A stretch of 64,000 nucleotides of DNA from Planococcus plakortidis (GTDB taxonomy: Bacteria > Bacillota > Bacilli > Bacillales_A > Planococcaceae): assembly GCF_001687605.2 (NCBI RefSeq), contig NZ_CP016539.2:3130501-3194500 (forward strand), given 5' to 3'. A program made the position numbers and the translations under genes. The first letter of the stretch is position 1; each line of letters opens with the position of its first letter. The notes beneath the pieces are model-generated. The model saw only the letters and a program-made list of their open reading frames with translations. It made no database searches and was not told the origin of the DNA. Positions 1-64,000 of this stretch are shown here, one piece after another.

Positions 1-233
1 TAAGCTTCCAGCAAATCTTTTGAATAAATCCCAAGGCGGCTAAGCCCATAAATCAATCCGTAGAAATCATCGTATTTATTCGCTGCGCTGTAGCCTCGCG
101 TTAGTGCCGCTTGCTCATATAATTTCTCCAAATATAATCCTGCCGCTTCGAACGTCCAATGCGGTTCGTCCATCGAAACCCGGTCGAGTGCATCCTGAAT
201 TTTTCTATCGCGTTCTACTGCTCCTAAAGTCAT
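1..233 (-). CDS. Ribonucleotide reductase alpha subunit, N-terminal fragment
   Basis: The first 77 codons of a minus-strand gene that runs off the left edge. The peptide begins MTLGAVERDRKIQDAL and continues with SMDEPHWTF, LYLEKLYEQAA and YGLSRLGIYSKDLLEA, the pattern of the all-alpha N-terminal domain of class I ribonucleoside-diphosphate reductase large subunits, which make dNDPs from NDPs. There is an in-frame stop upstream at 300-302, so no ATP-cone precedes it. AAGGAG lies 11 nt before the ATG. Only 2 nt separate it from the thioesterase gene, so both probably share the transcript that starts with the cobalamin riboswitch. The family call rests on a short fragment. Confidence 0.6.
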   Translation of the reverse strand, partial: MTLGAVERDRKIQDALDRVSMDEPHWTFEAAGLYLEKLYEQAALTRGYSAANKYDDFYGLIYGLSRLGIYSKDLLEA

Positions 234-235
234 TT

Positions 236-724
236 TTAACACAGCTCCTTTGCGTATTCGTTTGCGATCATTCGGCGTTCTTTTCGTTCCTGTGCGTTGT
301 CAAATAATCGTTTTTCATTTTCCGTTTCCGGCACCACGCTCGCGACTGGCGTTGGGCGCCCTTCTGCATCCACTGCGACCATCGTCAAGATCGAAGTGGT
401 CGTTAAGCTGCGCGTGCCGCTTTCGATGTGCTGGCATTCTGCTTTGACGTATACTTCCATCGATGTCCGGCCCGTCGAAATGACAACGCCTTCCAAGATC
501 AAGATATCGCCGACTTTTGCCGAGGACAGGAAATTGACGTTGTCGATCGATGCGGTCACGACTGCGCGCCGGCTATGCTTCATTGCCGAGATGGCGGCGA
601 TCTCGTCGATATACGCGAGGACGGTGCCCCCGAAAATCGTGCCCATATGGTTGGTGTCCGGCGGCAAGACAAGCCGGGACTGGATCGTCCTGGATACGCC
701 GGCCGGAAGTTGTTCTCTGTGCAT
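236..724 (-). CDS. Acyl-CoA thioesterase, YkhA-type hot-dog fold
   Basis: A 162-residue single hot-dog-domain hydrolase expected to cleave fatty acyl-CoA to free acid and CoA in the cytosol. The motif NHMGTIFGG followed by YIDEIAAISA (residues 25-46) is the catalytic Asn/Asp signature of the YciA/YkhA family, and the length matches the family. The ATG at 724 follows GGAGG with a 7-nt gap. It is the first gene behind a cobalamin riboswitch and its terminator, and the last codon is 2 nt from a ribonucleotide reductase start. That partner is unusual for a thioesterase. The acyl chain preference cannot be read from sequence. Confidence 0.88.
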   Translation of the reverse strand: MHREQLPAGVSRTIQSRLVLPPDTNHMGTIFGGTVLAYIDEIAAISAMKHSRRAVVTASIDNVNFLSSAKVGDILILEGVVISTGRTSMEVYVKAECQHIESGTRSLTTTSILTMVAVDAEGRPTPVASVVPETENEKRLFDNAQERKERRMIANEYAKELC

Positions 725-752
725 ATTAATTTCCTCCTTCTAACAACACAAA

Positions 753-780
753 AGCCCCCATTCTCCAGAGAGAATGGGAG
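753..780 (-). terminator. Riboswitch expression-platform terminator
   Basis: On the minus strand a 9-bp perfect stem (CCCATTCTC/GAGAATGGG) is followed by GGCTTTTGTGTT. It sits between the cobalamin aptamer and the thioesterase ribosome site, so it most likely ends transcription early when cobalamin is bound. Confidence 0.75.
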
Positions 781-867
781 CATGAACGCAAGTTAACTAA
801 GTGGGCACATTTGGGCCACACGAACCAAACCTTTGTCATCCTTCCCAATTCCCGGAGAAGTGCAAAA

Positions 868-1025
868 CGACAACAAAGGCAGGTCTCCTGGCTCGCGCGT
901 CACTCTCCCCATGCCCTTCCCGTCCATTGGACAGTGGATTTCATGGTTCGTCTGCGCTTACAGTTGCGGGAACAGCTCCGGTATTTCACCGGATTCCCTT
1001 TTCAGCCCATATTGGGCACCCTTAT
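868..1025 (-). promoter_or_regulatory. Cobalamin (AdoCbl) riboswitch aptamer
   Basis: Read on the minus strand, the segment contains the conserved blocks of the cobalamin riboswitch in order: GGGTGCCC, GGGAATCCGGTGAAATACCGG, a CCCGCAACTGTAAGCG core, and the B12 box GAGCCAGGAGACCTGCC (878-894). Downstream on the same strand lies a terminator (753-780) and then the thioesterase and ribonucleotide reductase genes. The aptamer identity is clear from these blocks. Repression of the downstream pair by cobalamin is inferred from the terminator arrangement. Confidence 0.93.
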
Positions 1026-1281
1026 TGCGGTATCACTATATATGGTGTTGAATTTTTACATCATCACCAAATCTTGTAGTTTCACTATAGACCAGTTCGA
1101 ATTTCGCCGCAAGGATTTTCTCGTACTTCCTGTAGAAAGTGAAAAAGGGTCTAGTCGCTGGCTTGTTTTTCGTATAAAACTTTCAATTTGTAGTTATTTT
1201 TTGATACAAGGTTTTCAAATTTTCTGTTTCAGCGAAGACAGCGAGAACTTGCTTGTGAAATCGTTCCTGTGCTCTAGTTAT

Positions 1282-1466
1282 GCATCATCTTTGTAGTCGC
1301 CAGCCTGCTTTGGGTTGGCCTTTAGCAATAAGCCAAGAAGGGCGCTTGTCTTATTGCGTCGGCTCACCCTTGTCGCTGGCTGGCTAATACATTTCATAGA
1401 TTCGTGTGTGTTCAATTAGATCTGCTTCTCTAAGGAGTTGCCGGCTAGTGGGGGAATCGCTTCCTA
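1282..1466. repeat. Structured intergenic repeat, copy A
   Basis: About 185 nt, homologous along its length to 7038-7224. Three nested helices are visible: outer GCCAGCC (1299-1305) with GGCTGGC (1378-1384); middle GGGTTGGCC (1312-1320) with GGCTCACCC (1361-1369); inner GCAATAAG (1325-1332) with CTTATTGC (1350-1357). A 3' module ends in a GGAA-TCGC-TTCC mini-hairpin. Compared with copy B the outer and inner helices carry compensatory base changes, so RNA structure appears to be selected. The transcribed strand is unknown, and no known RNA family was recognised. Confidence 0.75.
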
Positions 1467-1590
1467 AGGCGTGCATCGGTAAGGTAGATAGTATTTAGTT
1501 CGGGAGCTCGTTTGTGCTTCACGTTGGTTTTCAATACCTCGCTTTAGCACAGCCCATAGCAAAATCCCCACCGCTTTCCACTGCCATTTC

Positions 1591-1606
1591 TATTTCCCGG
1601 GAAATA
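1591..1606. repeat. 16-bp perfect palindrome, copy 1
   Basis: TATTTCCCGGGAAATA, identical to 37427-37442. Here it directly follows the U-tract of the DUF3934 gene terminator. Its role is unknown; a protein-binding or insertion site is possible. Confidence 0.6.
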
Positions 1607-1634
1607 AAAAGGCCGCGCAACTTACTGCGCGGCT
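1604..1634 (-). terminator. Terminator of the DUF3934 gene
   Basis: An 8-bp stem GCCGCGCA/TGCGCGGC with a six-base loop, followed on the minus strand by CCTTTTTATTT. Confidence 0.85.
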
Positions 1635-1638
1635 CTTG

Positions 1639-1827
1639 TTATCCATCGACCCATTCAGATTCAGCTTCTGGCTGCTTTCCTTTTTGGTTCGTGGCTTCTT
1701 TATTGTCTTTGCTTGTATACGGCTTAAAACTTTTGGCTTTGTTTTTGCCTTTTTCCCAACGGTTCCAGCCTTTTTTGCCGGTGCCTTGACCTACGCCGCT
1801 TTTTGCTTTTGCTTTCGCTTTACCCAT
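1639..1827 (-). CDS. Small basic protein, DUF3934-like
   Basis: A 62-residue, lysine- and glycine-rich peptide starting MGKAKAKAKSGVGQGTGKKG and containing WNRWEKGKNKAKSF. This resembles the short DUF3934 proteins of Bacillales, whose function is unknown. The ATG at 1827 is chosen because GGGAG lies 8 nt upstream; a GTG nine bases earlier would overlap that site. It has its own strong terminator and lies 71 nt downstream of the peroxidase gene on the same strand. The high positive charge suggests binding to nucleic acid or another acidic partner, but nothing shows this directly. Confidence 0.7.
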   Translation of the reverse strand: MGKAKAKAKSGVGQGTGKKGWNRWEKGKNKAKSFKPYTSKDNKEATNQKGKQPEAESEWVDG

Positions 1828-1898
1828 TTCGTTCACTCCCGTTCACTCATCGTGACGTTCAGCTTACCACATCCCGCCGCTTTCGTGAACAAAGGTGT

Positions 1899-2378
1899 TT
1901 AGGCCTCGAGCACTTTCTGGATGTCTTTGTGCATCGAATCGGGTGTATCTTTCGGTGCGAACCTTGCCACGACTTTGCCATCTCGGTCGACTAGGAACTT
2001 CGTGAAATTCCATTTGATACCGCTCGACAGGAAGCCTTTCGTGTTCGACGTCAAATGATCGAACAAGGGATGTGCGTCTTTGCCGTTCACTTTGATGATG
2101 TCGTGCATCGGGAACGTGACGCCGTAAGTCATGCGGCACGACGATTCGGCATCTGCCGCTTCCCCGACTTCCTGGCCGAACTGATCGGACGGAAAGCCCA
2201 GTACGACTAGGCCCTCATCTTTGTAGCGCTGGTAAATCTTTTCGAGGCCGTCAAACTGGCCGCGCAGGCCGCATTTGGTCGCCGTGTTGATGATGACCAT
2301 CGGTTGGCCTTTGTAGCGTTCGAGCTTGTACTCTTCCCCGCTGGCATCGGTGACCTTAATCTCGTAGATTCCCATCAT
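1899..2378 (-). CDS. Glutathione peroxidase-like thiol peroxidase
   Basis: A 159-residue GPx-fold protein that reduces peroxides, in bacteria generally with thioredoxin. The peroxidatic Cys36 lies in NTATKCGLRGQ, the Gln/Trp tetrad block is recognisable (IKWNFTKFLVDRDG), and Cys81 in AESSCRMTYGVTFPM matches the resolving cysteine. The usual FPCNQF block reads FPSDQF (62-67), so the non-essential cysteine is lost. AGGAG precedes the double ATG start by 6 nt. It is the third gene of a minus-strand run with ohrA and ohrR (25-nt gap), giving a compact organic-peroxide defence operon. Confidence 0.88.
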   Translation of the reverse strand: MMGIYEIKVTDASGEEYKLERYKGQPMVIINTATKCGLRGQFDGLEKIYQRYKDEGLVVLGFPSDQFGQEVGEAADAESSCRMTYGVTFPMHDIIKVNGKDAHPLFDHLTSNTKGFLSSGIKWNFTKFLVDRDGKVVARFAPKDTPDSMHKDIQKVLEA

Positions 2379-2403
2379 TCATCACTCCTGTTTCCATGAA
2401 TTT

Positions 2404-2841
2404 TCACAGATCCATCTCGCCGAAAAATGCATTTAAGGCTTTCAGGTTATTCATTAGTTCGATGGCATTGACATCGAGGTAATTGCAGCTGGTGATCTTG
2501 TCGTGAATGGCCTGCTCAATCGGCTTTTCATCCGCACGCGACTTTTCCGTTAAAGAAATCCGGAAAGCGCGGCGGTCTTCAGCCGATTGTTCTTTCACGA
2601 TGCGGCCATTTTGAATCATCCGGTTGATGATCGGGTTGAGCGTGCCGGTGCCGAGCCCGAGTTGCCCGCCGATTTCTTTCATCGTCAAGCCGTCTTCTTC
2701 CCATAACACGAGCAATACCAAATACTGCGTAAAGGTCAGGCCGAATGGTTCCAATGTCTTTGCGTAAAGTTTCGAGAAATTGCTCGAAGCTTTATACACT
2801 TCAAAGCATAATTGCTGTTCCAGTTTGGTCGGTTTATCCAT
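2404..2841 (-). CDS. ohrR: OhrR, MarR-family organic peroxide sensor
   Basis: A 145-residue winged-helix repressor. Cys12 in QLCFEVYKASSNF corresponds to the reactive cysteine (Cys15) of B. subtilis OhrR, and the recognition helix region is LGTGTLNPIINRMIQNGRI. A second cysteine, Cys119 (ITSCNYLD), lies where two-cysteine OhrR proteins have their resolving residue, so a reversible intersubunit disulfide is possible. The ATG at 2841 begins exactly at the conserved N-terminus and has AGGTG upstream; longer frames lack family similarity. It follows ohrA by 20 nt and probably represses the promoter at 3300-3342. Confidence 0.92.
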   Translation of the reverse strand: MDKPTKLEQQLCFEVYKASSNFSKLYAKTLEPFGLTFTQYLVLLVLWEEDGLTMKEIGGQLGLGTGTLNPIINRMIQNGRIVKEQSAEDRRAFRISLTEKSRADEKPIEQAIHDKITSCNYLDVNAIELMNNLKALNAFFGEMDL

Positions 2842-2861
2842 GTCATCACCTGTTTTTCTGC

Positions 2862-3281
2862 TTATCGAACGACAATCTCCACATCCACGGAATCTTTGAT
2901 CGCTTTGGAATATGGGCAATATGCGTGGGCTTTATCGACATATTCCTGTTTTTTGCCATCTTCCAATCCGTCGATATCCACTTCGAGGCGCACTGCAAGT
3001 TTCACGCCACCGTCCGTTTTATCGCCCAGCAAGGAAACCGTCGCTGTGACTTCGCTGTTCGTTACTTTCACTTTATCACGTTCCAACACGAAGTCCAACG
3101 CACTGTTGAAGCACGAGCTGTAGCCTGCCGCAAACAATTGTTCAGGGTTCGTCGCTGTGTTCGGCTGCCCGCCGAGCGCGACCGGTTTTGCCACATCGAG
3201 GTTGAAAATATTATCCGGTGAATAAACCGTGCCTTCGCGTCCGCCGCTGTTGATCATCGTCGTTTCAAATATTGGTTTCAT
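2862..3281 (-). CDS. ohrA: Organic hydroperoxide resistance protein Ohr
   Basis: A 139-residue OsmC/Ohr-family thiol peroxidase that reduces organic hydroperoxides using lipoyl-type dithiols. The catalytic pair is Cys57 in AAGYSSCFNSAL and Cys122 in AHAYCPYSKA, with the usual Ohr length and C-terminal EIVVR. GGAGGG lies 8 nt before the ATG. First gene of the ohrA-ohrR-gpx operon, with two operator-like repeats in its promoter. Cytosolic. Confidence 0.95.
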   Translation of the reverse strand: MKPIFETTMINSGGREGTVYSPDNIFNLDVAKPVALGGQPNTATNPEQLFAAGYSSCFNSALDFVLERDKVKVTNSEVTATVSLLGDKTDGGVKLAVRLEVDIDGLEDGKKQEYVDKAHAYCPYSKAIKDSVDVEIVVR

Positions 3282-3299
3282 TTTTATATCCCTCCAAGA

Positions 3300-3342
3300 A
3301 TTATATCTTACACGATCTATATTAATTTAAATCGTACACGAT
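3300..3342 (-). promoter_or_regulatory. ohrA promoter with two candidate OhrR operators
   Basis: A TATAAT -10 lies at 3300-3305 on the minus strand with a poor -35. Two near-identical 12-mers, ATCTTACACGAT (3305-3316) and ATCGTACACGAT (3331-3342), flank the -35 area; the second is an inverted repeat, ATCGT-AC-ACGAT. Their position and the adjacent ohrR gene make them the likely repressor sites (inference). Confidence 0.65.
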
Positions 3343-3375
3343 GTAAAATGAAACGCTTTAGTTTTTGTCTACAAG

Positions 3376-3404
3376 AAAAATCCCAGATGCAAGATCCGGG
3401 ATTT
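3376..3404. terminator. Terminator-like hairpin, left copy flanking a repeat
   Basis: Hairpin AAATCCCAGAT-GCAAG-ATCCGGGATTT with one A-C mismatch. It matches 3645-3673 over about 33 nt with one difference, and the two flank the repeat element 3405-3645. Confidence 0.65.
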
Positions 3405-3645
3405 CCAAGTGTGTTAAAGCAGTCTATGATTCGCTATGAATTAAAAAGAGAGTCATCTTTTCTACATTCAAAAATCAATGGTCTATCTAAGTATTTGGAG
3501 AAGCGTTCGCTCGACTCCAGTGGATCAGCGAGACGACCGAGACCCCGCAAGGCGCAAAGCGACTGAGGAGGCTTGGGCGCGAGCCCACGGAAAGCGAGCG
3601 ATAAGCTTCGGAAAATACGATTTCTTACCTTTCTCCACAAACTGA
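3405..3645 (+). repeat. Palindromic MITE-like repeat, locus 1
   Basis: A non-coding element with a left end AAGTGTGTTAAAGCAGTC, a GC-rich core from TTTGGAGAAGCGTTCGCTCG to GATAAGCTTCGGAAAATACG, and a right end CTTTCTCCACAAACTG. The core contains the GAGACCCCGCA...GACTGAGGAGGCT...CCCACGGAAAGCG pattern common between genes in Bacillaceae. Its core is about 95% identical to the reverse complement of 37454-37585. It is flanked on both sides by nearly identical terminator hairpins. Confidence 0.7.
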
Positions 3646-3673
3646 AAAATCCCGGATGCAAGATCCGGGATTT
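3645..3673 (-). terminator. Terminator of the methyltransferase-like gene, right copy
   Basis: Perfect hairpin AAATCCCGGAT-GCAAG-ATCCGGGATTT followed on the minus strand by TTTTTCAG. It ends the gene that stops at 3702. Confidence 0.8.
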
Positions 3674-3701
3674 CCACTTCTTTATTCACGATAGCTGAGC
3701 T

Positions 3702-4256
3702 TCAATAAATATAAGGAATCAAGCGGGCGCGGTGCTTCATCCATTCCTTGTATTCGGGTCCGAACTTCTCGATGAGCAAGGCTTCTTCGTGCTGCATGCG
3801 TTTATTTAGCGCAAACGCGAGCAACAAGCCGCCGGCAATCGCCGCAATGAGGCTCGTGAAGAACAGCGCCATGCCGATGCCGATCAAAAACAAGCCGGTA
3901 TAGAGCGGGTGGCGCAGCTTGCGGTAAGGGCCGCTGCTGACGATACTATCGCCTTCACGCACCGTCACGTGACGCGTAAATTGTGATTTCAAATGAATGA
4001 TTCCCCAAAATCGCAAAAAGACGCCTACGATAAGCAACACGAGCCCGATCGGCCTGAGCACTGATGCAATTTCATTTTCTGCCAGCTCCTGAAGCCAAAA
4101 ACCAACTACGATGGTGGCAATCAGCGACAATAGGATCCCAAAGAATGTCCTTTTTTCGACCGGGTCGCCTTGCCCGGTCTCACGGTTTTTAAAAACGATG
4201 AATTCGACCAGCCAGATAACGCTCACGGCGGTGAAAACCCAGTCCATCCACCCCAT
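3702..4256 (-). CDS. Isoprenylcysteine methyltransferase-family membrane protein
   Basis: A 184-residue integral membrane protein with about five hydrophobic segments and the C-terminal signature HLKSQFTRHVTV...GPYRKLRHPLYTG, then LNKRMQHEEALL and FGPEYKEWMKHRARLIPYIY. This is the ICMT/PEMT fold, which binds S-adenosylmethionine at the membrane face. The bacterial substrates are mostly unknown and none can be assigned here. The ATG at 4256 is preferred since GAGGT precedes it by 7 nt; a GTG three codons earlier is possible. It has its own terminator and no operon partner. Confidence 0.75.
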   Translation of the reverse strand: MGWMDWVFTAVSVIWLVEFIVFKNRETGQGDPVEKRTFFGILLSLIATIVVGFWLQELAENEIASVLRPIGLVLLIVGVFLRFWGIIHLKSQFTRHVTVREGDSIVSSGPYRKLRHPLYTGLFLIGIGMALFFTSLIAAIAGGLLLAFALNKRMQHEEALLIEKFGPEYKEWMKHRARLIPYIY

Positions 4257-4344
4257 CACATCCACCTCTTCTTTCTCCTTAAAATACTATAGAAGATGCC
4301 GCTCAAATACAATTTCCAACTGGTTGCGCATAGTTAAAAGATTC

Positions 4345-4406
4345 CAGTGAGCGGAAGCGACGAAGCGGCTGAGGCCGTGCCCGCGGAAAGCGTCCAGTTG
4401 GAGCAA
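4345..4406 (+). repeat. Partial copy of the GC-rich palindromic repeat
   Basis: AGCGACGAAGCGGCTGAGG followed by CCGTGCCCGCGGAAAGCGTCC matches the 3' half of the repeat core at 7395-7510. No left half is present. It sits next to the terminator of the cytochrome oxidase operon. Confidence 0.55.
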
Positions 4407-4410
4407 GACG

Positions 4411-4446
4411 AAAAAAAGCTGTCCCGGCGCATTGCCGGAACAGCTC
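4411..4446 (-). terminator. Terminator of the ba3 oxidase operon
   Basis: Hairpin AGCTGTTCCGGC-AATGC-GCCGGGACAGCT followed on the minus strand by TTTTTTCG. It lies 5 nt past the stop of the 28-residue small gene. Confidence 0.88.
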
Positions 4447-4450
4447 TTCT

Positions 4451-4537
4451 TCAGTCTTCGTCGGTCACCGACAACTCAACGAGCATCGCGGTGAAAACGA
4501 TGAAAATGGCCATTAATGCGAGTACCATCGTGAACAT
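4451..4537 (-). CDS. 28-residue single-span membrane peptide of the oxidase operon
   Basis: A short frame encoding MFTMVLALMAIFIVFTAML followed by VELSVTDED: one hydrophobic helix with an acidic C-terminus. GGAG lies 9-10 nt before the ATG. It begins 12 nt after the stop of oxidase subunit I and is followed directly by the operon terminator, so it is co-transcribed. The placement suggests an accessory small subunit of the oxidase. No family was recognised, so the assignment is by context only. Confidence 0.6.
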   Translation of the reverse strand: MFTMVLALMAIFIVFTAMLVELSVTDED

Positions 4538-4549
4538 TGTCCTCAACTC

Positions 4550-6202
4550 CTACCATGTAATGAATCCTTTCGAGCCAGGCGGTGCATGTTGGATCATGTG
4601 GGTCAGCGGAACCGCGTAAGCGACGATAATCAACACGGCCGCTATGCCGATCCAAATCCACCAGTTCTCCAGCCATTTTGGCGTATGGGACATATCGCTT
4701 TCCGCCAGCGGGAATTCCACCATTTGTTCAGGCGTTTCCGCTTTTGGCGAAATAAACATTGTCATGATGACGATATACATCAAGATCATGGCAGACAGGA
4801 ACAAAATCGTGCCGCCGATCGCCATCGTCACATGGTTCGAGAGAATGCCGTCAAACCATTCCATCGCCGACGGGTGGTCGTTATAGCCGCTGTAAGCTGT
4901 GCGGCGCGGAGCCCCCATCAAGCCGAGTACGTGCTGCGCAGTCGACATGAGCAGCATGCCGATCGACCAAGTGATGATCTGGACAAAGCCGAGGCGCTGC
5001 ATGCGCTTCGTGAAACGGCGACCCGTCAAGTACGGGATGAGCCAGAAGGTCAAGCCCATAAACGTCATCGCGACCGGCGTTCCGACGGTAATATGGAAAT
5101 GCCCGACAATCCATAACGTATTGTGGACGACTTCATTCAATTGGAAACTGGCATTGATGATCCCCCCAGCGCCGCCAGGAATGAAGAACGCCATGGCGAT
5201 GAAAATCGAAGTGAAACGGACATCTCGCCACGGCAGTTTCTTAAACCAGCCAAAGAGGCCGGTACCGCCTTTTTTGCGCCCTGAAATTTCAAAGGTCGCA
5301 AACATCGAGAATGCGGTCATGAGCGATGGCACGATGACCATAAAGGTCAAGACCACCTGCAGGAACTTCCAGAAGTTCGAGATGCCTGGCTCCGTCAATT
5401 GATGATGGAACCCGACCGGAATCGAGAACAGAATGAACAAGACGAATGCGAGACGTGCCAAGGAATCACTGAACACTTTCACGCCAAGCAGTTTCGGCAC
5501 GATCGTGTACCAAGCGATGTAGGCTGGAAGCAGCCAAAAATAAACAAGCGGATGGCCGAAATACCAGAACAGCGAACGGCTCAATTCCACATTGATCGTA
5601 TCCGTCCAGCCGAACGCCCACGGAATGTATTGGAACAACACGGTCGCCACCACGCCGAGACAGGCGATGATCCATAAAATGATTGTCGTAACCGTCATGA
5701 AGGCGAACAAAGGGCTCAATTGCCCTTTATGGTTGCGGCGCCACACCATATAATGGCCGACCAACGCAAAACTCGAGATCCACGTACCGACAATGACCAA
5801 GGCCAGGCCGACGTAATAAAAGCCGTTCGCTTTCATCGGTGCATAAAAGGTGTATAGAACCGACGCTTCCCCGGCGATAATCATCACTGTGGCCATGACC
5901 GTTCCGAGAAGCGTCACCCACAAGCCGATCCATGAAAACAAGCGGACTTTCGGGCCGAAGCTGCCGAGGCTCTTGCTCATGCCGGTGATAAAGAAGGCGA
6001 AAATGAAAAAGGTCGTATAAATAAGTGCGAGCAAGACGCCGTGCGCGGTCAGGATCTGGTAATAATCAAGCCAAGCCGGGAGCTGTAAGGCGTCGTTGCG
6101 GATAAAGACCTGCAAGACACCCATGAGCGTGCCGATCAAAAAGGCGGTATAGGCGACACCTAGGTGCCATAAAGCGATTTTACGTTCTGGTTGAGCAATC
6201 AT
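4550..6202 (-). CDS. b(o/a)3-type cytochrome c oxidase subunit I
   Basis: The 550-residue catalytic heme-copper subunit that reduces O2 to water and pumps protons in the cytoplasmic membrane. Visible landmarks are the low-spin heme His in LTAHGVLLAL, the CuB site and cross-linked Tyr in WYFGHPLVYFWLLPAYIAWY, the CuB His pair in VGFHHQ, and the heme pair in VGHFHITVG. The sequence is of the B family (ba3), which typically has high oxygen affinity. The ATG at 6202 lies 1 nt past the subunit II stop and uses the GAGGTG in the end of that gene; an upstream TTG is less likely. Confidence 0.95.
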   Translation of the reverse strand: MIAQPERKIALWHLGVAYTAFLIGTLMGVLQVFIRNDALQLPAWLDYYQILTAHGVLLALIYTTFFIFAFFITGMSKSLGSFGPKVRLFSWIGLWVTLLGTVMATVMIIAGEASVLYTFYAPMKANGFYYVGLALVIVGTWISSFALVGHYMVWRRNHKGQLSPLFAFMTVTTIILWIIACLGVVATVLFQYIPWAFGWTDTINVELSRSLFWYFGHPLVYFWLLPAYIAWYTIVPKLLGVKVFSDSLARLAFVLFILFSIPVGFHHQLTEPGISNFWKFLQVVLTFMVIVPSLMTAFSMFATFEISGRKKGGTGLFGWFKKLPWRDVRFTSIFIAMAFFIPGGAGGIINASFQLNEVVHNTLWIVGHFHITVGTPVAMTFMGLTFWLIPYLTGRRFTKRMQRLGFVQIITWSIGMLLMSTAQHVLGLMGAPRRTAYSGYNDHPSAMEWFDGILSNHVTMAIGGTILFLSAMILMYIVIMTMFISPKAETPEQMVEFPLAESDMSHTPKWLENWWIWIGIAAVLIIVAYAVPLTHMIQHAPPGSKGFITW

Positions 6203-6203
6203 G

Positions 6204-6671
6204 TCAGTACACCTCAATTTCCGTAGACATCATATGGTGACCGGTGCCACAGTATTCATTGCACAGAATCAAATACTTGCCCGGTTCTTCAAATGTGTAG
6301 GATTTGGTCGTGACCCGTCCCGGAACGACCATCATATTGACTTTCGTATTGTCGATCGTAAAGCTGTGCACCACGTCCGTGCTGGTGACTTTGAAAATGA
6401 TTTCCTTGCCCGCTGGCACCCGCAAGTCAGGTGCGTTGTAGCCAAAAGCCAGTGCGACAATCGCCACTTGGTAAGTATCCTCGTCCAATTGCGTGACCCC
6501 TGGGTTATCGAATGGCGCTGTTTCGTTCACTTTCTCCGGGTCGATGGTGTCCATCCCTCCAGATGGCGTATGGTTTTGTGAAAACGCACTGACCCCGACG
6601 ACGCTCAAAAAGACAATGAGCGAGACGATGCCGAAACTGAGCCAAATCTTCTCGTATTTATGGAAATGCAT
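6204..6671 (-). CDS. b(o/a)3-type cytochrome c oxidase subunit II
   Basis: A 155-residue subunit with a single N-terminal membrane anchor (residues 9-30) and an outward cupredoxin domain holding the CuA centre. All CuA ligands are in place: His102 (VVHSF), Cys137 and Cys141 (LCNEYCGTGHHMM), His145 and Met148. It takes electrons from cytochrome c and passes them to subunit I. The single-anchor architecture is typical of ba3 enzymes. AGGAG precedes the ATG. It sits between subunit IIa (18-nt gap) and subunit I (1-nt gap). Confidence 0.96.
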   Translation of the reverse strand: MHFHKYEKIWLSFGIVSLIVFLSVVGVSAFSQNHTPSGGMDTIDPEKVNETAPFDNPGVTQLDEDTYQVAIVALAFGYNAPDLRVPAGKEIIFKVTSTDVVHSFTIDNTKVNMMVVPGRVTTKSYTFEEPGKYLILCNEYCGTGHHMMSTEIEVY

Positions 6672-6689
6672 GATGAATCTCTCCTTTTT

Positions 6690-6812
6690 TTATCTCGCTA
6701 CGTACATCAAATACACGGCAACCCACATGGCAACGATGACGATGCCGACGAAGAATACACTGACGAGTGTTCCCTTCAAATTCACGTCATGATCCGATTG
6801 CTTCTTATCCAC
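6690..6812 (-). CDS. Cytochrome c oxidase subunit IIa-like small protein
   Basis: A 40-residue protein: a charged N-terminus (DKKQSDHDVNLKG) and one helix, TLVSVFFVGIVIVAMWVAVY, ending LMYVAR. Size, single span and position as first gene of the operon match subunit IIa of ba3 oxidases, which supplies the helix missing from subunit II. The start is GTG at 6812, with GAGGTGG about 6 nt upstream. It lies 28 nt downstream of the predicted -10 of an Fnr-type promoter. Confidence 0.8.
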   Translation of the reverse strand: MDKKQSDHDVNLKGTLVSVFFVGIVIVAMWVAVYLMYVAR

Positions 6813-6840
6813 TTTCTCCACCTCTTCACTCGTTTGCTAT

Positions 6841-6890
6841 TTCCTTTAGCATAGGACCTAAATTTCGGTTTAGCTGTGACATAAATCACA
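6841..6890 (-). promoter_or_regulatory. Oxidase operon promoter with Fnr/Crp-type site at -41.5
   Basis: A perfect TGTGA-N6-TCACA palindrome (TGTGACATAAATCACA, 6875-6890) precedes a TATGCT -10 (6848-6853). Taking the start about 7 nt past the -10 (near 6841), the palindrome centre lies 41.5 nt upstream, the classical spacing for class II activation by Fnr or Crp proteins. The fnr gene is 0.8 kb away. No good -35 is seen, as expected for an activated promoter. Confidence 0.78.
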
Positions 6891-6929
6891 CCTGCGCATT
6901 TTTATTTTCGGTTGTTCATATTTTTGCCA

Positions 6930-6962
6930 AAAAAAGAAAGCCTGCGGATGAGCAGGCTTTTG
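6930..6962 (-). terminator. Intergenic terminator hairpin
   Basis: Stem AAAGCCTGC/GCAGGCTTT with loop GGATGA, followed on the minus strand by CTTTTTTT. There is no coding gene directly upstream on that strand; what it would end is the structured repeat region 7038-7224. Confidence 0.65.
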
Positions 6963-7037
6963 GAAGTTGCTATTGGTTGGAATGAATGGCGGAGATAGCG
7001 GGGGTTAGGGTGTGGCATTGTTTCCTGTTCTATTGGA

Positions 7038-7224
7038 GCATCATGTTGTTAGTCGCCGCCGTGCTCTGGGTTGGCCTCTTGCAGTAAGCCATGAAAAGCA
7101 CCTGTCTTACTGCTTCGGCTCACCCCTTTACGCTCGGCGGCTTGGAGATTTCGCTGATTCGAGTGTGTTTCATCAGATTTACTTCTATATGCAGTTGCAG
7201 GCTAGTGTGGGAATCGCTTCCTTA
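7038..7224. repeat. Structured intergenic repeat, copy B
   Basis: Second copy of the element at 1282-1466. Helices: GCCGCCG (7055-7061) with CGGCGGC (7135-7141); GGGTTGGCC (7068-7076) with GGCTCACCC (7117-7125); GCAGTAAG (7081-7088) with CTTACTGC (7106-7113). The 3' module GGCTAGTGTGGGAATCGCTTCCT is also kept. A terminator lies 76 nt away in the minus direction (6930-6962), so a minus-strand transcript is possible. No protein frame is conserved between the copies. Confidence 0.75.
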
Positions 7225-7394
7225 GATGAAACATCTGGGCCATAGGTGCTTGAGTAGAAATTTTGTTGATGAACATATATGATGCTTGCACGCTCTTTAA
7301 TGAAAATGACTTAAGCTGAAAAGATGACACATTTCTAATTTTCTATTGAGTGGACAAAAGAAGTTATTTTCTCCTTTAAAACTAGAGACGAAGT

Positions 7395-7510
7395 GTAAGG
7401 GGCCGACTCCGGGAGGAATAGCGAGACAATTGAGACCCTGCAGGAGCGTAGCGACGAAGCGGCTCAATGCGAGCCCTCCGGAAAGCGTGCCCCTGCAACG
7501 CAGTCGAAAA
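7395..7510 (+). repeat. GC-rich palindromic intergenic repeat
   Basis: Contains GGCCGACTCCGGGAGGAA, GAGACCCTGCAGGAGCG, AGCGACGAAGCGGCTCAA and GCCCTCCGGAAAGCGTGCCC, the typical order of the Bacillaceae GC-rich intergenic repeat. The flank TTTAAAACTAGAGACG resembles the left flank of the degenerate copy at 45060-45245, so these two form a subfamily. Confidence 0.65.
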
Positions 7511-7605
7511 GTGGAAGCTTTTCCTTTCACGGCTCTTTTGGTTTCAGTTGCATCCCCCTCTGTACCACACTTTTAAGGAGTAAAAGCTGATATTACCAGA
7601 GCATA

Positions 7606-7634
7606 CAAAAAGCCTGCCGTTACGGCAGGCTTTG
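7606..7634 (-). terminator. fnr terminator
   Basis: Hairpin AAAGCCTGCC-GTAAC-GGCAGGCTTTTTGTATG on the minus strand, immediately after the fnr stop. Confidence 0.85.
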
Positions 7635-7637
7635 CAA

Positions 7638-8333
7638 TCAGTCGATTTTACAAAGGTAAATCGGGCATTCTTCGCAATTGATGTCGAATTTCAGTTTGGG
7701 GATATTGTATAGAACGATCTTGCCGTCTTGCATGCCGACGGTTCCTTGTTTGCGCAAGTCGCTGAGCATCCGGTTGACCATTTCACGGCTCATGCCGCAG
7801 AAATTCGCCAGCTCCTGGTTCGTCAGCACGACATCGATCAATAAGCCGCCGTCCGCTTGGATGCCATAACTGTTGCCGAGGCGGATCAACGTCGAATACA
7901 AGGCTCCCTTTTTGCCATGGAGCATCAAATCCCGGAAACGCGTCTGCGTTTTCTGTTGGTCGATGCCCATCCATTTCATGAACGCCATCGCAAGCCCTGG
8001 GTCTTTTTCAAGCGATTGTTCCAGCTCTTCCACAGGGATTTTCAAGCAGACAGTGTTCGTCAAGGCCCGGGCATCCAGCAAATATGTGGCTCCTTCTGCG
8101 AATACCGTGATCTCGCCGACCATCTGCCCCGTGCCGCAAATCTTCAACGCAAGCTCGCGGCCATCCGGCGTGACTTTTCCGATTTGCACTTTCCCCGAAC
8201 GGAGGATATAAAGGCCTTTTACCGCCTCCCCTTCGCGGAACAGATAATCGCCTTTCTGATATTCTTTTACTTGATGGCTGATCGTCAAGAGCTTTTCGAG
8301 CTCCGCCGCCAATTTATCGAAGCCTGCTTCCAT
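7638..8333 (-). CDS. fnr: Fnr, oxygen-sensing Crp/Fnr-family regulator
   Basis: A 231-residue regulator: cyclic-nucleotide-type beta roll (residues ~15-130), dimer helix, winged helix-turn-helix (LTNQELANFCGMSREMVNRML) and a C-terminal cluster Cys220, Cys223, Cys228 (CEECPIYLCKID). The C-terminal cysteines are the hallmark of Bacillus-type Fnr, which binds a [4Fe-4S] cluster there. The ATG at 8333 is chosen since GGGAGG lies 8 nt upstream. A perfect TGTGA-N6-TCACA site occurs in front of the nearby oxidase operon, a probable target. Monocistronic. Confidence 0.92.
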   Translation of the reverse strand: MEAGFDKLAAELEKLLTISHQVKEYQKGDYLFREGEAVKGLYILRSGKVQIGKVTPDGRELALKICGTGQMVGEITVFAEGATYLLDARALTNTVCLKIPVEELEQSLEKDPGLAMAFMKWMGIDQQKTQTRFRDLMLHGKKGALYSTLIRLGNSYGIQADGGLLIDVVLTNQELANFCGMSREMVNRMLSDLRKQGTVGMQDGKIVLYNIPKLKFDINCEECPIYLCKID

Positions 8334-8504
8334 AGGGTCATCCTCCCTTCCCTTGTTCATGCTTTTCTCAAGCGTACCATAGATTTCACAGGATTTGGAT
8401 GCGTTTTCACAAATCCGCCAAGACGCACAGGGAATTTTCCGAAAAAAGAAGGAAGTCCCGGATGGCGTATCGAAAGGTAAGCAATATAGAAGGAGGAATG
8501 GACA

Positions 8505-8969
8505 ATGACTTTGAAATATTCCCGAATTATGGTAGCAGTGGATGGTTCCAAAGAAGCGGAATGGGCTTTCAAGAAAGCCTCAGCTGCAGCTTCCCGGAAT
8601 AATGCGGAGCTTTACTTGGTGCATGTCATCGATAACCGCTCATTCGGCTCCATTGAAGCGTACGACCGCACGATTGCAGAACGCGCATTGCAAAGCGGTG
8701 AAGAACTGCTTGCCCGTTATAAGGAAGAAGCCTCTTCACATGGTGCAACGAATGTCCATACGATGATCGAATACGGTTCGCCGAAAACGGTCATTCCGAA
8801 AAAATTGGCGAATGAATTGAAAGTGGATGTCATCGTTTGTGGCGCCACCGGTTTGAATGCAGCGGAACGCCTTATCATGGGCAGCGTTTCCGAACGCATC
8901 GTCCGTACAGCCAAATGCGACGTGCTCGTGGTCCGCAGAAACCAGGAAGACATCGACGCAGACGAATAA
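8505..8969 (+). CDS. Universal stress protein, UspA family
   Basis: A 154-residue cytosolic Rossmann-like protein. It starts with the conserved RIMVAVDGSKEAEWAF and ends with the ATP-binding motif GATGLNAAERLIMGSVSERIV (G-x2-G-x9-G-S), so it belongs to the ATP-binding class of Usp proteins, whose roles in stress are broadly regulatory. AAGGAGG lies 7 nt before the ATG. It is divergent from fnr, and such genes are often oxygen-regulated, but only half-site TGTGA motifs are seen between the two starts. A strong shared terminator follows. Confidence 0.93.
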   Translation: MTLKYSRIMVAVDGSKEAEWAFKKASAAASRNNAELYLVHVIDNRSFGSIEAYDRTIAERALQSGEELLARYKEEASSHGATNVHTMIEYGSPKTVIPKKLANELKVDVIVCGATGLNAAERLIMGSVSERIVRTAKCDVLVVRRNQEDIDADE

Positions 8970-8985
8970 CAAGCCCTACAATAAG

Positions 8986-9023
8986 AAAAGCCTTTCCCGA
9001 TCAAAGCGGGAAAGGCTTTTCTT
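8986..9023. terminator. Bidirectional terminator between usp and M14 peptidase
   Basis: Stem AAAGCCTTTCCCG/CGGGAAAGGCTTT with runs of T on one side and A on the other. It serves the convergent genes ending at 8969 and 9028. Confidence 0.88.
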
Positions 9024-9027
9024 CGTC

Positions 9028-10077
9028 TTATTCCGTTTCGCGGGTTTGCTGGAATGCCAGCGTATCCCAGAACGATGTATCTTGCGTATCGATTGAGCCA
9101 TCCGCAATTGCACGCACCGTCGATTCCAATGTCGTCACGGTTTGCTTGATCAAATAGCCATTGCTCTTCTGCCCAAGGACATACGGCTCGTATTCATGGT
9201 CAGACATGCCGCGCATTTCGAAGAGCAATGTCGAAATGCCGTATTCCACTGCAATGCCGTTGCGGCTGATGGTTTCAGCGTCGCCGCCGCGATATTTTCC
9301 GAGGTGGCCCCAGCCTGTCGAATCGACAGCATTAAAAACGACGGCCCCCAGTTTTTTCGATCCTTCAAGCACTTCAGGGTCGACGTTTGGGGTGGTTGGG
9401 TACAGGATCGATCCCGAAACCAACTCACCATCGCGCTCGCTGTTGGCTCCTTGATGATGCAGATCGATCATGTAATCGATGTCGTATTTGCTCATCACAT
9501 TCGTGTGCAAGGCTTTTGTTTCCGGCTGGATTTTTGTGACGTGGTCACGGTTCAAGTCCACGCCGAGTGCATTATAGCGCGTCAAGTTCCGGTCACCCGA
9601 TGCTACATAATCCTCCAGTGAGAAATCGACATCTCCCATGGCCCCATCTGCATTGAGCATCGGCACAACCAGGATATTGACGTTATCCGTGACACCTTTC
9701 ATTTTGCCGGTGCCGAGGTGCTTGATGAATTCAAGTGCCCCTTCTGTCGTCAGCTGTTCATTCCCGTGCTGCTGGGTCAAGAACAGGATGGTCGGGTTTT
9801 CCGGATTGCTCATGTATTTTGCCACGTACAGGTCGCGTCCTTTGACGCTTTGCCCGATGACTTCAAGTTCCATGTTTTCTTGTTTGGCATCCTGCTTCTT
9901 CAAGAAATCGGCCATTTCCGAGTAAGTTGTCAAAATAGACGTGTTGATGGTCTCATTCCCGCCATATCCTGGCCCATTGCCGACCGCTTCCACTACTGAC
10001 GAGTTCAACGGCACTGCACTCAATGCAAGAGCCCCCGCCAATGATAATGTTAATGCCCCTTTTTTCAATGATTTCAT
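9028..10077 (-). CDS. Secreted M14-family zinc carboxypeptidase
   Basis: A 349-residue protein with a signal peptide (MKSLKKGALTLSLAGALAL, cleavage likely after the SVVEA region) and a zinc carboxypeptidase domain. Zinc ligands are visible as HGNE (TQQHGNEQL) and the His in MIDLHHQG; substrate Arg/Asn residues lie in GVDLNRDH, and the catalytic Glu is in STLLFEMRG. It probably trims peptides outside the cell. The start at 10077 has AAGGAG 10 nt upstream; a longer frame would place the signal peptide internally. Specificity is unknown. Confidence 0.9.
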   Translation of the reverse strand: MKSLKKGALTLSLAGALALSAVPLNSSVVEAVGNGPGYGGNETINTSILTTYSEMADFLKKQDAKQENMELEVIGQSVKGRDLYVAKYMSNPENPTILFLTQQHGNEQLTTEGALEFIKHLGTGKMKGVTDNVNILVVPMLNADGAMGDVDFSLEDYVASGDRNLTRYNALGVDLNRDHVTKIQPETKALHTNVMSKYDIDYMIDLHHQGANSERDGELVSGSILYPTTPNVDPEVLEGSKKLGAVVFNAVDSTGWGHLGKYRGGDAETISRNGIAVEYGISTLLFEMRGMSDHEYEPYVLGQKSNGYLIKQTVTTLESTVRAIADGSIDTQDTSFWDTLAFQQTRETE

Positions 10078-10481
10078 CGATCCATCACTCCTTATGGTAT
10101 ATTGCCATCCCACCCTTTCCGTTTTCTTTCCTCATTCTCCTCCCCGTTTCATGAAAACGCTTCCTTCGTAATGCGCAACCGAAAAGACCGGCTGACTCCT
10201 GCCCTATCTGAAATAAAAGAAAACATGAATTATTCTGCAAAAACATTACTTTATTCTCATAAAAGATTACATTTCCTGTTCTTATGTGTCGCTTATGACA
10301 TTAAGTCCCGTCAATTGATAAGAAACTGTAATAATAAATAGGTTTATGCGGTGGTACAATGGGTCTGCCGGAATTTTTGACGGCTTTTTTTCATGACAAG
10401 ATTCAGTTTCATTACTGTAGAAAAGAATTCTTATATAGAGAAACAATAATAATCAACGGAATGCGAAAGGAGCACAACACA
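10078..10481. other. Divergent intergenic region of 404 nt
   Basis: Separates the M14 peptidase from the M23 wall hydrolase. No gene is supported. Single TGTAAT half-sites occur at 10327-10332 (+) and 10266-10271 (-), reminiscent of WalR boxes that control wall hydrolases in Bacillus, but no pair with 5-nt spacing is present. No consensus promoter was identified. Confidence 0.4.
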
Positions 10482-11801
10482 TTGAACACATGGTCAAAAT
10501 GGTTCGTGGCAGCCTTGTCTGCTGTCCTGGCGCTATCGATTTTCCTGCCGACAGCAAATGCCGACAAATTGTCCGACCTGGAAAAGGAAAAACAACAGGT
10601 CGAGCAAAAGAAGAACAACTTGAATTCGGAAATCCAATCAAAGAATAACGCGATCGTCGAAAATCAGACGAAGCTTGAAAAAATCATGAACAAGATCCAG
10701 GAATTGAACGGCGAAATCGAAGAAACCCAAGGCAAGATCGACGGCGTTCAAGCACAGATTGACCAAACGAAAGTCGAAATCGATGAATTGAAAGAATCGA
10801 TTGAAGAACTGGAACGCAAAATTGCAGAACGTGAAGAACTCTTGAAAGAACGGGCACGCGCCATTCAACTGAGCGGCGGTTCCGTTGACTATATTGATGT
10901 ATTGCTTGGAGCGAACAGCTTTGTCGACTTTATCGACCGTGCTTCTGCCGTCAACACATTGATTGAGGCAGACCGTGAAATTATGCGCGAGCAAGCAGCG
11001 GATAAAAAGCTGCTGGCTGAACAAAAAGCGGAAGTGGAAGAAAAACTGGCGAAACAAGAAAGCCAAAAAGCGGAACTTGTTGAGTTGAAAGATTCATTGG
11101 ATGTACAAAAGAAAGAGCAAGATGGGCTTCAAAAAGATCTGAAAGCCGAACAGAAACGACTGGCAAAAGAAAAAGCCGACCTTGAAGAAGAACACGCAAA
11201 AGCGATGAACATCAGTTCATCACTCCAAAAGAAAATCGGCAAAGAGCAAGCCCGCCTAGCGGAAATTGCCCGTAAAGCCGAAGCGGAACGCAAAGCGAAA
11301 GAAGCAGCAGCCCGCAAAGCGGCAGCTAAAAAAGCAGCACAATCCAACGCTTCTGCAGCGACCGTCACACAAGCGGCAGCGCCTAAATCAAGCTCTGGAT
11401 TCATTCGCCCGGCAGCAGGCCGGCATACTTCCGGATTCGGCGGACGTGACATCGGTGCTGGAGCGGAAACGCATCTTGGTTATGATATTGCCAATAGCCC
11501 AGGAACGCCAATCCACGCAGCGGCAAGCGGCTATGTCTCATACGCTGGATCGATGGGCGGCTACGGCAACGTCATCATCATTACACATGTCATCAACGGC
11601 CAAAGTTACGCAACGACTTATGCACATTTGAATTCCATCAATGTTTCCGTCGGCCAAGCAGTCTCACAAGGACAGAAAATCGGCGGCATGGGCAACACTG
11701 GGCGTTCAACTGGCCCGCACTTGCACTTTGAGATCCACATCGGCAGCTGGAACGGCGCACGTTCGAACGCAGTCAACCCAGCAGCATATATCGGCGGCTA
11801 A
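10482..11801 (+). CDS. Coiled-coil M23 peptidoglycan hydrolase (EnvC/CwlO-like)
   Basis: A 439-residue exported protein. Order: signal peptide (WFVAALSAVLALSIFLPTANA), a long coiled coil of the PcsB/CwlO type (residues ~30-290, heptads rich in Glu, Lys, Gln), an Ala/Lys-rich linker, then an M23/LytM endopeptidase domain with HLGYD and HLHFEIH zinc motifs. In B. subtilis CwlO the same coiled coil carries NlpC/P60 instead, so domain swapping is evident. Such proteins cut peptidoglycan cross-links for elongation or division, often gated by FtsEX. The start is TTG at 10482, with AAAGGAG 9 nt upstream. Confidence 0.88.
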   Translation: MNTWSKWFVAALSAVLALSIFLPTANADKLSDLEKEKQQVEQKKNNLNSEIQSKNNAIVENQTKLEKIMNKIQELNGEIEETQGKIDGVQAQIDQTKVEIDELKESIEELERKIAEREELLKERARAIQLSGGSVDYIDVLLGANSFVDFIDRASAVNTLIEADREIMREQAADKKLLAEQKAEVEEKLAKQESQKAELVELKDSLDVQKKEQDGLQKDLKAEQKRLAKEKADLEEEHAKAMNISSSLQKKIGKEQARLAEIARKAEAERKAKEAAARKAAAKKAAQSNASAATVTQAAAPKSSSGFIRPAAGRHTSGFGGRDIGAGAETHLGYDIANSPGTPIHAAASGYVSYAGSMGGYGNVIIITHVINGQSYATTYAHLNSINVSVGQAVSQGQKIGGMGNTGRSTGPHLHFEIHIGSWNGARSNAVNPAAYIGG

Positions 11802-11820
11802 TAACTATCCGTCAAAGCAA

Positions 11821-11857
11821 AAAAGCAGTACCCGGGATGTTCGGGTACTGCTTTTTT
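11821..11857. terminator. Terminator between wall hydrolase and panB
   Basis: Stem AAAGCAGTACCCG/CGGGTACTGCTTT followed by TTTTAG on the plus strand. Also suited to end the convergent panB transcript. Confidence 0.9.
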
Positions 11858-11870
11858 AGTGTGTATTTTA

Positions 11871-12707
11871 CTATTTCGACCCGTACAACTGCTCGAGCTC
11901 TTCTTCTTTCATCGTGAAACGATGCTGTTCTTTCGGGAACGCGCCGCTCTTCACTTCTTCCACGTACTGGGCGAGCCCTTGTTGCATCGTCTCGCCTGCT
12001 TCTGCGTAGGACTGGACGAATTTCGGCAAATGGTGCGAACCGTATTTGACGGTGTCGTGGTAGACGAGCACTTGGCCATCGGTTTCGCTGCCTGCGCCGA
12101 TGCCGATGACCGGGATGTTAAGTTCTTTCGCGACTTGTGCCGCCAGTTGATGCGGGATGCATTCGAGCACGAGCATGCAGGCGCCTGCCGCTTCGCACGC
12201 TTTGGCGTCTTCGATCAATTGCTTGGCGGCGCTGGCGGTTTTGCCTTGCACTTTATAGCCGCCGAGCACAGCGGCTGATTGCGGCAATAAACCAAGATGG
12301 GCGACGACCGGGATGCCGCTGGCGACGAGCTTGCGTGTCACCTCGAGCACTTCCCCTGCACCTTCGAGTTTCAAGGCTTGCGCACTCGTTTCCTGGAAGA
12401 TGCGCATGGCGTTTTCGAGCGTGCGGTCCCAGCTGCCGTGGAACGAGCCGAACGGCATATCGACGACGAGGAAGGTGTCCTGTGCCCCTCTTCTTGCCGC
12501 TTTTCCATGATGGATCATGTCTTCGACGGTCACCTTGACGGTTGAATCGTAGCCGAGCACGACCATGCCGAGCGAATCGCCGACAAGCAGCACATCCATC
12601 CCCGCCGCTTCCGCGATTTTGGCGGACGGGTAATCGTAGACCGTCAGCATCGCGATCTTGTCCCCTTGCTGTTTCATCTTGATCAATGAAGCTGTATTTT
12701 CCATCAT
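11871..12707 (-). CDS. panB: Ketopantoate hydroxymethyltransferase
   Basis: A 278-residue enzyme that transfers a hydroxymethyl group from 5,10-methylene-THF to alpha-ketoisovalerate, the first committed step of pantothenate synthesis. Recognisable segments are [47 protein letters not shown] and [20 protein letters not shown]. Full family length. panC and panD are not adjacent, since the downstream neighbour is convergent, so panB stands alone here. Expression is probably controlled by the leader with a pan RNA motif and terminator at 12735-12875. Confidence 0.95.
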
Positions 12708-12734
12708 TCTCTCCTTCCGGGAAGGAAACCTTTG

Positions 12735-12765
12735 AAAAAAGCCCGCCGCGAAAGGGCGGACGGGC
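12735..12765 (-). terminator. Attenuator terminator in the panB leader
   Basis: Minus-strand GCCCG-TCC-GCC-CTTTCGC-GGC-GGGC followed by TTTTTT, about 30 nt before the panB start. An upstream GGACGG can pair with CCGTCC in its left arm, giving a possible antiterminator. Confidence 0.8.
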
Positions 12766-12843
12766 AGAATTGGATTTTGTCGGTTTCTCCGTCCCTGTCG
12801 TTTTTCAGATCAAGGCAGATCTATTAAGTTGTTAAGCTTTCTT

Positions 12844-12875
12844 ACAGGTGCAGTTCCGGATGGATACCGCCCTGT
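12844..12875 (-). ncRNA. pan RNA motif in the panB leader
   Basis: Minus-strand ACAGG-GCGGT-A-TCC-ATCC-GGA-ACTGC-A-CCTGT: one stem-loop with two bulged adenosines, matching the described pan motif, which is found upstream of pantothenate genes. It lies about 140 nt before panB, ahead of an attenuator. The ligand of the motif is not established. Confidence 0.75.
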
Positions 12876-12909
12876 TTTCACTATAGCAGATGCATTCGCC
12901 CGCTGAAAG

Positions 12910-13380
12910 TCACTCATCCTTTTGCATCACTTGAAACGTGGCGTAGTCATTTTTGAATTCACCGGCCTTCACGAATCCCGCGCTCTCATACAAATGGATT
13001 GCGCGTTTATTGAACTGGGCGACAGTGAGGCGCAGGGCTTGGCCGGGATGGCTTTTGTTGATTTCATTGAGCAGAAAATCCAAAAACGCGGCACCTCTTC
13101 CCGCTCCGGTCTTTTCCGGTTTCATGCCGAGCCCGATATCGACCGGGCCTTCCGGATATACATTCGCTTCATGGCCCGCCGGCACTTGCGCCCCCTTGCC
13201 CGTGCAATAAAAACCGAACAACTCCCCGTGCTCCGTCACCACCCGATAGCTTCCGTCCATCAGTTCCCGCAAACTTTCCTCCGTCGCTTCCCCATTATAA
13301 AAGTCGTATGGGTATGGATAGCGCCAGGCTGAGATTTCCCGTGCATCCACCTCTGCCATCGCATGTTCCTCAAAATTCAT
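12910..13380 (-). CDS. GNAT-family N-acetyltransferase
   Basis: A 156-residue cytosolic acetyltransferase. The acetyl-CoA loop reads GLGMKPEKTGAGRGAAFLDF (residues ~83-102), followed by LRLTVAQFNKRAIHLYESAGF typical of motif B. The ATG overlaps the stop of the methyltransferase-HIT gene by 4 nt, and GGCGGTG precedes it, so translation is coupled. Substrate unknown. Last of four genes on this strand in a compact acetyltransferase cluster (12910-15495). Confidence 0.85.
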   Translation of the reverse strand: MNFEEHAMAEVDAREISAWRYPYPYDFYNGEATEESLRELMDGSYRVVTEHGELFGFYCTGKGAQVPAGHEANVYPEGPVDIGLGMKPEKTGAGRGAAFLDFLLNEINKSHPGQALRLTVAQFNKRAIHLYESAGFVKAGEFKNDYATFQVMQKDE

Positions 13381-14402
13381 CGTCCATCACCGCCTCGCCC
13401 AGGACGGCGGTTCTCCGGCTTTTTCAGCCAGTGCCTCAAGCCTTTTCCGGCATACGGTTCGTCATCGAAGCGCGGAATGACATGGAGATGGCTATGGCCG
13501 ATCGACTGATTCGACGCTTCGCCGACATTCCAGCCGAGCGTATAGCCGCCCGGCGCGATTTGGTCGAGTAATTCTTTCGCGAGCCCCAGCAGCTCCTGCG
13601 TCTCCTGCCATTCGTTCGGTGTCAGCTCGAACGGCGACGAGCGATGCTGTTTCGGGACAATGACGCCTGACCCTTCGAGCACGCCTTGCGCCTTTCCGTG
13701 CTGCAGGAACCAGCAATTGGCCGTCTCAAAAACGATGCGCTGTTCCAAGTCATAAGCCGGATGGCAAAACGGGCATTCGGGCCGCAATTGTATAACAGCA
13801 CCGCAATGCGAATGCGCTTTGAACTCGCATTTTGCGATATTGGACATGGCCGCTTCGAGCTCCTCAAAAACGGTATAAGCTTCGTCACCATCCCAGACGT
13901 TTTCGTATTCATTCCGGCAAGTTTCGCGGTCTGCTTCGGTCCGAAAAGCGATATCGCCGATCCATAACGTCCCTCCCGGCGCCAAGCGTTTCAGCAATTG
14001 CTTGAGGAAGCTCCATTTATCTGCATCCTCCAAATGATGAAGCGCATATGTACTGACGATGCAATCAAAAAACAGCCCGTCAAAAACAGGCGGCAAGCCG
14101 TCCGCCATGTCCCATTCCACCAGCTGCGCTTCCGGCATCTTCCTTTTGGCGCGCCCGATCATTTCAGGAGAAAAATCAATTCCGAAAATCCGGTGCCCTT
14201 TGTCGTATAAAGCAGATGCCAATGCACCGGTACCAAAGCCGATATCCAACACAGACGCCTGTGGCTTGTGGCCAATCGCTTCGAAAATCGCTGTCAGCAC
14301 ATCGCTGTAGCCGGCAAACGGATACGTTCCTTGGCGCTCGCTTTCGCGTACCGTGTCATCGTATTCCGCTGCCCATTCATTGAATCCTTGTTTCCCTAAC
14401 AT
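13377..14402 (-). CDS. SAM-dependent methyltransferase fused to HIT domain
   Basis: A 341-residue two-domain protein. Residues 1-~205 are a class I methyltransferase: motif I VLDIGFGTGA (51-60), acidic GIDFSPEM, and YALHHLED, ending in a typical YTVFEELEAAM...SHCGAVIQ tail. Residues ~210-341 are a complete HIT nucleotide-hydrolase domain starting CPFCHP (zinc Cys-x2-Cys) and ending with the histidine triad His303-Ser-His305-Leu-His307 in SIGHSHLHVIPRF. Each half resembles separate Bacillales proteins, so this looks like a gene fusion by loss of a stop. Methyl and nucleotide substrates are unknown. It overlaps the next gene by 4 nt. Confidence 0.88.
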   Translation of the reverse strand: MLGKQGFNEWAAEYDDTVRESERQGTYPFAGYSDVLTAIFEAIGHKPQASVLDIGFGTGALASALYDKGHRIFGIDFSPEMIGRAKRKMPEAQLVEWDMADGLPPVFDGLFFDCIVSTYALHHLEDADKWSFLKQLLKRLAPGGTLWIGDIAFRTEADRETCRNEYENVWDGDEAYTVFEELEAAMSNIAKCEFKAHSHCGAVIQLRPECPFCHPAYDLEQRIVFETANCWFLQHGKAQGVLEGSGVIVPKQHRSSPFELTPNEWQETQELLGLAKELLDQIAPGGYTLGWNVGEASNQSIGHSHLHVIPRFDDEPYAGKGLRHWLKKPENRRPGRGGDGR

Positions 14403-14423
14403 CCTGCCGCTTCCCTTCCGTCC

Positions 14424-14981
14424 TCAATTGTCCCTCTGCTGCATTTGCCATTCCGGCGCCAGCAGCGAAAAGATCAGTGCATCGTACGATTCGCCGCGCT
14501 GATACAAATAGCCGCGGAGCCGCCCTTCTTCTGTAAAGCCCAGTTTCTTCAACAACCGGTTCGATCCGGTATTCGCCGGATAAGTCGTGGCGCCTACGCG
14601 ATACAAGCCCAGCTCGTCAAAACAATAGGCGAGCACCGCCGTCAGCGCTTCTTCCATCAGCCCCTGGCGCCAGTAATCCGGATGCAGCTCATAGCCGACT
14701 TCGGTTTTTTTCGAACGCAGCTGAAGCTGGTTCAAGCCGATCGTCCCGATCAATGCTTCTTCCCCGCGCAAGCGGATGCCCCAACGCATGCCGCGCATGA
14801 ATTCGAACACGACGCGAAACGCACGGATCATCTCCAGTGCTTCTTCCTTTTTCAATAACCGGTCCATGCCGTAGTAATACGTCACGTCTTCGCGCTGCAG
14901 GAGCGCAAAATACCGGTCGGTGTCCTGCTCCGTAATTTCCGTCAACAGTAACCGCTCCGTCTCAAGTATGGGAAATTGCAT
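14424..14981 (-). CDS. RimJ/RimL-type GNAT acetyltransferase
   Basis: A 185-residue N-acetyltransferase beginning MQFPILETERLLLTEITEQD, the RimJ/RimL-type opening, with EVGYELHPDYWRQGLMEEAL at the acetyl-CoA site and ANTGSNRLLKKLGFTEEGRLR near the end. The family acetylates protein N-termini or small molecules; the target is not predictable. The ATG at 14981 has AAAGGAG 8 nt upstream and overlaps the 3' end of the preceding gene by 20 nt, indicating translational coupling. Confidence 0.88.
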   Translation of the reverse strand: MQFPILETERLLLTEITEQDTDRYFALLQREDVTYYYGMDRLLKKEEALEMIRAFRVVFEFMRGMRWGIRLRGEEALIGTIGLNQLQLRSKKTEVGYELHPDYWRQGLMEEALTAVLAYCFDELGLYRVGATTYPANTGSNRLLKKLGFTEEGRLRGYLYQRGESYDALIFSLLAPEWQMQQRDN

Positions 14982-15495
14982 GCCATCGCTCCTTTTGCAC
15001 CCGGTAAACGAGTACGTATTGTCCATTGTGCAAAACCGGTTTCCCGCATTCCATGCCCAGTGCTTCGGCTACTTTCTGCGAAGCCCTGTTTTGCGGTTGA
15101 ATAAGTGAAATGAGTGCGCTCTGACTGTGTTTCGTGAATCCTTGCCGGCACAGCAGCCTCGCCGCTTCACTGGCATAGCCGAAGCCCCAGAATTCCGGCG
15201 CGAGCCAGTAGCCGACCTCCAGCGCTGTCTGCCCACCCACCGTTTGCGGCACGAGCCCCGCATGGCCGATTCGCTTGCCGTCCGCCTTTCGCACCAGCAA
15301 AAACAAGCCATATTCAGGGTGTTCTCTATACATCCGGTAGATCCAATATAAAAATTCCAGCGCTTGCTGCCGGTTTTTCACCTTGCCATCCCCGATATGC
15401 CGCATGACTTCCGGCTGTTTCAATAAAGAATACAAAAATTCAAAATCTTCATCGCGGTAACGGCGCAACCACAAGCGCCCGCTCTCCAATTCCAT
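14962..15495 (-). CDS. RimJ/RimL-type GNAT acetyltransferase
   Basis: A 177-residue acetyltransferase starting MELESGRLWLRRYRDEDF. The acetyl-CoA region is EVGYWLAPEFWGFGYASEAAR (residues ~92-112), and the motif B part QPQNRASQKVAEALGMECG is present. First of four tightly packed genes; its 3' end overlaps the next gene by 20 nt. It is only distantly like its neighbour, so the pair may be an old duplication. Substrate unknown. GGGG lies about 9 nt before the ATG. Confidence 0.85.
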   Translation of the reverse strand: MELESGRLWLRRYRDEDFEFLYSLLKQPEVMRHIGDGKVKNRQQALEFLYWIYRMYREHPEYGLFLLVRKADGKRIGHAGLVPQTVGGQTALEVGYWLAPEFWGFGYASEAARLLCRQGFTKHSQSALISLIQPQNRASQKVAEALGMECGKPVLHNGQYVLVYRVQKERWHAISHT

Positions 15496-15548
15496 GTCCG
15501 CTTGCCCCTTTCACCGTTTCACGTGAAACGTTTTCCGGAAATCTTTCA

Positions 15549-15998
15549 TTACCGGCGGTTGCTGTCGAACTTTTCGATGGTTTGATAGTCTTTTGACTTC
15601 CGGAGCTCAAGATTATTCTGTATGGCAAATTGCAACAAGTCGCCGAACAGGCCGTTCCCGAATAAAGCGAACCGCAAATCGATGCCTTTTTTCACACGCA
15701 CCACCGCCACTTTCGACGACCAATTGCTGCGCTTGAACTCAATGCGCTTGATTTCCTCTGCGTAGACCGTTTTATAGTAAAGCGGCAAGCCCCATAATTC
15801 GACACGGTAACTGATATTGCCGTTCCGGACCTTGACGCGCGCTTCGATAAATAAGGCCAATACGATCAATGCCGACACGAATAGCTGAAAATACAGCGCA
15901 AACCCGTTCGGAAATGAACCCAGGAGCAGCGGCGGCAAATTGACAGCGAGCAACATGATGGCGAGCAGCCAGCGCTGCACTTTTCCTTGATGAACCAT
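15549..15998 (-). CDS. Membrane protein with PH-like domain, uncharacterised
   Basis: A 149-residue protein: two hydrophobic helices (residues ~9-27 and ~33-51), then a beta-rich soluble part (NISYRVELWGLPLYYKTVYAEEIKRIEFKRS...VVRVKKGIDLRFALFGNG) that has the look of a bacterial PH domain. No function is assigned. GGAGGG precedes the ATG by 5 nt. It follows the acetyltransferase cluster in order on the same strand, but 53 nt away. Confidence 0.65.
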   Translation of the reverse strand: MVHQGKVQRWLLAIMLLAVNLPPLLLGSFPNGFALYFQLFVSALIVLALFIEARVKVRNGNISYRVELWGLPLYYKTVYAEEIKRIEFKRSNWSSKVAVVRVKKGIDLRFALFGNGLFGDLLQFAIQNNLELRKSKDYQTIEKFDSNRR

Positions 15999-16042
15999 TC
16001 CGCCCTCCTCCTTATCTCATTCTATCGATTACTTGCTTTTAT

Positions 16043-16537
16043 TTAATTTATAAAATCGGCCAGCAAGCGAATATCTTCCAATATGAATCCGAAAAAATCC
16101 GGGAAAAAAGTGAATATGCACGTAACGACAATGACTGTGCTTGTGAGGAAATGCAGAAAACTGTATTTATAGTCATTCGGGTTGTCGGCATGGGTTCTTT
16201 CCATATATACCGTGTAAGCGCCTTGAAGTCCGCTGATGGCAAGCAGCGCAATTAAAGGAAGAAATGACTGGGTTTCCCGAAAGATAAAGAGTGCCCCGAT
16301 GGAAATGGCTGCCCCGCTCCAACGGAAATAAGCATCCACCTTTTCATGACGATCGTTGACGAAATTCGACGAACCGGAAAAGAGCTTCTTTCGCTCGACC
16401 CTCAGAATTTTGCGCAGGATCCAGTTTACGCCCATGATCGCCAAAGCCGTCACCGCAATAAACCCGATCAGTGGCCATATCCAGTCGTACTGTGTTTCGT
16501 AATACCCGACTCCCCCTGTTTCCCCGACTCCGCCCAT
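16043..16537 (-). CDS. Membrane protein, DUF4181-like
   Basis: A 164-residue protein with four likely membrane helices: residues ~20-42, ~75-90, ~93-110 and ~130-155. The segment ILRKILRVERKKLFSGSSNFVNDRHEKVDAYFRW between helices 1 and 2 resembles DUF4181 proteins of Bacillales, which have no known role. A GAGGG lies 7 nt before the ATG. No operon partner is evident. Confidence 0.6.
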   Translation of the reverse strand: MGGVGETGGVGYYETQYDWIWPLIGFIAVTALAIMGVNWILRKILRVERKKLFSGSSNFVNDRHEKVDAYFRWSGAAISIGALFIFRETQSFLPLIALLAISGLQGAYTVYMERTHADNPNDYKYSFLHFLTSTVIVVTCIFTFFPDFFGFILEDIRLLADFIN

Positions 16538-16802
16538 AGGATCGCCCTCAACTTTCTGCTTAACGCCAAATTATGCTTATGCTGCTAGCTTTATCGTATC
16601 ACGAGATTTTGGGAAATTATAGAATACTTTAAATTTTTCCGATAGCCGGCCACTTATTCGTCGTCTCTTCGCCTTTTGTCCTCCTGTTTCCTGCCGAGTT
16701 CGCTTCTTTGACAAAACAAAGGGCAAAGGCTATCGTAATTAAGTCAAATCCGACTAAGTTTATATGGTTTTTAAAAATAGATTGACAATAAAGGAGGCGC
16801 TT

Positions 16803-18032
16803 ATGAAAACTCTTTGGAAAACCTATGCACGTGTATCGCTTATCTTGAAAATCACTGTGGCGCTCATCCTCGGCGTCATTGCCGGCTTGATCTTCGGCCC
16901 GGATGCGGCCGCTTTGGCACCACTTGGGGATCTGCTCCTGCGGCTTTTGACCTTCCTCATCGTGCCGCTCATCTTCTTCACATTGATTGTCGGGATCAAT
17001 CAATCGAAAATCGGCGACCTCGGCCGTATGGGCGGGAAAGTCTTCCTGTTCTACACGTTCAGTTCGGCATTCGCCATCATGGTCGGCTTGACGGTCGCAA
17101 GCATTTTCCAGCCGGGTTCGGGCATGCAGCTCGACGGTTCGGAAACCTTTGACGTGCCGGATAACCCCGGCTTCACGAGTGTGCTGCTGAACATTGTGCC
17201 ATCCAACATCATCGCAGCATTCAGTGAAATGAACCTGCTCGGGATTATCTTTACGGCATTTGCGTTCGGTATCGCCATTTCCTATATGAGGAGTTCCTCG
17301 GAATTCGGCGAACTCGGCAATCACTTGATGAAAACGATCAATGCGTTAAATGAAGCGACATTGATCGTCTTAAAAGCCATCCTCCAGTATGTACCGATCG
17401 GTATTTTCGCCATCATGGCGGAAACAGTCGGTTCGCAAGGCGTGGACACGCTCGTATCGCTTGGCGGCATGGTCGCCGTCCTGTATATCGCCATTGCGGT
17501 GCAAATCGCGATTTACACTGCAGCGATGCTCTTGTTTAAAGTCAATCCGCTGCATTTCTTCAAGCACGCGCGGACACCGATGCTGACGGCTTTCGTCACG
17601 CAAAGCAGCTCCGGCACCTTGCCGTTGACGCTCAATGCCGCACGCGGGCTTGGCATCCCGAAAAGCCTATACGGCTTCAGCCTGCCGCTCGGCGCAACCA
17701 TCAATATGGATGGCGCGGCCATCCGTATCGCGGTTTCCGCCATATTTGCTGCCAACATCATCGGGGATCCACTGAGCCTTTCCGAGATGTTCATGGTCGT
17801 CTTGATCGGGACGCTGGCCACTGTCGGTACCGCCGGCATCCCAGGCGCTGGCATCGTCATGATCGCCACCGTCTTCGTCCAGCTCGGGTTGCCGATGGAA
17901 GCGGTCGCCCTCCTTACCGCCATCGATGCCCTGGTCGGCATGGGCGCCACGATGCTCAATGTGACGGGCGATTTGGCAGGCTCGAAACTGATCGACCAAA
18001 GCGAAAAAAGGCGCAGCGCCGCCAAGGCTTGA
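16803..18032 (+). CDS. Dicarboxylate/amino acid:cation symporter (DAACS)
   Basis: A 409-residue transporter of the GltP/DctA family that co-imports dicarboxylates or acidic amino acids with protons or sodium. Family landmarks: the serine-rich re-entrant loop QSSSGTLPLTLN, the NMDGAAI helix and AGIPGAGIVM hairpin, with eight membrane helices. AAAGGAGG lies 6 nt before the ATG at 16803; a frame 13 codons longer has no ribosome site. The substrate cannot be decided from these motifs. Confidence 0.92.
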   Translation: MKTLWKTYARVSLILKITVALILGVIAGLIFGPDAAALAPLGDLLLRLLTFLIVPLIFFTLIVGINQSKIGDLGRMGGKVFLFYTFSSAFAIMVGLTVASIFQPGSGMQLDGSETFDVPDNPGFTSVLLNIVPSNIIAAFSEMNLLGIIFTAFAFGIAISYMRSSSEFGELGNHLMKTINALNEATLIVLKAILQYVPIGIFAIMAETVGSQGVDTLVSLGGMVAVLYIAIAVQIAIYTAAMLLFKVNPLHFFKHARTPMLTAFVTQSSSGTLPLTLNAARGLGIPKSLYGFSLPLGATINMDGAAIRIAVSAIFAANIIGDPLSLSEMFMVVLIGTLATVGTAGIPGAGIVMIATVFVQLGLPMEAVALLTAIDALVGMGATMLNVTGDLAGSKLIDQSEKRRSAAKA

Positions 18033-18069
18033 CATGGGTCATTGCGGACAAAGCACGGCGCGTTGTGAT

Positions 18070-18096
18070 ACAGTGGGAGTATCTCGCATCCCACTG
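18070..18096 (+). other. Perfect hairpin just upstream of the isdG-like gene
   Basis: CAGTGGGA and TCCCACTG form an 8-bp perfect stem with an 11-nt loop, followed by AAAAAGGAG, the ribosome site of the next gene. No U-run follows on the plus strand. It may end the upstream transcript weakly, or protect or block the 5' end of the isdG message. Confidence 0.5.
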
Positions 18097-18115
18097 AAAA
18101 AGGAGACTTGCTGTT

Positions 18116-18448
18116 ATGTATATCGTGACTAACCGCATCAAAATGAAACCGGGATTCGCCGAAAAAATGGCACCCAACTTCACACGTCCGGGCGCATTGC
18201 AGGAAATGGAAGGCTTCCACAAAGTGGAAGTGACCATTACGCAAAACCTGGAAGAATACGATGAATTGAATGTCAATATGTACTGGGAAACATTGGAGAA
18301 CTTCGAAGCATGGAAAACGAGCGATGCGTTCAAACAGTCGCATAAGCGCCCTGAACCGTCAGAAGGCGAAGAGAAAAAAGAATCGCCAATGCTCGGCAGC
18401 GAACTCGTCATCACGAAAATCGCTTCGGTCATCGAAGCGGCTAAATAA
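18116..18448 (+). CDS. IsdG/HmoA-like heme-degrading monooxygenase
   Basis: A 110-residue ABM-fold protein. The IsdG catalytic triad is present: Asn6 (IVTNRIKM), Trp66 (FEAWKTSDAF) and the heme-ligating His76 (QSHKRPE). IsdG-type enzymes open heme to release iron, so this fits iron salvage or heme detoxification. GGAG lies 10 nt before the ATG. It is monocistronic with a strong terminator; no heme importer is beside it and no Fur box is seen in the short leader. Confidence 0.9.
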   Translation: MYIVTNRIKMKPGFAEKMAPNFTRPGALQEMEGFHKVEVTITQNLEEYDELNVNMYWETLENFEAWKTSDAFKQSHKRPEPSEGEEKKESPMLGSELVITKIASVIEAAK

Positions 18449-18451
18449 TGG

Positions 18452-18483
18452 AAACAGGCAGCACAAGCTGCCTGTTTCTTTTT
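18452..18483 (+). terminator. Terminator of the isdG-like gene
   Basis: Stem AAACAGGCAG/CTGCCTGTTT with loop CACAAG region, then CTTTTT. Confidence 0.9.
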
Positions 18484-18562
18484 GCCTTCTTCCCCCTTTT
18501 ATGCAGGACTTTTGATATACTTTATGTATTCGTGAAAATTGCCTATTTTGGAAGGGATCCAT

Positions 18563-20203
18563 ATGAAATCATTATCGCTTAGAAACTATTGGGGCCTGAT
18601 ATTCGCCATCTTCATCCTGCTTTTTGCCGCCGTCCTCAGCATGCTCGTCTCCGAAGTGAGCACGAACCGGCTGGAGGAAGAACGCGGCAATGCTTTATCG
18701 AGCGCGGCGTTCCAGATGAAAGACCGTTTGGATCAATACATGTGGGGCCGCTATAGTGAAATCAAGACCTTCGGGGAAATCGAAGAACTCGCACTCGATA
18801 CACCCATTGAGGAAAAGCGCGCTAAAATTGAAATGCTGCAAGACCAAGTACCGGCTTTTTCATGGATCGGCATTACCGATTCAGCCGGGACGGTGACCGC
18901 TTCCACGAATGAACTGCTGGAAGGAATGGACTTGTCCGAGCGGCCGGTTTATTCCATGGCACGCAAAACCGATTATGTCGGGGATGTCCATGAAGCGCTG
19001 CTGTTGGCAGACCTATTGCCGAGCCCAGGTGGCCATGAGCTCGAATTCGTGGACATCAGCGTGCCGGTCTTCTATTCCGATGGCTCGTTCGGCGGCGTGG
19101 TGGCCGCCCATTTGAGTTGGGACTGGGCACAAGAAGTGATGGAATTCGTCCTGCGCCCGCTGAACCGCAGCGAAAATGAACTGGAGGTTTTCGTGTTAAG
19201 CCCGGGAGACCACCGCGTCATTCTCGGCCCTGAAGAATTTCTTGGCCAGCCGCTTCCTGTCGATTCCTATACCCTGTCCCAGGGAAAAAGGGCAGGATGG
19301 GCGCTGGAGCAATGGCCCGACGGCAATTCCTATTTGACGGGATTTACCGGCGGCCGCACCAATTGGCAGTATCCGGGACTTGAGTGGACCGTACTGGTTC
19401 GCCAGCCGGAAGAAACCGCCTTCGCCGCTGCACGCGACTTGAGCCGCATCATCATGACGAGCGGCTTGGCAAGCGCCGTTCTGTTCGCCTTCGCCGGCTG
19501 GCTGGTGGCGGGCCGCATCAGCCGCCCGCTCAATGAAATATCCAGAAAAGCGAAAGCCTTCCGCAAAGGGGAGCACTTGGCCTTGCCGAAAAATACCGGT
19601 GTCCGTGAAATCGAAGACTTATCCAACTCGCTCGAGAGCCTGGTCAGAACACTCGGCACGACGGAATCCGATTTGGAGCGCATGCAGGATTTGGCACAGC
19701 GTGATCCGCTGACCGGTTTGCCGAACCGCATCGCCCTCGAAGAAGCCGCCGATCGCATGATGAAGCAAGCGCGCACTGCCGGAGGAAAATTAGCTTTTTT
19801 CTATTTGGATCTGGACGGCTTCAAGAAAGCCAACGATACGCTAGGGCATTTAGCAGGCGACCATGTGCTGCAGAAAGTCGCCGGACGATTGAAGGCGGAA
19901 CTGCCTGAAGGTGCGTTCATTTCCCGGATTGGCGGAGATGAATTCGTCCTGTTGTTCCCTTGTGACGGCATGGGCCAAATGCCGACAAGGCAATTGGCCC
20001 AACGGTTGATCGACCAGCTGAGCAAGCCGATTACCGTAGAAGCGGGACGCGTGCAGCTTGGATGCAGCATCGGCATCGCCATTTACCCGGACAACGCGGA
20101 ACATCTTTATACCTTATTGTCATACGCCGACGCGGCGCTCTATGTGTCCAAGGAAAATGGCAAAAGCCGGACGACATTCTACGGGGATATCGCCTCTGAA
20201 TGA
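18563..20203 (+). CDS. Membrane diguanylate cyclase with Cache-like sensor
   Basis: A 546-residue protein: membrane helix (~10-30), an extracytoplasmic sensor of about 250 residues (Cache-like, with FSWIGITDSAGTVTAST and DISVPVFYSDGSFGGVVAAHLSW), a second helix (~295-315), a HAMP-like linker (ISRPLNEISRKAKAFRKGE), and a GGDEF domain with LTGLPNRIALE and RIGGDEF near residue 457. The active site is intact, so cyclic di-GMP synthesis is expected; the RxxD inhibitory site upstream of GGDEF is absent. GGAAGGG precedes the ATG by 6 nt. Signal unknown. Confidence 0.9.
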   Translation: MKSLSLRNYWGLIFAIFILLFAAVLSMLVSEVSTNRLEEERGNALSSAAFQMKDRLDQYMWGRYSEIKTFGEIEELALDTPIEEKRAKIEMLQDQVPAFSWIGITDSAGTVTASTNELLEGMDLSERPVYSMARKTDYVGDVHEALLLADLLPSPGGHELEFVDISVPVFYSDGSFGGVVAAHLSWDWAQEVMEFVLRPLNRSENELEVFVLSPGDHRVILGPEEFLGQPLPVDSYTLSQGKRAGWALEQWPDGNSYLTGFTGGRTNWQYPGLEWTVLVRQPEETAFAAARDLSRIIMTSGLASAVLFAFAGWLVAGRISRPLNEISRKAKAFRKGEHLALPKNTGVREIEDLSNSLESLVRTLGTTESDLERMQDLAQRDPLTGLPNRIALEEAADRMMKQARTAGGKLAFFYLDLDGFKKANDTLGHLAGDHVLQKVAGRLKAELPEGAFISRIGGDEFVLLFPCDGMGQMPTRQLAQRLIDQLSKPITVEAGRVQLGCSIGIAIYPDNAEHLYTLLSYADAALYVSKENGKSRTTFYGDIASE

Positions 20204-20248
20204 ACGAGCCAAAATGCCTGTTTGCTTCATTGAAATCAGTGAAAATCT

Positions 20249-20279
20249 AAAAGCGCTGCCTCGTGAGGCGGCGCTTTTT
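20249..20279 (+). terminator. Terminator of the diguanylate cyclase gene
   Basis: Stem AAAGCGCTGCCTC/GAGGCGGCGCTTT (one T-G pair) with loop GT, then TTC. Confidence 0.88.
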
Positions 20280-20390
20280 CAGGTGCCCTATATTGGACGA
20301 TATGCCGGGGGTCTGCTACGGTTAATAGTGGGAAAATCGAAGATATATTACATATAGTTCCGCTACCAAGCGTTCAAAGGAGTCTTACAT

Positions 20391-21581
20391 TTGAGTCATA
20401 ACAAACCTAAATTATGGACACGTGACTTCATCGGCGTTTCCATCGTCCATTTTCTGCTATTGCTTGTTTTCTATTTATTGATTGTCACCATCGCCTTATA
20501 CGCCGTCGAAGAATACGGCGCTTCGACAAGCGAAGCGGGCCTTGTCACCGGGATCTTCATCTTGGGTGCGCTCGCAGGACGCTTGGTCATCGGGCGCACA
20601 CTTGACATGATTGGCCGAAAACGCGCATTGGTGCTCGGTTCCGCCTTGTTCGTCGGGATGACGGCACTTTATTTCCTGCAGCTCGGCTTGCCTTTCTTGA
20701 TGCTCAACCGCTTCTTGCATGGGGTGACGCTCGGCGTCGCTAGCACTGCTGCCGGAACGATCGCCGCCCAGGTCATTCCCCACACGCGCAAAGGCGAAGG
20801 CATCGGTTATTTCAGCATGAGCGCCACGCTCGGCGCGGCATTCGGCCCCTTCATCGGTTTGCTGATGAGCCAATGGACCGGCTACAATATGATTTTCGCT
20901 GCCTGTGTAGCAATCGCTGTGGCGGCACTGGCACTGAGCACCTTTGTCGAAGTGCCGGCATTGGAAAAACCACCGGTCTCCAACGCGAAATCCGGCTTCC
21001 AGCTTTCCAATTATTTAGAAGCGAATGCCGTTCCGATTGCCATCGTCATGTTTCTGGTGGCACTCAGCTATTCGAGCGTGCTGTCATTCATCAATTTTTA
21101 CGCCAATGATAAAGGGCTTGTGGAAGCAGCCAGTTTCTTCTTCCTCGTCTATGCCGTCGTCATCCTGCTGACTCGGCCTTTCACCGGCCGCATCATGGAT
21201 CTGTATGGCGCCAATTACATCATGTATCCCGCTCTCGTGGCGCTTGCAAGCGGCCTGTTGTTGCTGAGCGTCGCCGATTCCGGCCTGGGGCTATTGGGTG
21301 CGGGGGCTTTGATCGGTCTCGGATTCGGCAATATGCAATCGACGACACAAGCGGTCGCGATCAAGCTGACCCCTCCCCACCGGATGGGGCTTGCGACATC
21401 GACGTTCTTTGTCGCGATGGACGGCGGGCTCGGCATGGGGCCGTATGTTCTAGGCTTCATCATTCCCTTTACCGGCTATAGCGCGCTTTACGGATTATTG
21501 GGAATGGTCGTCTTTGCCATGATTGTGCCGTATTATTTCCTTCATGGAAGAAAAGAGCGTAACCCCGCTTCGGCACATTGA
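20391..21581 (+). CDS. Major facilitator superfamily transporter
   Basis: A 396-residue permease with twelve predicted helices. The loop 2-3 signature GRLVIGRTLDMIGRKRALVL and its weaker repeat RPFTGRIMDLYGANYIM identify the MFS fold; the sequence resembles the drug- or sugar-exporter-like members of Bacillales. The substrate cannot be predicted. The start is TTG at 20391 with AAAGGAG 8 nt upstream. Single gene with a bidirectional terminator behind it. Confidence 0.88.
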   Translation: MSHNKPKLWTRDFIGVSIVHFLLLLVFYLLIVTIALYAVEEYGASTSEAGLVTGIFILGALAGRLVIGRTLDMIGRKRALVLGSALFVGMTALYFLQLGLPFLMLNRFLHGVTLGVASTAAGTIAAQVIPHTRKGEGIGYFSMSATLGAAFGPFIGLLMSQWTGYNMIFAACVAIAVAALALSTFVEVPALEKPPVSNAKSGFQLSNYLEANAVPIAIVMFLVALSYSSVLSFINFYANDKGLVEAASFFFLVYAVVILLTRPFTGRIMDLYGANYIMYPALVALASGLLLLSVADSGLGLLGAGALIGLGFGNMQSTTQAVAIKLTPPHRMGLATSTFFVAMDGGLGMGPYVLGFIIPFTGYSALYGLLGMVVFAMIVPYYFLHGRKERNPASAH

Positions 21582-21594
21582 ACGAAGGCACATA

Positions 21595-21630
21595 AAAGAA
21601 CGGCCGGCAGTTTTCTGCCGGCCGTTCTTT
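21595..21630. terminator. Bidirectional terminator between MFS and cupin genes
   Basis: Long stem AAAGAACGGCCGGCAG/CTGCCGGCCGTTCTTT with loop TTTT, shared by convergent genes ending at 21581 and 21638. Confidence 0.92.
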
Positions 21631-21637
21631 ATTTTCC

Positions 21638-22054
21638 TTATTCTTCCTCTTCCGCTGCGTCCGCTTCCGCTTTCGTTTGATGCACTGTGCTGTGCGGATG
21701 TTCAGGCGGCGCATAGATGGAGTAGATCTTCAACGGCTGATCGCCTGTATTCGTTACATTATGCCATTTGCCTGCTGGGATGAGGATGGCGTAATCGTCT
21801 TCCGCTTTTTCTTCAAAGCTTAAATTGTCTTCGCTATCGCCCATCTGCACAAGGCCTTGCCCTTCTTCGATGCGAAGGAATTGGTCGCCGTGCTCATGGA
21901 CTTCCAGGCCAATGTCATCGCCTGCTGCGATGCTCATCAGCGTCACCTGCAAGTTTTTACCGGTCCACAGGGCGGTCCGGAACGTATCGTTTTGTTTTGT
22001 CGCCTCTTCGATATTGACGACAAATGATTCAGCACCGTAATCTTTCAATTCCAT
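21638..22054 (-). CDS. Cupin-domain protein
   Basis: A 138-residue single-cupin protein. Metal-site motifs: GLEVHEHGDQFLRIEEG (two His, Gln, Glu) and the second-strand His in PAGKWHNVTN. The C-terminus is acidic. Similar small cupins are common in Bacillales, with no agreed function; binding of a metal and a small carboxylate is plausible. GGAGGAGG precedes the ATG by 9 nt. Confidence 0.85.
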   Translation of the reverse strand: MELKDYGAESFVVNIEEATKQNDTFRTALWTGKNLQVTLMSIAAGDDIGLEVHEHGDQFLRIEEGQGLVQMGDSEDNLSFEEKAEDDYAILIPAGKWHNVTNTGDQPLKIYSIYAPPEHPHSTVHQTKAEADAAEEEE

Positions 22055-22130
22055 GTTCTATTCCTCCTCCGATTTGTTGTTCTATCCTAGTCCTCTTCTA
22101 CCCTTCAAGGAACGGACATAAACAAACCGG

Positions 22131-23180
22131 TCAGCGCATCGCTTGTTGTTTCAGCGCCTGGTTGCGGGAGTTGAATACATCATTATGGGAAGACACCATG
22201 GCAATATTGGCAGCGTCCGGCTCGATGAATTTCTTCGCTTTATTGACGGCATTGGCGGCGTCGGTGAACGTGCCGGCGATCAGATTGAGCTTGCCCTCAT
22301 GTTGGAGGATATCCCCTGCCGCAAACACTCCCGGTACGGAAGTTTCGCTTGCCGGCGTCCCTTTCAAATAGAAATCGTCTTTGGTCTCCAGAGCAAGCGG
22401 GCTGTTTTCGAGTAAACTCGCATCGCGCTCATAGCCATGGTTGATGACGAGCTGGTCGACCGGCAGCATGCGCCGCTCGCCCGTCACTTGGTTCATCACT
22501 TCCACGAGTTCCACACGGTCGCCGGCGTCCGATGCCACGAGCCGCGTGATGGCGGAATCCAGTAAGCATTCGGCTCGGCTTTCGAGCAATTGGCGCACTT
22601 GCGCTTCGTGTCCGGCCATTTCGGATTTACGGTGGACGACATAGACTTTCTCGGCAATCGACTCGAGTTCATTCGCCCAGTCGACGGCTGAATTGCCGCC
22701 TCCGGAAATGAGCACGGTGCTGCCGCGGAAGCGTTCGAGTGTTTTCACGGTATAATTGAGGTTTGCCACTTCAAAACGTTCGGCGCCTTCGATCTGCAGC
22801 TTTTGCGGTTTCAGGATGCCTCCGCCGACTGCAACGATGACCGATTTCGAGTAATGGATTTCACCTGATGCACCTGTCAAAACGAACAAGCCATCTTCGT
22901 TCTTATCCATGCTTTCCACTTTCTCATCCAGGCATACCGTCGGATCAAACGTGAGCCCTTGTTCGACCAATTGTGTGATCAGCTGTTCGCAGCGGATTGG
23001 CGTCTGTCCCCCGACGTCCCAGATCATCTTTTCCGGATAGACATGCAACTTGCCGCCAAGGCGCGGCTGGAACTCGATGATTTTCGTTTTCATGCCCCGA
23101 AGCCCGCTGTAGAAAGCTGAATACAAGCCGGCTGGGCCTCCCCCGATGATGGTTACATCAAAGATGTCGTGATTGGCCAT
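22131..23180 (-). CDS. Ferredoxin--NADP(+) reductase, YumC/YcgT type
   Basis: A 349-residue thioredoxin-reductase-like flavoenzyme that passes electrons between NADPH and ferredoxin or flavodoxin. FAD site IIGGGPAGLYSAFYSGLRG, NADPH site VLISGGGNSAVDWANEL, and the C-terminal FAD-binding GVFAAGDILQHEGKLNLI are all present; the redox CxxC of true thioredoxin reductases is missing, as expected. Its promoter overlaps a Fur box shared with the divergent siderophore transporter, so it likely serves reductive iron release, as proposed for YcgT. Confidence 0.93.
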   Translation of the reverse strand: MANHDIFDVTIIGGGPAGLYSAFYSGLRGMKTKIIEFQPRLGGKLHVYPEKMIWDVGGQTPIRCEQLITQLVEQGLTFDPTVCLDEKVESMDKNEDGLFVLTGASGEIHYSKSVIVAVGGGILKPQKLQIEGAERFEVANLNYTVKTLERFRGSTVLISGGGNSAVDWANELESIAEKVYVVHRKSEMAGHEAQVRQLLESRAECLLDSAITRLVASDAGDRVELVEVMNQVTGERRMLPVDQLVINHGYERDASLLENSPLALETKDDFYLKGTPASETSVPGVFAAGDILQHEGKLNLIAGTFTDAANAVNKAKKFIEPDAANIAMVSSHNDVFNSRNQALKQQAMR

Positions 23181-23211
23181 TTTTCCATCCCCGTTCTATA
23201 GTAAATTCCGA

Positions 23212-23273
23212 TTGACAACGATTCTCAATAACTTTATAGTATACATTGTAATGAAACTGAGAATCATTATCAA
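23212..23273. promoter_or_regulatory. Divergent promoters with two Fur boxes
   Basis: Plus promoter: TTGACA (23212-23217), 17 nt, TATAGT (23235-23240), toward the ABC genes. Minus promoter: TTGATA (23268-23273), 17 nt, TACAAT (23245-23250), toward the reductase. Fur-like 7-1-7 sites cover both -35 areas: TGACAACGATTCTCA (23213-23227) and TGAGAATCATTATCA (23258-23272). Iron-loaded Fur would block both directions. Confidence 0.88.
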
Positions 23274-23334
23274 CATATATCCCATTTTTATTTTTTGCTT
23301 CAAAATTACGGTTAAATGAAAAGGAGGGCTGTCG

Positions 23335-24126
23335 ATGGGACGCCTTTTTACAGAAAACCTGGAAGTCAGCTATGGCGAAAGGAAAATCGTCAAAGGCTTG
23401 TCCCTGTCGATTCCAGATAAAAAGATTACGGCAATCATCGGTCCGAACGGCTGCGGGAAGTCCACCTTCCTGAAAGCGATGACTCGCGTCATTCCGCACG
23501 AATCGGGCTCGGTCATCCTCGACGGCCAGCAAATCGCCGAAGAGAAAACGAAGCAATTGGCGAAAAAGCTCGCGATCTTGCCACAATCCCCGGAAAACGC
23601 GGCGGGTTTGACAGTCGGCGAGATCGTCTCTTATGGCCGCTTCCCTTATCAAAAAGGGTTCGGCAAGTTAAGCAAACGGGATTATGAAATGATCGACTGG
23701 GCGCTCAATGTGACCGGTACGCAATTTTTCAAATACCATCCCGTCGATGCCTTATCCGGCGGCCAGCGCCAGCGCGTCTGGATTGCCATGGCACTTGCGC
23801 AGGAAACCGAAATGATTTTCCTCGATGAACCGACGACTTACCTCGATATGGCGCATCAATTGGAAATCCTGGAACTGCTCCGGGAACTCAATGCCGAGGA
23901 AGAACGCACCATCGTCATGGTGCTGCACGATTTGAACCACGCCGCCCGCTTCGCCGACCATATCGTCGCGATGAAAGACGGCCAGATCATCAAGGCCGGA
24001 TCGCCGGAAGAAGTGATCGTTCCGGACGTACTCCGTGAAGTGTTCCGCATCGATGCGGAAATCGGCCTTGACCCACGGACGCAAAAACCGATTTGCCTAA
24101 CCTATAACTTAATCAAAGGAGCTTAA
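23335..24126 (+). CDS. Iron-siderophore ABC transporter ATPase (FhuC/FecE type)
   Basis: A 263-residue ATPase with Walker A GPNGCGKST, Q-loop LPQSPE, signature LSGGQRQR, Walker B MIFLDEPT and the H-loop VLHDLNHA. It energises siderophore uptake through two FecCD permeases encoded downstream. AAAAGGAGG lies about 7 nt before the ATG. First gene of a four-gene Fur-regulated operon (ATPase, binding lipoprotein, two permeases). Confidence 0.95.
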   Translation: MGRLFTENLEVSYGERKIVKGLSLSIPDKKITAIIGPNGCGKSTFLKAMTRVIPHESGSVILDGQQIAEEKTKQLAKKLAILPQSPENAAGLTVGEIVSYGRFPYQKGFGKLSKRDYEMIDWALNVTGTQFFKYHPVDALSGGQRQRVWIAMALAQETEMIFLDEPTTYLDMAHQLEILELLRELNAEEERTIVMVLHDLNHAARFADHIVAMKDGQIIKAGSPEEVIVPDVLREVFRIDAEIGLDPRTQKPICLTYNLIKGA

Positions 24127-24133
24127 CCAGATC

Positions 24134-25063
24134 ATGAAAAAATTACTTTTCTTGTCCATCGCTTTACTCGTTATGCTGGCGCTTGCCGCTTGCGGCTCAA
24201 CAGAAGAAACAACCGAGGAAACGGGCGGTTCCGAAGGCGAAGCCAGTGGATCCGACACCATCCAATACGAATCGGAAAACGGTACAGTGGAAGTTCCGGC
24301 TGACCCGCAGCGCGTCGTCGCGTTGGCTTACGGCGGAAACGTCATGGCACTTGATGTGCCGCTTGCCGGCATCGACGCTTGGGCAATCGACAACCCGAAC
24401 TACGAACCTTACTTGGACGGCGTAGAGGAAGTGTCGGAAGAGAACCTGGAGAAAATCATCGAATTGGATCCGGATTTGATCATCGGTTACTCGACTCTTC
24501 AAAACGTCGATAAACTGGAACAAATTGCACCGACTGTCACTTTTACTTACGGCAAAGTCGACTATTTGACACAGCACGTGGAAATCGGGAAACTATTGAA
24601 TAAAGAAGACGAAGCCCAAGCATTCGTTGATGACTTTAAAGAGCGCGCACAAGCCGCGGGTGAAGAGATCAAAGCGGAAATCGGCGCAGATGCAACGGTC
24701 TCCGTCATCGAGAACTTTGATAAGCAATTGTACGTATACGGCGACAACTGGGGCCGCGGCACCGAGATCCTGTATCAGGAAATGGGCTTGAACATGCCGG
24801 AAAAAGTCGAAGAAATGGCACTTTCTGATGGGTACTATGCCTTGTCACAAGAAGTTCTCCCTGAATATATGGGCGATTACGTAATCTTCAGCAAAGACTC
24901 CGAACAGGATAATTCCTTCCAGGAAACGGACCTTTACCAAAATACGCCAGCTGTAAAGAACGATCAAGTATTCGAAGTGGATGCAAAGAAATTCTATTTC
25001 AACGATCCAATTTCCCTCGATTACCAGCTTGAGTTGTTCCAGGAAAAATTCCTTGGCCAATAA
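24134..25063 (+). CDS. Siderophore-binding lipoprotein, copy 1
   Basis: A 309-residue FhuD/YfiY-like solute-binding protein. Signal peptide and lipobox LALAAC give a lipid-anchored outer-face protein; an acidic linker (TEETTEETGG) follows, then the two-lobed fold starting at VEVPADPQRVVAL. It captures ferric siderophore, perhaps a hydroxamate, and delivers it to the permeases. It is clearly paralogous to the orphan protein at 55604-56536 (shared RGTEILYQEMGLNMPEKVEE and EIGKLLNKE). A terminator-like hairpin follows before the permeases. Confidence 0.92.
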   Translation: MKKLLFLSIALLVMLALAACGSTEETTEETGGSEGEASGSDTIQYESENGTVEVPADPQRVVALAYGGNVMALDVPLAGIDAWAIDNPNYEPYLDGVEEVSEENLEKIIELDPDLIIGYSTLQNVDKLEQIAPTVTFTYGKVDYLTQHVEIGKLLNKEDEAQAFVDDFKERAQAAGEEIKAEIGADATVSVIENFDKQLYVYGDNWGRGTEILYQEMGLNMPEKVEEMALSDGYYALSQEVLPEYMGDYVIFSKDSEQDNSFQETDLYQNTPAVKNDQVFEVDAKKFYFNDPISLDYQLELFQEKFLGQ

Positions 25064-25067
25064 TCAC

Positions 25068-25102
25068 AAAAGGGATTCTGCACAGCGGAATCCCTTTATC
25101 CT
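25068..25102 (+). terminator. Intra-operon terminator after the binding protein
   Basis: Stem AAAGGGATTC/GAATCCCTTT with loop TGCACAGCG, then ATCCTTT. It lies between the binding protein and the permeases, so partial readthrough could yield more binding protein than permease. Confidence 0.75.
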
Positions 25103-25125
25103 TTCTATAGAAAAGATGATGATGC

Positions 25126-26124
25126 ATGCGTTATAACGCCCGTTTTTCATACATATTTGGAATCAGCCTGCTGGCACTTGTGCTGGCTTTTGTTGTGTCG
25201 ATGGTCTTTGGCGCCGCTGATGTCAGCCTGGAAAATTTATGGCTGGCCCTTTTCTCTGACAGCACCGGACAACAAATATCGGTCATCCAGGAAATTCGAC
25301 TGCCGCGCGAAGTGGCCGCGATTTTCGTCGGCGCGGCACTCGCCGTCTCAGGCGCAATTATGCAAGGCATGACCCGCAATCCATTGGCAGACCCGGGCTT
25401 ACTCGGTTTGACTGCAGGCGCCAATGCAGCATTGGCCGCGACTTTGGCGTTCATCCCCGGAGCTAATTACTTCGGTATCATGATCGCTTGCTTTATCGGG
25501 GCTGCGATTGGGGCCGGGCTCGTCTTCGGCATCGGGGCTTCGCGGCGCGGCGGCTTTTCGCCGTTTCGCATCGTCCTTGCCGGAGCTGCGGTGTCAGCGT
25601 TTTTAACCGCCATTGCAGAAGCGATCGGCTTATTGTTCAAAATCTCCAAAGACGTCTCCATGTGGACGGCCGGCGGCTTGATCGGCACCTCCTGGGGTCA
25701 GTTACAAATCATTGTTCCGTTTATCACCATCGCATTGTTTGTCGCTTTATTGCTGTCCCGCCAACTGGCGGTATTGAGCTTAAGTGAAGAAGCAGCGATC
25801 GGGCTTGGCCAAAAAACCGGCCAGATCAAAGCGATGCTGTTTGTCGTCGTGACTTTATTGGCTGGTGCCGCTGTAGCTTTAGCCGGCAACCTGGCATTCA
25901 TCGGCTTGATGATCCCGCACATCGTCCGCGTAATCGTCGGCAGCGATTACCGCTTCATCATCCCGATGTCTGCCGTCACAGGCGCCATTTTCATGCTGCT
26001 TGCCGATTTGTTCGGCCGCACGGTCAACGCACCGTTTGAAACGCCGGTCGCAGCGGTGGTCGCCATGCTCGGCTTGCCGTTCTTCCTGCTGATTGTCCGT
26101 AAAGGTGGAGGTGCGTTCACATGA
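25126..26124 (+). CDS. FecCD-family siderophore permease, first
   Basis: A 332-residue inner membrane permease with the family features REVAAIFVGAALAVSGAIMQGMTRNPLADPGLLG near the N-terminus and GNLAFIGLMIPHIVRVIVGSDYR near the C-terminus, ten helices expected. It pairs with the next gene to form the channel. The ribosome site is weak (AAAAGATG). It overlaps the next gene by 4 nt (ATGA), indicating coupling. Confidence 0.94.
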   Translation: MRYNARFSYIFGISLLALVLAFVVSMVFGAADVSLENLWLALFSDSTGQQISVIQEIRLPREVAAIFVGAALAVSGAIMQGMTRNPLADPGLLGLTAGANAALAATLAFIPGANYFGIMIACFIGAAIGAGLVFGIGASRRGGFSPFRIVLAGAAVSAFLTAIAEAIGLLFKISKDVSMWTAGGLIGTSWGQLQIIVPFITIALFVALLLSRQLAVLSLSEEAAIGLGQKTGQIKAMLFVVVTLLAGAAVALAGNLAFIGLMIPHIVRVIVGSDYRFIIPMSAVTGAIFMLLADLFGRTVNAPFETPVAAVVAMLGLPFFLLIVRKGGGAFT

Positions 26125-27128
26125 TCCAACAACATTTGATCCGCAAGCAGCGCATCACTTTGCTCGTGCTTACCATTATCCTCCTAGTCACCGCCGTCTT
26201 GAGTTTAGGGCTCGGCTATTCGACGCTCGGCTTCGGCCGGATTGTCCCTGTCCTGATGGGCCAGGGTGATTTTAAAGAAGAATTTGTGCTCTTCTCCATC
26301 CGCATGCCAAGGCTGCTCATTACGTTCCTTGCCGGGATGGCACTCGCATTATCGGGCGCCGTTTTGCAGAGTATTACGCGCAATGATTTGGCCGATCCCG
26401 GTATCATCGGAATCAATTCCGGTGCCGGTGTCGCCATCGCCATCTTTTTCTTGTTTATCCCTGTGGAACCAGGCTCTTTTGCATTCTTGCTGCCGTTCGT
26501 GGCATTTCTCGGCGCTTTTATCACGGCAATCCTGATTTACTTGTTCTCCCGTGATCCGCGAACGGGCCTTCAACCGGTGCGGCTTGTGCTGGTCGGCATC
26601 GGCTTTTCGATGGCCTTATCCGGCGTCATGATCGTGCTCATTTCATCTGCGGAACGGGAAAAAGTGGACTTCATCGCCCAGTGGCTTGCCGGTTCCATTT
26701 GGGGCACCGATTGGCCGTTCATCCTGGCGCTGTTGCCTTGGCTTGTCCTGTTGATTCCATTTGTCCTCTATAAAGCGAACCGCCTCAATATCCTTGGTCT
26801 CGGTGAACCGGCCGCGATCGGGCTCGGGCTCAATATCGGCAAAGAGCGCGCTGTCCTTTTGCTTGCGGCTGTCGCGCTCGCTGCCGCTGCGGTTTCCGTG
26901 ACCGGCAGCATCGCCTTCATCGGCTTGATGGCCCCGCACCTTGCAAAAGCGCTCGTCGGGCCGCGCCATCAATTATTCCTTCCCGTCGCCATTTTGCTCG
27001 GCGGCTGGCTATTGCTCGCAGCAGACACAATCGGCCGCAACCTGCTTGAACCGTCCGGCATTCCGGCCGGCGTCATGGCCGCTTTGATCGGCGCACCCTA
27101 TTTCGTTTATTTATTGATGAAGAAATAA
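26121..27128 (+). CDS. FecCD-family siderophore permease, second
   Basis: A 335-residue permease, second half of the heterodimer. Conserved blocks: RMPRLLITFLAGMALALSGAVLQSITRNDLADPGIIG and SIAFIGLMAPHLAKALVGPRHQ. Last gene of the Fur-controlled operon and followed by a strong bidirectional terminator. Confidence 0.94.
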   Translation: MIQQHLIRKQRITLLVLTIILLVTAVLSLGLGYSTLGFGRIVPVLMGQGDFKEEFVLFSIRMPRLLITFLAGMALALSGAVLQSITRNDLADPGIIGINSGAGVAIAIFFLFIPVEPGSFAFLLPFVAFLGAFITAILIYLFSRDPRTGLQPVRLVLVGIGFSMALSGVMIVLISSAEREKVDFIAQWLAGSIWGTDWPFILALLPWLVLLIPFVLYKANRLNILGLGEPAAIGLGLNIGKERAVLLLAAVALAAAAVSVTGSIAFIGLMAPHLAKALVGPRHQLFLPVAILLGGWLLLAADTIGRNLLEPSGIPAGVMAALIGAPYFVYLLMKK

Positions 27129-27169
27129 AAAACGGCTCATGACCCGAACAAGGGTCATGAGCCGTTTTG
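27129..27169. terminator. Bidirectional terminator, siderophore operon and nhaC
   Basis: Stem AAAACGGCTCATGACCC/GGGTCATGAGCCGTTTT with loop GAACAA. Confidence 0.93.
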
Positions 27170-27174
27170 CTGTT

Positions 27175-28644
27175 TTAAACCGGTTCTTCCTGCGCTTCCA
27201 TTGCCATGCGCGCTTCGCGTTCTTTGAGCTTCTGCATTTCCTCATCGGTCATGAATTCCACTTTCCAGCCGAGGAACGCCATGATGATGGCGATGATCGG
27301 CACCGAGTAATTCAATACCGCATACGGTGCATAGGCGAATGGATGGACCGCAAGCGTTGCCAGGATGAAGACGCCGCATGTGTTCCATGGAACAAACGGC
27401 GAGGTAATCGTGCCGCCGTCTTCCAGTGCGCGCGACAGGTTTTTCGAATGCAAGCCCTGATCCTGATAAGCCCGCGCATACATGCGCCCCGGCAACAGGA
27501 TCGAAATATATTGTTCGGATGCCGTGACATTCGTCAAGAACGCCGATGCGACCGTTGCAGCAACCAGGCTGCCGGCCGTCTTCGCCAGCTTCAGGATCTT
27601 CGTGACGATCGATTTCAACATGCCTGTATGTTCCAGCACGCCCCCGAAGGTCATGGCGAAAATCGTCAAGGAAATGACGAACATCATCGAATCGATGCCG
27701 CCCCGATTGAACAAGGAATCGACCACTTCGTTGCCGGATGTGATGACATAGCCGTCATGCAGGGCATTGACCGCTTCTGCGACCGAGCCGCCCTGTACGA
27801 AAATATGGCATAGCCAGCCGAGCACGATGCCGATTCCAAGCGCCGGAAGTGCCGGTACTTTCTTCATGACCAATACGATGACCGCTAAAGGCACGAGCAA
27901 GAGCCACGGCGAAATGACGAAGTTTTCTTCTAGCGATGCCAGGATCGTGTTAATATTGCCGCTATCGACCGAGTTCCCAGCAAACTGGCGCCCAAGGAAA
28001 AAGTAAGCGCCGAGCGCGATGATGAGCCCCGGAATCGTAGTGTAGATCATGTGGCGGATGTGGACGAACAAATTGGTGTTCGTCACCCCTGCCGCCAAAT
28101 TGGTCGTATCGGACAGCGGCGACATCTTGTCCCCGAAATAAGAGCCCGAGATGACCGCTCCCGCGACCATCGCCGCGGGTATCCCCATGCTCGCCCCGAT
28201 GCCCATGCCGGCGATGCCGACCGTGCCCATCGTCGACCAGGAACTGCCGATCGCACCCGCAACCAAGGCACAGATCAAACAGATCGTAACGAGGAATAAT
28301 GACGGCGTAATGATTTTCAAGCCATAATAAATCATCGTCGCGACGATGCCCCCGCCGATCCATGAAGCGATGATCATGCCGACCATGATGATGATGACCA
28401 AAGCCGGCAAAGCAAGCCGGATTCCTTTATAGGCACCCTCTTCGATCATGTGCCAGCGGTACCCCAACCGCCAGGCGATGATGACAGCGATGGTCGTGCC
28501 GAGAAGCAAGGGAATATGCGGGCTGCCCTCAAAAATGATGATCGTGACAGCCATCGCCGCGACCATGAAAACCAGCGGCAGCAAAGCCAGCCAGAAGGGC
28601 ACTTCAATCTCCTGCTGTTTCGGTCGTTTCTTCTCCTCTTTCAT
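27175..28644 (-). CDS. nhaC: Na+/H+ antiporter, NhaC family
   Basis: A 489-residue membrane antiporter that expels sodium in exchange for protons. NhaC landmarks include GSSWSTMGTVGIAGMGIGASMGIP, SGSYFGDKMSPLSDTTNLAAG and the C-terminal GGTITSPFVPWNTCGVF. About twelve helices, charged cytosolic ends. AAAGGGG precedes the ATG by 10 nt. Alone on its strand; a TATAGT -10-like element lies about 50 nt upstream with a poor -35. Confidence 0.93.
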   Translation of the reverse strand: MKEEKKRPKQQEIEVPFWLALLPLVFMVAAMAVTIIIFEGSPHIPLLLGTTIAVIIAWRLGYRWHMIEEGAYKGIRLALPALVIIIMVGMIIASWIGGGIVATMIYYGLKIITPSLFLVTICLICALVAGAIGSSWSTMGTVGIAGMGIGASMGIPAAMVAGAVISGSYFGDKMSPLSDTTNLAAGVTNTNLFVHIRHMIYTTIPGLIIALGAYFFLGRQFAGNSVDSGNINTILASLEENFVISPWLLLVPLAVIVLVMKKVPALPALGIGIVLGWLCHIFVQGGSVAEAVNALHDGYVITSGNEVVDSLFNRGGIDSMMFVISLTIFAMTFGGVLEHTGMLKSIVTKILKLAKTAGSLVAATVASAFLTNVTASEQYISILLPGRMYARAYQDQGLHSKNLSRALEDGGTITSPFVPWNTCGVFILATLAVHPFAYAPYAVLNYSVPIIAIIMAFLGWKVEFMTDEEMQKLKEREARMAMEAQEEPV

Positions 28645-28848
28645 GTTCTCGAACCCCTTTGTGAAAATGGAATGAATGCTTGTATTTATTTTGCCACTAT
28701 ACTGATTTCATTGCCATAAAAATTTTCAGATTACCGTGATTTTTCGGACTTCGGAATAATTCACTGCAGGATTCTTCCTGTCTTACCCCGAAATGTTACC
28801 GTATTGCCTAAGCTTCCGGCATCCAGCTTTGGAAAGGGGAAGATGACC

Positions 28849-29385
28849 GTGGGAAAATTGACCGTTTCAATGTACATTACGCTTGATGGCGTCATGGAAG
28901 AGCCGTCATGGACGGCAGCCTATTGGGATGATGAACTTGCGCAATTTCAATTGGATCAGCTTTATGGCAATGATGCCTTGTTGCTTGGGCGCGTCACGTA
29001 TGAAGGATTCGCCGCCGCTTGGCCGACTGCAGAAGATGAACACGGCTTTGCGGACCGGATGAATGAAATCCCGAAATATGTCGTTTCGACGACGCTGAAG
29101 CGGACCGAATGGAATGCGCGCTTGATCAACCAGGATTTCGCCGAGGAGATCAAAAGGCTGAAGAAGACCGGCCAGCGCTTACTCGTCTATGGCAGCGCCG
29201 AACTCATCGACACCTTGATCGAATACGATTTAGTTGATGAATTGCATTTGATGACCTTTCCGCTGCTACTGGGCGAAGGGAAAAAACTATTCCGTGATGG
29301 CGTCTCGCCAACTGCATTCAAATTGCTGAAAAGCTTTTCGACCGACCAAGGCGTCCTGATCGCCAACTATGCGCCTGAACGGTGA
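28849..29385 (+). CDS. RibD/dihydrofolate reductase-like protein
   Basis: A 178-residue protein of the DHFR/RibD C-terminal fold: it begins GKLTVSMYITLDGVME, contains LLLGRVTYEGFAAAWP, the nucleotide-binding LLVYGSAELIDTLIEYDLVDELHLM and PLLLGEGKKLF. Such stand-alone proteins are probable NAD(P)H-dependent reductases with unknown substrates. GTG at 28849 is preferred because AAAGGGG is 9 nt upstream; an ATG two codons earlier would sit only 3 nt from it. Confidence 0.83.
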   Translation: MGKLTVSMYITLDGVMEEPSWTAAYWDDELAQFQLDQLYGNDALLLGRVTYEGFAAAWPTAEDEHGFADRMNEIPKYVVSTTLKRTEWNARLINQDFAEEIKRLKKTGQRLLVYGSAELIDTLIEYDLVDELHLMTFPLLLGEGKKLFRDGVSPTAFKLLKSFSTDQGVLIANYAPER

Positions 29386-29472
29386 CGGATCATAAAAAAC
29401 AGAAATGAGGATGGCCTCCCCCTTTTGGCGAAAGAGGAACGGAGCCTCCACAAAAGGAGCTGAAGCCTTGCG

Positions 29473-30819
29473 ATGACGGAAAATGAGATCACTTTAGCAT
29501 TGATCCAGTCCTTAAAGGATGGCCGGGCGCAAGACTTCCAGCACATACTCGATGAGCTGCAGCCTTATGATATCGCCGTCCAATATAGCCATCTGCCTGA
29601 AAAGCACCGAGAACGGTTCCTGCTTCACCTGACAATCCGCCAATTGACCGAGCTGATGCAGGAGCTTCACCGCAACGACCAAGTCCGTTTGCTTGAGCGG
29701 ATGTCGGTCGACCAATCATCGAAAGTGCTCGACTTGATGGATAATGACGATCTCCTCTCGCTGTTGTCCGACCTCGAGCCGAATATGATCGAGGAGCTCC
29801 TGTCGCGCATGAATCGCGAGGAATCTTCCTATATCCAAAAGACCATGAACTACCCGCCGGAAACAGCGGGCCGCATCATGAACAACCGCTACGTCTGGAT
29901 CCCGCGCCATTACACGATCCGTGAAGCGATCGATAAAATCCGTGATTTTGCGGAAATTGCCGAGTACTTGAACTATCTTTATGTCGTCGACGATGACAAA
30001 AAACTGCTTGGGGTCGTTTCCTATAAGGATTTGATCCTTGGCGAACTGGATGAACAAATCGATGACGTCATGTACACGCGGGTCGTGAAAGTCGATGCCT
30101 TGACCGACCAGGAAGAAGCGGCTGCCATCATCGGACGTTACGATTTTATCACCTTACCGGTCGTCGATAGCGAAAACCGCCTGCTCGGCATCATCACGGT
30201 CGATGACGTCATCGATGTCGTGCTGCAGGAAGCGAATGAAGACATCGAAAAGCTTTCCGCCTCCGGAAAGGCCATCGATTTCCACACACAGCCTTTTATA
30301 GCGGCTTACCGCCGTTTGCCCTGGCTGATTTTGCTCCTATTTATCGGGCTGATTTCGGGTGGCATCATCAGCCGATTTGAAGACACGTTGCAGACAGTGG
30401 TCGCCTTGGCATTCTTCATGCCCATGATTGCCGGCATGACCGGTAACACCGGCACCCAGTCGCTTGCAGTTGTCGTGCGCGGCCTCGTTGGCCAAAAGCC
30501 AGACAGAAAAGGCACATACAAGCTCATCCTCCGCGAACTATGGGTCGGTATCATTATCGGCCTCACCTGCGCCATTTTGATTTTGCTCATCGCTTATATC
30601 TGGCAAGGCAGCCTGGTTCTCGGGCTCGTCGTCGGCAGTTCGCTGCTTTTGACTTTGATCATCGGGACGCTCGCCGGCACCATCATTCCGCTCATCCTGT
30701 ATCGGTTGAACATAGACCCTGCTGTCGCCTCCGGGCCGCTGATCACGACCATCAACGATATATTCTCCTTGCTCATTTATTTCGGGCTTGCCTCGCTGTT
30801 CATCTCCCGTTTGATGTGA
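29473..30819 (+). CDS. mgtE: Magnesium transporter MgtE
   Basis: A 448-residue Mg2+ channel. Order: N-terminal helical domain (1-~125), two CBS domains (~130-250; VVDDDKKLLGVVSYKDLIL and VVDSENRLLGIITVDDVIDVV), a plug helix and five membrane helices with the pore motif MIAGMTGNTGTQSLAVVVRG. The CBS part senses cytosolic Mg2+ and closes the pore. AAAGGAG lies 13 nt before the ATG, slightly far. The 88-nt gap upstream is too short for an M-box riboswitch. Confidence 0.95.
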   Translation: MTENEITLALIQSLKDGRAQDFQHILDELQPYDIAVQYSHLPEKHRERFLLHLTIRQLTELMQELHRNDQVRLLERMSVDQSSKVLDLMDNDDLLSLLSDLEPNMIEELLSRMNREESSYIQKTMNYPPETAGRIMNNRYVWIPRHYTIREAIDKIRDFAEIAEYLNYLYVVDDDKKLLGVVSYKDLILGELDEQIDDVMYTRVVKVDALTDQEEAAAIIGRYDFITLPVVDSENRLLGIITVDDVIDVVLQEANEDIEKLSASGKAIDFHTQPFIAAYRRLPWLILLLFIGLISGGIISRFEDTLQTVVALAFFMPMIAGMTGNTGTQSLAVVVRGLVGQKPDRKGTYKLILRELWVGIIIGLTCAILILLIAYIWQGSLVLGLVVGSSLLLTLIIGTLAGTIIPLILYRLNIDPAVASGPLITTINDIFSLLIYFGLASLFISRLM

Positions 30820-30938
30820 ACAGCTTTTTTGAGCTATTTTCTTTATTCCGAGTAATCAACTATGTATAATAAGGGAGAAATTTATACTAACTTGCTCTCT
30901 TCAGACATTTGCCTAAAACACACTCGGAGGGATTATCC

Positions 30939-31352
30939 ATGACCATTCCAAAACCGCTCGTCCAGCTAAATCAAGCCTTTCTTGTCGCTACTGTAGTCGC
31001 CGGACTCTTCTTCCATCCACTGATTTTGCTCGTGCCTTTCGCCATCGGAACCGTCACCTTGATCACTAAGCAAAACCCGCTCATCGCATTCGGCCGCCGC
31101 TTTTTGCCGAATCCCCCGAACAGCTATCCGCAGGAAGACCGCGACCAGCAATTGTTCAATCAATGGATCGCCACGGCCTGCCTCGGGCTTTCGCTCCTGT
31201 TTTTCGCAGCAGGCCTGCCGAGCGTTGCCACGGTATTCGGTGCCATGGTCATCATTGCGGCCGGTGTGGCGCTTATGGGCTATTGCATCGGCTGCACCGT
31301 GCGCTATCAGCTAATGATGTGGAAACACCGCCGGGCGAAAACGGATTATTGA
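30939..31352 (+). CDS. DUF4395 membrane protein
   Basis: A 137-residue protein with four hydrophobic segments and the conserved C-terminal CIGCTVRYQL, features of DUF4395. These proteins often accompany redox or sulfur genes, but no such neighbour is present here. GGAGGG lies 8 nt before the ATG at 30939. A TATAAT -10-like hexamer (TATGTATAATAAG) occurs about 70 nt upstream. Confidence 0.8.
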   Translation: MTIPKPLVQLNQAFLVATVVAGLFFHPLILLVPFAIGTVTLITKQNPLIAFGRRFLPNPPNSYPQEDRDQQLFNQWIATACLGLSLLFFAAGLPSVATVFGAMVIIAAGVALMGYCIGCTVRYQLMMWKHRRAKTDY

Positions 31353-31372
31353 TTGTCCTATAAATGAACAGA

Positions 31373-31404
31373 AAAAAGCGGAGACCGCAGTCTCCGCTTT
31401 TTTA
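31373..31404. terminator. Bidirectional terminator, DUF4395 gene and proA
   Basis: Stem AAAAGCGGAGAC/GTCTCCGCTTTT with loop CGCA. Confidence 0.9.
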
Positions 31405-32679
31405 TTTTGTTTGGCCATTGCCTTTAATGATGTATTTCGTTGATGTGAGTGCCGGCAAGCCCATCGGCCCGCGTGCATGGAGCTTTTGCGTGCTGATGCC
31501 GATTTCAGCGCCGAAGCCGAATTCGAAGCCATCGGTGAAACGTGTCGATGCATTATGGTAAACAGCTGCCGCATCCACTTCCGTGAAGAATTGCTGGACG
31601 CTGTCCGCGTTTTCCGAAATGATCGCCTCGGAATGCTTCGTGCCGTACTGATTGATATGCTTGACCACTTCGTCGACGCTTCCTACCATTTTCAGCGCGA
31701 GTTCGTAAGCCAAGTATTCCGTTCCCCAGTCCGCGTCTTCCGCCGGGATGATGCCGCTTCCTGATTGCTGCGCCTTGTCATCGCCGTGGATTTTCACGTC
31801 TTTTGCCTGCAAGGCTTCAATCAGTTCCGGCAGATGCTGCTCAGCCCATTTCTCGTGGACAAGAATGGTTTCGCACGAGTTGCAGACGGAAGGACGCTGG
31901 GTTTTTGCGTTCAATGCGATATCGATCGCCATGTCCTTGTCCGCTGTCTCATCGATATAGACGTGGCAATTGCCTGCGCCTGTCTCCAGTACCGGCACGG
32001 TCGAGTCCGCCACCACTGTTTTGATCAAGTTGGCGCCGCCGCGCGGAATCAACACATCCAAATAGTCGTTCAGCTTGAACATGGCAGATGCCGCTTCCCG
32101 GCTTGTATCTTCGAGTAATTGCACGGAATCGACCGGCAATTCACTTTGTTCAAGCGCGCGGTGGATGACCGAAACGATCGCCGTGTTCGAGTGGATCGCT
32201 GTTGAGCTGCCGCGCAGGACGACGGCATTGCCGGTTTTCAGGCACAGGCTCGATGCATCCACCGTGACGTTCGGGCGGGCTTCGTAAATCATGCCCACCA
32301 CGCCAAGCGGCACGCGCACTTTCGTCATGTCGAGGCCGTTCGGCTGTTGCCAATGCTCGAGCACTTCACCGACAGGGTCCGTGAGCTCGGTCAATTGGAT
32401 CAACGCATCCGCCATTTCCGCAAGGCGCCCTTCGTCGAGCTTCAGGCGGTCGACGAGCGATTCGCTCATGCCGCTTGCCCGCCCGGCTTCGATGTCTTTC
32501 GCGTTTTCTTTTAGAATGAAATCTTTTTCAGCCATTAGTTGCTGAGAAATGAGTTCCAATGCTTTATTTTTTAGTGTGGTGTCGGCTTTTGCGAGTTCTC
32601 CCGCTGCCGCTTTCGCTTTTTTCGCTTTCTGTACCAGTTCCGTCTCCAAAGCTGCTTCCTTTTGAAGAACTTCTGTCAT
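31402..32679 (-). CDS. proA: Gamma-glutamyl phosphate reductase
   Basis: A 425-residue NADPH-dependent enzyme, the second step of proline synthesis. Recognisable segments: [42 protein letters not shown], the catalytic-cysteine block [16 protein letters not shown], and the C-terminal [21 protein letters not shown]. Downstream of proB by 29 nt with AAAGGAG before the ATG, so proBA form an operon. Proline in Bacillales serves both protein synthesis and osmotic protection. Confidence 0.96.
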
Positions 32680-32708
32680 CCAATCTTCTCCTTTCGAATT
32701 TCCGTTCC

Positions 32709-33479
32709 TTACGCTAATTCCTTAACGGGTTTTGCGATATACGTACCATCACCGTCGCCATTCATGATCTCGACCAATTTTTCATTGCCTTCTCCCGTGC
32801 CGATGAACACATCGACGCCGAAGTTATGGGCTGTTTTGGCAGCTTCCACTTTCGTCTTCATGCCGCCAGTCCCGACATCCGATCCGGCACCGGACGCGGC
32901 TTCCATCAGTTCATCCGGGATTTCTTTCAAATGGGTATATCGTTCAGCGGATGGGTTGGTCTTCGGATTATCTGCATAGATGCCGTTGATATCCGTCAGA
33001 ATGATCAATTGGTCTGCACGGACAAGCCCGCTGACAAGGGCCGACAGCATATCGTTGTCGCCGAAGGTCAATTCCTCGACCGCTACTGAGTCGTTTTCGT
33101 TGATGACCGGCATCATGCCGCGCTCCAATAATTTTGAAATGGTGTCATCCGCTTTTTGGTACAAGTCTTTCGTCAACAATAATTGTGCAGAGACGATATC
33201 GAAATTCTTGAATTCCGTCGCATACGCCTGTGCGAGCAAGCTTTGCCCGACGGCTGCCGCCGACTGCTTGTCGACAACTGTATTTGGCCGGGATAAATAA
33301 CCCATGCTTGTGCATCCGGCTGCAACTGCGCCTGATGAGATCAAGATGACATCATGGCCTTCTTCTTTTAAGCGGGCCAACGCCCCGACGTGTTCACGCA
33401 ACTTCGTGATGGACAATTTACCGTGGCTGTCCGTCAATGAGCTGCTTCCTATTTTCACTACTATTCTTTTCTTTTCCAT
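32709..33479 (-). CDS. proB: Glutamate 5-kinase lacking the PUA domain
   Basis: A 256-residue kinase that makes gamma-glutamyl phosphate. The amino acid kinase fold is complete ([63 protein letters not shown]), but the protein stops where the ~100-residue PUA domain of usual ProB begins. A naturally short form is likely, as no frame continues past the stop. ATG at 33479 is preferred to GTG codons just upstream. A good promoter precedes it; no T-box is visible. Confidence 0.93.
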
Positions 33480-33603
33480 TGTTACAGTCACCACCCGATT
33501 TTGATTATTGAATGAGCTCTCCCATTACGATCAAAAGCGGAAGAACCCGGTCTCCGTAAAACGCTTTACAATGGCTGACTTTCGTTGTCTGATAATAAGA
33601 ATT

Positions 33604-33632
33604 ATTATGCAATCATTTGCATTTTAAGTCAA
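33604..33632 (-). promoter_or_regulatory. proBA promoter
   Basis: TTGACT (33627-33632), 17-nt spacer, CATAAT (33604-33609) on the minus strand, about 125 nt ahead of proB. Confidence 0.75.
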
Positions 33633-33927
33633 CTATTAATTTCAAAAATACTTATAAAACAGTTTTTGAAACTTCATTACTTGCATATCATTGAATATTT
33701 ATTCAAAAGATGTGTTTCATTATAAACCATTTCGGTTCCGGAGATGGCAATTGCGCATTCTTCGCCAGCCAGAATTCCAGCTGGCAGCTGATCGCTTGCA
33801 ACTCGCCAATCACAAGTGGCAAGTGTAACATAACCAGAGGGTATTTCAAGTTCAGGGAGGGGATTTCGCCTTATGAAAGGGCTTTCATTTTGGATATAAA
33901 GTGGGTATAAAGTCATATTTAACAACC

Positions 33928-33960
33928 CACAAAAGCCCGCACCACAAGGGATGCAGGCAA
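33928..33960 (-). terminator. Weak terminator of the HAAS membrane gene
   Basis: Minus-strand GCCTGCA/TGCGGGC (one G-U pair) with a 10-nt loop, then TTTTGTGGG. Imperfect. Confidence 0.45.
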
Positions 33961-34015
33961 AATACGTACAAGTGTTGCTATTTCATTCTAAAGTACCACT
34001 GCCTTAAACGCCTTT

Positions 34016-35050
34016 TTATCCTAGGGGCGCTTCACTTTTTCCACTTTTAGCGGCTCGCCGGTATCCTTGGATGATATCGCTTAAAGCGCCGACAATCATG
34101 ATGATGAGGATACCCCCGAAAATCCAGGTAAGCGCAGTGGATCCGCCGAATGTATCGGTAAGGAACTGGCGAAACTCGGGGTTGAGCAATTTGGAGTTGG
34201 TGAAAATCAGGACGAACACGAGCACCGAAACCGTCTGCACTGCGGCATTGAACGTGGCCAGCCGATAATTCCAATAGCCTGCGCGCCATTGCCAAATGGC
34301 AAGCGACAGCTCCAGGACGATGACGAGTGCAATGAATGGCCAGTACGATACCAGCACCTCCTGATTGAATACCGCCATTTGGAAGCGCAAGCCTTCCCCA
34401 TCGTCAGTGTAGATACCAAGCACTTTATCGGCATTGAAATAGACCGTCGTCCAGATGACCATCCAGATCAAGCTGCCGAAAATCTGGCTTTTCGCCACTT
34501 TCGCTTCGACCGGTTCGAGCAGCGGCCCTTCCCCTCCCCATTCTTTCAAGTCATCAGGGGACCATTCTTCCATCATCAGCCCAAGCGGCGTCTCCACGCC
34601 TGATTTATCCGCCCAATCCATTACGGCAACGACGAGCGTGATCCAGAACAAGGTCTGCATGATGGTATTGAAGATCGCGCCGATGATGTTCCCGATTAAC
34701 GATCCGAGCACCGAAATCAAGGTTTCGTCCTCCCCGATCCCGGAAACGATGCCGACAATCGTCACGACAATGAGCGTAATCAGGACGGCCAACGGAATGA
34801 TCAGCCTCAGCAAGCGGACGTACAAGTCGAAATAGCGCGGGCCGATCAAATAACGCCGGACTTTCCCTTAATGCTCCGCCATGAGTGCCGGATGGCCGAA
34901 TTCCTCAAGGACGGCCCGTTCTTCGCTCTCGGTACTATGTTCCGTAAGCCTCTCCGACAATTTGCTTCTTAAGTCTTTTTCCGCTTCCTGCCGTTTGTCT
35001 TGCGGCAGCCGTTCGAGCACTGCCCGGATATACCGTTCACTTAGCTTCAT
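34016..35050 (-). pseudogene. HAAS-domain membrane protein gene with in-frame stop
   Basis: Two frames in the same phase form one gene interrupted by a single TAA at 34868-34870. The first 60 residues (MKLSERYIRAVLERLPQDK...VLEEFGHPALMAEH) are a HAAS domain; after the stop the same frame reads GKVRRYLIGPRYFDLYVRLL and continues with a 277-residue six-helix membrane part. Homologous proteins run straight through here (AxxYRGK-x-RYLIGPRYFDLY style), so TAA replaces a sense codon. AAAGGAG precedes the start. A TTG near 34849 could restart translation but lacks a clear ribosome site. The usual PadR regulator partner is absent. Confidence 0.8.
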
Positions 35051-35170
35051 AACCCCATCTCCTTTTGAGGCAGCTTTTTATTAGCTCTATCATGAAGGAT
35101 TTTTATGGAAAAAACAATATAATAAACAAATTATTCAGATATCTTTTTTTATTTGTATGCCACTTCCCCC

Positions 35171-35204
35171 GAAAAAAAACCGGCTGGCGAGCAGCCAGCC
35201 GGTT
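35171..35204 (-). terminator. Terminator of the lipoprotein gene
   Basis: Stem AACCGGCTGGC/GCCAGCCGGTT with loop TGCTC, then TTTTTT on the minus strand. Confidence 0.92.
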
Positions 35205-35235
35205 GTGTGTTTCTTCTATAGAAATCGTACAATAT

Positions 35236-35871
35236 TCACTTGAGCTCAATCGTAACCGTTTGTGCAGGGGCGAGCAGCTCTCCGTCCGCAGCGAACAGCT
35301 TGCTGGTGGTCAATTTGAGCTCTTGTGCCCCGTCTTCCACAATAAAGCCGACGTTCCCTGATTTCACTTCTCCCGGTTCCAAGCCTTCATTCAACGATTC
35401 CAAATAGACATCGTCTTCCCAAGTCTTCACTTCGCCGCTTTCTGTCTCTATCAATGCGACTGGCGCAAAATTCACTTCTTCGCTAGAAGCATTATTGATT
35501 TCAACAAAGAACTTCGCCAGTTCGAATTGCTGGTCGTGTGTATAGGAATGATAGAAGTCGATCAGGCTATAATCCGGCGTATACTGCAGCAGCTTCGCTT
35601 CATGGATGGTCAGTTCGATATCGCCGACCTGCACCTTCTGAGGCTTCATATTGGCCGCCAGCAGCTCCAATCCGCCTTTTGCATCATGCGCTTTTTGGCC
35701 TGGTTCCTGCAGCCGGCGGTCATCGCTCACTTGCGGGCTGAGGACATATTGATCCGTGTACCCGGGTGCTTCCGATAGAGCCGCCGCGTTTGCCGTCCCT
35801 TGCGCTGTCTCATCCTGGCAGCCCCACAACATTGCCAATGGGACAAGCAGCCATGCTAATCTCGCTTTCAT
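35236..35871 (-). CDS. Lipoprotein with DUF4352-like domain
   Basis: A 211-residue protein with a short signal and lipobox MLWGC, so anchored outside the membrane by lipid. The second half (VGDIELTIHEAKLLQYTPDY...FAKFFVEINNASSEEVNF, VSGNVGFIVEDGAQELKL style) resembles the immunoglobulin-like DUF4352 domains. Function unknown. It lies 22 nt downstream of the alkaline phosphatase gene on the same strand, so it may be part of the Pho-controlled unit. Confidence 0.75.
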   Translation of the reverse strand: MKARLAWLLVPLAMLWGCQDETAQGTANAAALSEAPGYTDQYVLSPQVSDDRRLQEPGQKAHDAKGGLELLAANMKPQKVQVGDIELTIHEAKLLQYTPDYSLIDFYHSYTHDQQFELAKFFVEINNASSEEVNFAPVALIETESGEVKTWEDDVYLESLNEGLEPGEVKSGNVGFIVEDGAQELKLTTSKLFAADGELLAPAQTVTIELK

Positions 35872-35893
35872 CCAATCCGCTCCTTGCTTTCGT

Positions 35894-37330
35894 TTATTGT
35901 TTATCGTCGATCGTTACGTCCGCGCCCATCAAGTCGAAGATGATGCCGGCATGATCCGTATTGTCCAGTTGCCCTGCAAATCTCTGGCTCGCTGGCCCGT
36001 AAGCATAGACCGGCACGTCTTCTCCCGTATGGCCGCCAGTCGTCCAGCCCGTGTGCGAACGCTTATCGAAAATGCGCTCGATGGCGTTGTCGATGTCCAA
36101 GTATTCGCCTTCGTCAGCCGCTTTCTTCACGGAATCGATTTCTTCATCAGTCAAGTCCAAGTCGATATAGCGTTCCAAGGTTTCTTCTACGCCGGCGCCT
36201 TCTGCAATCTCAGAAGCCATGAAATCCGGTGTGCGCTGTGCCGCGAGGATTGGCTCCGCGAACCAATTATAGATGCCGTCTGCGCCGATCGAGAAACCGC
36301 CTGTCGAGTGGTCGGCTGTCGCCACAACCAATGTGTTTTCATCTTGCTTGGCGAATTCGATTGCCGCCTGGAATGCACGGTCGTAATCCTCCATCTCGCT
36401 CATCGCCGCGACGATATCGTTGTCATGGCCTGCCCAGTCGACTTGGCTCCCTTCGACCATCAAGAAAAACCCGTCCTCGTCCTGTTCCAAGCGGTCGATC
36501 GCTGAACGCGTCATGTCTTCAAGAGACGGCACGCTGTCTTCGCGGTCGATCATTTTCGGCAAGCCGCCTTCTGCGAACAGCCCGAGCACTTGCCCATCGT
36601 CATTTGCGAGCAGCTCTTCTTTCGATGTTACATAGCCATAGCCGGACTCCTGGAATTCCTCCGTCAAATCACGGTCTGTGCGGTCGAATAGTTTGGTGCC
36701 TCCGCCGAGCAAGACGTCGATTTTATGTTCCCCGTCTATGCGCTCGTCGAAATAATCATCGGCAATGGCGTTCATATTGCGGCGGCTGATATCGTGTGCG
36801 CCAAATGAGGCCGGCGTCGCATGGGTGATTTCGGAACTTGCCACAAGCCCGGTCGCTTTGCCTTGTTCTTTCGCCGCTTCCAGGACGGTTTTCACTTCCG
36901 ATTCATCGTTATCCACGGAAATTGCGTTGTTATAGGTTTTGATGCCCGCTGCCATGGCTGTCGCAGCGGCAGCCGAATCAGTGACGTTTTGATGTGCATC
37001 TTCCGGATAGGTCATCTGCTGTCCGACCAAATAGGAATCGAACGACATTTCATCCGCGAAACGCGCAGATGGATCGTCCTGTAAATAGCGGTAAGCCGAT
37101 GTATAGGATGTACCGACACCGTCACCGATGAGGAAAATGACGTTTTTCGGTGCATTCTTGTCTTTTCCGTTTCTTTTCCCTTTGCCTTTCCCAGGGTTTT
37201 TGTGCTCCTTATGTACTTCGGCCTTGCCATTTCCGTGCGCTTCAGCTGGTGTGGAGGCAGTAAAGCTCGTCACGGCGACCGCTGCCGCCACGGCAGCTGG
37301 AACAAGTTTCTTCATTGATTTTCGGATCAT
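35894..37330 (-). CDS. Secreted alkaline phosphatase, PhoA family
   Basis: A 478-residue exported phosphomonoesterase. Signal peptide (KLVPAAVAAAVAVTSFTASTPAEA), then a Lys/Gly-rich spacer, then the metal-site blocks NVIFLIGDGVG, the nucleophile Ser in VTDSAAAATAMAAG, ITHATPASFGAHD, VEGSQVDWAGHDND and TADHSTGGFSIG. GAGGAGG lies 9 nt before the ATG. A four-repeat PhoP box lies upstream, so it should be induced by phosphate starvation. Confidence 0.95.
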   Translation of the reverse strand: MIRKSMKKLVPAAVAAAVAVTSFTASTPAEAHGNGKAEVHKEHKNPGKGKGKRNGKDKNAPKNVIFLIGDGVGTSYTSAYRYLQDDPSARFADEMSFDSYLVGQQMTYPEDAHQNVTDSAAAATAMAAGIKTYNNAISVDNDESEVKTVLEAAKEQGKATGLVASSEITHATPASFGAHDISRRNMNAIADDYFDERIDGEHKIDVLLGGGTKLFDRTDRDLTEEFQESGYGYVTSKEELLANDDGQVLGLFAEGGLPKMIDREDSVPSLEDMTRSAIDRLEQDEDGFFLMVEGSQVDWAGHDNDIVAAMSEMEDYDRAFQAAIEFAKQDENTLVVATADHSTGGFSIGADGIYNWFAEPILAAQRTPDFMASEIAEGAGVEETLERYIDLDLTDEEIDSVKKAADEGEYLDIDNAIERIFDKRSHTGWTTGGHTGEDVPVYAYGPASQRFAGQLDNTDHAGIIFDLMGADVTIDDKQ

Positions 37331-37379
37331 CTGTCATTCCTCCTCGTGTTTGTTGACCATCGCCAGTGTATCGAAGAAA

Positions 37380-37418
37380 TATTAAGGGATTGTTGAGGGC
37401 GTGTATGGAATTTGTTAA
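37380..37418 (-). promoter_or_regulatory. PhoP box of the alkaline phosphatase promoter
   Basis: Minus-strand hexamers TTAACA, CATACA, TCAACA, TTAATA, each separated by exactly 5 nt, fit the TT(A/C/T)A(C/T)A direct repeats bound by phosphorylated PhoP. A TACACT -10-like hexamer follows about 14 nt downstream. Confidence 0.85.
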
Positions 37419-37426
37419 AGCGATCC

Positions 37427-37442
37427 TATTTCCCGGGAAATA
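37427..37442. repeat. 16-bp perfect palindrome, copy 2
   Basis: TATTTCCCGGGAAATA, identical to 1591-1606. It lies just upstream of the Pho box and directly at the right end of the repeat element 37443-37660, in the place where other loci have a terminator copy. Confidence 0.6.
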
Positions 37443-37667
37443 ATTTTTCATCGTTTGTGTTTTCCGAAGCTTACCGCTCGCTTTCCGTGGGCTCGCGCCC
37501 AAGCCTCCTCAGTCGCTTCGCGCCTTGCGGGGTCTCGGTCGTCTCGCTGATCCACAGGAGTCGAGCGGACGCTTCTACAAACACTTAGAAATCTTACTTT
37601 TCGTTTCTTGTCATAGAAGCCTATATTTTTTGCGAATATAGAATACAAATCTATTCTTCAACAATAC
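37443..37667 (-). repeat. Palindromic MITE-like repeat, locus 3
   Basis: Minus-strand orientation. Left end TGTATTGTTGAAGAATAGAT matches the left end of locus 2 (AGAGTGTTGAAGAAGTCTAT); the core is about 95% identical to the core at 3499-3620. It begins right after the terminator of the RND gene and ends at the palindrome 37427-37442. Confidence 0.7.
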
Positions 37668-37702
37668 AAACAACCGGCCTCCATTAAGGAAGCCGGTTGT
37701 GT
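37668..37702 (-). terminator. Terminator of the RND exporter gene
   Basis: Minus-strand AACCGGC-TTCC-TTAAT-GGA-GGCCGGTT followed by GTTTG. Confidence 0.75.
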
Positions 37703-37707
37703 GCCAA

Positions 37708-40700
37708 TCAGTCTTCGCGATCGACGAGCGATTTGTTTTTCTGGAATTTACGGAGTATTTCATAGACGACCGGCACGACTACCAGTGTCAGCAAGGTCGA
37801 AGACAATAAGCCGCCAATGACGGTAATTGCCAAGTCTTGCGAGACAAGGCCGCCGCCTCCGCTTGAGACGGCCATTGGAATCATCGCCCCGATTGTCGCA
37901 ATGGCTGTCATCAGGATCGGGCGCAGACGCGTCGCTCCCGCTTCAAGCAAGGCTTCGCGCACCGTCATGCCTTCGCGTTCCATATGGATGACGCGGTCGA
38001 CCAGGACGATGGCGTTCGTCACCACGATCCCGATGAGCATGAGCAGCCCCATCATGACCGAGACGGAAATCGTCTGGCCGGTCAAGTATAGCCCGGCGAA
38101 TGCGCCGATGACCGCAAATGGCAGCGAGAACAGGATGGCAAATGGCGCAAGGCCGCCGCCGAATGTCACGACGAGGATAAAGTAGACAATGGCGATTGCC
38201 GCCGCCATCGCTAGGCCAAGCTGTGTGAAGGTTTCATTGATATCCGCCGTCACGCCGCCGGTTTCCACCGTCACGCCTGAAGGCAAGTCCAGTTCATCCA
38301 CATTTTCCTGTACTGCGGCGCTTGGCGCAGACACATCATTGCCCGTTACCGTGCCGGAAACGGTCGCATAATAAGCGCCTTCCGAGCGGCTCAAAGTATT
38401 CAAGGTGGTGCCTTCTTCAACTTCGACCAACTCGCCGACGGTCATCATGGTGCCTGCAGCGGTCGGCACCGGCGTCTCGAGAAGCTCTTCAAAAGTTGCC
38501 GCAGCTTGCTGGGCTTCGCGCTGGACGATGACTTCGAGTTCGCCGCCGTCCGTGTTGACGGTCGTCAGCACTTCATTCTGGCCCCCGCCGGACAATGCCA
38601 TCGCGACTTGTCCTGCCGTCAGGCCGTATTGAAGGATTTCCTGCTGTTCGATGCGCAAAGTATGTTCCACGTAAGGATCTTCCGCATCGGAAGTCACTTC
38701 TTCCAAGCCGTCGACGTCAGTCATCGCACCCTCGACTTGCGCTACGGTATCCATCAAGTCATCAAGGTCTTCACTATACAAGGTATAGGCGATTTCACTT
38801 GATGCCATCATGCCGCCGCCCATCATATCCTGTTCGCCCCACTCGCCGGAATGGTCAAGCCCTTCAAGATAATCCGTGACTTCCGTGCGGGCTTCTTCGA
38901 ATTCATCGACTGAAATCGCATCATCAAAGATCAAATACAACAATGCACCGTCTCCGCCGCCCATCATCACCTGGGCCATATCGGCGTTGGCCGAGTCATT
39001 GATCGATAATTGAAGAACGTCGATGTCTTCGCGTTCAAGCAAGTCCTGCTCGACCGCTTCGATGTTGTCGACGGTCTCTTCCTGCAGCTCCCCGGCAGAA
39101 GGAGAATAGGTGATATACATCATTTTCTCGGTTTGCGAGCCGAGGAATGAGAAGCCGATCAATGGCGTGAGCGCCAAGGACCCGCCGAGCAGCACTACCG
39201 CAATGATCGAAGTGAGCCATTTATGGTTCAAGGCTTTTTCCAGGAATGAACGGAACCAAAGCGCCAATTTCCCGGTTTCTTGATGCTTCGAAGCCGTTTT
39301 CTCGCCGTACAGCTTCTTCTTGAAGAAACTATGCGACATCGCAGGCACGATGCTCACCGCCACTGCAAGGGAGGCAAGCAACGCAAACGACATCGTGAGG
39401 GCGAACGGCAAGAACAATTCGCCGACCATTCCGCCGACAAACACCAGTGGCGCAAAGACCGCGATCGTCACAAGCGTCGAAGACAAAATCGGCTTGAACA
39501 TTTCGATCGTCGCCGACTGGATCAATTTACGGCCGGATAATTTCTCTTCTTTTAAATGCATGCGCCGGTAAATATTCTCGACAACGACAATCGAGTCATC
39601 GATGACCCGGCCGATCGATACGGTAATGGCACCGAGCGTCATGATGTTCAAGGTGATATCGAGCCAGTTCAACAGGAGCAATGCCACGAAAATGGACACC
39701 GGAATCGACACGATCGCAATGAGCGTCGAGCGGAAATCACGCAAGAACACCAAGATGATCAACACGGCAATCAATCCGCCGAACAAGGCTTTTTCCACCA
39801 TCGCGAAGACCGATTCCTCGATCGGCTCGCCTTGGTCCAGCGTAATGTCGACGATCAAGCCGTCCACTTCGCTTTCGAAATCCGCCATCAAGTCCTTTAC
39901 TTCATTGACGACGGTAACTGTATTCGCTTCCTGGCCCTTAACGATCTGGATTGCTATCGCATCTTCGCCGTTGGTCCGGGAAATCGACTGCACTTTCCCG
40001 ACGAGTTCCACGTCGGCCAGTTCAGACAAAGCGACAAACGGTTCCGGATTGTCTTCAGAAGGCGTCACCGGAATCAATAATTCCCTGAACTCTTCAATGG
40101 AAGCAACCGATCCATCGATATAGACCGCTTCTTCGCCTTCCTCGAATTCACGAAGGCCGAGCGACAGCGCAATATTGCTCGCTTCAATCATCTGCTGGAT
40201 GTCTTCTTCCGTGACATCACGGGCGGCCATCGCTTCCTCGTTATAGGTCAGTTGAATTTCTTCGACATGCTGTCCGGTGACAGTGGCCGAAGCGACGCCA
40301 TCGATTTTCTCGATTTCCGGCAAAATGGTCTTCTGGACACGATCGGTCAATTCGACGATCGATTCCGTGTCACTGCTGACGGACAGCGCGACGACCGGGA
40401 ACATATTGAGGCCGATCGACATGATCGACGGCGTCTCCACTTCCTCCGGCAAGCTCACGCCATCGATGGCGGATTCAAGTTCCCGCTTTTTCTCATCCAT
40501 ATCGACACCGTAATCGTATTCGATCTGGATCTGGGAAACATTCGAGGAGGAATTCGAATAAACCGCTTTGACATCCTCCAGGCTTTCCACTGCCTGTTCG
40601 ACAGGTATCGAAACCTCTTCCATCACCTGCTCAGGCGCAGCGCCCGGGTAGACCCCCGAGACGATCAAATAAGGAATCGAAATATCAGGAATCGACTCCA

Positions 40701-40803
40701 TCTTCATTTGGGTTGTTGAATAAATGCCGGCAAAGGTTACAATTAAAGTCAACAGCCACACAGCAAATTTGTTTTTCAGAACAAAACGCACTAATCCTTG
40801 CAC
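37708..40803 (-). CDS. RND-family multidrug or surfactant exporter (SwrC/AcrB-like)
   Basis: A 1031-residue resistance-nodulation-division permease with the duplicated layout of one helix, a large extracytoplasmic domain and five helices, twice. The proton-relay aspartates lie in GRVIDDSIVVVENIYRRMHL; SIPVEQAVES and PGAAPEQVMEEVS lie in the porter domain. It resembles SwrC (YerP) of B. subtilis, which exports surfactin and other lipophilic compounds. The start is GTG at 40803 with GGAAG upstream. The divergent tetR gene at 40902 probably controls it. Confidence 0.93.
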   Translation of the reverse strand: MQGLVRFVLKNKFAVWLLTLIVTFAGIYSTTQMKMESIPDISIPYLIVSGVYPGAAPEQVMEEVSIPVEQAVESLEDVKAVYSNSSSNVSQIQIEYDYGVDMDEKKRELESAIDGVSLPEEVETPSIMSIGLNMFPVVALSVSSDTESIVELTDRVQKTILPEIEKIDGVASATVTGQHVEEIQLTYNEEAMAARDVTEEDIQQMIEASNIALSLGLREFEEGEEAVYIDGSVASIEEFRELLIPVTPSEDNPEPFVALSELADVELVGKVQSISRTNGEDAIAIQIVKGQEANTVTVVNEVKDLMADFESEVDGLIVDITLDQGEPIEESVFAMVEKALFGGLIAVLIILVFLRDFRSTLIAIVSIPVSIFVALLLLNWLDITLNIMTLGAITVSIGRVIDDSIVVVENIYRRMHLKEEKLSGRKLIQSATIEMFKPILSSTLVTIAVFAPLVFVGGMVGELFLPFALTMSFALLASLAVAVSIVPAMSHSFFKKKLYGEKTASKHQETGKLALWFRSFLEKALNHKWLTSIIAVVLLGGSLALTPLIGFSFLGSQTEKMMYITYSPSAGELQEETVDNIEAVEQDLLEREDIDVLQLSINDSANADMAQVMMGGGDGALLYLIFDDAISVDEFEEARTEVTDYLEGLDHSGEWGEQDMMGGGMMASSEIAYTLYSEDLDDLMDTVAQVEGAMTDVDGLEEVTSDAEDPYVEHTLRIEQQEILQYGLTAGQVAMALSGGGQNEVLTTVNTDGGELEVIVQREAQQAAATFEELLETPVPTAAGTMMTVGELVEVEEGTTLNTLSRSEGAYYATVSGTVTGNDVSAPSAAVQENVDELDLPSGVTVETGGVTADINETFTQLGLAMAAAIAIVYFILVVTFGGGLAPFAILFSLPFAVIGAFAGLYLTGQTISVSVMMGLLMLIGIVVTNAIVLVDRVIHMEREGMTVREALLEAGATRLRPILMTAIATIGAMIPMAVSSGGGGLVSQDLAITVIGGLLSSTLLTLVVVPVVYEILRKFQKNKSLVDRED

Positions 40804-40844
40804 ACTACTTCTTCCTTTCTTTGACGAAATCCATTTACTATTCC

Positions 40845-40873
40845 ATACTAATGACCAAGTGGTCAAGCGTCAA
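40845..40873 (-). promoter_or_regulatory. RND promoter with TetR operator in the spacer
   Basis: Minus-strand TTGACG (40868-40873), 17 nt, TAGTAT (40845-40850). The spacer is filled by TGACCAAGTGGTCA (40852-40865), a palindrome with a 2-nt centre. A repressor bound there would exclude RNA polymerase. The adjacent tetR product is the likely ligand. Confidence 0.82.
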
Positions 40874-40901
40874 ATAAGCGATACGAAAAGAGGAAACAAA
40901 T

Positions 40902-41753
40902 ATGTCAAAAAAGCAACAGATTCTGGAATCTGCACTTCAACTATTTGCCGAAAAAGGTATTGAATCGACGTCAGTCCAGCATATCACTCAAGCGACAGGC
41001 ATCTCGAAAGGCGCATTCTATCTGTCTTTCCCTTCCAAAGAGTCCTTGATCAAGGAAATCATCGATTCATTCATGAAAGGTTTTGTGGCAGATATTGACC
41101 GTGTAGTCAACAGCTCTAAAACACCTGATGATAAACTGCGCCTCTATTTCCTGGCTCACCTGGCTTTGCTCGAGAAGCATGCAGATTTTGCCAAAATCTA
41201 TGCGCGTGAACCGATGCACGCCTTAAACGAGGAAATTTTGGAGAAGCTCATCCATTACGACGCGTGGATCGATCGTTCGCTGCTGTCGTTATTGAACGAA
41301 TTATACGGGGAACAGCTTCAAGGGCGGCGCTATGATTTACTCGTATCCATCAAAGGCTTCGTCCGCATTTATTCGCAGCTCGTCCTGTTCCATCCGTACC
41401 CGCACGATATCGAAAAGATTGCAGAGCTCCTCGTGGAAAAGACCAATGTTTTGGCCATCCATTCCACTGCGGCTTACTTGACGGAGGAAATGGTCGAATT
41501 GCCGATGCCTGGCCCGGAAGAAGTGACCACCGCAGAAAAATTACTGTCGGTGATCGAAGAATTACTGGAAGACGAGCGGCATCCACCGCTCATTGCCGAG
41601 TCGATTGCGCTGCTCGCCGAGGAACTGAAAACGGAAACGCCAAGACGGGCCATCCTCCAAGGCTTGCAGGCCAATCTCTACGACTACGCCCCCGCCAAAT
41701 GGCTATCTTATTTACTGAAGAAATACGAACAGAAAAAAAGCCCAGACAATTGA
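40902..41753 (+). CDS. TetR/AcrR-family repressor of the RND exporter
   Basis: A 283-residue regulator, long for the family (usually ~200). The N-terminal helix-turn-helix is ILESALQLFAEKGIESTSVQHITQATGISKGAFYLSFPSKESLI; the rest is an effector-binding helical domain with a C-terminal extension. AGAGG precedes the ATG. It is divergent from the exporter, with a palindromic operator between. The final codons (SPDN, stop) lie inside the left terminator copy at 41733-41766. Confidence 0.9.
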   Translation: MSKKQQILESALQLFAEKGIESTSVQHITQATGISKGAFYLSFPSKESLIKEIIDSFMKGFVADIDRVVNSSKTPDDKLRLYFLAHLALLEKHADFAKIYAREPMHALNEEILEKLIHYDAWIDRSLLSLLNELYGEQLQGRRYDLLVSIKGFVRIYSQLVLFHPYPHDIEKIAELLVEKTNVLAIHSTAAYLTEEMVELPMPGPEEVTTAEKLLSVIEELLEDERHPPLIAESIALLAEELKTETPRRAILQGLQANLYDYAPAKWLSYLLKKYEQKKSPDN

Positions 41754-41766
41754 TGTCCGGGCTTTT
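41733..41766 (+). terminator. tetR terminator, left copy flanking a repeat
   Basis: AAAAAGCCCAGACA-ATTG-ATGTCCGGGCTTTTT: overlaps the tetR stop codon. It is repeated at 42193-42228 with an A-to-G change at one stem position. Confidence 0.85.
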
Positions 41767-42193
41767 TCAGAGTGTTGAAGAAGTCTATAATCTTCAATAA
41801 ATGAAAAGAGTGTGAAGCTATTCCACAATTAAAAAACAACGAATTATCTCAGTATTTGGAGAAGCGTTCGCTCGTAAAACCTTCTGCTCAATAATGCTGC
41901 GCATTACTTCGCAAAGGTAAGATCTCACGTAGTTCGACCTTATCTTTCCTGCGGGAGCAGCGAAGCGACGGGTTTGAGAGACCCCGCAGGCAATGAATGA
42001 GCGAAGCTTCGCTGAGCACATTCATTTGCGACGCATCTGCTTGCAATGTTTTTTGCGATGCATTTGCTTGCAAATGTGAGAGCAGATGTGGGAGCACAAG
42101 GGTTTTCGATAGCGGCTGAGGAGGCTCGATTCCCGCCCGCGGAGTCGTGCGATAAGCTTCGGAAAATACGACTTTTAACTTTCTCGACAGCCT
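41767..42193 (+). repeat. Palindromic MITE-like repeat, locus 2
   Basis: A 427-nt non-coding element between two copies of one terminator. Ends: CAGAGTGTTGAAGAAG and, inverted, CAGGCTGTCGAGAAAG, an imperfect terminal inverted repeat (11 of 16). The left part AGTATTTGGAGAAGCGTTCGCTCG-like and the right part GATAAGCTTCGGAAAATACGA match locus 1. The middle is expanded by short repeats built on ATTTGC and GCGAAGC motifs. Confidence 0.7.
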
Positions 42194-42228
42194 GAAAAAG
42201 CCCGGACAATTGATGTCCGGGCTTTTTA
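42193..42228 (-). terminator. ilvE terminator, right copy
   Basis: AAAAAGCCCGGACA-ATTG-ATGTCCGGGCTTTTT, perfect stem. It ends the ilvE gene that stops at 42240. Confidence 0.88.
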
Positions 42229-42239
42229 TAGGCATTGAT

Positions 42240-43313
42240 TTAGTTGATTTCCACAGTCCAGTCGAGCGTGTCCTCGACTTTGCCTGTCTGGATGCCGGTG
42301 ATCGTATCGTACAGCTTTTGCGATAACTCACCGATCTCGTGGTTGTTGATGATCATTTTCTGGCCCTGCCAGTTGAGTTCGCCGACCGGGGAGATGACCG
42401 CGGCCGTTCCCGTACCGAATGCTTCCTCGACCTTTCCTGCTTGGTACGCTTCGTATAGCTCATCGATCGCGATGCGTTTTTCCGTTACCGGGATGCCCCA
42501 CGAGTTCAGCAATTCAATGATCGACATGCGCGTGATGCCTTTCAGGATGCTGCCGTTCAGTTCAGGCGTCACGATCTCCCCGTCAATCTTGAAGAAGATG
42601 TTCATGCTGCCGACTTCCTCGATATAGCGCTTCTCGACGCCATCGAGCCACAACACGTCCGCATTGCCTTCTTTCTTGGCGTTCGCCTGTGCCTGGTAGC
42701 CGGACGAATAGTTCCCCGCCGTTTTCGCCATTCCCGTACCGCCTTTGACCGCACGCGTGAACTTGTCTTCCACATGGATGACAACCGGCTGCAGGCCGCC
42801 CGGGAAATAAGAGCCGACAGGTGATAGGATCACCATGTATTTATATGTAGACGATGGCCCTACTGCCAAATTGGCGTCCGTCGAGATGATATATGGACGG
42901 ATATAAAGCGAAGTGCCCGGTGTTTTCGGAACCCAGTCCTTTTCGAGCTTGATCAATTGCTTCAAGTGCTCGAGCGCCAATTCTTCGTCGATCGGCGGGA
43001 TGCTGAGGCGCTCGCTCGATAAGTTCAAACGTTCAAAGTTCTTCTCCGGGCGGAACAGCAATACGCGCCCGTCTTCTGTGCGGTACGCTTTCATGCCTTC
43101 AAAAACCGTTTGCCCGTAATGGAAAATCATAGCTGCCGGATCCAAGGAAATCGGGCCATAGGGCACAATCTTCGGTTCGTGCCAGCCTTTCTCCGTTTCG
43201 TATTCCATGATGTACATATGGTCAGTGAAAGTTTGGCCGAACGGGATCTGGTCTTGCGCCGGCTTGTCTTTCTTCGCGGTATTCTCGATTACTTCCAATT
43301 GATAAGTCGTCAT
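42240..43313 (-). CDS. ilvE: Branched-chain amino acid aminotransferase
   Basis: A 357-residue PLP enzyme of the YwaA/IlvK type that interconverts Leu, Ile, Val and their keto acids. Motifs: HYGQTVFEGMKAYR, SLYIRPYIIST, the PLP lysine in GGTGMAKTAGNY, and EVGSMNIFF. ATG at 43313 is chosen as GGAG lies 8 nt before it; an ATG two codons earlier would be only 2 nt from that site. Monocistronic, no T-box seen. Ketoisovalerate made here is also the substrate of PanB. Confidence 0.95.
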   Translation of the reverse strand: MTTYQLEVIENTAKKDKPAQDQIPFGQTFTDHMYIMEYETEKGWHEPKIVPYGPISLDPAAMIFHYGQTVFEGMKAYRTEDGRVLLFRPEKNFERLNLSSERLSIPPIDEELALEHLKQLIKLEKDWVPKTPGTSLYIRPYIISTDANLAVGPSSTYKYMVILSPVGSYFPGGLQPVVIHVEDKFTRAVKGGTGMAKTAGNYSSGYQAQANAKKEGNADVLWLDGVEKRYIEEVGSMNIFFKIDGEIVTPELNGSILKGITRMSIIELLNSWGIPVTEKRIAIDELYEAYQAGKVEEAFGTGTAAVISPVGELNWQGQKMIINNHEIGELSQKLYDTITGIQTGKVEDTLDWTVEIN

Positions 43314-43428
43314 GGTCATTTCTCCTTCTATGCAGCAATAATATTTTCACGATTTCGAATAATTATACACATCATCGTTCAAGCTGAAAAGAGCGTTTCG
43401 GAAATTCCTTAAATATCGGCCAAACGGC

Positions 43429-44043
43429 TCAGCGGATCAATTCCATGAAATGCATAAGAATTTTCGCGGTCAATCCCCAAATGACGCGGTCTTCATATAA
43501 ATAGAAAAACTCGTCCACTTGGCGCGCACGCCAGTTGTAGTTTTCACCGCCGGCAATCAAGTCATACGGGAAACTTTCCTCGGGCTGTATATCGAAATCG
43601 ATGCGGTAAACGCGCGGCTCGTTTTCCAGGAAAAACTTCAGCGGCACCGTGAAGACGCTGTCCACTTCCGGCGGATTTGGCTTGAAATCCGCTTCAGGGT
43701 CGATAAAGCCCGCAAATGAATAGACGATCATGCCAAATGGCGAGACGATGTAATCGAGCGGGAATACATTGCCGATCGCTTCTTTGCGGATGCCGAGCTC
43801 TTCCATCGTCTCACGCAACGCCGTCTCTTCTTCATCTTCGTCCCCGCGGTCGATGCGCCCTCCAGGGAAACAGATCTCTCCCGGCTGCCGCCTCATTTCA
43901 AACGATCGCACTTCAAACAGGATATGGACGCCGTCTTCTTTTTCGATCAGCGGGAGTAGAATGGCGAATTTCGAGAAGTCCCGGTTGCCGAGTACTTCAG
44001 GCACCCGCCCTTTGACTTTTTCCAGAATCTTTTCCGGTTCCAT
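43429..44043 (-). CDS. NUDIX CoA pyrophosphatase-like hydrolase
   Basis: A 204-residue NUDIX protein. The box reads GGRIDRGDEDEEETALRETMEELGI (residues ~61-85, G-x5-E-x7-REUxEExGU form), preceded by RRQPGEICFPGG, which is the CoA pyrophosphatase (UPF0035) signature. Expected to cleave CoA and derivatives to 3',5'-ADP and phosphopantetheine. GAGGTG lies 5 nt before the ATG. Divergent from pgeF. Confidence 0.88.
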   Translation of the reverse strand: MEPEKILEKVKGRVPEVLGNRDFSKFAILLPLIEKEDGVHILFEVRSFEMRRQPGEICFPGGRIDRGDEDEEETALRETMEELGIRKEAIGNVFPLDYIVSPFGMIVYSFAGFIDPEADFKPNPPEVDSVFTVPLKFFLENEPRVYRIDFDIQPEESFPYDLIAGGENYNWRARQVDEFFYLYEDRVIWGLTAKILMHFMELIR

Positions 44044-44148
44044 GCCATCACCTCGAGTTCCTTTCTTCCTATCTTACCAAATAATCGGGGCAACCGGCTT
44101 TTCAACCGCTCCCGGAAAACGGAAAATCCCGACTTCTCCCGCTGTCAA

Positions 44149-44178
44149 TTGGCGAAGATATGGCGCTTTCGCTACAAT
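44149..44178 (+). promoter_or_regulatory. pgeF promoter
   Basis: TTGGCG (44149-44154), 18-nt spacer, TACAAT (44173-44178), about 20 nt before the TTG start, so the leader is short. Confidence 0.6.
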
Positions 44179-44197
44179 GGGAGCGGAGGGGATACAC

Positions 44198-44956
44198 TTG
44201 AACCGAAAAACATATATCGATACCAGTTCCTATACCGCGGGCATCACCTTGAAAGACCCACAGGCAAGCGGTCACAATAATTTGGCTCTTCACGCCGGAA
44301 CCGGCCGCGGGCATTCACTCGAAAACCGGGAAGCCATGCTCGCTTCAATCGGCTATACGCTTAATGACCTGATATGCGCCAATCAAACCCACAGCAAGCA
44401 TTTCCGGAAGGTGTCGCATTCAGATGCAGGCAAAGGAGCGCGGACAGTTGATGATGCGATAACGGACACGGATGCGCTCTATACGCGTGACTCAGGTCTT
44501 GTGGTTTCGAGTTTCGCTGCCGATTGTGTGCCGGTGATGTTCTATCACGTAACGGAAGAGTTGGTCGGTGCTGTGCATTCCGGATGGCAAGGCACGGTGA
44601 AAGAACTCGTGCCGCACTTGTTCGCGCACTTGATCGCCCATGAAAAATGCGAGCCGGAAGGATTCCGCGTCCAGATCGGCATGGCGCTTAGCCAAGAGAA
44701 GTTTGAAGTGGACGAAGACGTTTACATGAAATTCAAAGCACTCGGCTATGCGGATCCGTTCATCGACTTTAACGAAGAAACCGGGAAATACCACATCGAT
44801 AACCAGTTGACTGTCAAAACCCAATTGGAACGCGCAGGCATTCCCGCTGAATATATCGACATCGACCGGAGCTGCACTTTCAAAAGCCCAGACGGCTTCT
44901 CTTACCGCGAAGATAAACAATGCGGCCGCCATATGGCTTATATCGTCAAGAAATAG
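44198..44956 (+). CDS. pgeF: PgeF/YlmD-type laccase-domain protein
   Basis: A 252-residue multi-copper-oxidase-like protein (DUF152). Key residues appear in ANQTHSKHFRKV, SFAADCVPVMFY, AVHSGWQGTVKELV and DKQCGRHMAYIV. Members act as purine nucleoside phosphorylases or remove misincorporated serine from peptidoglycan precursors (PgeF). The start is TTG at 44198 with GGAGGGG upstream; the frame extends 143 codons further, but that part is antisense to the NUDIX gene. Single gene. Confidence 0.88.
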   Translation: MNRKTYIDTSSYTAGITLKDPQASGHNNLALHAGTGRGHSLENREAMLASIGYTLNDLICANQTHSKHFRKVSHSDAGKGARTVDDAITDTDALYTRDSGLVVSSFAADCVPVMFYHVTEELVGAVHSGWQGTVKELVPHLFAHLIAHEKCEPEGFRVQIGMALSQEKFEVDEDVYMKFKALGYADPFIDFNEETGKYHIDNQLTVKTQLERAGIPAEYIDIDRSCTFKSPDGFSYREDKQCGRHMAYIVKK

Positions 44957-44958
44957 CA

Positions 44959-44990
44959 AAAAGCTCTTCCGCATAGGGAGAGCTTTCTTT
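44959..44990 (+). terminator. pgeF terminator
   Basis: Stem AAAGCTCTTCC/GGGAGAGCTTT with loop GCATA, then CTTTAT. Confidence 0.8.
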
Positions 44991-45059
44991 ATAACTATTT
45001 GGATAACGGTCGACTGGAGTATCCATTTTATATCCTACTTTTAGAAAGCGATGCAACAA

Positions 45060-45245
45060 CTTCCCACTCTTAAACTAGAGACGGAGCGAAAATGGCTGAC
45101 TCCTGGGGGACCGTGCAAATGAATAAGTGAAGTGGATTTGAGATTACATTTGCAACATTGATCGGGCCATTCCCGGGCAGCTGAAAACGCGATGTCCTGT
45201 CGCATCAGCTGCATGACTCGCATCCTGCGAGCCCAAGGCAACCAT
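45060..45245 (+). repeat. Degenerate GC-rich intergenic repeat
   Basis: CTTAAACTAGAGACGGAGCG and GGCTGACTCCTGGGGGA resemble the start of the copy at 7380-7410, after which similarity fades; TCCTGCGAGCCC near the end recalls the repeat 3' part. No gene is seen between 44990 and 45308. Confidence 0.45.
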
Positions 45246-45307
45246 TGAAATTGGCACCGGCCACACTTGCCTCAACTAACAGACAGTATAATTCATCAAT
45301 TATATCT

Positions 45308-48300
45308 TCAAATCATCAAAATCTCCCGAATGTCTTCTTCGCTCATCGACTGCACGGCTTCCGGACCGGATTGGATCATCTCATCCACCAAATCCTGCTT
45401 GCGCAACTGGAGGTCATACATTTTTTCTTCGATCGTCCCCTTCGCCACCAAACGCAGTACTTGAACTTCCCGCTTCTGCCCCATCCGGTGCGCACGGTCC
45501 GCTGCCTGCTGCTCGACTGCTGGGTTCCACCACAAATCATACAGGATGACCGTATCGGCACCCGTCAAATTGAGCCCAGTGCCACCCGCTTTCAAGGAAA
45601 TCAAAAACAGGTTTTCCTCGCCTTCGTTAAAACGGTCGCATAATTCCACGCGCTCTTTCGGCGGCGTCGAGCCATCCAAGTAGAAATACGATCTTCCCGA
45701 GCGCAACAGCGACTGCCCGATGATGTTAAGCATGCCCGTGAACTGTGAAAACACCAGCACACGGCGGCCGGTCAAGCGCGCTTCTTCCAAGATCTCCAGC
45801 AATTGATCGAACTTCGCCGAACCCCCTTTGTAATCTTCCACAAACAACGACGGGTGGCAGCATAATTGCCGCAGGCGCGTCAATCCCGCGAGAATACGGA
45901 TGCGGTTTTTGCGCATGCTGTTGTCGCGCAGATGCTTCAAGGCTTCGTGGCGCAGTTCTGCTAGATAAGCCGTGTACAGTTTCTTCTGCTCTTCGTGGAG
46001 CTCCGAATGTTCGATACGCTCGGTCTTTTGAGGCACTTCCCCAAGCACTTCCGCTTTCGTCCGGCGCAACAGGAACGGCCGCACGCGCTTCGCGATATCG
46101 GCGTTGCGCAGTTCCGCAAACTGGTTGCGGTCCGGAAGCAGTGCCGGAAAGACGACATTAAAGATCGACCACAGTTCATCGAGCGAGTTTTCGATCGGCG
46201 TCCCGGTGAGCGCAAAACGATGCCGCGCCTTCAGCTCTTTCACGGCTTTTGCGGTTTGGGTCGCCGGATTCTTAAACGCCTGCGCTTCGTCGAAGAAGAT
46301 CGTATGGAACGACCAGTCTTTATAGGCTCCGCGGTCCATTCGCAACGCCGGATAGGAAGTGATGTACACATCGCCTGGCTCTTTCAAGGCCTGCGTCCGC
46401 TTTGCTTTCGGGCCGTCGATGATGACCATCCGGATCCCGGGTGCGAAACGTTCGAATTCGGCTTGCCAATTGTACATAAGCGAAGAAGGCGCAACGATCA
46501 GCGCCGGCTCGTCGCTCATGCGGATATCTTCTAGTACAGACTCCACGAAAGCGATGCTCTGGACCGTTTTCCCGAGTCCCATCTCATCGGCCAAGATGCC
46601 GCCGAACCCATATTTCGCGAGCAGACGGAACCAGCTGAATCCGCGCTCTTGGTAATCTCGCAAAATGCCTTCAAAACGAGCCGGCAATTGTTGTGATTGC
46701 GTCCACGGATGGTGCAGCTCTTTCAGCAAGCGCGCAAATTCCGCCCCGGCCTCCGATAACTCATGCTGTTCGAGGCTTCCGGCAAGCCGCATGCCTTCAA
46801 GCAGCGGCACTCGTTGGACGCGTTCAAAATTATGTTCATCGATGTTCATCGTCTCCAAATACTCTTCAAATGCCGCCATTCCTAGTGTTTCAAGCGACAT
46901 TAACGTACCGTCAGGGATGCGGAAATAGCGCTTTTTCTCACGGATGGCACGGATAATGCCCCGCAGCTCTTCTTCCGGTATGCCCCCGAGATCGAAGCGG
47001 AACTCCAGCCAATCGGTCCGGTCTTTCGGCAAATTGACACGGATTTTCGGCCCCGGCAAGGTTTTTTGGATGCGCATTTTCACCGAAGTCGTCGCATAAA
47101 CTTCGAGCCATCGTTCAAGCAGCGGAACCGTATCGTAAAGGAAATCATACTCCGCTTCCTCGTCCTGCAAATAAAAACCGCCGTCCGTTTTCGTCAGCCG
47201 CCCCGATTCCATCAAGTCCATGATGGCCCGTTCTTTATCAAGCTGGCGGAACACGCCCGGATACTGACGATAAGTTCCGTCGGGCTCTTCGCATGGATTG
47301 ATGATGAGCTGTCCGTAATGAAATTCAAGGCCTGCGAGCAATCGGCTGCGCACGCGGTCGAGATACAGTTTCGCGCGCAGCGGCGTTTCCCCGATCTTCT
47401 CGATGGCTTTTTCCGTCACGATGACCGGCCCAAGCTTTTCTAGCCCAGGCAACACCGTCTTCATCATATGGGCGACTTGGCTTTCTTCCACCGGCAGCTC
47501 CTCGCCTGCCCCTTGCATCAATTCCTGCAATCCCGACAAACGCTTCATGTCAGCACTGGCCGGCTGGACAATCGATTCTTCCGTCAAGGCGACGCCGTAT
47601 TTCGGAAAAATGTGAAGACGCTCCAACCCGCGGACAATCAAGCGGTAACCGCTATCGCCATGGTCCAGCCTGAATGACACCGGCAGTGCATCCGTTACAT
47701 GAAACGGCAGCACTTCACCGAGGGGATTCTCGAATTTGGCATGCGCCATGCTCCGGAGCACGGGCAATAGGCGCTCCCAATCGCTTGCGGAAACGAATAA
47801 TTTTCCATTGTCCCCCAATTGCGGATTGCTTTCATCGAGCACCCCGAGCAGCTCCAGGACCGGCTGTTCGAGCGAATGGCGGACCGGGTCGTACGGAATC
47901 GCTGCGGTCTCCTCGGATTGGGCGTTCGACAAGGCCGCGACGAAACGCAGCGGGTCCCGGACATTTTTCATGATGGCCGTGCCGCTCCTGAACGTCAGCG
48001 CCAAGCGCCCTTCGGTTCCACTGCGGATGGTTGCTTCCACGTGATAAGGCACGCGCCGGTCGAAGCGATGCAAACGGGCGGCAGGCTTATCGTCTTCTTC
48101 GAACAGGCGGAACATCTGCTCAGCAAGCGGCCGCTCCCGCTGGCCAAGCGCTTCTGCGGAGATCATCACCGCCGCAATATGATGGCAATAGGTATGGACG
48201 AATCCGACAGGCGGACAGCTGCACTCTGCATGGATCTTTCCAGCTTGCGAACGGGTTAGCTCGACATGGAATGCGTTGCGCCCTTTGACGACCGCCGTGA

Positions 48301-48421
48301 TGGACTGGTCGTCCGCTTCTGCAATATGGACTTTTCCGGCCATATGGAACGCCTGGCCTTTTTTATAGGCAGTTTGGCCGCATAATTTACGGATATGTCG
48401 ATCGCTGATCCAAAATTCCAT
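45308..48421 (-). CDS. SWIM zinc-finger SNF2-family helicase
   Basis: A 1037-residue ATPase. Order: SWIM finger (residues ~60-90, ECSCPPVGFVHTYCHHIAAV with Cys-x-Cys...Cys-x-His), a long middle region of the bacterial SNF2-associated type, then the SNF2 motor with Walker A LADEMGLGKT near residue 611, DEAQ in FFDEAQAFKN, LTGTPIENS, and the helicase C half ending in SGPEAVQSMSEEDIREILMI. Related Bacillus YwqA/HepA proteins probably remodel nucleic-acid complexes; the role is unproven. AAAGGGG precedes the ATG. Single gene. Confidence 0.93.
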   Translation of the reverse strand: MEFWISDRHIRKLCGQTAYKKGQAFHMAGKVHIAEADDQSITAVVKGRNAFHVELTRSQAGKIHAECSCPPVGFVHTYCHHIAAVMISAEALGQRERPLAEQMFRLFEEDDKPAARLHRFDRRVPYHVEATIRSGTEGRLALTFRSGTAIMKNVRDPLRFVAALSNAQSEETAAIPYDPVRHSLEQPVLELLGVLDESNPQLGDNGKLFVSASDWERLLPVLRSMAHAKFENPLGEVLPFHVTDALPVSFRLDHGDSGYRLIVRGLERLHIFPKYGVALTEESIVQPASADMKRLSGLQELMQGAGEELPVEESQVAHMMKTVLPGLEKLGPVIVTEKAIEKIGETPLRAKLYLDRVRSRLLAGLEFHYGQLIINPCEEPDGTYRQYPGVFRQLDKERAIMDLMESGRLTKTDGGFYLQDEEAEYDFLYDTVPLLERWLEVYATTSVKMRIQKTLPGPKIRVNLPKDRTDWLEFRFDLGGIPEEELRGIIRAIREKKRYFRIPDGTLMSLETLGMAAFEEYLETMNIDEHNFERVQRVPLLEGMRLAGSLEQHELSEAGAEFARLLKELHHPWTQSQQLPARFEGILRDYQERGFSWFRLLAKYGFGGILADEMGLGKTVQSIAFVESVLEDIRMSDEPALIVAPSSLMYNWQAEFERFAPGIRMVIIDGPKAKRTQALKEPGDVYITSYPALRMDRGAYKDWSFHTIFFDEAQAFKNPATQTAKAVKELKARHRFALTGTPIENSLDELWSIFNVVFPALLPDRNQFAELRNADIAKRVRPFLLRRTKAEVLGEVPQKTERIEHSELHEEQKKLYTAYLAELRHEALKHLRDNSMRKNRIRILAGLTRLRQLCCHPSLFVEDYKGGSAKFDQLLEILEEARLTGRRVLVFSQFTGMLNIIGQSLLRSGRSYFYLDGSTPPKERVELCDRFNEGEENLFLISLKAGGTGLNLTGADTVILYDLWWNPAVEQQAADRAHRMGQKREVQVLRLVAKGTIEEKMYDLQLRKQDLVDEMIQSGPEAVQSMSEEDIREILMI

Positions 48422-48580
48422 GGCGACCCCTTTCTTCTCTGTGGTGACTTCGTGTTTTCATTATCCGTCATGCCGCAGATGTCTTCAAGCGGAGCTGCTT
48501 TACACAGGAAGTACTTTCGACTTATAATAAACTTAATTTTCAGTTATTATGTACTCACTCGATACCAAGGGGGGATGATA

Positions 48581-49030
48581 ATGACTCGTGCCCGTCAAAG
48601 CATATTCATCCGGGCGCCGATCGATGAAGTGTTCCAGTTCGCCAAGAAGCCCGGAAACTGGACAAGTTTTTACAATCATTTATCCAAACCCGAAAGGATT
48701 GACGGCGGCGGCGAAGCAGGGACGGAAGTCGAGACGGTGTTTTCCATTGTCGGTTTGCGCTTCCCTGTAACCATCAATGTAATCCGCTGCGAACGAATCG
48801 GCGATGAAGGATTCTGGGAAGGCATCATCACCGGCAGCTTCACCGCACATCAAAAAAGCCATTACCGGTCGATGGAAAACGGCACGGAAGCGACTTTTGA
48901 ACTCGAAATCGAACTGCCGCACAGTGCGTTCGACCGTTTTACGGAGCGCCTCGTCTACGACCGGCTGGAACGTAACACACTTCGCCATACGCTCGAAAAT
49001 CTCAAAGCGGCCTGTGAACTGGAGCGTTAA
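48581..49030 (+). CDS. SRPBCC-fold protein (CoxG-like)
   Basis: A 149-residue START/SRPBCC-fold protein: RQSIFIRAPIDEVFQFAKKPGNWTSFY opening is typical, with the hydrophobic-ligand cavity expected inside. Ligand unknown. GGGGGG lies 6 nt before the ATG. The next gene (an SDR) starts 27 nt downstream on the same strand, suggesting an operon. Confidence 0.83.
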   Translation: MTRARQSIFIRAPIDEVFQFAKKPGNWTSFYNHLSKPERIDGGGEAGTEVETVFSIVGLRFPVTINVIRCERIGDEGFWEGIITGSFTAHQKSHYRSMENGTEATFELEIELPHSAFDRFTERLVYDRLERNTLRHTLENLKAACELER

Positions 49031-49057
49031 AATCTTATGATTGAAAGGATGAATCAG

Positions 49058-49816
49058 ATGAGATTGGAAGGAAAAGTAGCGATTGTCACCGGCGCAGCAT
49101 CAGGCATGGGAAAATCCATTGCCGCTTTGTACGCCAAAGAAGGCGCGAAAGTCATCGTCTCCGATATAAACCAGCAAGGGGCCGATGCGGTGGTTGAAGA
49201 AATCAAATCCGCTGGCGGTGAAGCGATTGCCGTTGCTTGCAATGTTGCGAAAGAAGAGGATATCCAAACCTTGGTCGATAGCGCCGTCGCTGAATTCGGC
49301 ACGCTCGATATCCTCGTCAACAACGCCGGCATCATGGACAATTTCGAACCGGCCGGCGATATCGAAGACGAGAGTTGGGAACGCATTTTCGCAATCAACA
49401 CGACAGGCGTCATGCGCGCCACAAGGAAAGCGCTGAAAGTCTTCCTTGAAAAAGGCTCCGGCAATATCATCAACATCGCATCCGCTGGTGGATTGCAGGG
49501 AGCGCGTGCAGGCGCTACCTATACGGCCTCTAAGCATGCCGTTGTCGGTTTCACGAAAAATACCGGCTTTATGTACGCGAATAGCGGCATTCGTTGCAAT
49601 GCCATCGCACCCGGCGGTGTCGAGACCAATATCGGCTCCACGATGACCCATATCAACGAATTCGGGATGGGCCGCACCCAACCTGGCATGGGCGTCAACC
49701 CGCGCATGGGCAAACCTGACGAAATTGCTTACGTCGCCTTGTTCCTCGCGTCCGATGAATCGAGCTTCGTCAACGGCACGGTCATCACGGCGGATTCCGG
49801 CTGGCTCGCTTATTGA
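49058..49816 (+). CDS. SDR-family oxidoreductase
   Basis: A 252-residue classical short-chain dehydrogenase. Cofactor motif TGAASGMGK, NNAG (VNNAGIMDNF), catalytic Ser in NIASAGGLQG and YTASK. NAD(P)-dependent oxidation or reduction of an unknown alcohol or ketone. ATG at 49058 is chosen with AAAGGATG upstream; an in-frame ATG seven codons earlier has no site. Operon with the SRPBCC gene. Confidence 0.9.
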   Translation: MRLEGKVAIVTGAASGMGKSIAALYAKEGAKVIVSDINQQGADAVVEEIKSAGGEAIAVACNVAKEEDIQTLVDSAVAEFGTLDILVNNAGIMDNFEPAGDIEDESWERIFAINTTGVMRATRKALKVFLEKGSGNIINIASAGGLQGARAGATYTASKHAVVGFTKNTGFMYANSGIRCNAIAPGGVETNIGSTMTHINEFGMGRTQPGMGVNPRMGKPDEIAYVALFLASDESSFVNGTVITADSGWLAY

Positions 49817-49824
49817 CCCAATTG

Positions 49825-49862
49825 AAAACCCGTGCGCTGAATTCCGGCGCACGGGTTTTTTA
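49825..49862 (+). terminator. Terminator of the SRPBCC-SDR operon
   Basis: Stem AAACCCGTGCGC/GCGCACGGGTTT with loop TGAATTCCG, then TTTAG. Confidence 0.92.
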
Positions 49863-49867
49863 GGCAT

Positions 49868-49984
49868 AATAAAACACCCCGCATAAATGCGGGGTGTATC
49901 GATAGCTGCGGCGTGTCAGGCCACGCTCCACAACGTGTTCCACGAAGGAATGCCTGTCCGTCTTATGCAGCTTAGCTCATCGCG
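49868..49984 (-). ncRNA. Candidate small RNA with own promoter and terminator
   Basis: About 117 nt on the minus strand. Predicted start near 49984, 7 nt after a TATGGT -10. The body folds into a closing stem AGCTGC/GCAGCT, an inner stem CAGGC/GCCTG, and two hairpins, TTCC-TTCGT-GGAA and CACG-TTGTGGAG-CGTG; it ends with terminator ACACCCCGCAT/ATGCGGGGTGT then TTTTATT. No frame with a ribosome site exists. It was not recognised as 6S, RoxS, FsrA or SR1. Neighbours are on the other strand. Confidence 0.72.
49870..49897 (-). terminator. Terminator of the candidate small RNA
   Basis: 11-bp perfect stem ACACCCCGCAT/ATGCGGGGTGT with a TT loop, then TTTTATT on the minus strand. Confidence 0.9.
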
Positions 49985-49990
49985 TAGTTA

Positions 49991-50019
49991 ACCATAGCCC
50001 ATGCTTGCTGCCTTGTCAA
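49991..50019 (-). promoter_or_regulatory. Near-consensus promoter of the candidate small RNA
   Basis: TTGACA (50014-50019), 17-nt spacer, TATGGT (49991-49996) on the minus strand. No gene lies downstream on that strand before the terminator. Confidence 0.85.
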
Positions 50020-50187
50020 CTCCCATCGCACTCTCCCCTTACATCCCGCCTGTAAACTGACCCCTAAAAATTATTCGGAATTGATACTTTCAACTGGGTC
50101 AATTCCTTGCTACAGTAGTTCAAAACTACAGGACATTACTGAAAGGCGTTGTGCCTGGCAGATGCCCAAGAAAGAAGGAATCGTTCC

Positions 50188-50724
50188 ATGCAAAAAACCA
50201 CGGCTTATTCCAGTTCCAAAACCTATGACTTGATTATCACTTCGATGCTCATCGCGCTTGTTTTTGTGGCGACGATGTTACTCAATATCCGCTTGCCGAT
50301 CGCGGCAAATGGCGGGCTTGTCCACCTTGGCACGACGATGCTGTTCACGGCAGCGCTATTGTTCGGGCCGAAAAAAGGCGCCATCGCCGGCGCTGCCGGA
50401 ATGGGGCTCTTTGATTTAGTGTCCGGCTGGACGCTGTGGGCACCGATCACGATCATCGCTCGCGGCTTGCAAGGCTACCTAGTCGGGAAAATCGCCTGGT
50501 CTGGCGGGCGCGGCGGGGAAAGCCTCGGATTCAATATCCTGGCTGCGGCGCTTTCCATTCCAGTCATGGTCGCTATCTACTATATCGGTGAAGCGATCAT
50601 CTTCAGCAGTTGGATCATCCCTGCTGCATCCATCCCAGGAAATCTGGTGCAAAACGCTGTCGGCCTGGCACTCGCCATCCCGGTCGTTGCCGCTTTGAAA
50701 AAAACGCCTTACTTCCGAAATTAA
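50188..50724 (+). CDS. ECF transporter substrate-binding (S) component
   Basis: A 178-residue membrane protein with five to six helices and the S-component pattern LIITSMLIALVFVATMLLNIRLP, HLGTTMLFTAALLFGPKKGAIAGAAGMGLFDL. S-components bind a vitamin or precursor and dock on a shared EcfAA'T module encoded elsewhere. The substrate is unclear; no known riboswitch was found in the 120-nt leader, though it carries small hairpins. AAGGAA precedes the ATG. Single gene. Confidence 0.85.
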   Translation: MQKTTAYSSSKTYDLIITSMLIALVFVATMLLNIRLPIAANGGLVHLGTTMLFTAALLFGPKKGAIAGAAGMGLFDLVSGWTLWAPITIIARGLQGYLVGKIAWSGGRGGESLGFNILAAALSIPVMVAIYYIGEAIIFSSWIIPAASIPGNLVQNAVGLALAIPVVAALKKTPYFRN

Positions 50725-50726
50725 TA

Positions 50727-50760
50727 AAATGCCGCTCCTGAACCTTCAGGAGCGGCATTT
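50727..50760. terminator. Bidirectional terminator, ECF gene and acetyltransferase
   Basis: 16-bp stem AAATGCCGCTCCTGAA/TTCAGGAGCGGCATTT with a CC loop. Confidence 0.93.
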
Positions 50761-50761
50761 C

Positions 50762-51175
50762 TTATGGACGCGATTTTCTGAAGCCGTAAAAAGGGCGGAA
50801 CTCATGCTCTTCGTAAAAAGAGCGCGAGGAACTGGATGCCAGAAGATCGATTCTTGTATCAGGGTGCAACGCGTGCACAAAGTCCAGCAGCTTTCTCCCA
50901 GCCCCGCATCCTCTAAAGGGTTGAGCTACAAGCAGTTCGCAAATATATGTGCTGACAGAGCCATCGGTCACCCCTCTTATATAAGCTATGAGCTCCTGGC
51001 CTTGTGATTCAGCCACATAAGCGATGTTCGAGTTTTTCCATGCTTCTTTTGTTTGGATATGTTTCTCCACCAGGCCTGTCCATCCTTGTTTTTTGTTCAG
51101 CTTTTGGATGTGCTCCAAATCTTTTTCTTCGTAGCTCCGTATTGTGATCTCCAGTGCATCCCCTGCCTGTGCCAT
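50762..51175 (-). CDS. GNAT-family acetyltransferase
   Basis: A 137-residue acetyltransferase: ITIRSYEEKDLEHIQKLNKK opening, YICELLVAQPFRGCGAGRKLLDFV as acetyl-CoA site, and SRSFYEEHEFRPFYGF at the end. Substrate unknown. ATG at 51175 with GGGAGG 7 nt upstream. It lies 86 nt after mqo on the same strand but behind the mqo terminator. Confidence 0.85.
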   Translation of the reverse strand: MAQAGDALEITIRSYEEKDLEHIQKLNKKQGWTGLVEKHIQTKEAWKNSNIAYVAESQGQELIAYIRGVTDGSVSTYICELLVAQPFRGCGAGRKLLDFVHALHPDTRIDLLASSSSRSFYEEHEFRPFYGFRKSRP

Positions 51176-51221
51176 ATAAATGCCTCCCGCCAAAATAGTT
51201 TAATTGCTTTTCAATGCTTGT

Positions 51222-51256
51222 AAAAAAACCGCCAAGATTGCTCTCGGCGGTTTTCT
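51222..51256 (-). terminator. mqo terminator
   Basis: Minus-strand stem AAACCGCC/GGCGGTTT with an 11- to 12-nt loop, then TTTTTTAC. Confidence 0.85.
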
Positions 51257-51261
51257 TTTCA

Positions 51262-52791
51262 TTAAATTTGCGGTGTTAAATCTTCCGGCGCATGGTCAGC
51301 CGGTTTTACTTTATTCAAATCGAGTGTTTCTGCTGTATATTTATGGACATGTTTCAAGAGTTCTTCATTGTTCATCAAGGATTTTCCGTAGGATGGGATC
51401 ATTTCCTTGATTTGCGGCTCCCATTTTTCAAGGTCTTCAGGGAAGCAGCGCGCAAGTACGTCAAGCATGACATGGACCGCTGTCGAGGCACCCGGGGATG
51501 CGCCGAGAAGTGCCGAGATCGTACCATCCGCCGAGCTGACGACTTCCGTACCGAATTGCAGCGTACCTTTGCCGCCAGCCTCGGTATCTTTGATCACTTG
51601 CACGCGCTGTCCTGCGACCACAAGATCCCAGTCTTCGCTCTTCGCATTCGGGATGAACTCACGGAGCTCGTCCATGCGCTGCTCTTTCGACTGGATGACT
51701 TGCTGGATCAGGTATTGGGTCAGCGACAAATTCTTCGCCCCGCCTGATAGCATCGTCAAGACGTTATTCGGCTTGACCGAGGCCACGAGGTCCATATACG
51801 AACCGGTTTTCAGGAACTTCGGCGTAAAGCCTGCGAATGGCCCGAACAACAAGGATTTCTTGTCGTCGATAAAGCGTGTGTCCAAGTGAGGCACGGACAT
51901 CGGCGGTGCGCCGACTTTCGCTTTGCCGTAAACTTTCGCGTGATGCTGTTCGATGACTTCCGGGTTGTTGCAGACCATGAACAGGCCGCTGACCGGGAAT
52001 CCGCCGATATGCTTCGATTCCGGGATGCCGGATTTCTGGAGCAAGTGGATGCTTGCCCCGCCGCCGCCGATAAAGACGAACTTCGCTGTGTGGACATCTA
52101 GTTTGCCGGTTTCCAGGTTCTTGATCTTCAGCAACCAGCGCCCGTCTTTCATCTGCTTCAAATCCTGCACCATGTGGCGGTAATGGACATTGACGTCTTC
52201 TTTCACGAGACGGTCGAACAGCATGCGCGTCAAGGCACCGAAGTTGACGTCTGTCCCTGTATCGATTTTCGTCGCGGCGATCGGCTCGTTGTCTTTACGG
52301 TTCGCCATGATCAATGGCATCCATTCTTTCAGGACTTCCGGGTCATCGGAAAATTCCATGCCTGTAAAGAGCGGATTTTTCGCCATTGCGTCAAAACGTT
52401 TTTTCAGGAAGCGGATATTGTCTTCGCCCTGTACCATGCTGATGTGCGGAAGCGGGCGGATGAATTCTTCCGGGTTCTTCAATAAGCCCGTTTTCACGAG
52501 GTGGGACCAGAACTGCGCCGACACTTGGAATTGTTCGTTAACGTCGATGGCTTTGCTGATATCCATCGTGCCATCCGGCTTTTCTTTCGTGTAGTTCAAT
52601 TCACAAAGTGCTGCGTGCCCTGTACCGGCGTTGTTCCATTCGTTCGAGCTTTCTTCGCCAGGGCTCGACAATTTCTCGAATACGTTGATTTTCATGTCCG
52701 GTGATAATTCTTTCAGGAGAATCCCTAAAGTCGCACTCATAATACCGGCACCGATTAAGATTACATCTGTATCAGTTTCTCTATGGCTCAT
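51262..52791 (-). CDS. mqo: Malate:quinone oxidoreductase
   Basis: A 509-residue FAD enzyme at the inner membrane face that oxidises malate to oxaloacetate and passes electrons to the quinone pool. FAD site [17 protein letters not shown], then the family block [23 protein letters not shown], and the C-terminal [25 protein letters not shown] precedes the ATG by 5 nt. Monocistronic. Confidence 0.96.
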
Positions 52792-53083
52792 GTATACCTT
52801 CCTTTTCTACGCGAGTATTAGCGGCTTTTCGGGTCCGCCGCTTCCGTATTAAATCCATCATCTATTGTATGCCTGTTTGACACAAAATTTCTACTACTAA
52901 CAGATAATTATAAAGCATTTTGCGTAAGGATTAAAGAAAATACGCCTTTTGCGCAAATCCGTCAGGTGAAAAAGCGGATTCCTGCACTGAAGCCGCTGAA
53001 TCGGCTCCCGAGCTAGCACCTTCTTCCATATCCGGCTACCCAGCAGCGTCTTCGTATGAAATGGATGGAATTCGCGCTGCCCC
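52792..53083. other. mqo upstream region
   Basis: No gene. A perfect TATAAT (52907-52912, minus) with a weak TTTAAT -35 (52930-52935) at 17-nt spacing is the likely mqo promoter. Nothing recognisable in 52940-53083. Confidence 0.45.
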
Positions 53084-53647
53084 TTATTTTCGGTTCCCCG
53101 TGTGGCATGGGCAGGTGATCAGATGATCGTCAACCATGCCCACTGCCTGAAGGAATGAATACGCCGTGACGGGGCCGACGAATTTAAAGCCGCGTTTTTT
53201 CAAATCCTTGCTGAGCTTTACAGACAGCTCCGATTGGGCTGGGACCTGCTCATCTGATTGCCATTCATTGATTACCGCTTTTCCCCCCGTGAAACTCCAG
53301 AGATAATCGGCAAAACCCGTAAATTCGGATTGGATGGCTTTTACCGCCCGGGCATTCGTGCGGACCGATTCGAGCTTGCCCCCATGTTTGATCACGCCGT
53401 AGTTTTCCTTGATGCCTGCGAGTGCTTCATCCGTCAAATCCGCGCAATAATCGATATCGAAATTGCGGAAAGCATCTTTGTAGCTGTCGCGTTTTGACAG
53501 CACGATTTGCCAGGACAAGCCTGCCTGGGCGCCTTCTAAGCACAGCATTTCAAATAAATAACGTTCGTCGCGGCTCGGGCGACACCACTCGGTATCGTGG
53601 TATGCCTGCATTCGTTCATCGTCTTTCGGCCATGCGCATTGTGCCAT
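53084..53647 (-). CDS. tag: DNA-3-methyladenine glycosylase I
   Basis: A 187-residue base-excision enzyme that removes 3-methyladenine. The family zinc ligands are present: Cys4 (MAQCAW), His17 (AYHDTEW), and the C-terminal His and Cys in DDHLITCPCH. Length and the LEGAQAGLSWQIVLSKRDSY block match Tag. ATG at 53647 is preferred because AAAGGGG lies 7 nt upstream; an ATG eight codons earlier is possible. Confidence 0.94.
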   Translation of the reverse strand: MAQCAWPKDDERMQAYHDTEWCRPSRDERYLFEMLCLEGAQAGLSWQIVLSKRDSYKDAFRNFDIDYCADLTDEALAGIKENYGVIKHGGKLESVRTNARAVKAIQSEFTGFADYLWSFTGGKAVINEWQSDEQVPAQSELSVKLSKDLKKRGFKFVGPVTAYSFLQAVGMVDDHLITCPCHTGNRK

Positions 53648-53676
53648 TGGAGCACCCCTTTCTGTTTTCATCTATA

Positions 53677-53709
53677 AAAAAAAGAAGCGGCCAAGTTTCC
53701 CGCTTCTTA
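53677..53709 (-). terminator. Terminator of the 66-residue gene
   Basis: Minus-strand stem AAGAAGCGG/CCGCTTCTT then TTTTTTAT. It overlaps the stop codon at 53707. Confidence 0.85.
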
Positions 53710-53907
53710 CTGCCTGTCGTCTTCCCGTGTTTCCCGCTCTTCCGCTTTAACGCTTTTTACCGGCGTTTCTTGCCGGGGCACATCATCCACTTTATTGGAT
53801 TTGCTCTTTCGCAGCAACATAAGGATACTGCCGACCAAAAGTCCGGTGATGAGCAGGAAAAGGCCGAAGATGATGAGTGCTACTATGATTCCACCGGGCA
53901 TTTCCAT
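53707..53907 (-). CDS. Small single-span membrane protein
   Basis: 66 residues: one helix (GGIIVALIIFGLFLLITGLLVGSILMLL) and a charged cytosolic tail rich in Lys, Glu and Asp. AAAGGGGGA lies before the ATG, and a strong terminator overlaps its end. Not recognised as a known family. It follows another small membrane gene by 41 nt, so the two may form a unit. Confidence 0.65.
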   Translation of the reverse strand: MEMPGGIIVALIIFGLFLLITGLLVGSILMLLRKSKSNKVDDVPRQETPVKSVKAEERETREDDRQ

Positions 53908-53948
53908 TTTATTTCCCCCTTTCCTTTTCGCTTCTTATAATCAATTCA

Positions 53949-54140
53949 TTATTCATTCTCCAGTTTTTCCACACGCATTTCCAGTGCCTCGATGCGATTT
54001 TTCAAATCCGATCCTTCTGCTTGCGGTTTTCTATTCCTATTGGCCGCTGCTTTTACGGCGGCTACCGCCAGCACAATCGCCAAAAGAAACAAGCCCAGAA
54101 CGACAAAGCCAGCAATAATATCGCCCGTATTGGATGCCAT
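53949..54140 (-). CDS. Small membrane protein with coiled-coil tail
   Basis: 63 residues: one helix (DIIAGFVVLGLFLLAIVLAVAAVKAAA), then a linker and a short coiled coil LKNRIEALEMRVEKLENE. The ATG at 54140 is preferred (GGCGGGG upstream); an in-frame ATG ten codons earlier lacks a ribosome site. Similar small helix-plus-coil proteins occur in envelope-stress systems, but no link is shown here. Confidence 0.62.
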   Translation of the reverse strand: MASNTGDIIAGFVVLGLFLLAIVLAVAAVKAAANRNRKPQAEGSDLKNRIEALEMRVEKLENE

Positions 54141-54233
54141 CCGATTCCCCGCCTTCCATATCCCCATCATTCATGCGGTAAACTTCTATAAACTTTACGG
54201 AAAACCCTCTTCTGCATTTGCGTGAGCAGTTTA

Positions 54234-54261
54234 GTGACAATTATCTTGAATTCAAGATAAC
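54234..54261 (+). promoter_or_regulatory. 20-bp palindromic operator in the SDR promoter
   Basis: A perfect palindrome TTATCTTGAATTCAAGATAA (54241-54260) lies between GTGACA (54234-54239) and GATAAC (54256-54261; 16-nt spacing). Its form resembles MhqR/MarR-type sites (TATCTcGAATTCgAGATA). A MarR-family regulator is likely, encoded elsewhere. Confidence 0.72.
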
Positions 54262-54337
54262 ATAGAAGAAGAGGTTCCATTATCCATGTAGAACCTATAT
54301 TATGGCTCGTAAATCTAAAAACCAGGAGGAGATCATT

Positions 54338-55063
54338 TTGGGTAAATTGCAAGGAAAGACAGCGGTCATCACAGGCGGGGCTTCAGGAATCGGTGCAGCC
54401 ACCGCACAGCTTTTCGCGAAAGAAGGCGCTAAACTGGTGCTGGTCGACTTGAATGAAGAAAAAGGCCAGGCGTTTGCATCCGAACTGCCGGACGCCTTGT
54501 TCATCAAAGCGGATATCACCGATGAAGCACAGGTCCAAAACGTTTATGCGCAAGCTACGGAAAAATACGGGCAAATCGACATCGTTTTCAATAACGCCGG
54601 CATCGGCAAAGTAACGCCGACCCACGAACTGTCTTACGACGAATGGCGCAAGACCGTCAACGTCGACTTGGACGGCGTGTTCCTCGTCGCACGTGAAGCG
54701 ATCCGCGCCTTCCAAAAAAATGGCGGCGGCGTCATCGTCAATACCGCTTCGATGTATGGCTGGGTCGGCTCTCCAGGGTCCGCTGCCTATAACGCAGCGA
54801 AAGGCGGGGTTGTCAATTTGACGCGTTCGCTCGGGCTGGAATACGCCGACCAGAACATTCGCGTCAATGCACTTTGCCCAGGGTTCATCGATACGCCGAT
54901 CATTCCCGAAGAAAGCAAGGACATCCTGAAGGAAATGACACCGATGAAACGGCTCGGCCAATCCGAGGAAATGGCGAAAGCCGTGCTGTTCCTCGCATCG
55001 GATGACTCCAGTTTCATGACCGGCTCAAGCCTCGTCGTCGATGGCGGCTATACCGCACAATGA
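54338..55063 (+). CDS. SDR-family oxidoreductase
   Basis: A 241-residue short-chain dehydrogenase. TGGASGIGAAT cofactor loop, NNAGIGKVTP, catalytic Ser in VNTASMYGW and YNAAKGG. The start is TTG at 54338, with AGGAGG 8-9 nt upstream; an ATG 12 codons earlier has no site. The palindromic operator and MhqR-like form suggest induction by quinones or other electrophiles (inference). Distinct from the SDR at 49058. Confidence 0.88.
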   Translation: MGKLQGKTAVITGGASGIGAATAQLFAKEGAKLVLVDLNEEKGQAFASELPDALFIKADITDEAQVQNVYAQATEKYGQIDIVFNNAGIGKVTPTHELSYDEWRKTVNVDLDGVFLVAREAIRAFQKNGGGVIVNTASMYGWVGSPGSAAYNAAKGGVVNLTRSLGLEYADQNIRVNALCPGFIDTPIIPEESKDILKEMTPMKRLGQSEEMAKAVLFLASDDSSFMTGSSLVVDGGYTAQ

Positions 55064-55085
55064 CTTAAAGATCTATTCTTATGGC

Positions 55086-55121
55086 AAAAACCGAAATCTT
55101 CCATGGGGATTTCGGTTTTTT
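55086..55121. terminator. Terminator of the second SDR gene
   Basis: Stem AAAAACCGAAATC/GATTTCGGTTTTT with an 8-nt loop, T-rich on the plus side. Confidence 0.88.
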
Positions 55122-55138
55122 GATGTCCAAGCGCAAAT

Positions 55139-55363
55139 CTACCGCATCATTTCATTCACAAAATACAGCTGATAAACAGCCGGCAGCAATAACGCGGCGC
55201 CCAAACAAATCACGGCCGCGATTTTTGCTTGTTTGCTTAGGCGCTCATCTTCCGATTTCAAATGCTCGAAAAACGTTAATGTAAAGTAGAAGCTGGCTAC
55301 AAATAACAGCACTGAGACGATCATTACCCAACTGCCCGTGCCGAACATCCCCATATTTGACAT
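55139..55363 (-). CDS. Small two-span membrane protein
   Basis: 74 residues with two hydrophobic segments (WVMIVSVLLFVASFYFTLTFF and AAVICLGAALLLPAVYQLYF) separated by a charged loop, EHLKSEDERLSKQAK. GGGGAG lies 6-7 nt before the ATG at 55363. No family recognised. Convergent with the SDR gene. Confidence 0.6.
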   Translation of the reverse strand: MSNMGMFGTGSWVMIVSVLLFVASFYFTLTFFEHLKSEDERLSKQAKIAAVICLGAALLLPAVYQLYFVNEMMR

Positions 55364-55506
55364 CCCACTCTCCCCTTCCTGCATTTGATATGTGGGCATT
55401 TAGGACCCAGAGATAAAGTTTTGCCATGAGAGCATGTAGGGCAGCAATTCCTGCCTTAATCTCTATCTTACACATTACCTGTTTTCATACATTTTTTAGA
55501 AGTTTA

Positions 55507-55565
55507 TTGACAACGAAAGGACTTAGACGTACGATAATTATAAATCTAATTGAAAATGATTATCA
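55507..55565 (+). promoter_or_regulatory. Promoter and Fur box of the second siderophore-binding gene
   Basis: TTGACA (55507-55512), 17 nt, TACGAT (55530-55535). A strong Fur box TGAAAATGATTATCA (55551-55565) lies just past the start site, where bound Fur would block elongation or open complex formation. Confidence 0.82.
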
Positions 55566-55603
55566 TTATTGATTGATCGTTCGCGAAAAAGGAGAAGAAG
55601 AAC

Positions 55604-56536
55604 TTGAAGAAATCAGGATTATTGTTCGTGCTTTTACTGTTATTGGCTGTACTCGCTGCTTGTGGCTCTGCTGAATCAGCTGAAGACACAGGCGCTGCAG
55701 AACCGGAACAAGACGCAGCAGCAGAAACATTTACATACGAATCGGAAACAGGTGCTGTCGAAGTGCCGACAGACCCGCAGCGCATCATTGCTTTGACGAA
55801 CGGGCCGAATGTCTTGGCGCTTGAAGGCAATATCGTCGGCATCGACGAATGGACCAATGCCAACCCGCTGTTTGAAGATATGCTGTCCGGCGTCGAAATC
55901 GTCACGGAAGACAATCTGGAGAAAATCATCGAATTGGATCCGGACCTCATCATTGCGGGCACCCACATGAAAAACCTCGACAAGATGAGCGAAATCGCAC
56001 CGACCGTCGCCTTCACGTGGGGCAAGCTCGACTATTTGAAGCAGCAAGTCGAAATCGGCAAATTGCTCAATAAAGAACAGGAAGCGACGGATTGGGTCGC
56101 TGATTTCCAAAGCCGCGCACAAGCTGCCGGGGAAGAAATCCGCGCCAACATCGGTGAAGACTCGACTGTTTCTGTCATCGAAACCGGCAATAAGGAATTC
56201 TATGTATTCGGTGATAATTATGCACGCGGCACCGAAATCCTCTATCAGGAAATGGGCTTGAATATGCCTGAAAAAGTCGAGGAACTGGCACTTGAAGCGG
56301 GCGTGCACACCTTCTCGCTCGAGGTATTGCCTGAATTTGCAGGGGATTACGTCGTCCTCAGCAAAAACCCGGATGTCGACAACTCTTTCATGGAAACCGA
56401 AGTCTGGAACAATGTCCCGGCCGTAAGCGAAGAGCGCGTCATTGAAATCAATACGAAAGCTTCGACGTATAGCGATCCCATCACTCTTGACTATTTGCTC
56501 GGCATCTTTGAAGAAGGCTTCCTTGCCGGAAATTAG
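55604..56536 (+). CDS. Siderophore-binding lipoprotein, copy 2 (orphan)
   Basis: A 310-residue FhuD/YfiY-like binding protein with lipobox LAVLAAC, acidic linker and the two-lobed fold from VEVPTDPQRIIAL. It shares long stretches with the protein at 24134-25063, including RGTEILYQEMGLNMPEKVEE. The start is TTG with AAAGGAG upstream. It stands alone, with its own Fur box and a strong terminator and no permease or ATPase nearby, so it probably feeds the transporter encoded at 23335-27128 with a different siderophore. Confidence 0.9.
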   Translation: MKKSGLLFVLLLLLAVLAACGSAESAEDTGAAEPEQDAAAETFTYESETGAVEVPTDPQRIIALTNGPNVLALEGNIVGIDEWTNANPLFEDMLSGVEIVTEDNLEKIIELDPDLIIAGTHMKNLDKMSEIAPTVAFTWGKLDYLKQQVEIGKLLNKEQEATDWVADFQSRAQAAGEEIRANIGEDSTVSVIETGNKEFYVFGDNYARGTEILYQEMGLNMPEKVEELALEAGVHTFSLEVLPEFAGDYVVLSKNPDVDNSFMETEVWNNVPAVSEERVIEINTKASTYSDPITLDYLLGIFEEGFLAGN

Positions 56537-56542
56537 GTATAT

Positions 56543-56603
56543 GAAAGCCCCCGTCCGAACGGCCTTCCATTACCCCCCGGAAGCCGTTCGGACGGGGGCT
56601 TTC
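56543..56603. terminator. Very long hairpin terminator after the orphan binding protein
   Basis: A 21-bp perfect stem (GAAAGCCCCCGTCCGAACGGC and its complement), one unpaired base, then TTCC/GGAA around a 10-nt loop. It serves both convergent genes. Confidence 0.9.
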
Positions 56604-56604
56604 G

Positions 56605-56775
56605 TTATGTTTTGCTTTTAGCGCACACATCACACGTAAACTTGCCCTCCAGTTTTAAATACGCTTTGACCTCCGCGAACCCTTTACGTTTCGGGTAGCG
56701 CATTTGGATATGTACTACTTCATCACCTTCGATTTCCTTACCGCATACTTGGCATTCCGGTGCTTTATTCAACAT
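56605..56775 (-). CDS. Small zinc-ribbon protein
   Basis: 56 residues with two Cys-x2-Cys pairs (CQVCGKE and CDVCAK), a likely zinc ribbon, and a central KAYLKLEGKFT. Similar short proteins in Bacillales carry an unhelpful Fe3+-hydroxamate name without evidence. ATG at 56775 is chosen with GGGAGG 8 nt upstream; an ATG ten codons earlier overlaps the preceding stop and has a poor site. Probably co-transcribed with the lipoprotein gene 26 nt upstream. Confidence 0.7.
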   Translation of the reverse strand: MLNKAPECQVCGKEIEGDEVVHIQMRYPKRKGFAEVKAYLKLEGKFTCDVCAKSKT

Positions 56776-56801
56776 CGCCCAGCCCTCCCGCTTTGGGTTT
56801 G

Positions 56802-57356
56802 TCATTGCCTCAATCGTTCCGATAACCCTTGGTCACTTGTGTAGGTGAACTTGCCGATTTTGCCTTCCTGTATGCCCGAAAACAGGACGAAGCCTTCCAC
56901 TTCGGCACGCTGTTCTTTCCCGCCTCTTTTCTGAAACGCCACTTCTGCCGTAAACACGTAACGATCCGCCACCGTTTCGCTTACCTCGATGTCTGCGTCT
57001 TCCAGGCGCAGCTCATAGCCATAAATATCGGCCAGCCCCGGAAAATAGGTACCGAACACCCGTATGAACTGGTCCAACTCCTTGTCGGTGAAATACGGCC
57101 CGTACTGGTCCTCCACCAGCTGGTCGAATGCCTCGTTCACTTCAACGCCGTCAATGATTTGTTTGTTCGCAGGATTCCACATCACTTTCAGAAACTCCTT
57201 GTCCGGCCCGTTGAATTGCAGCTCCAATACGCGCTCAATCGTCTGGATTTTCGGATCGTCCGCTTTCGCATGCGCACAGCCTGAAACAACGAATACTGCC
57301 ATGAGCACGGCCAAAGCCGCCAGGCCCAACTTTAATTTTTTTGCTCCCTTCTGCAT
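56802..57356 (-). CDS. Uncharacterised lipoprotein
   Basis: 184 residues: signal peptide and lipobox VVSGC, then about 150 residues without recognised domain (IQTIERVLELQFNGPDKEFLKVMWNP..., FVLFSGIQEGKIGKFTYTSD). Mixed alpha and beta, acidic. AAAGGAG lies 9 nt before the ATG at 57356. Followed by the zinc-ribbon gene. No function proposed. Confidence 0.7.
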   Translation of the reverse strand: MQKGAKKLKLGLAALAVLMAVFVVSGCAHAKADDPKIQTIERVLELQFNGPDKEFLKVMWNPANKQIIDGVEVNEAFDQLVEDQYGPYFTDKELDQFIRVFGTYFPGLADIYGYELRLEDADIEVSETVADRYVFTAEVAFQKRGGKEQRAEVEGFVLFSGIQEGKIGKFTYTSDQGLSERLRQ

Positions 57357-57457
57357 ATCGGCCATCTCCTTTATTAATCATACGAAATAACCGTCAGGAA
57401 GTTTCAATTTTCTGGAATTTGAGGAAACCCATTTGAAACTCATGGCCTTTCCCGAAA

Positions 57458-57512
57458 GGAAAACGCCTTTTCCCTCACGTCCCCGAAGGTTCGCAAGCAA
57501 AAGGCGTTTTGG
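57458..57512 (-). terminator. Terminator of the M42 peptidase gene
   Basis: 12-bp stem AAAACGCCTTTT/AAAAGGCGTTTT around a 27-nt loop that itself can pair; T-rich end on the minus strand. Confidence 0.65.
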
Positions 57513-57520
57513 AAATCTGA

Positions 57521-58600
57521 TTAAGTATCCAAGAAGCTTTTTCCGTTTAATTCATTCGACGACAAAATAAAATGTTTCATCAAGTCGACGGTGTGATCCA
57601 AATCCTCCAGATCAACGATTTCGATCGGCGTGTGCGTATAACGGGACGGAATCGAGATGACGCCGGACGAGACGCCTTTATGGGTCATATGGATCGCTCC
57701 TGCATCTGTGCCGATGCCCATAAAGATTTCCTGTTGATACGGAATCGCTTGCTCGGTGGCCACTTTCTCCAATAGCCCCGTCACCAAAGGATGCGAGATC
57801 AAGGATTTATCCGTAATCTTGATGCACGGCCCAGCGCCCAGTTTCCGGGTGCCGGTCATGAGGACATCGTTCGTGTCGCTGGTCGGTGTCGTATCGATCG
57901 CCAAGGCGAAATCCGGCTGCAAATTCGCGCTCAAGACGGAAGCGCCGCGAAGCCCGACTTCTTCCTGCACAGTGAATGCGAAATGGATATCGCCATGCGC
58001 CAAACCGTCTTGTTGATGAAATTGCTCGATCAACTCCAATAAGACGGCACAGCCTGCCCGGTCATCCAGGGCTTTTCCGACGACGCGGTTTTGCTTGGCA
58101 TCGCCGATCAGCTTCAATTCGCTGCCGTAGCTGACCGGCTGGCCGACCCGGACGCCCATTTGCGCGACTTCTTCAGGCGAAGCCGCCCCGATATCGATAT
58201 ACAAATCCCGGTGCGAAGCGATGCGCTTCGGGTCGTCCCATTTCACGTAATGGACAGCGAGCGTTCCGATCACGCCTTGAATATAACCGTGATTGCCTTT
58301 GATCGTTACCGGCTGGGCCAGCAAGGTGCGGTTGTCGAAACCGCCGAGCTGTTCAAAGCGCAGCGTGCCATTCGGTTCGACCTTTTTCACTATAAAGCCG
58401 ATTTCATCTGAATGCGCAGCAAGCAGAATCGACGGCAAGGAAGCATCCGTTGCGGGAATCGTCGCGATGATGTTGCCGAGCGGATCCACTTCGCAAGATG
58501 CCACTTTCCCTTCTATTTCATTCTTTATATAGCGTTGTACATCTTGTTCGAAGCCGCTTGGCCCCACCAATCCACATAACTCCTTCAATACTTTATACAA
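57521..58600 (-). CDS. M42-family aminopeptidase
   Basis: A 359-residue metallo-aminopeptidase of the YsdC/FrvX type that forms large tetrahedral particles in relatives. Metal and catalytic residues lie in LAAHSDEIGF, KALDDRAGCAVLLELI, TVQEEVGLRGA, AIDTTPTSDT and SRYTHTPIE. Starts with TTG at 58600, GGAG 10 nt upstream. It lies 20 nt after a peptide-binding lipoprotein gene, so imported peptides may be trimmed by this enzyme. Confidence 0.92.
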   Translation of the reverse strand: MYKVLKELCGLVGPSGFEQDVQRYIKNEIEGKVASCEVDPLGNIIATIPATDASLPSILLAAHSDEIGFIVKKVEPNGTLRFEQLGGFDNRTLLAQPVTIKGNHGYIQGVIGTLAVHYVKWDDPKRIASHRDLYIDIGAASPEEVAQMGVRVGQPVSYGSELKLIGDAKQNRVVGKALDDRAGCAVLLELIEQFHQQDGLAHGDIHFAFTVQEEVGLRGASVLSANLQPDFALAIDTTPTSDTNDVLMTGTRKLGAGPCIKITDKSLISHPLVTGLLEKVATEQAIPYQQEIFMGIGTDAGAIHMTHKGVSSGVISIPSRYTHTPIEIVDLEDLDHTVDLMKHFILSSNELNGKSFLDT

Positions 58601-58620
58601 AACGGTTCAACTCCAGCTAC

Positions 58621-60249
58621 TTAGTTTGATAGATACACATCGGTCATTAAATCGTTGCTCATCGGATGCGGATTGTAATCTTCCACATAATCGCTCTGTG
58701 CCAAAGGCGGTGTCGTATAGGCGAGCATCACCCACGGGGCGTCTTCCTGGAACAATTGCTGGGCTTCCTGGTACAGCTCTGTCCGCTTGTCCTGGTCGAT
58801 CGTTTCACGCGCTTCCGTAATCAAGGACGTGAATTCGTCGCTCTTATAGAACGCGATGTTTTGTGCCGGCACTTCGGCGTTCGTTTTGCTGAGGTTCGGA
58901 TAGAGGAAGTTGTCCGGATCTGCCATGACACCCGTCCAGCCGTACATCGCCATGCTGTGCTTGCCGTTCTTCGTGTCTTCCAAATAAGTCGCCCATTCAG
59001 ACGACACGATTTCTGCCGTGATGCCGATTTCCGCCAAGTCCGATTGGATCGCTTCCGCAATTTTCATCGGTTCCGGCAAATAAGGGCGCGGGTTGCTCAT
59101 CGTGTGCAATTCCGTCGTAAAACCGTCCTCGAAGCCGGCTTCCGCCAACAACTTCTTCGCTTCTTCCACATTGTAATCGTATTTCTCCAGTGACTCGTCA
59201 TGGCTCCAGAGAGACGGTGGCAACGGACTCGTCGCCGGGTCAGCCAATCCGTTATAGAAGGCATCGACGATTTCTTCTTTATCGATCGCCATATTGATGG
59301 CCTTGCGCACCAAAGGATCGTCAAATGGCTCTTTTTCCATATTGAATGCCATATAGCCGATGTTGAAACTTGGGCGCTTGATCAACTCGATGCCGTCCGT
59401 GTTTTCGACAATCCCTGTATCGCTTGCGTTCATCCCATCCAAAATATCGATTTCCCCTGTCTGCAGGGCATTCAGGCGTGCAGAGTTCTCTGGGATGACT
59501 TGGTAAATGACTTGGTCAAGATAAGGCTTGCCATCCATCCAATACTCCTCGTTCTTGGACAGCGTGATGGTATTGTTGCGGTTCCATTCCTCGAATTTGA
59601 ACGGCCCTGTGCCGACCGGGTTCTCCCCGATGCCTGCCCCGTATTGTTCGATTGCTGCAGGGCTTGCAATCCCGAACATGGAAATCGCCAAATAGCTGAG
59701 GAATGGCGCAGTTTTTCGCTTCAACACGATTTCCAGTTCGTGTTCGCCTGTCGCCGTCACCGATTCGATCAAGTGGTTGTCGTCCCCTTTAAATCCGCCG
59801 TACAGGAATGGATAATAAGGGAAATCCCCTTCATGGTATGGGTTTTCCGGGTCCATCCAGCGCTCGAAGTTAAAGACGACCGCATCTGCGTTAAAATCGG
59901 TGCCGTCATGGAACTTCACACCTTCACGCAGCTGGAATGTCCAAGTCAAGCCGTCTTCGCTCGAGCTGTATTCTGTCGCCAGTTTCGGCTGAAGCTCCAG
60001 ATTGTGATCATACTCCAAAAGTGTTTCATATATATTGTGCGTGACCCGGATCGATTCGCCATCTGTCACATTGATCGGGTCCAAACTGACCGAGTCGGCG
60101 CCGCGCCCATAAACCAAGGTCCCGCCGCTTTTCTCGTCTTCCGATGCAGTGCCGGCCTCGTCTTGTGCGTTGTCACTTGAACATCCAGCCAATAATACAA
60201 TTCCGAATGCGATGAAAAAATAAAATAAGTTACGAATTTTCTTCTCCAA
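58621..60249 (-). CDS. Oligopeptide ABC transporter substrate-binding lipoprotein
   Basis: A 542-residue SBP of the OppA/DppE class (family 5). Signal peptide with lipobox IVLLAGC, then the typical GGTLVYGRGADSVSLDPINVTDGES, TWTFQLREGVKFHDGTDFNADAVVFNFERWMDP and FKFEEWNRN. Starts with TTG at 60249, where AAGGAGG lies upstream; a longer frame includes a non-conserved N-terminus. No permease genes follow; instead an M42 aminopeptidase does. Peptide or glycine-betaine-like ligands cannot be separated by sequence alone. Confidence 0.9.
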   Translation of the reverse strand: MEKKIRNLFYFFIAFGIVLLAGCSSDNAQDEAGTASEDEKSGGTLVYGRGADSVSLDPINVTDGESIRVTHNIYETLLEYDHNLELQPKLATEYSSSEDGLTWTFQLREGVKFHDGTDFNADAVVFNFERWMDPENPYHEGDFPYYPFLYGGFKGDDNHLIESVTATGEHELEIVLKRKTAPFLSYLAISMFGIASPAAIEQYGAGIGENPVGTGPFKFEEWNRNNTITLSKNEEYWMDGKPYLDQVIYQVIPENSARLNALQTGEIDILDGMNASDTGIVENTDGIELIKRPSFNIGYMAFNMEKEPFDDPLVRKAINMAIDKEEIVDAFYNGLADPATSPLPPSLWSHDESLEKYDYNVEEAKKLLAEAGFEDGFTTELHTMSNPRPYLPEPMKIAEAIQSDLAEIGITAEIVSSEWATYLEDTKNGKHSMAMYGWTGVMADPDNFLYPNLSKTNAEVPAQNIAFYKSDEFTSLITEARETIDQDKRTELYQEAQQLFQEDAPWVMLAYTTPPLAQSDYVEDYNPHPMSNDLMTDVYLSN

Positions 60250-60381
60250 CCGGCTTCCGCCTCCTTTTCGCTCTCTTTCTCTAGCATGGTAAAGTTTTAG
60301 AGAAAGGAAGATAGCTCTAAGTATAAATTTATTGGAATTAATTATCAAATCTATTTTTTCAGATTTTTATTAATATGCATT

Positions 60382-60410
60382 AAAAAAACACCCACCTATA
60401 GAGTGAGTGT
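60382..60410 (-). terminator. Terminator of the YxjI-like gene
   Basis: Minus-strand stem ACACTCAC/GTGGGTGT (G-U pairs) with loop TCTATAG, then TTTTTTTAA. Confidence 0.7.
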
Positions 60411-60447
60411 CGTAAGCTATTATCAACTTAATCATTATAGTCGGCCA

Positions 60448-60936
60448 TCAGCTGGAAGCGGCAGCGGCTTGGTCAGCTTTTACGCAATCAATCGCCACGA
60501 CGAGCGAAATGATGAGATGTTCTTTCGTTTCATCCAGGATATCTACTTGATAAGTGTCCCCCCAGCTGAGCCATTGCTTACTGACCGAACCGATGACTTG
60601 CCCGTGCTGAAGGATATCAAAAGTCATTTCCCACCAATTTCCCTGCACATCGATGTCTTCCGCCTCGATAGCATAGCGAGGCTTCAAGAAAGTGAACTCT
60701 TTTTTGATCATGACCGCATCTCGCCCGTCCACTTCCACAAAAAAGGTCGGTAGAAAACTGAAAGTCTTTTTTGTGATCACGCCGATTTCCTGATTTCCCG
60801 CGTCCAAGATCGAAAAGGTCTTCGGGATTTTCAAAAAGCTGCCTTCCACAAAATAACGATCTCTTTCCTGTTCATCTTTCACGGTGAATTTTTCGCTCAA
60901 GCTGAACACTTTCTGTTTAATGAAGAGTTGTTTCAT
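60448..60936 (-). CDS. LURP-one/tubby-C-like protein (YxjI type)
   Basis: 162 residues with the opening MKQLFIKQKVFSLSEKFTV and repeated beta-strand pattern RYFVEGSFLKIPKTFSILDAGNQEIGVITKK of DUF567/LURP-one-related proteins, which share the tubby C-terminal fold and may be membrane-tethered scramblase-like proteins. Function in bacteria is unknown. AAAGGGGAG lies 6 nt before the ATG. Confidence 0.85.
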   Translation of the reverse strand: MKQLFIKQKVFSLSEKFTVKDEQERDRYFVEGSFLKIPKTFSILDAGNQEIGVITKKTFSFLPTFFVEVDGRDAVMIKKEFTFLKPRYAIEAEDIDVQGNWWEMTFDILQHGQVIGSVSKQWLSWGDTYQVDILDETKEHLIISLVVAIDCVKADQAAAASS

Positions 60937-61001
60937 TCTCGCTCCCCTTTCTCTTTCCGCTCTTTCAAAATTCCTGTTCCACGTGAAACATTCATGGCCT
61001 T

Positions 61002-61568
61002 CTAAACTTTCAATATGCCCCGGAAGCCTCTTGCCGCATAATAGGAATCCGCCCCGTTATGGTAGACAAACACTTGCCCATACCTGCAATCACCAAAAAT
61101 CGCCCCGCCGCGCTCCCGGATTTCCTGGGGCGTCTCAAGCCAGCTCGACGTCTTCAAATCGAACTCCCCCAAGGTCTGTAGCAGCCTATACTGTTCTTCT
61201 GTCAATAATTCAATGCCGATCTCAGCCGCCCTGTCGACCGCTGAACTTTCAGGCTTGTTCTTTTTACGCGATTCAAGCGCTGCCCGGTCATAGCAAAGGC
61301 TCCTGCGGCCTGCGGGGCTTTCCTTTGAACAATCGCAAAACAAGAACATGCCGGTCTCCGCTTCATAGCCGATGACATCTGGTTCGCCGCCGGTCTCCTC
61401 CATCTTATGCAACACGAAAAGTTTCTCCGGGTTTTCATCCAGCTTCAGGAGGACATTGTCCCAGCCCATCTTTTCGTGACGCTGTTCGTTTTCTTCAAAG
61501 CGCTGTTTTAGGATTTCGAGCAAAGTTCGCCGCTGTTCATCGGATAGAAACTCTTGAGGCTGTGCCAT
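61002..61568 (-). CDS. DUF4256 protein
   Basis: 188 residues. The characteristic ending GGAIFGDCRYGQVFVYHNGADSYYAARGFRGILKV and QRFEENEQRHEKMGWDNVLLKL match DUF4256, a Bacillales family of unknown function. CDCSKESPAGRRSLCYD supplies two cysteines that may bind metal. GGAGG lies 9 nt before the ATG. Single gene. Confidence 0.85.
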   Translation of the reverse strand: MAQPQEFLSDEQRRTLLEILKQRFEENEQRHEKMGWDNVLLKLDENPEKLFVLHKMEETGGEPDVIGYEAETGMFLFCDCSKESPAGRRSLCYDRAALESRKKNKPESSAVDRAAEIGIELLTEEQYRLLQTLGEFDLKTSSWLETPQEIRERGGAIFGDCRYGQVFVYHNGADSYYAARGFRGILKV

Positions 61569-61894
61569 AGATCTTTTCCTCCATTTCTTTTCACCGCATA
61601 TATGTCTTGTATATTGAGTTGGCTATTTAAGCCTGATTTCCTTTATTTACGGCAAATCGTCGTTAAAGGATTCACTTTTTTCACGCCTTGCTGCTGGCTG
61701 TCTCCTAATAAATCATCCTTATTTTCTATAGTGTTATAGCTTAAATACCTGAAAATAAAAGAAATTTACTAATAAAATATTAAAAATCAGCATATCGCGA
61801 ACAAATTCACTTAATTCTTTGTTATGCTTAAATAGTGAAAATTGTGGCAGAAAGAATAAAAATGGGCAGGAGTGATAATGAGGATATATAGGAG
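61569..61894. other. AT-rich intergenic region
   Basis: 326 nt between the divergent DUF4256 and NCS1 genes. No gene, hairpin or clear operator was seen; promoters for both directions must lie here, but none reaches a convincing -35/-10 match. Confidence 0.4.
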
Positions 61895-63342
61895 ATGATT
61901 GATATCACAAAAGAAATGATTACTACTATAGACGAAGCCATGGACTCAAATGTACAAGAACACGCAGAAGGGCAAGATGATTATTCCTTGGACCGCGTGC
62001 CCCGCGAAGAACGGAAGATGGGCTGGCTCAGCATCACCAACATCACGTTCGGAATCGCGACTGCTATATTCTACTTCCAGACCGGCAGTGTTATGGCCCT
62101 TCAATTCGGGGCTGTGAACGCCATTATTTCCGCTGTTTACGCGATTATTGTTGCAGGGATTCTCGGGACGGTTATTGCCTATCTGTCGGCAAAATCAGGG
62201 ATGAATGTCAATCTATTATCCAGAAGTGGTGGATTTGGTTATATCGGAGCCTCTTTAACCTCCTTAATCTACGCATCAAACTTTATCATGTACTGCGCAT
62301 TCGAAGGCCTGATCCTGGTCGCTGCAGTCCATACGTTCTTCCCCTCTATCCCGAATGGGCGCTTATTATCTTTTTTGGGCTTCTGGTCATTCCACTCAAT
62401 TGGTTTGGCATCAAACAATTAGACAAACTGCAAAAATGGTCTTTGCCGATTTTCCTGGTGTTCCTCCTGGTCACCATCATCGTAACCTTCAATACGCCGT
62501 CGGGCTATGACAGCGCATTCTGGACTTATTTGCCGGAAGGCGTCCAAGTAGGCGGTGCGGCATTATTACTGTGCATCGGCATGCAGCACGGCATCATGGG
62601 CTTGACGGCCCTGCTTGCCTCGGATTATGCCCGCTTTTTGAAACCGAAAGACGTTAAACTTGGCTCGGTCATGATCGGCTTAATTCCACAGATTTTCTGC
62701 TTTGGCGTCATGGGCGGCCTTGGCATCTGGTTCGGCGTGCGCCTTGGTGAATCCAATCCGGGCGTCTATATCGTGCTATTGCTTGGCTTCGGCGGGGTCA
62801 TGTTCACTTTGCTTACGCAGCTGCGTATCAATATCACGAACATTTACAGCGGTTCCTTGTCGCTATCGAACTTTTTCGAGAATATTTTCAACTTTACACC
62901 TGGCAGACGGTTCTGGATCGTCGTCACGGCCTTGTCCGCCATTGCCTTGATGCTCGGCGGCATTGTCGACCATCTTGGCACTGCGATGACCTTCCAGGGT
63001 GTCTTTTTGCTCGCCTGGGCAGCTGTCATCGTCGCGGATGCCATGATCGTCAAGAAATGGTTGAAGATCGGGCCCTTGTTCTATGAAGCCCGCCAGGAAT
63101 ACCTGTATAGATGGAATCCCGTAGGCGTTGTAGCGCTGGTCATCTCGAGCGGCCTCGGCACGTTTGCGGCACTCGGCTATATAGGGCCATTCCTGCAAAA
63201 TACTGCGGCTTTCTTCGCCGCTGTGCTCGCTGCAATTCTGACAGTGGTGCTGGCGGCTTTGACAAAAGGTAAATACTACATGAAAACAGAACCGACGGAT
63301 GTGGACATCGAGGACCATATCGCAACCCGCTCCGGCAAATAA
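61895..63342 (+). pseudogene. NCS1 cytosine/purine permease, frameshifted
   Basis: Two frames cover one permease of the CodB/NCS1 type. The first (61895-62422) carries DRVPREERKMGWLSITNITFGIATAIFYFQTGSVMAL and ends early; the second (to 63342) resumes in phase -1. Read in the second phase from 62353 the sequence gives EWALIIFFGLLVIPLNWFGIKQLDKLQKWSLPIF, so one base has been lost near 62351-62353. Together they would give about 480 residues and twelve helices. AGGAG touches the ATG at 61895, so the true start is uncertain. A sequencing error cannot be excluded. Confidence 0.8.
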
Positions 63343-63426
63343 ATAGCTATGACTTTATCGCAAGAAGATACACCCATTATCTCCTCAACTTACCAATAGG
63401 AACTATCTTTCTCCTTTTCACATCAA

Positions 63427-63464
63427 AAACGCCCGCTGCATCACTTGATGCAACGGGCGTTTTT
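63427..63464. terminator. Bidirectional terminator, NCS1 and acetyltransferase genes
   Basis: AAACGCCCG-C/A-TGCATC stem with loop ACTT and complement GATGCA-CGGGCGTTT, T-rich both ways. Confidence 0.88.
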
Positions 63465-63898
63465 CAATAAACCAGTTTATAGACGATTTCCCCGTCGATG
63501 ATGCGACCGTCTGGCACAAAGCCAAGCTTTTCGTATAGTTTTCTGGCTCCTTCATTGTCCGGTTCAAAACTGAGGTAGATCACGTGACGGCTCCCATCTT
63601 GCTGGAGCTCGGCGATGAGCCGTTCCATCGCCGCCTTTCCATAGCCTTTTACCTGGTGATTGGCATCTATCATCAAGCGGTAAATCCAATACTCCTGGTC
63701 ATCGGGGTCCAGGCAATGCATCGTGAATCCGACGAGTTCATCGTCATGGTAGACGGCTGAACATATACATTCGGGATAGGCTTTCGCCTGTGCCAAGGAA
63801 AAGACGTTCGTTGCCACAAAGGTCTTTTGGTGTTCTGCCACTGTCAAACCGATGACATCGAAAAAATTATGGCGGTCGACTTCTTTTAACTGGATCAT
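63464..63898 (-). CDS. GNAT acetyltransferase, diamine acetyltransferase-like
   Basis: 144 residues. MIQLKEVDRHNFFDVIGLTVAEHQKTFVATNVFSLAQAKAYPE is the opening of the BltD/PaiA/SpeG-like acetyltransferases that act on spermidine and similar amines; YRLMIDANHQVKGYGKAAMERLI is the acetyl-CoA site and NEGARKLYEKLGFVPDG motif B. ATG at 63898 has GGAAGG upstream; a longer frame to 63979 lacks one. Polyamine substrate is an inference. Confidence 0.85.
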   Translation of the reverse strand: MIQLKEVDRHNFFDVIGLTVAEHQKTFVATNVFSLAQAKAYPECICSAVYHDDELVGFTMHCLDPDDQEYWIYRLMIDANHQVKGYGKAAMERLIAELQQDGSRHVIYLSFEPDNEGARKLYEKLGFVPDGRIIDGEIVYKLVY

Positions 63899-64000
63899 TT
63901 TCCTTCCTCGCTCCTCATTCAATTTGCACTGCAGCAACTCGCGTTTCAACCGAATACGCACTCTTATAGTTCTCGACATGATGGCTCTTATTTTCCAGTT

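Follow-up and report, generated by a model that had tools for sequence, protein, structure and literature searches.

Copies A (positions 1282-1466) and B (7038-7224) of the window, the whole 64-kb stretch of DNA analysed, are two members of a repeat family spread over the whole genome, which the two-copy view had missed. Comparative evidence identifies this Planococcaceae family as interspersed, non-coding, MITE-like repeats whose fold is under selection. Its conserved heart, as deduced from the alignments, is a three-helix hairpin of about 87 nt, closed by a 7-nt loop and interrupted at two internal sites by fixed mismatches.

A modular repeat family

The sequence-only reading had placed A and B at these coordinates and aligned them over their length, and both points were confirmed: BLAST of the window's own genome with A as the query recovered B at E 3.7e-36 with 78% identity. 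The same search returned 47 matches, tandem arrays among them. A profile search around these matches resolved 34 full-length cores in 21 arrays of one to four head-to-tail units, with a period of about 246 bp. Partial and variant copies are also present in this genome, together with a second subfamily that has the hairpin in different flanking sequence.

In the window's clade, a head of about 62 bp precedes a core of about 184 bp, and head plus core form the repeating part; a tail and then an R module follow the last unit of the array. Across 109 arrays from 11 genomes, the unit number was one in 39, two in 46, three in 15, four in 7 and five in 2. The R module has a variable interior, which in some composites contains a Bacillaceae-1 RNA (4 matches over 8 own-genome loci).

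Unit B lies on the minus strand, with its head at 6976-7037 (kept in the 30-copy alignment; approximate limits by eye) and its core at 7038-7224 (nhmmer match 7038-7221). The core contains the main three-tiered hairpin at 7055-7141, assigned from columns 19-105 of the alignment A2 and their covariation, and a small GGGGA/TTCCY hairpin at 7208-7222 that is placed on the plus strand on the same basis as its counterpart in A. The tail and R module of B occupy 7224-7528 (minus strand; profile match E 5.1e-80), and their consensus fold features conserved stems and a terminal hairpin, AAAAG-loop-CTTTT. Past the head, at 6937-6960 on the minus strand, lies an intrinsic-terminator-like hairpin.

Unit A has the same order, with a head at 1220-1281 (minus strand; upstream of the core, kept in the same alignment, limits again approximate and by eye) and a core at 1282-1466 (nhmmer match 1282-1464), for which the minus strand is the one favoured for the main hairpin. 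The latter spans 1299-1384 (minus strand, from wobble pairs; A2 columns 19-105, with covariation), and the small GGGGA/TTCCY hairpin spans 1451-1465, its own wobble pairs favouring the plus strand. Decayed remains of a further unit, read by eye, lie beside A at 1467-1560 (minus strand), and the tail and R search gave no match in this region. A coreless relative was found at 45025-45231 (plus strand) between two converging genes, and combines a tail/R part (45025-45116) with a Bacillaceae-1 RNA (45169-45231).

Other arrangements were observed elsewhere. Four loci of other Planococcus species (L048, L226, L239, L242) carry tandem arrays that consist of hairpins alone and repeat about every 145 bp; T-box leaders lie near L226 and L239. 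A second genus has inverted pairs, in which two hairpins face opposite ways at a distance of about 200 bp (L234/L247, L236/L249).

Covariation of the main hairpin

The differences between A and B had been described as preserving base pairing, and the 30 aligned copies bear this out: A2 columns 47-75 are A-T in 14 and C-G in 14 (2 unpaired), and columns 56-66 are G-C in 17 and A-T in 11. The arms GGGTTGGCC/GGCTCACCC, previously noted as invariant, are kept among the aligned copies, as is the GGAA-TCGC-TTCC hairpin of the 3′ part. One-base indels between copies at A2 columns 15, 87, and 150 argue against a shared protein frame, in line with the earlier statement that none exists.

Single-sequence folding was mildly better than shuffles (z of -1.97, with 9/200 as good, and -1.74, with 11/200); the case for the fold thus rests on comparison and not on energy. 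Among 35 sequences, 16 of the 27 pairs changed on both sides, giving 107 cells versus 34 in shuffles, a value reached by 0/500 shuffles. In another set, 77 distinct sequences drawn from a second genus and from the other Planococcus species, 22/27 pairs changed on both sides, with 261 cells versus 69, and again 0/500 shuffles reached this level. The alignment of this set had been fitted to the model and retained three weak matches on the opposite strand. Slid structures showed far lower covariation in both sets. The main hairpin thus displays covariation beyond shuffles, one of the marks by which a structured RNA was judged here. The original proposal of a structured element is upheld by this covariation together with compensatory changes at fixed orthologous sites, described below.

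Three internal positions are mismatched or non-canonical and fixed in 202-212 of 213 cores: pair 36-85 is T/C in 206, pair 37-84 is G/T in 212, and pair 53-69 is C/T in 202.

Strand of the element

The intermediates of the main hairpin, read on the plus strand, comprise 193 A.C versus 83 G.U cells. Counted by site-pairs, 109 are minus-type versus 63 (p 0.0006), and 95 versus 63 when the strongest pair is removed (p 0.013). The minus type is also ahead between orthologs (51 versus 26), and outgroup sequences, with the three weak opposite-strand matches left out, show 44 G.U versus 14 A.C on the minus strand. The pairs of the R module's main stem agree with this strand. The main hairpin is therefore likely to belong to the minus strand, opposite to the strand read. 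The small 3′ hairpin of the core displays 118 G.U versus 13 A.C cells on the plus strand (first three pairs, columns 173-175), and the terminal R hairpin presents a GNRA loop on the plus strand in 33 of 35 readable composites (10/45 unreadable). The element as a whole appears to give mixed strand signals, with the main hairpin on the minus strand and the two small hairpins on the plus strand.

It is plausible that the element acts as RNA rather than DNA; a single-stranded DNA form would yield the same wobble asymmetry. REP/BIME elements are recognised by gyrase, Pol I or RAYT, and the hairpin could similarly be a DNA structure, extruded as a hairpin or cruciform from a single strand or a supercoiled duplex and recognised by a host protein or a transposase. 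We regard this as rather unlikely. The mixed strand signals suit it, as do the inverted neighbouring hairpins of the second genus, whereas duplex DNA should show no strand asymmetry, even if one single strand would, and a plain palindrome would not usually keep fixed mismatches in its interior.

Fixed sites and selection in place

The 109 arrays fall into about 28 sites, 22 of them occupied in at least two genomes; the grouping can merge sites, since two groups contain a pair of arrays from a single genome. Species of the window's clade share these sites and differ in unit number. Site B adjoins a Crp-type (crp/fnr-type) regulator gene, and 30 loci were read from the 41 genomes carrying this gene. 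Each of the 13 complete loci whose identity is 89% or more carries the core; a fourteenth locus (G068) stops at a contig edge with the tail end visible, and 16 more distant loci have neither core nor tail. The number of full units at this site is one or two.

From 107 nearest orthologous unit pairs, 56 independent pairs were retained, each unit being used once. They contain 39 double-changed cells versus 5.8 expected under independent change of the two sides: 36 went from Watson-Crick to Watson-Crick, 2 were kept with wobble and 1 was broken. Cells are paired in 93% of cases versus 78% in within-site shuffles, and orthologs differ by 0.062 at paired positions and 0.116 at other core positions. 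At site B, across 12 genomes, divergence is 0.112 for the hairpin and 0.127 for the core versus 0.318 at the four-fold sites of the neighbouring gene, in a comparison of best-matching units that favours low values. These results show that the fold is still selected at the fixed sites of the window's clade.

Exchange of paralogous units could mimic both in-place compensation and low divergence. For the 173 units in multi-unit arrays, the nearest relative was at the same site of another genome in 76 cases, within the same array in 55 and at another site in 42 (38 + 4). This last class suits exchange or repeated insertion, as would be expected of a selfish repeat devoid of host function, in which pairing is kept for the element's own transposition or restored by quasi-palindrome template switching, copy exchange then spreading the paired variants. 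The inverted-repeat form and the empty site seen in outgroups, described below, fit such a repeat as well. Quasi-palindrome repair, however, should also erase the internal mismatches, yet these are fixed, and it yields no wobble bias; moreover, at a site common to the clade, the core has diverged less than synonymous positions. We consider this explanation improbable.

Gene context

Genes were called by a simple codon-usage script. Of the 109 arrays, 107 are flanked by genes at both ends, and in 90 of these 107 the gene next to R is oriented towards the element; 31 lie between converging genes, 76 between genes in line and none between diverging genes, in counts that are not independent, the same sites recurring across genomes. 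In the window's own genome, the R-side gene points at the element in 19 of 21 arrays. For the 56 arrays with an intact R module and a pointing gene, the gap measures 39-176 nt in 49, and a terminator-like hairpin of the gap lies within 160 nt in 44/56 versus 0/56 after shuffling. This post-terminator position suggests that the element is put to use in the window's clade. The intergenic, multi-copy and arrayed occurrence, with 0/107 between diverging genes, would also suit the DNA structure discussed above.

In other Planococcus species, the upstream gene points at the hairpin in 17/37 loci and 5/37 lie between diverging genes (3 of 40 loci have no gene on one side, and some loci repeat a place). 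Because these species show no orientation bias, a role at the 3′ end of genes cannot be general. In the second genus, the upstream gene points at the hairpin in 9/9 loci.

By eye, the R-side genes show no obvious common theme, and cis-regulation of one pathway was rejected on this ground. No sigma-70-type promoter above shuffles was found on either strand in 45 composites and the A and B regions. This result is compatible with a DNA structure and speaks against a third alternative, in which the arrays produce a trans-acting multi-copy small RNA or a protein sponge, like tandem small RNA genes. The conserved loop and mismatches would agree with such a product, as would tandem units whose number differs between species, but 2 to at least 90 copies per genome is high for a small RNA, and the copies of the clade keep their positions after terminators. 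This alternative thus appears very improbable.

Inverted-repeat ends and mobility

The family is described as MITE-like because outgroup hairpins sit in 17-bp inverted-repeat elements and because one empty site was found. A 17-bp inverted repeat is often found about 17 nt from the hairpin in outgroup Planococcus, with its second copy 105-440 bp off at the opposite end; the ends of these elements carry TATATAAGTTGAACTAA. The exact 17-bp repeat was detected in 22/46 genomes, versus 0 for the reversed control; it is present in one genome of the window's clade (G067) and absent from the window's own genome. Of 30 inverted-repeat loci fetched, 11 have the hairpin inside, and about one quarter of 40 outgroup hairpin loci show the repeat within 3 mismatches. 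The occupied site is in G022, where the space between two genes is taken up by the element; in relatives the site is empty in 21/21 readable loci, the genes being a few tens of bases apart (one locus unreadable). A TA target fits many element ends, not all. No autonomous partner, sought as an exact inverted pair about 1-2 kb apart, was found among the exact-repeat matches.

The suggestion of a mobile remnant consequently holds for the family, through these outgroup copies and the empty site, which a DNA structure acted on by a transposase would also accommodate. For an RNA-guided element, the other possibility raised at the outset, we found no evidence: the copies of the window's own genome had no nuclease or transposase gene next to them, and elsewhere the search was for PF01797 only.

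RAYT (PF01797) was detected in 29/46 genomes. Hairpins are more numerous in the 28 genomes with a full match than in the remaining 18 (Mann-Whitney p 0.014, uncorrected for kinship), and the six genomes with at most 5 hairpins all have no full RAYT (Fisher p 0.002, uncorrected for kinship). As the direct mover, RAYT was rejected: 13 RAYT loci of the genus are not flanked by the hairpin (one weak match, best E 0.15), which also counts against a REP-like DNA structure, and the own-genome RAYT is flanked, by eye, by other short repeats. This RAYT-type transposase gene (L098, 8220-8864) is accompanied by short repeats around CCTGTGTTGCACACAATT that form a separate REP family in this genome.

Distribution

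A model search detected the hairpin in 46/46 Planococcus genomes, from 2 to at least 90 each; the high counts are lower bounds, scoring having been capped at 90 candidates. Across the family it was found in 96/261 genomes and 5/19 genera. In a class sample of 299 genomes, 13 were positive, all in the window's own family (8 Planococcus, 5 another genus), and 0/271 sampled genomes outside the family carried it; the family and class searches used stricter filters with few candidates scored, so that they may have overlooked distant members. An exact 33-base hairpin pattern matched 15 stretches among 84,980 genomes, all Planococcus. The covariance-type search of family genomes proposed in the sequence-only reading returned homologs, and these covary.

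Carriage by plasmids was rejected. Among plasmids, a single good match was obtained, to a 7,049-bp linear record of Planococcus sp. MB-3u-03 (NZ_CP025126.1, L301) with three units. This record looks like an assembly fragment because it has chromosomal-type genes and groups with chromosomal sites. A search of phages for the element gave no match.

Other RNAs in the window

Three known RNAs were observed on the minus strand. A Cobalamin riboswitch (RF00174, 129.6 bits) at 861-1038 lies directly upstream of a 4HBT-type thioesterase gene (236-724, minus strand), an unusual partner for it; no other long open reading frame was seen on the minus strand in the gap. A BsrF small RNA (RF01411) at 49874-49983 scores above the gathering threshold, and a pan motif (RF01749) at 12785-12873 lies upstream of a gene (11871-12707) that resembles panB by eye.

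Proposed explanation

We tentatively favour, as the best explanation overall, a MITE-derived repeat that in the window's clade has become a structured post-terminator RNA module. The ancestral form would have been a short non-autonomous element with terminal inverted repeats of about 17-25 bp that inserted between genes, TA being its probable target. In the window's clade, it would then have been fixed after gene terminators and have gained the tail and R modules, and change would now proceed by gain and loss of tandem units. The main hairpin would act in RNA that arises when transcription reads through the terminator of the upstream gene (at B, on the minus strand), and the module may block, trim or stabilise this read-through RNA, thereby separating neighbouring genes. 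Several results weigh against this explanation: the strand signals conflict, neither strand has a sigma-70-type promoter above shuffles, orientation is unbiased in other Planococcus species, exchange of paralogous units could mimic the signs of selection, and the R-side genes share no evident theme. A more specific version has a transposon-derived structured RNA domesticated in one Planococcus clade, where it would serve after terminators at over 20 fixed chromosomal sites; its tandem hairpins in read-through RNA would be recognised by a putative dedicated RNA-binding protein or nuclease, and the unit number per site would tune the effect. In this full form we hold it to be rather unlikely.

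Intergenic repeats are mostly treated as debris. Since the same unit exists both at fixed sites and as an inverted-repeat element in sister species, selection for the host versus the element itself, and RNA versus DNA, are directly testable here, and Planococcus species devoid of an array at a given site offer natural controls.

Comparison with known systems

The earlier statement that the core belongs to no known family stands: it has no Rfam match at gathering thresholds or at E-values up to 10. Over the core and tail of A, B and 18 further loci, nothing reached the gathering score apart from the nested RF01690 in R. A group II intron fragment was rejected, none being among 13 Rfam matches up to E 10 over 6900-7650, and a T-box or CRISPR origin is unsupported. 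A search of literature titles and abstracts, with subscription journals mostly outside its scope, returned no description of the element. There is a 190-bp Bacillus subtilis repeat, for which a literature search gave nothing useful. Bacillaceae-1 RNA (RF01690) is a nested part of R in some composites and not the core hairpin; this unexplained RNA is now placed inside a larger repeat module, and RF01690 may be part of a larger repeat.

The element is a new family of MITE-like structured repeats, bcr1 and MRSC being compared by description only. The BCR repeats of the Bacillus cereus group are intergenic, of 100-400 bp, in tens of copies, lineage-restricted and endowed with mobile-element traits (PMC6542083), and bcr1 is classed as a structured repeat family (PMC2267715). 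The Planococcus element shares with them this size range, its intergenic position, tens of copies, lineage restriction and mobile-element traits (PMC6542083). Unlike bcr1, it belongs to another host family, Planococcus and not the Bacillus cereus group, and, by description, is set apart by a hairpin that covaries, by tandem arrays, by its location after terminators in the clade and by inverted repeats at the element ends in outgroups.

REP/BIME elements are clustered high-copy extragenic palindromes in which complementary changes are preserved and which have been suggested to be non-autonomous elements (PMC2817692). The Planococcus element resembles this description in being high-copy, extragenic and clustered, with complementary changes (PMC2817692), but its hairpin is about three times longer, the foot of the hairpin has a varying flank and no fixed GTAG/GTGG-type tetranucleotide, the clade arrays run in the same direction, and RAYT is not flanked by the hairpin.

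MRSC-65-2 (NAR 2024), a mobile/repeat sequence candidate, is described as a long covarying stem in dozens of copies, whose RNA or DNA form is undecided, and as a single stem with a UYCCGG repeat in diverse phyla (PMC11109978). The long covarying stem and the dozens of copies are common to that motif, so described, and to the Planococcus element (PMC11109978), whereas the Planococcus hairpin has three tiers and was found in one family only.
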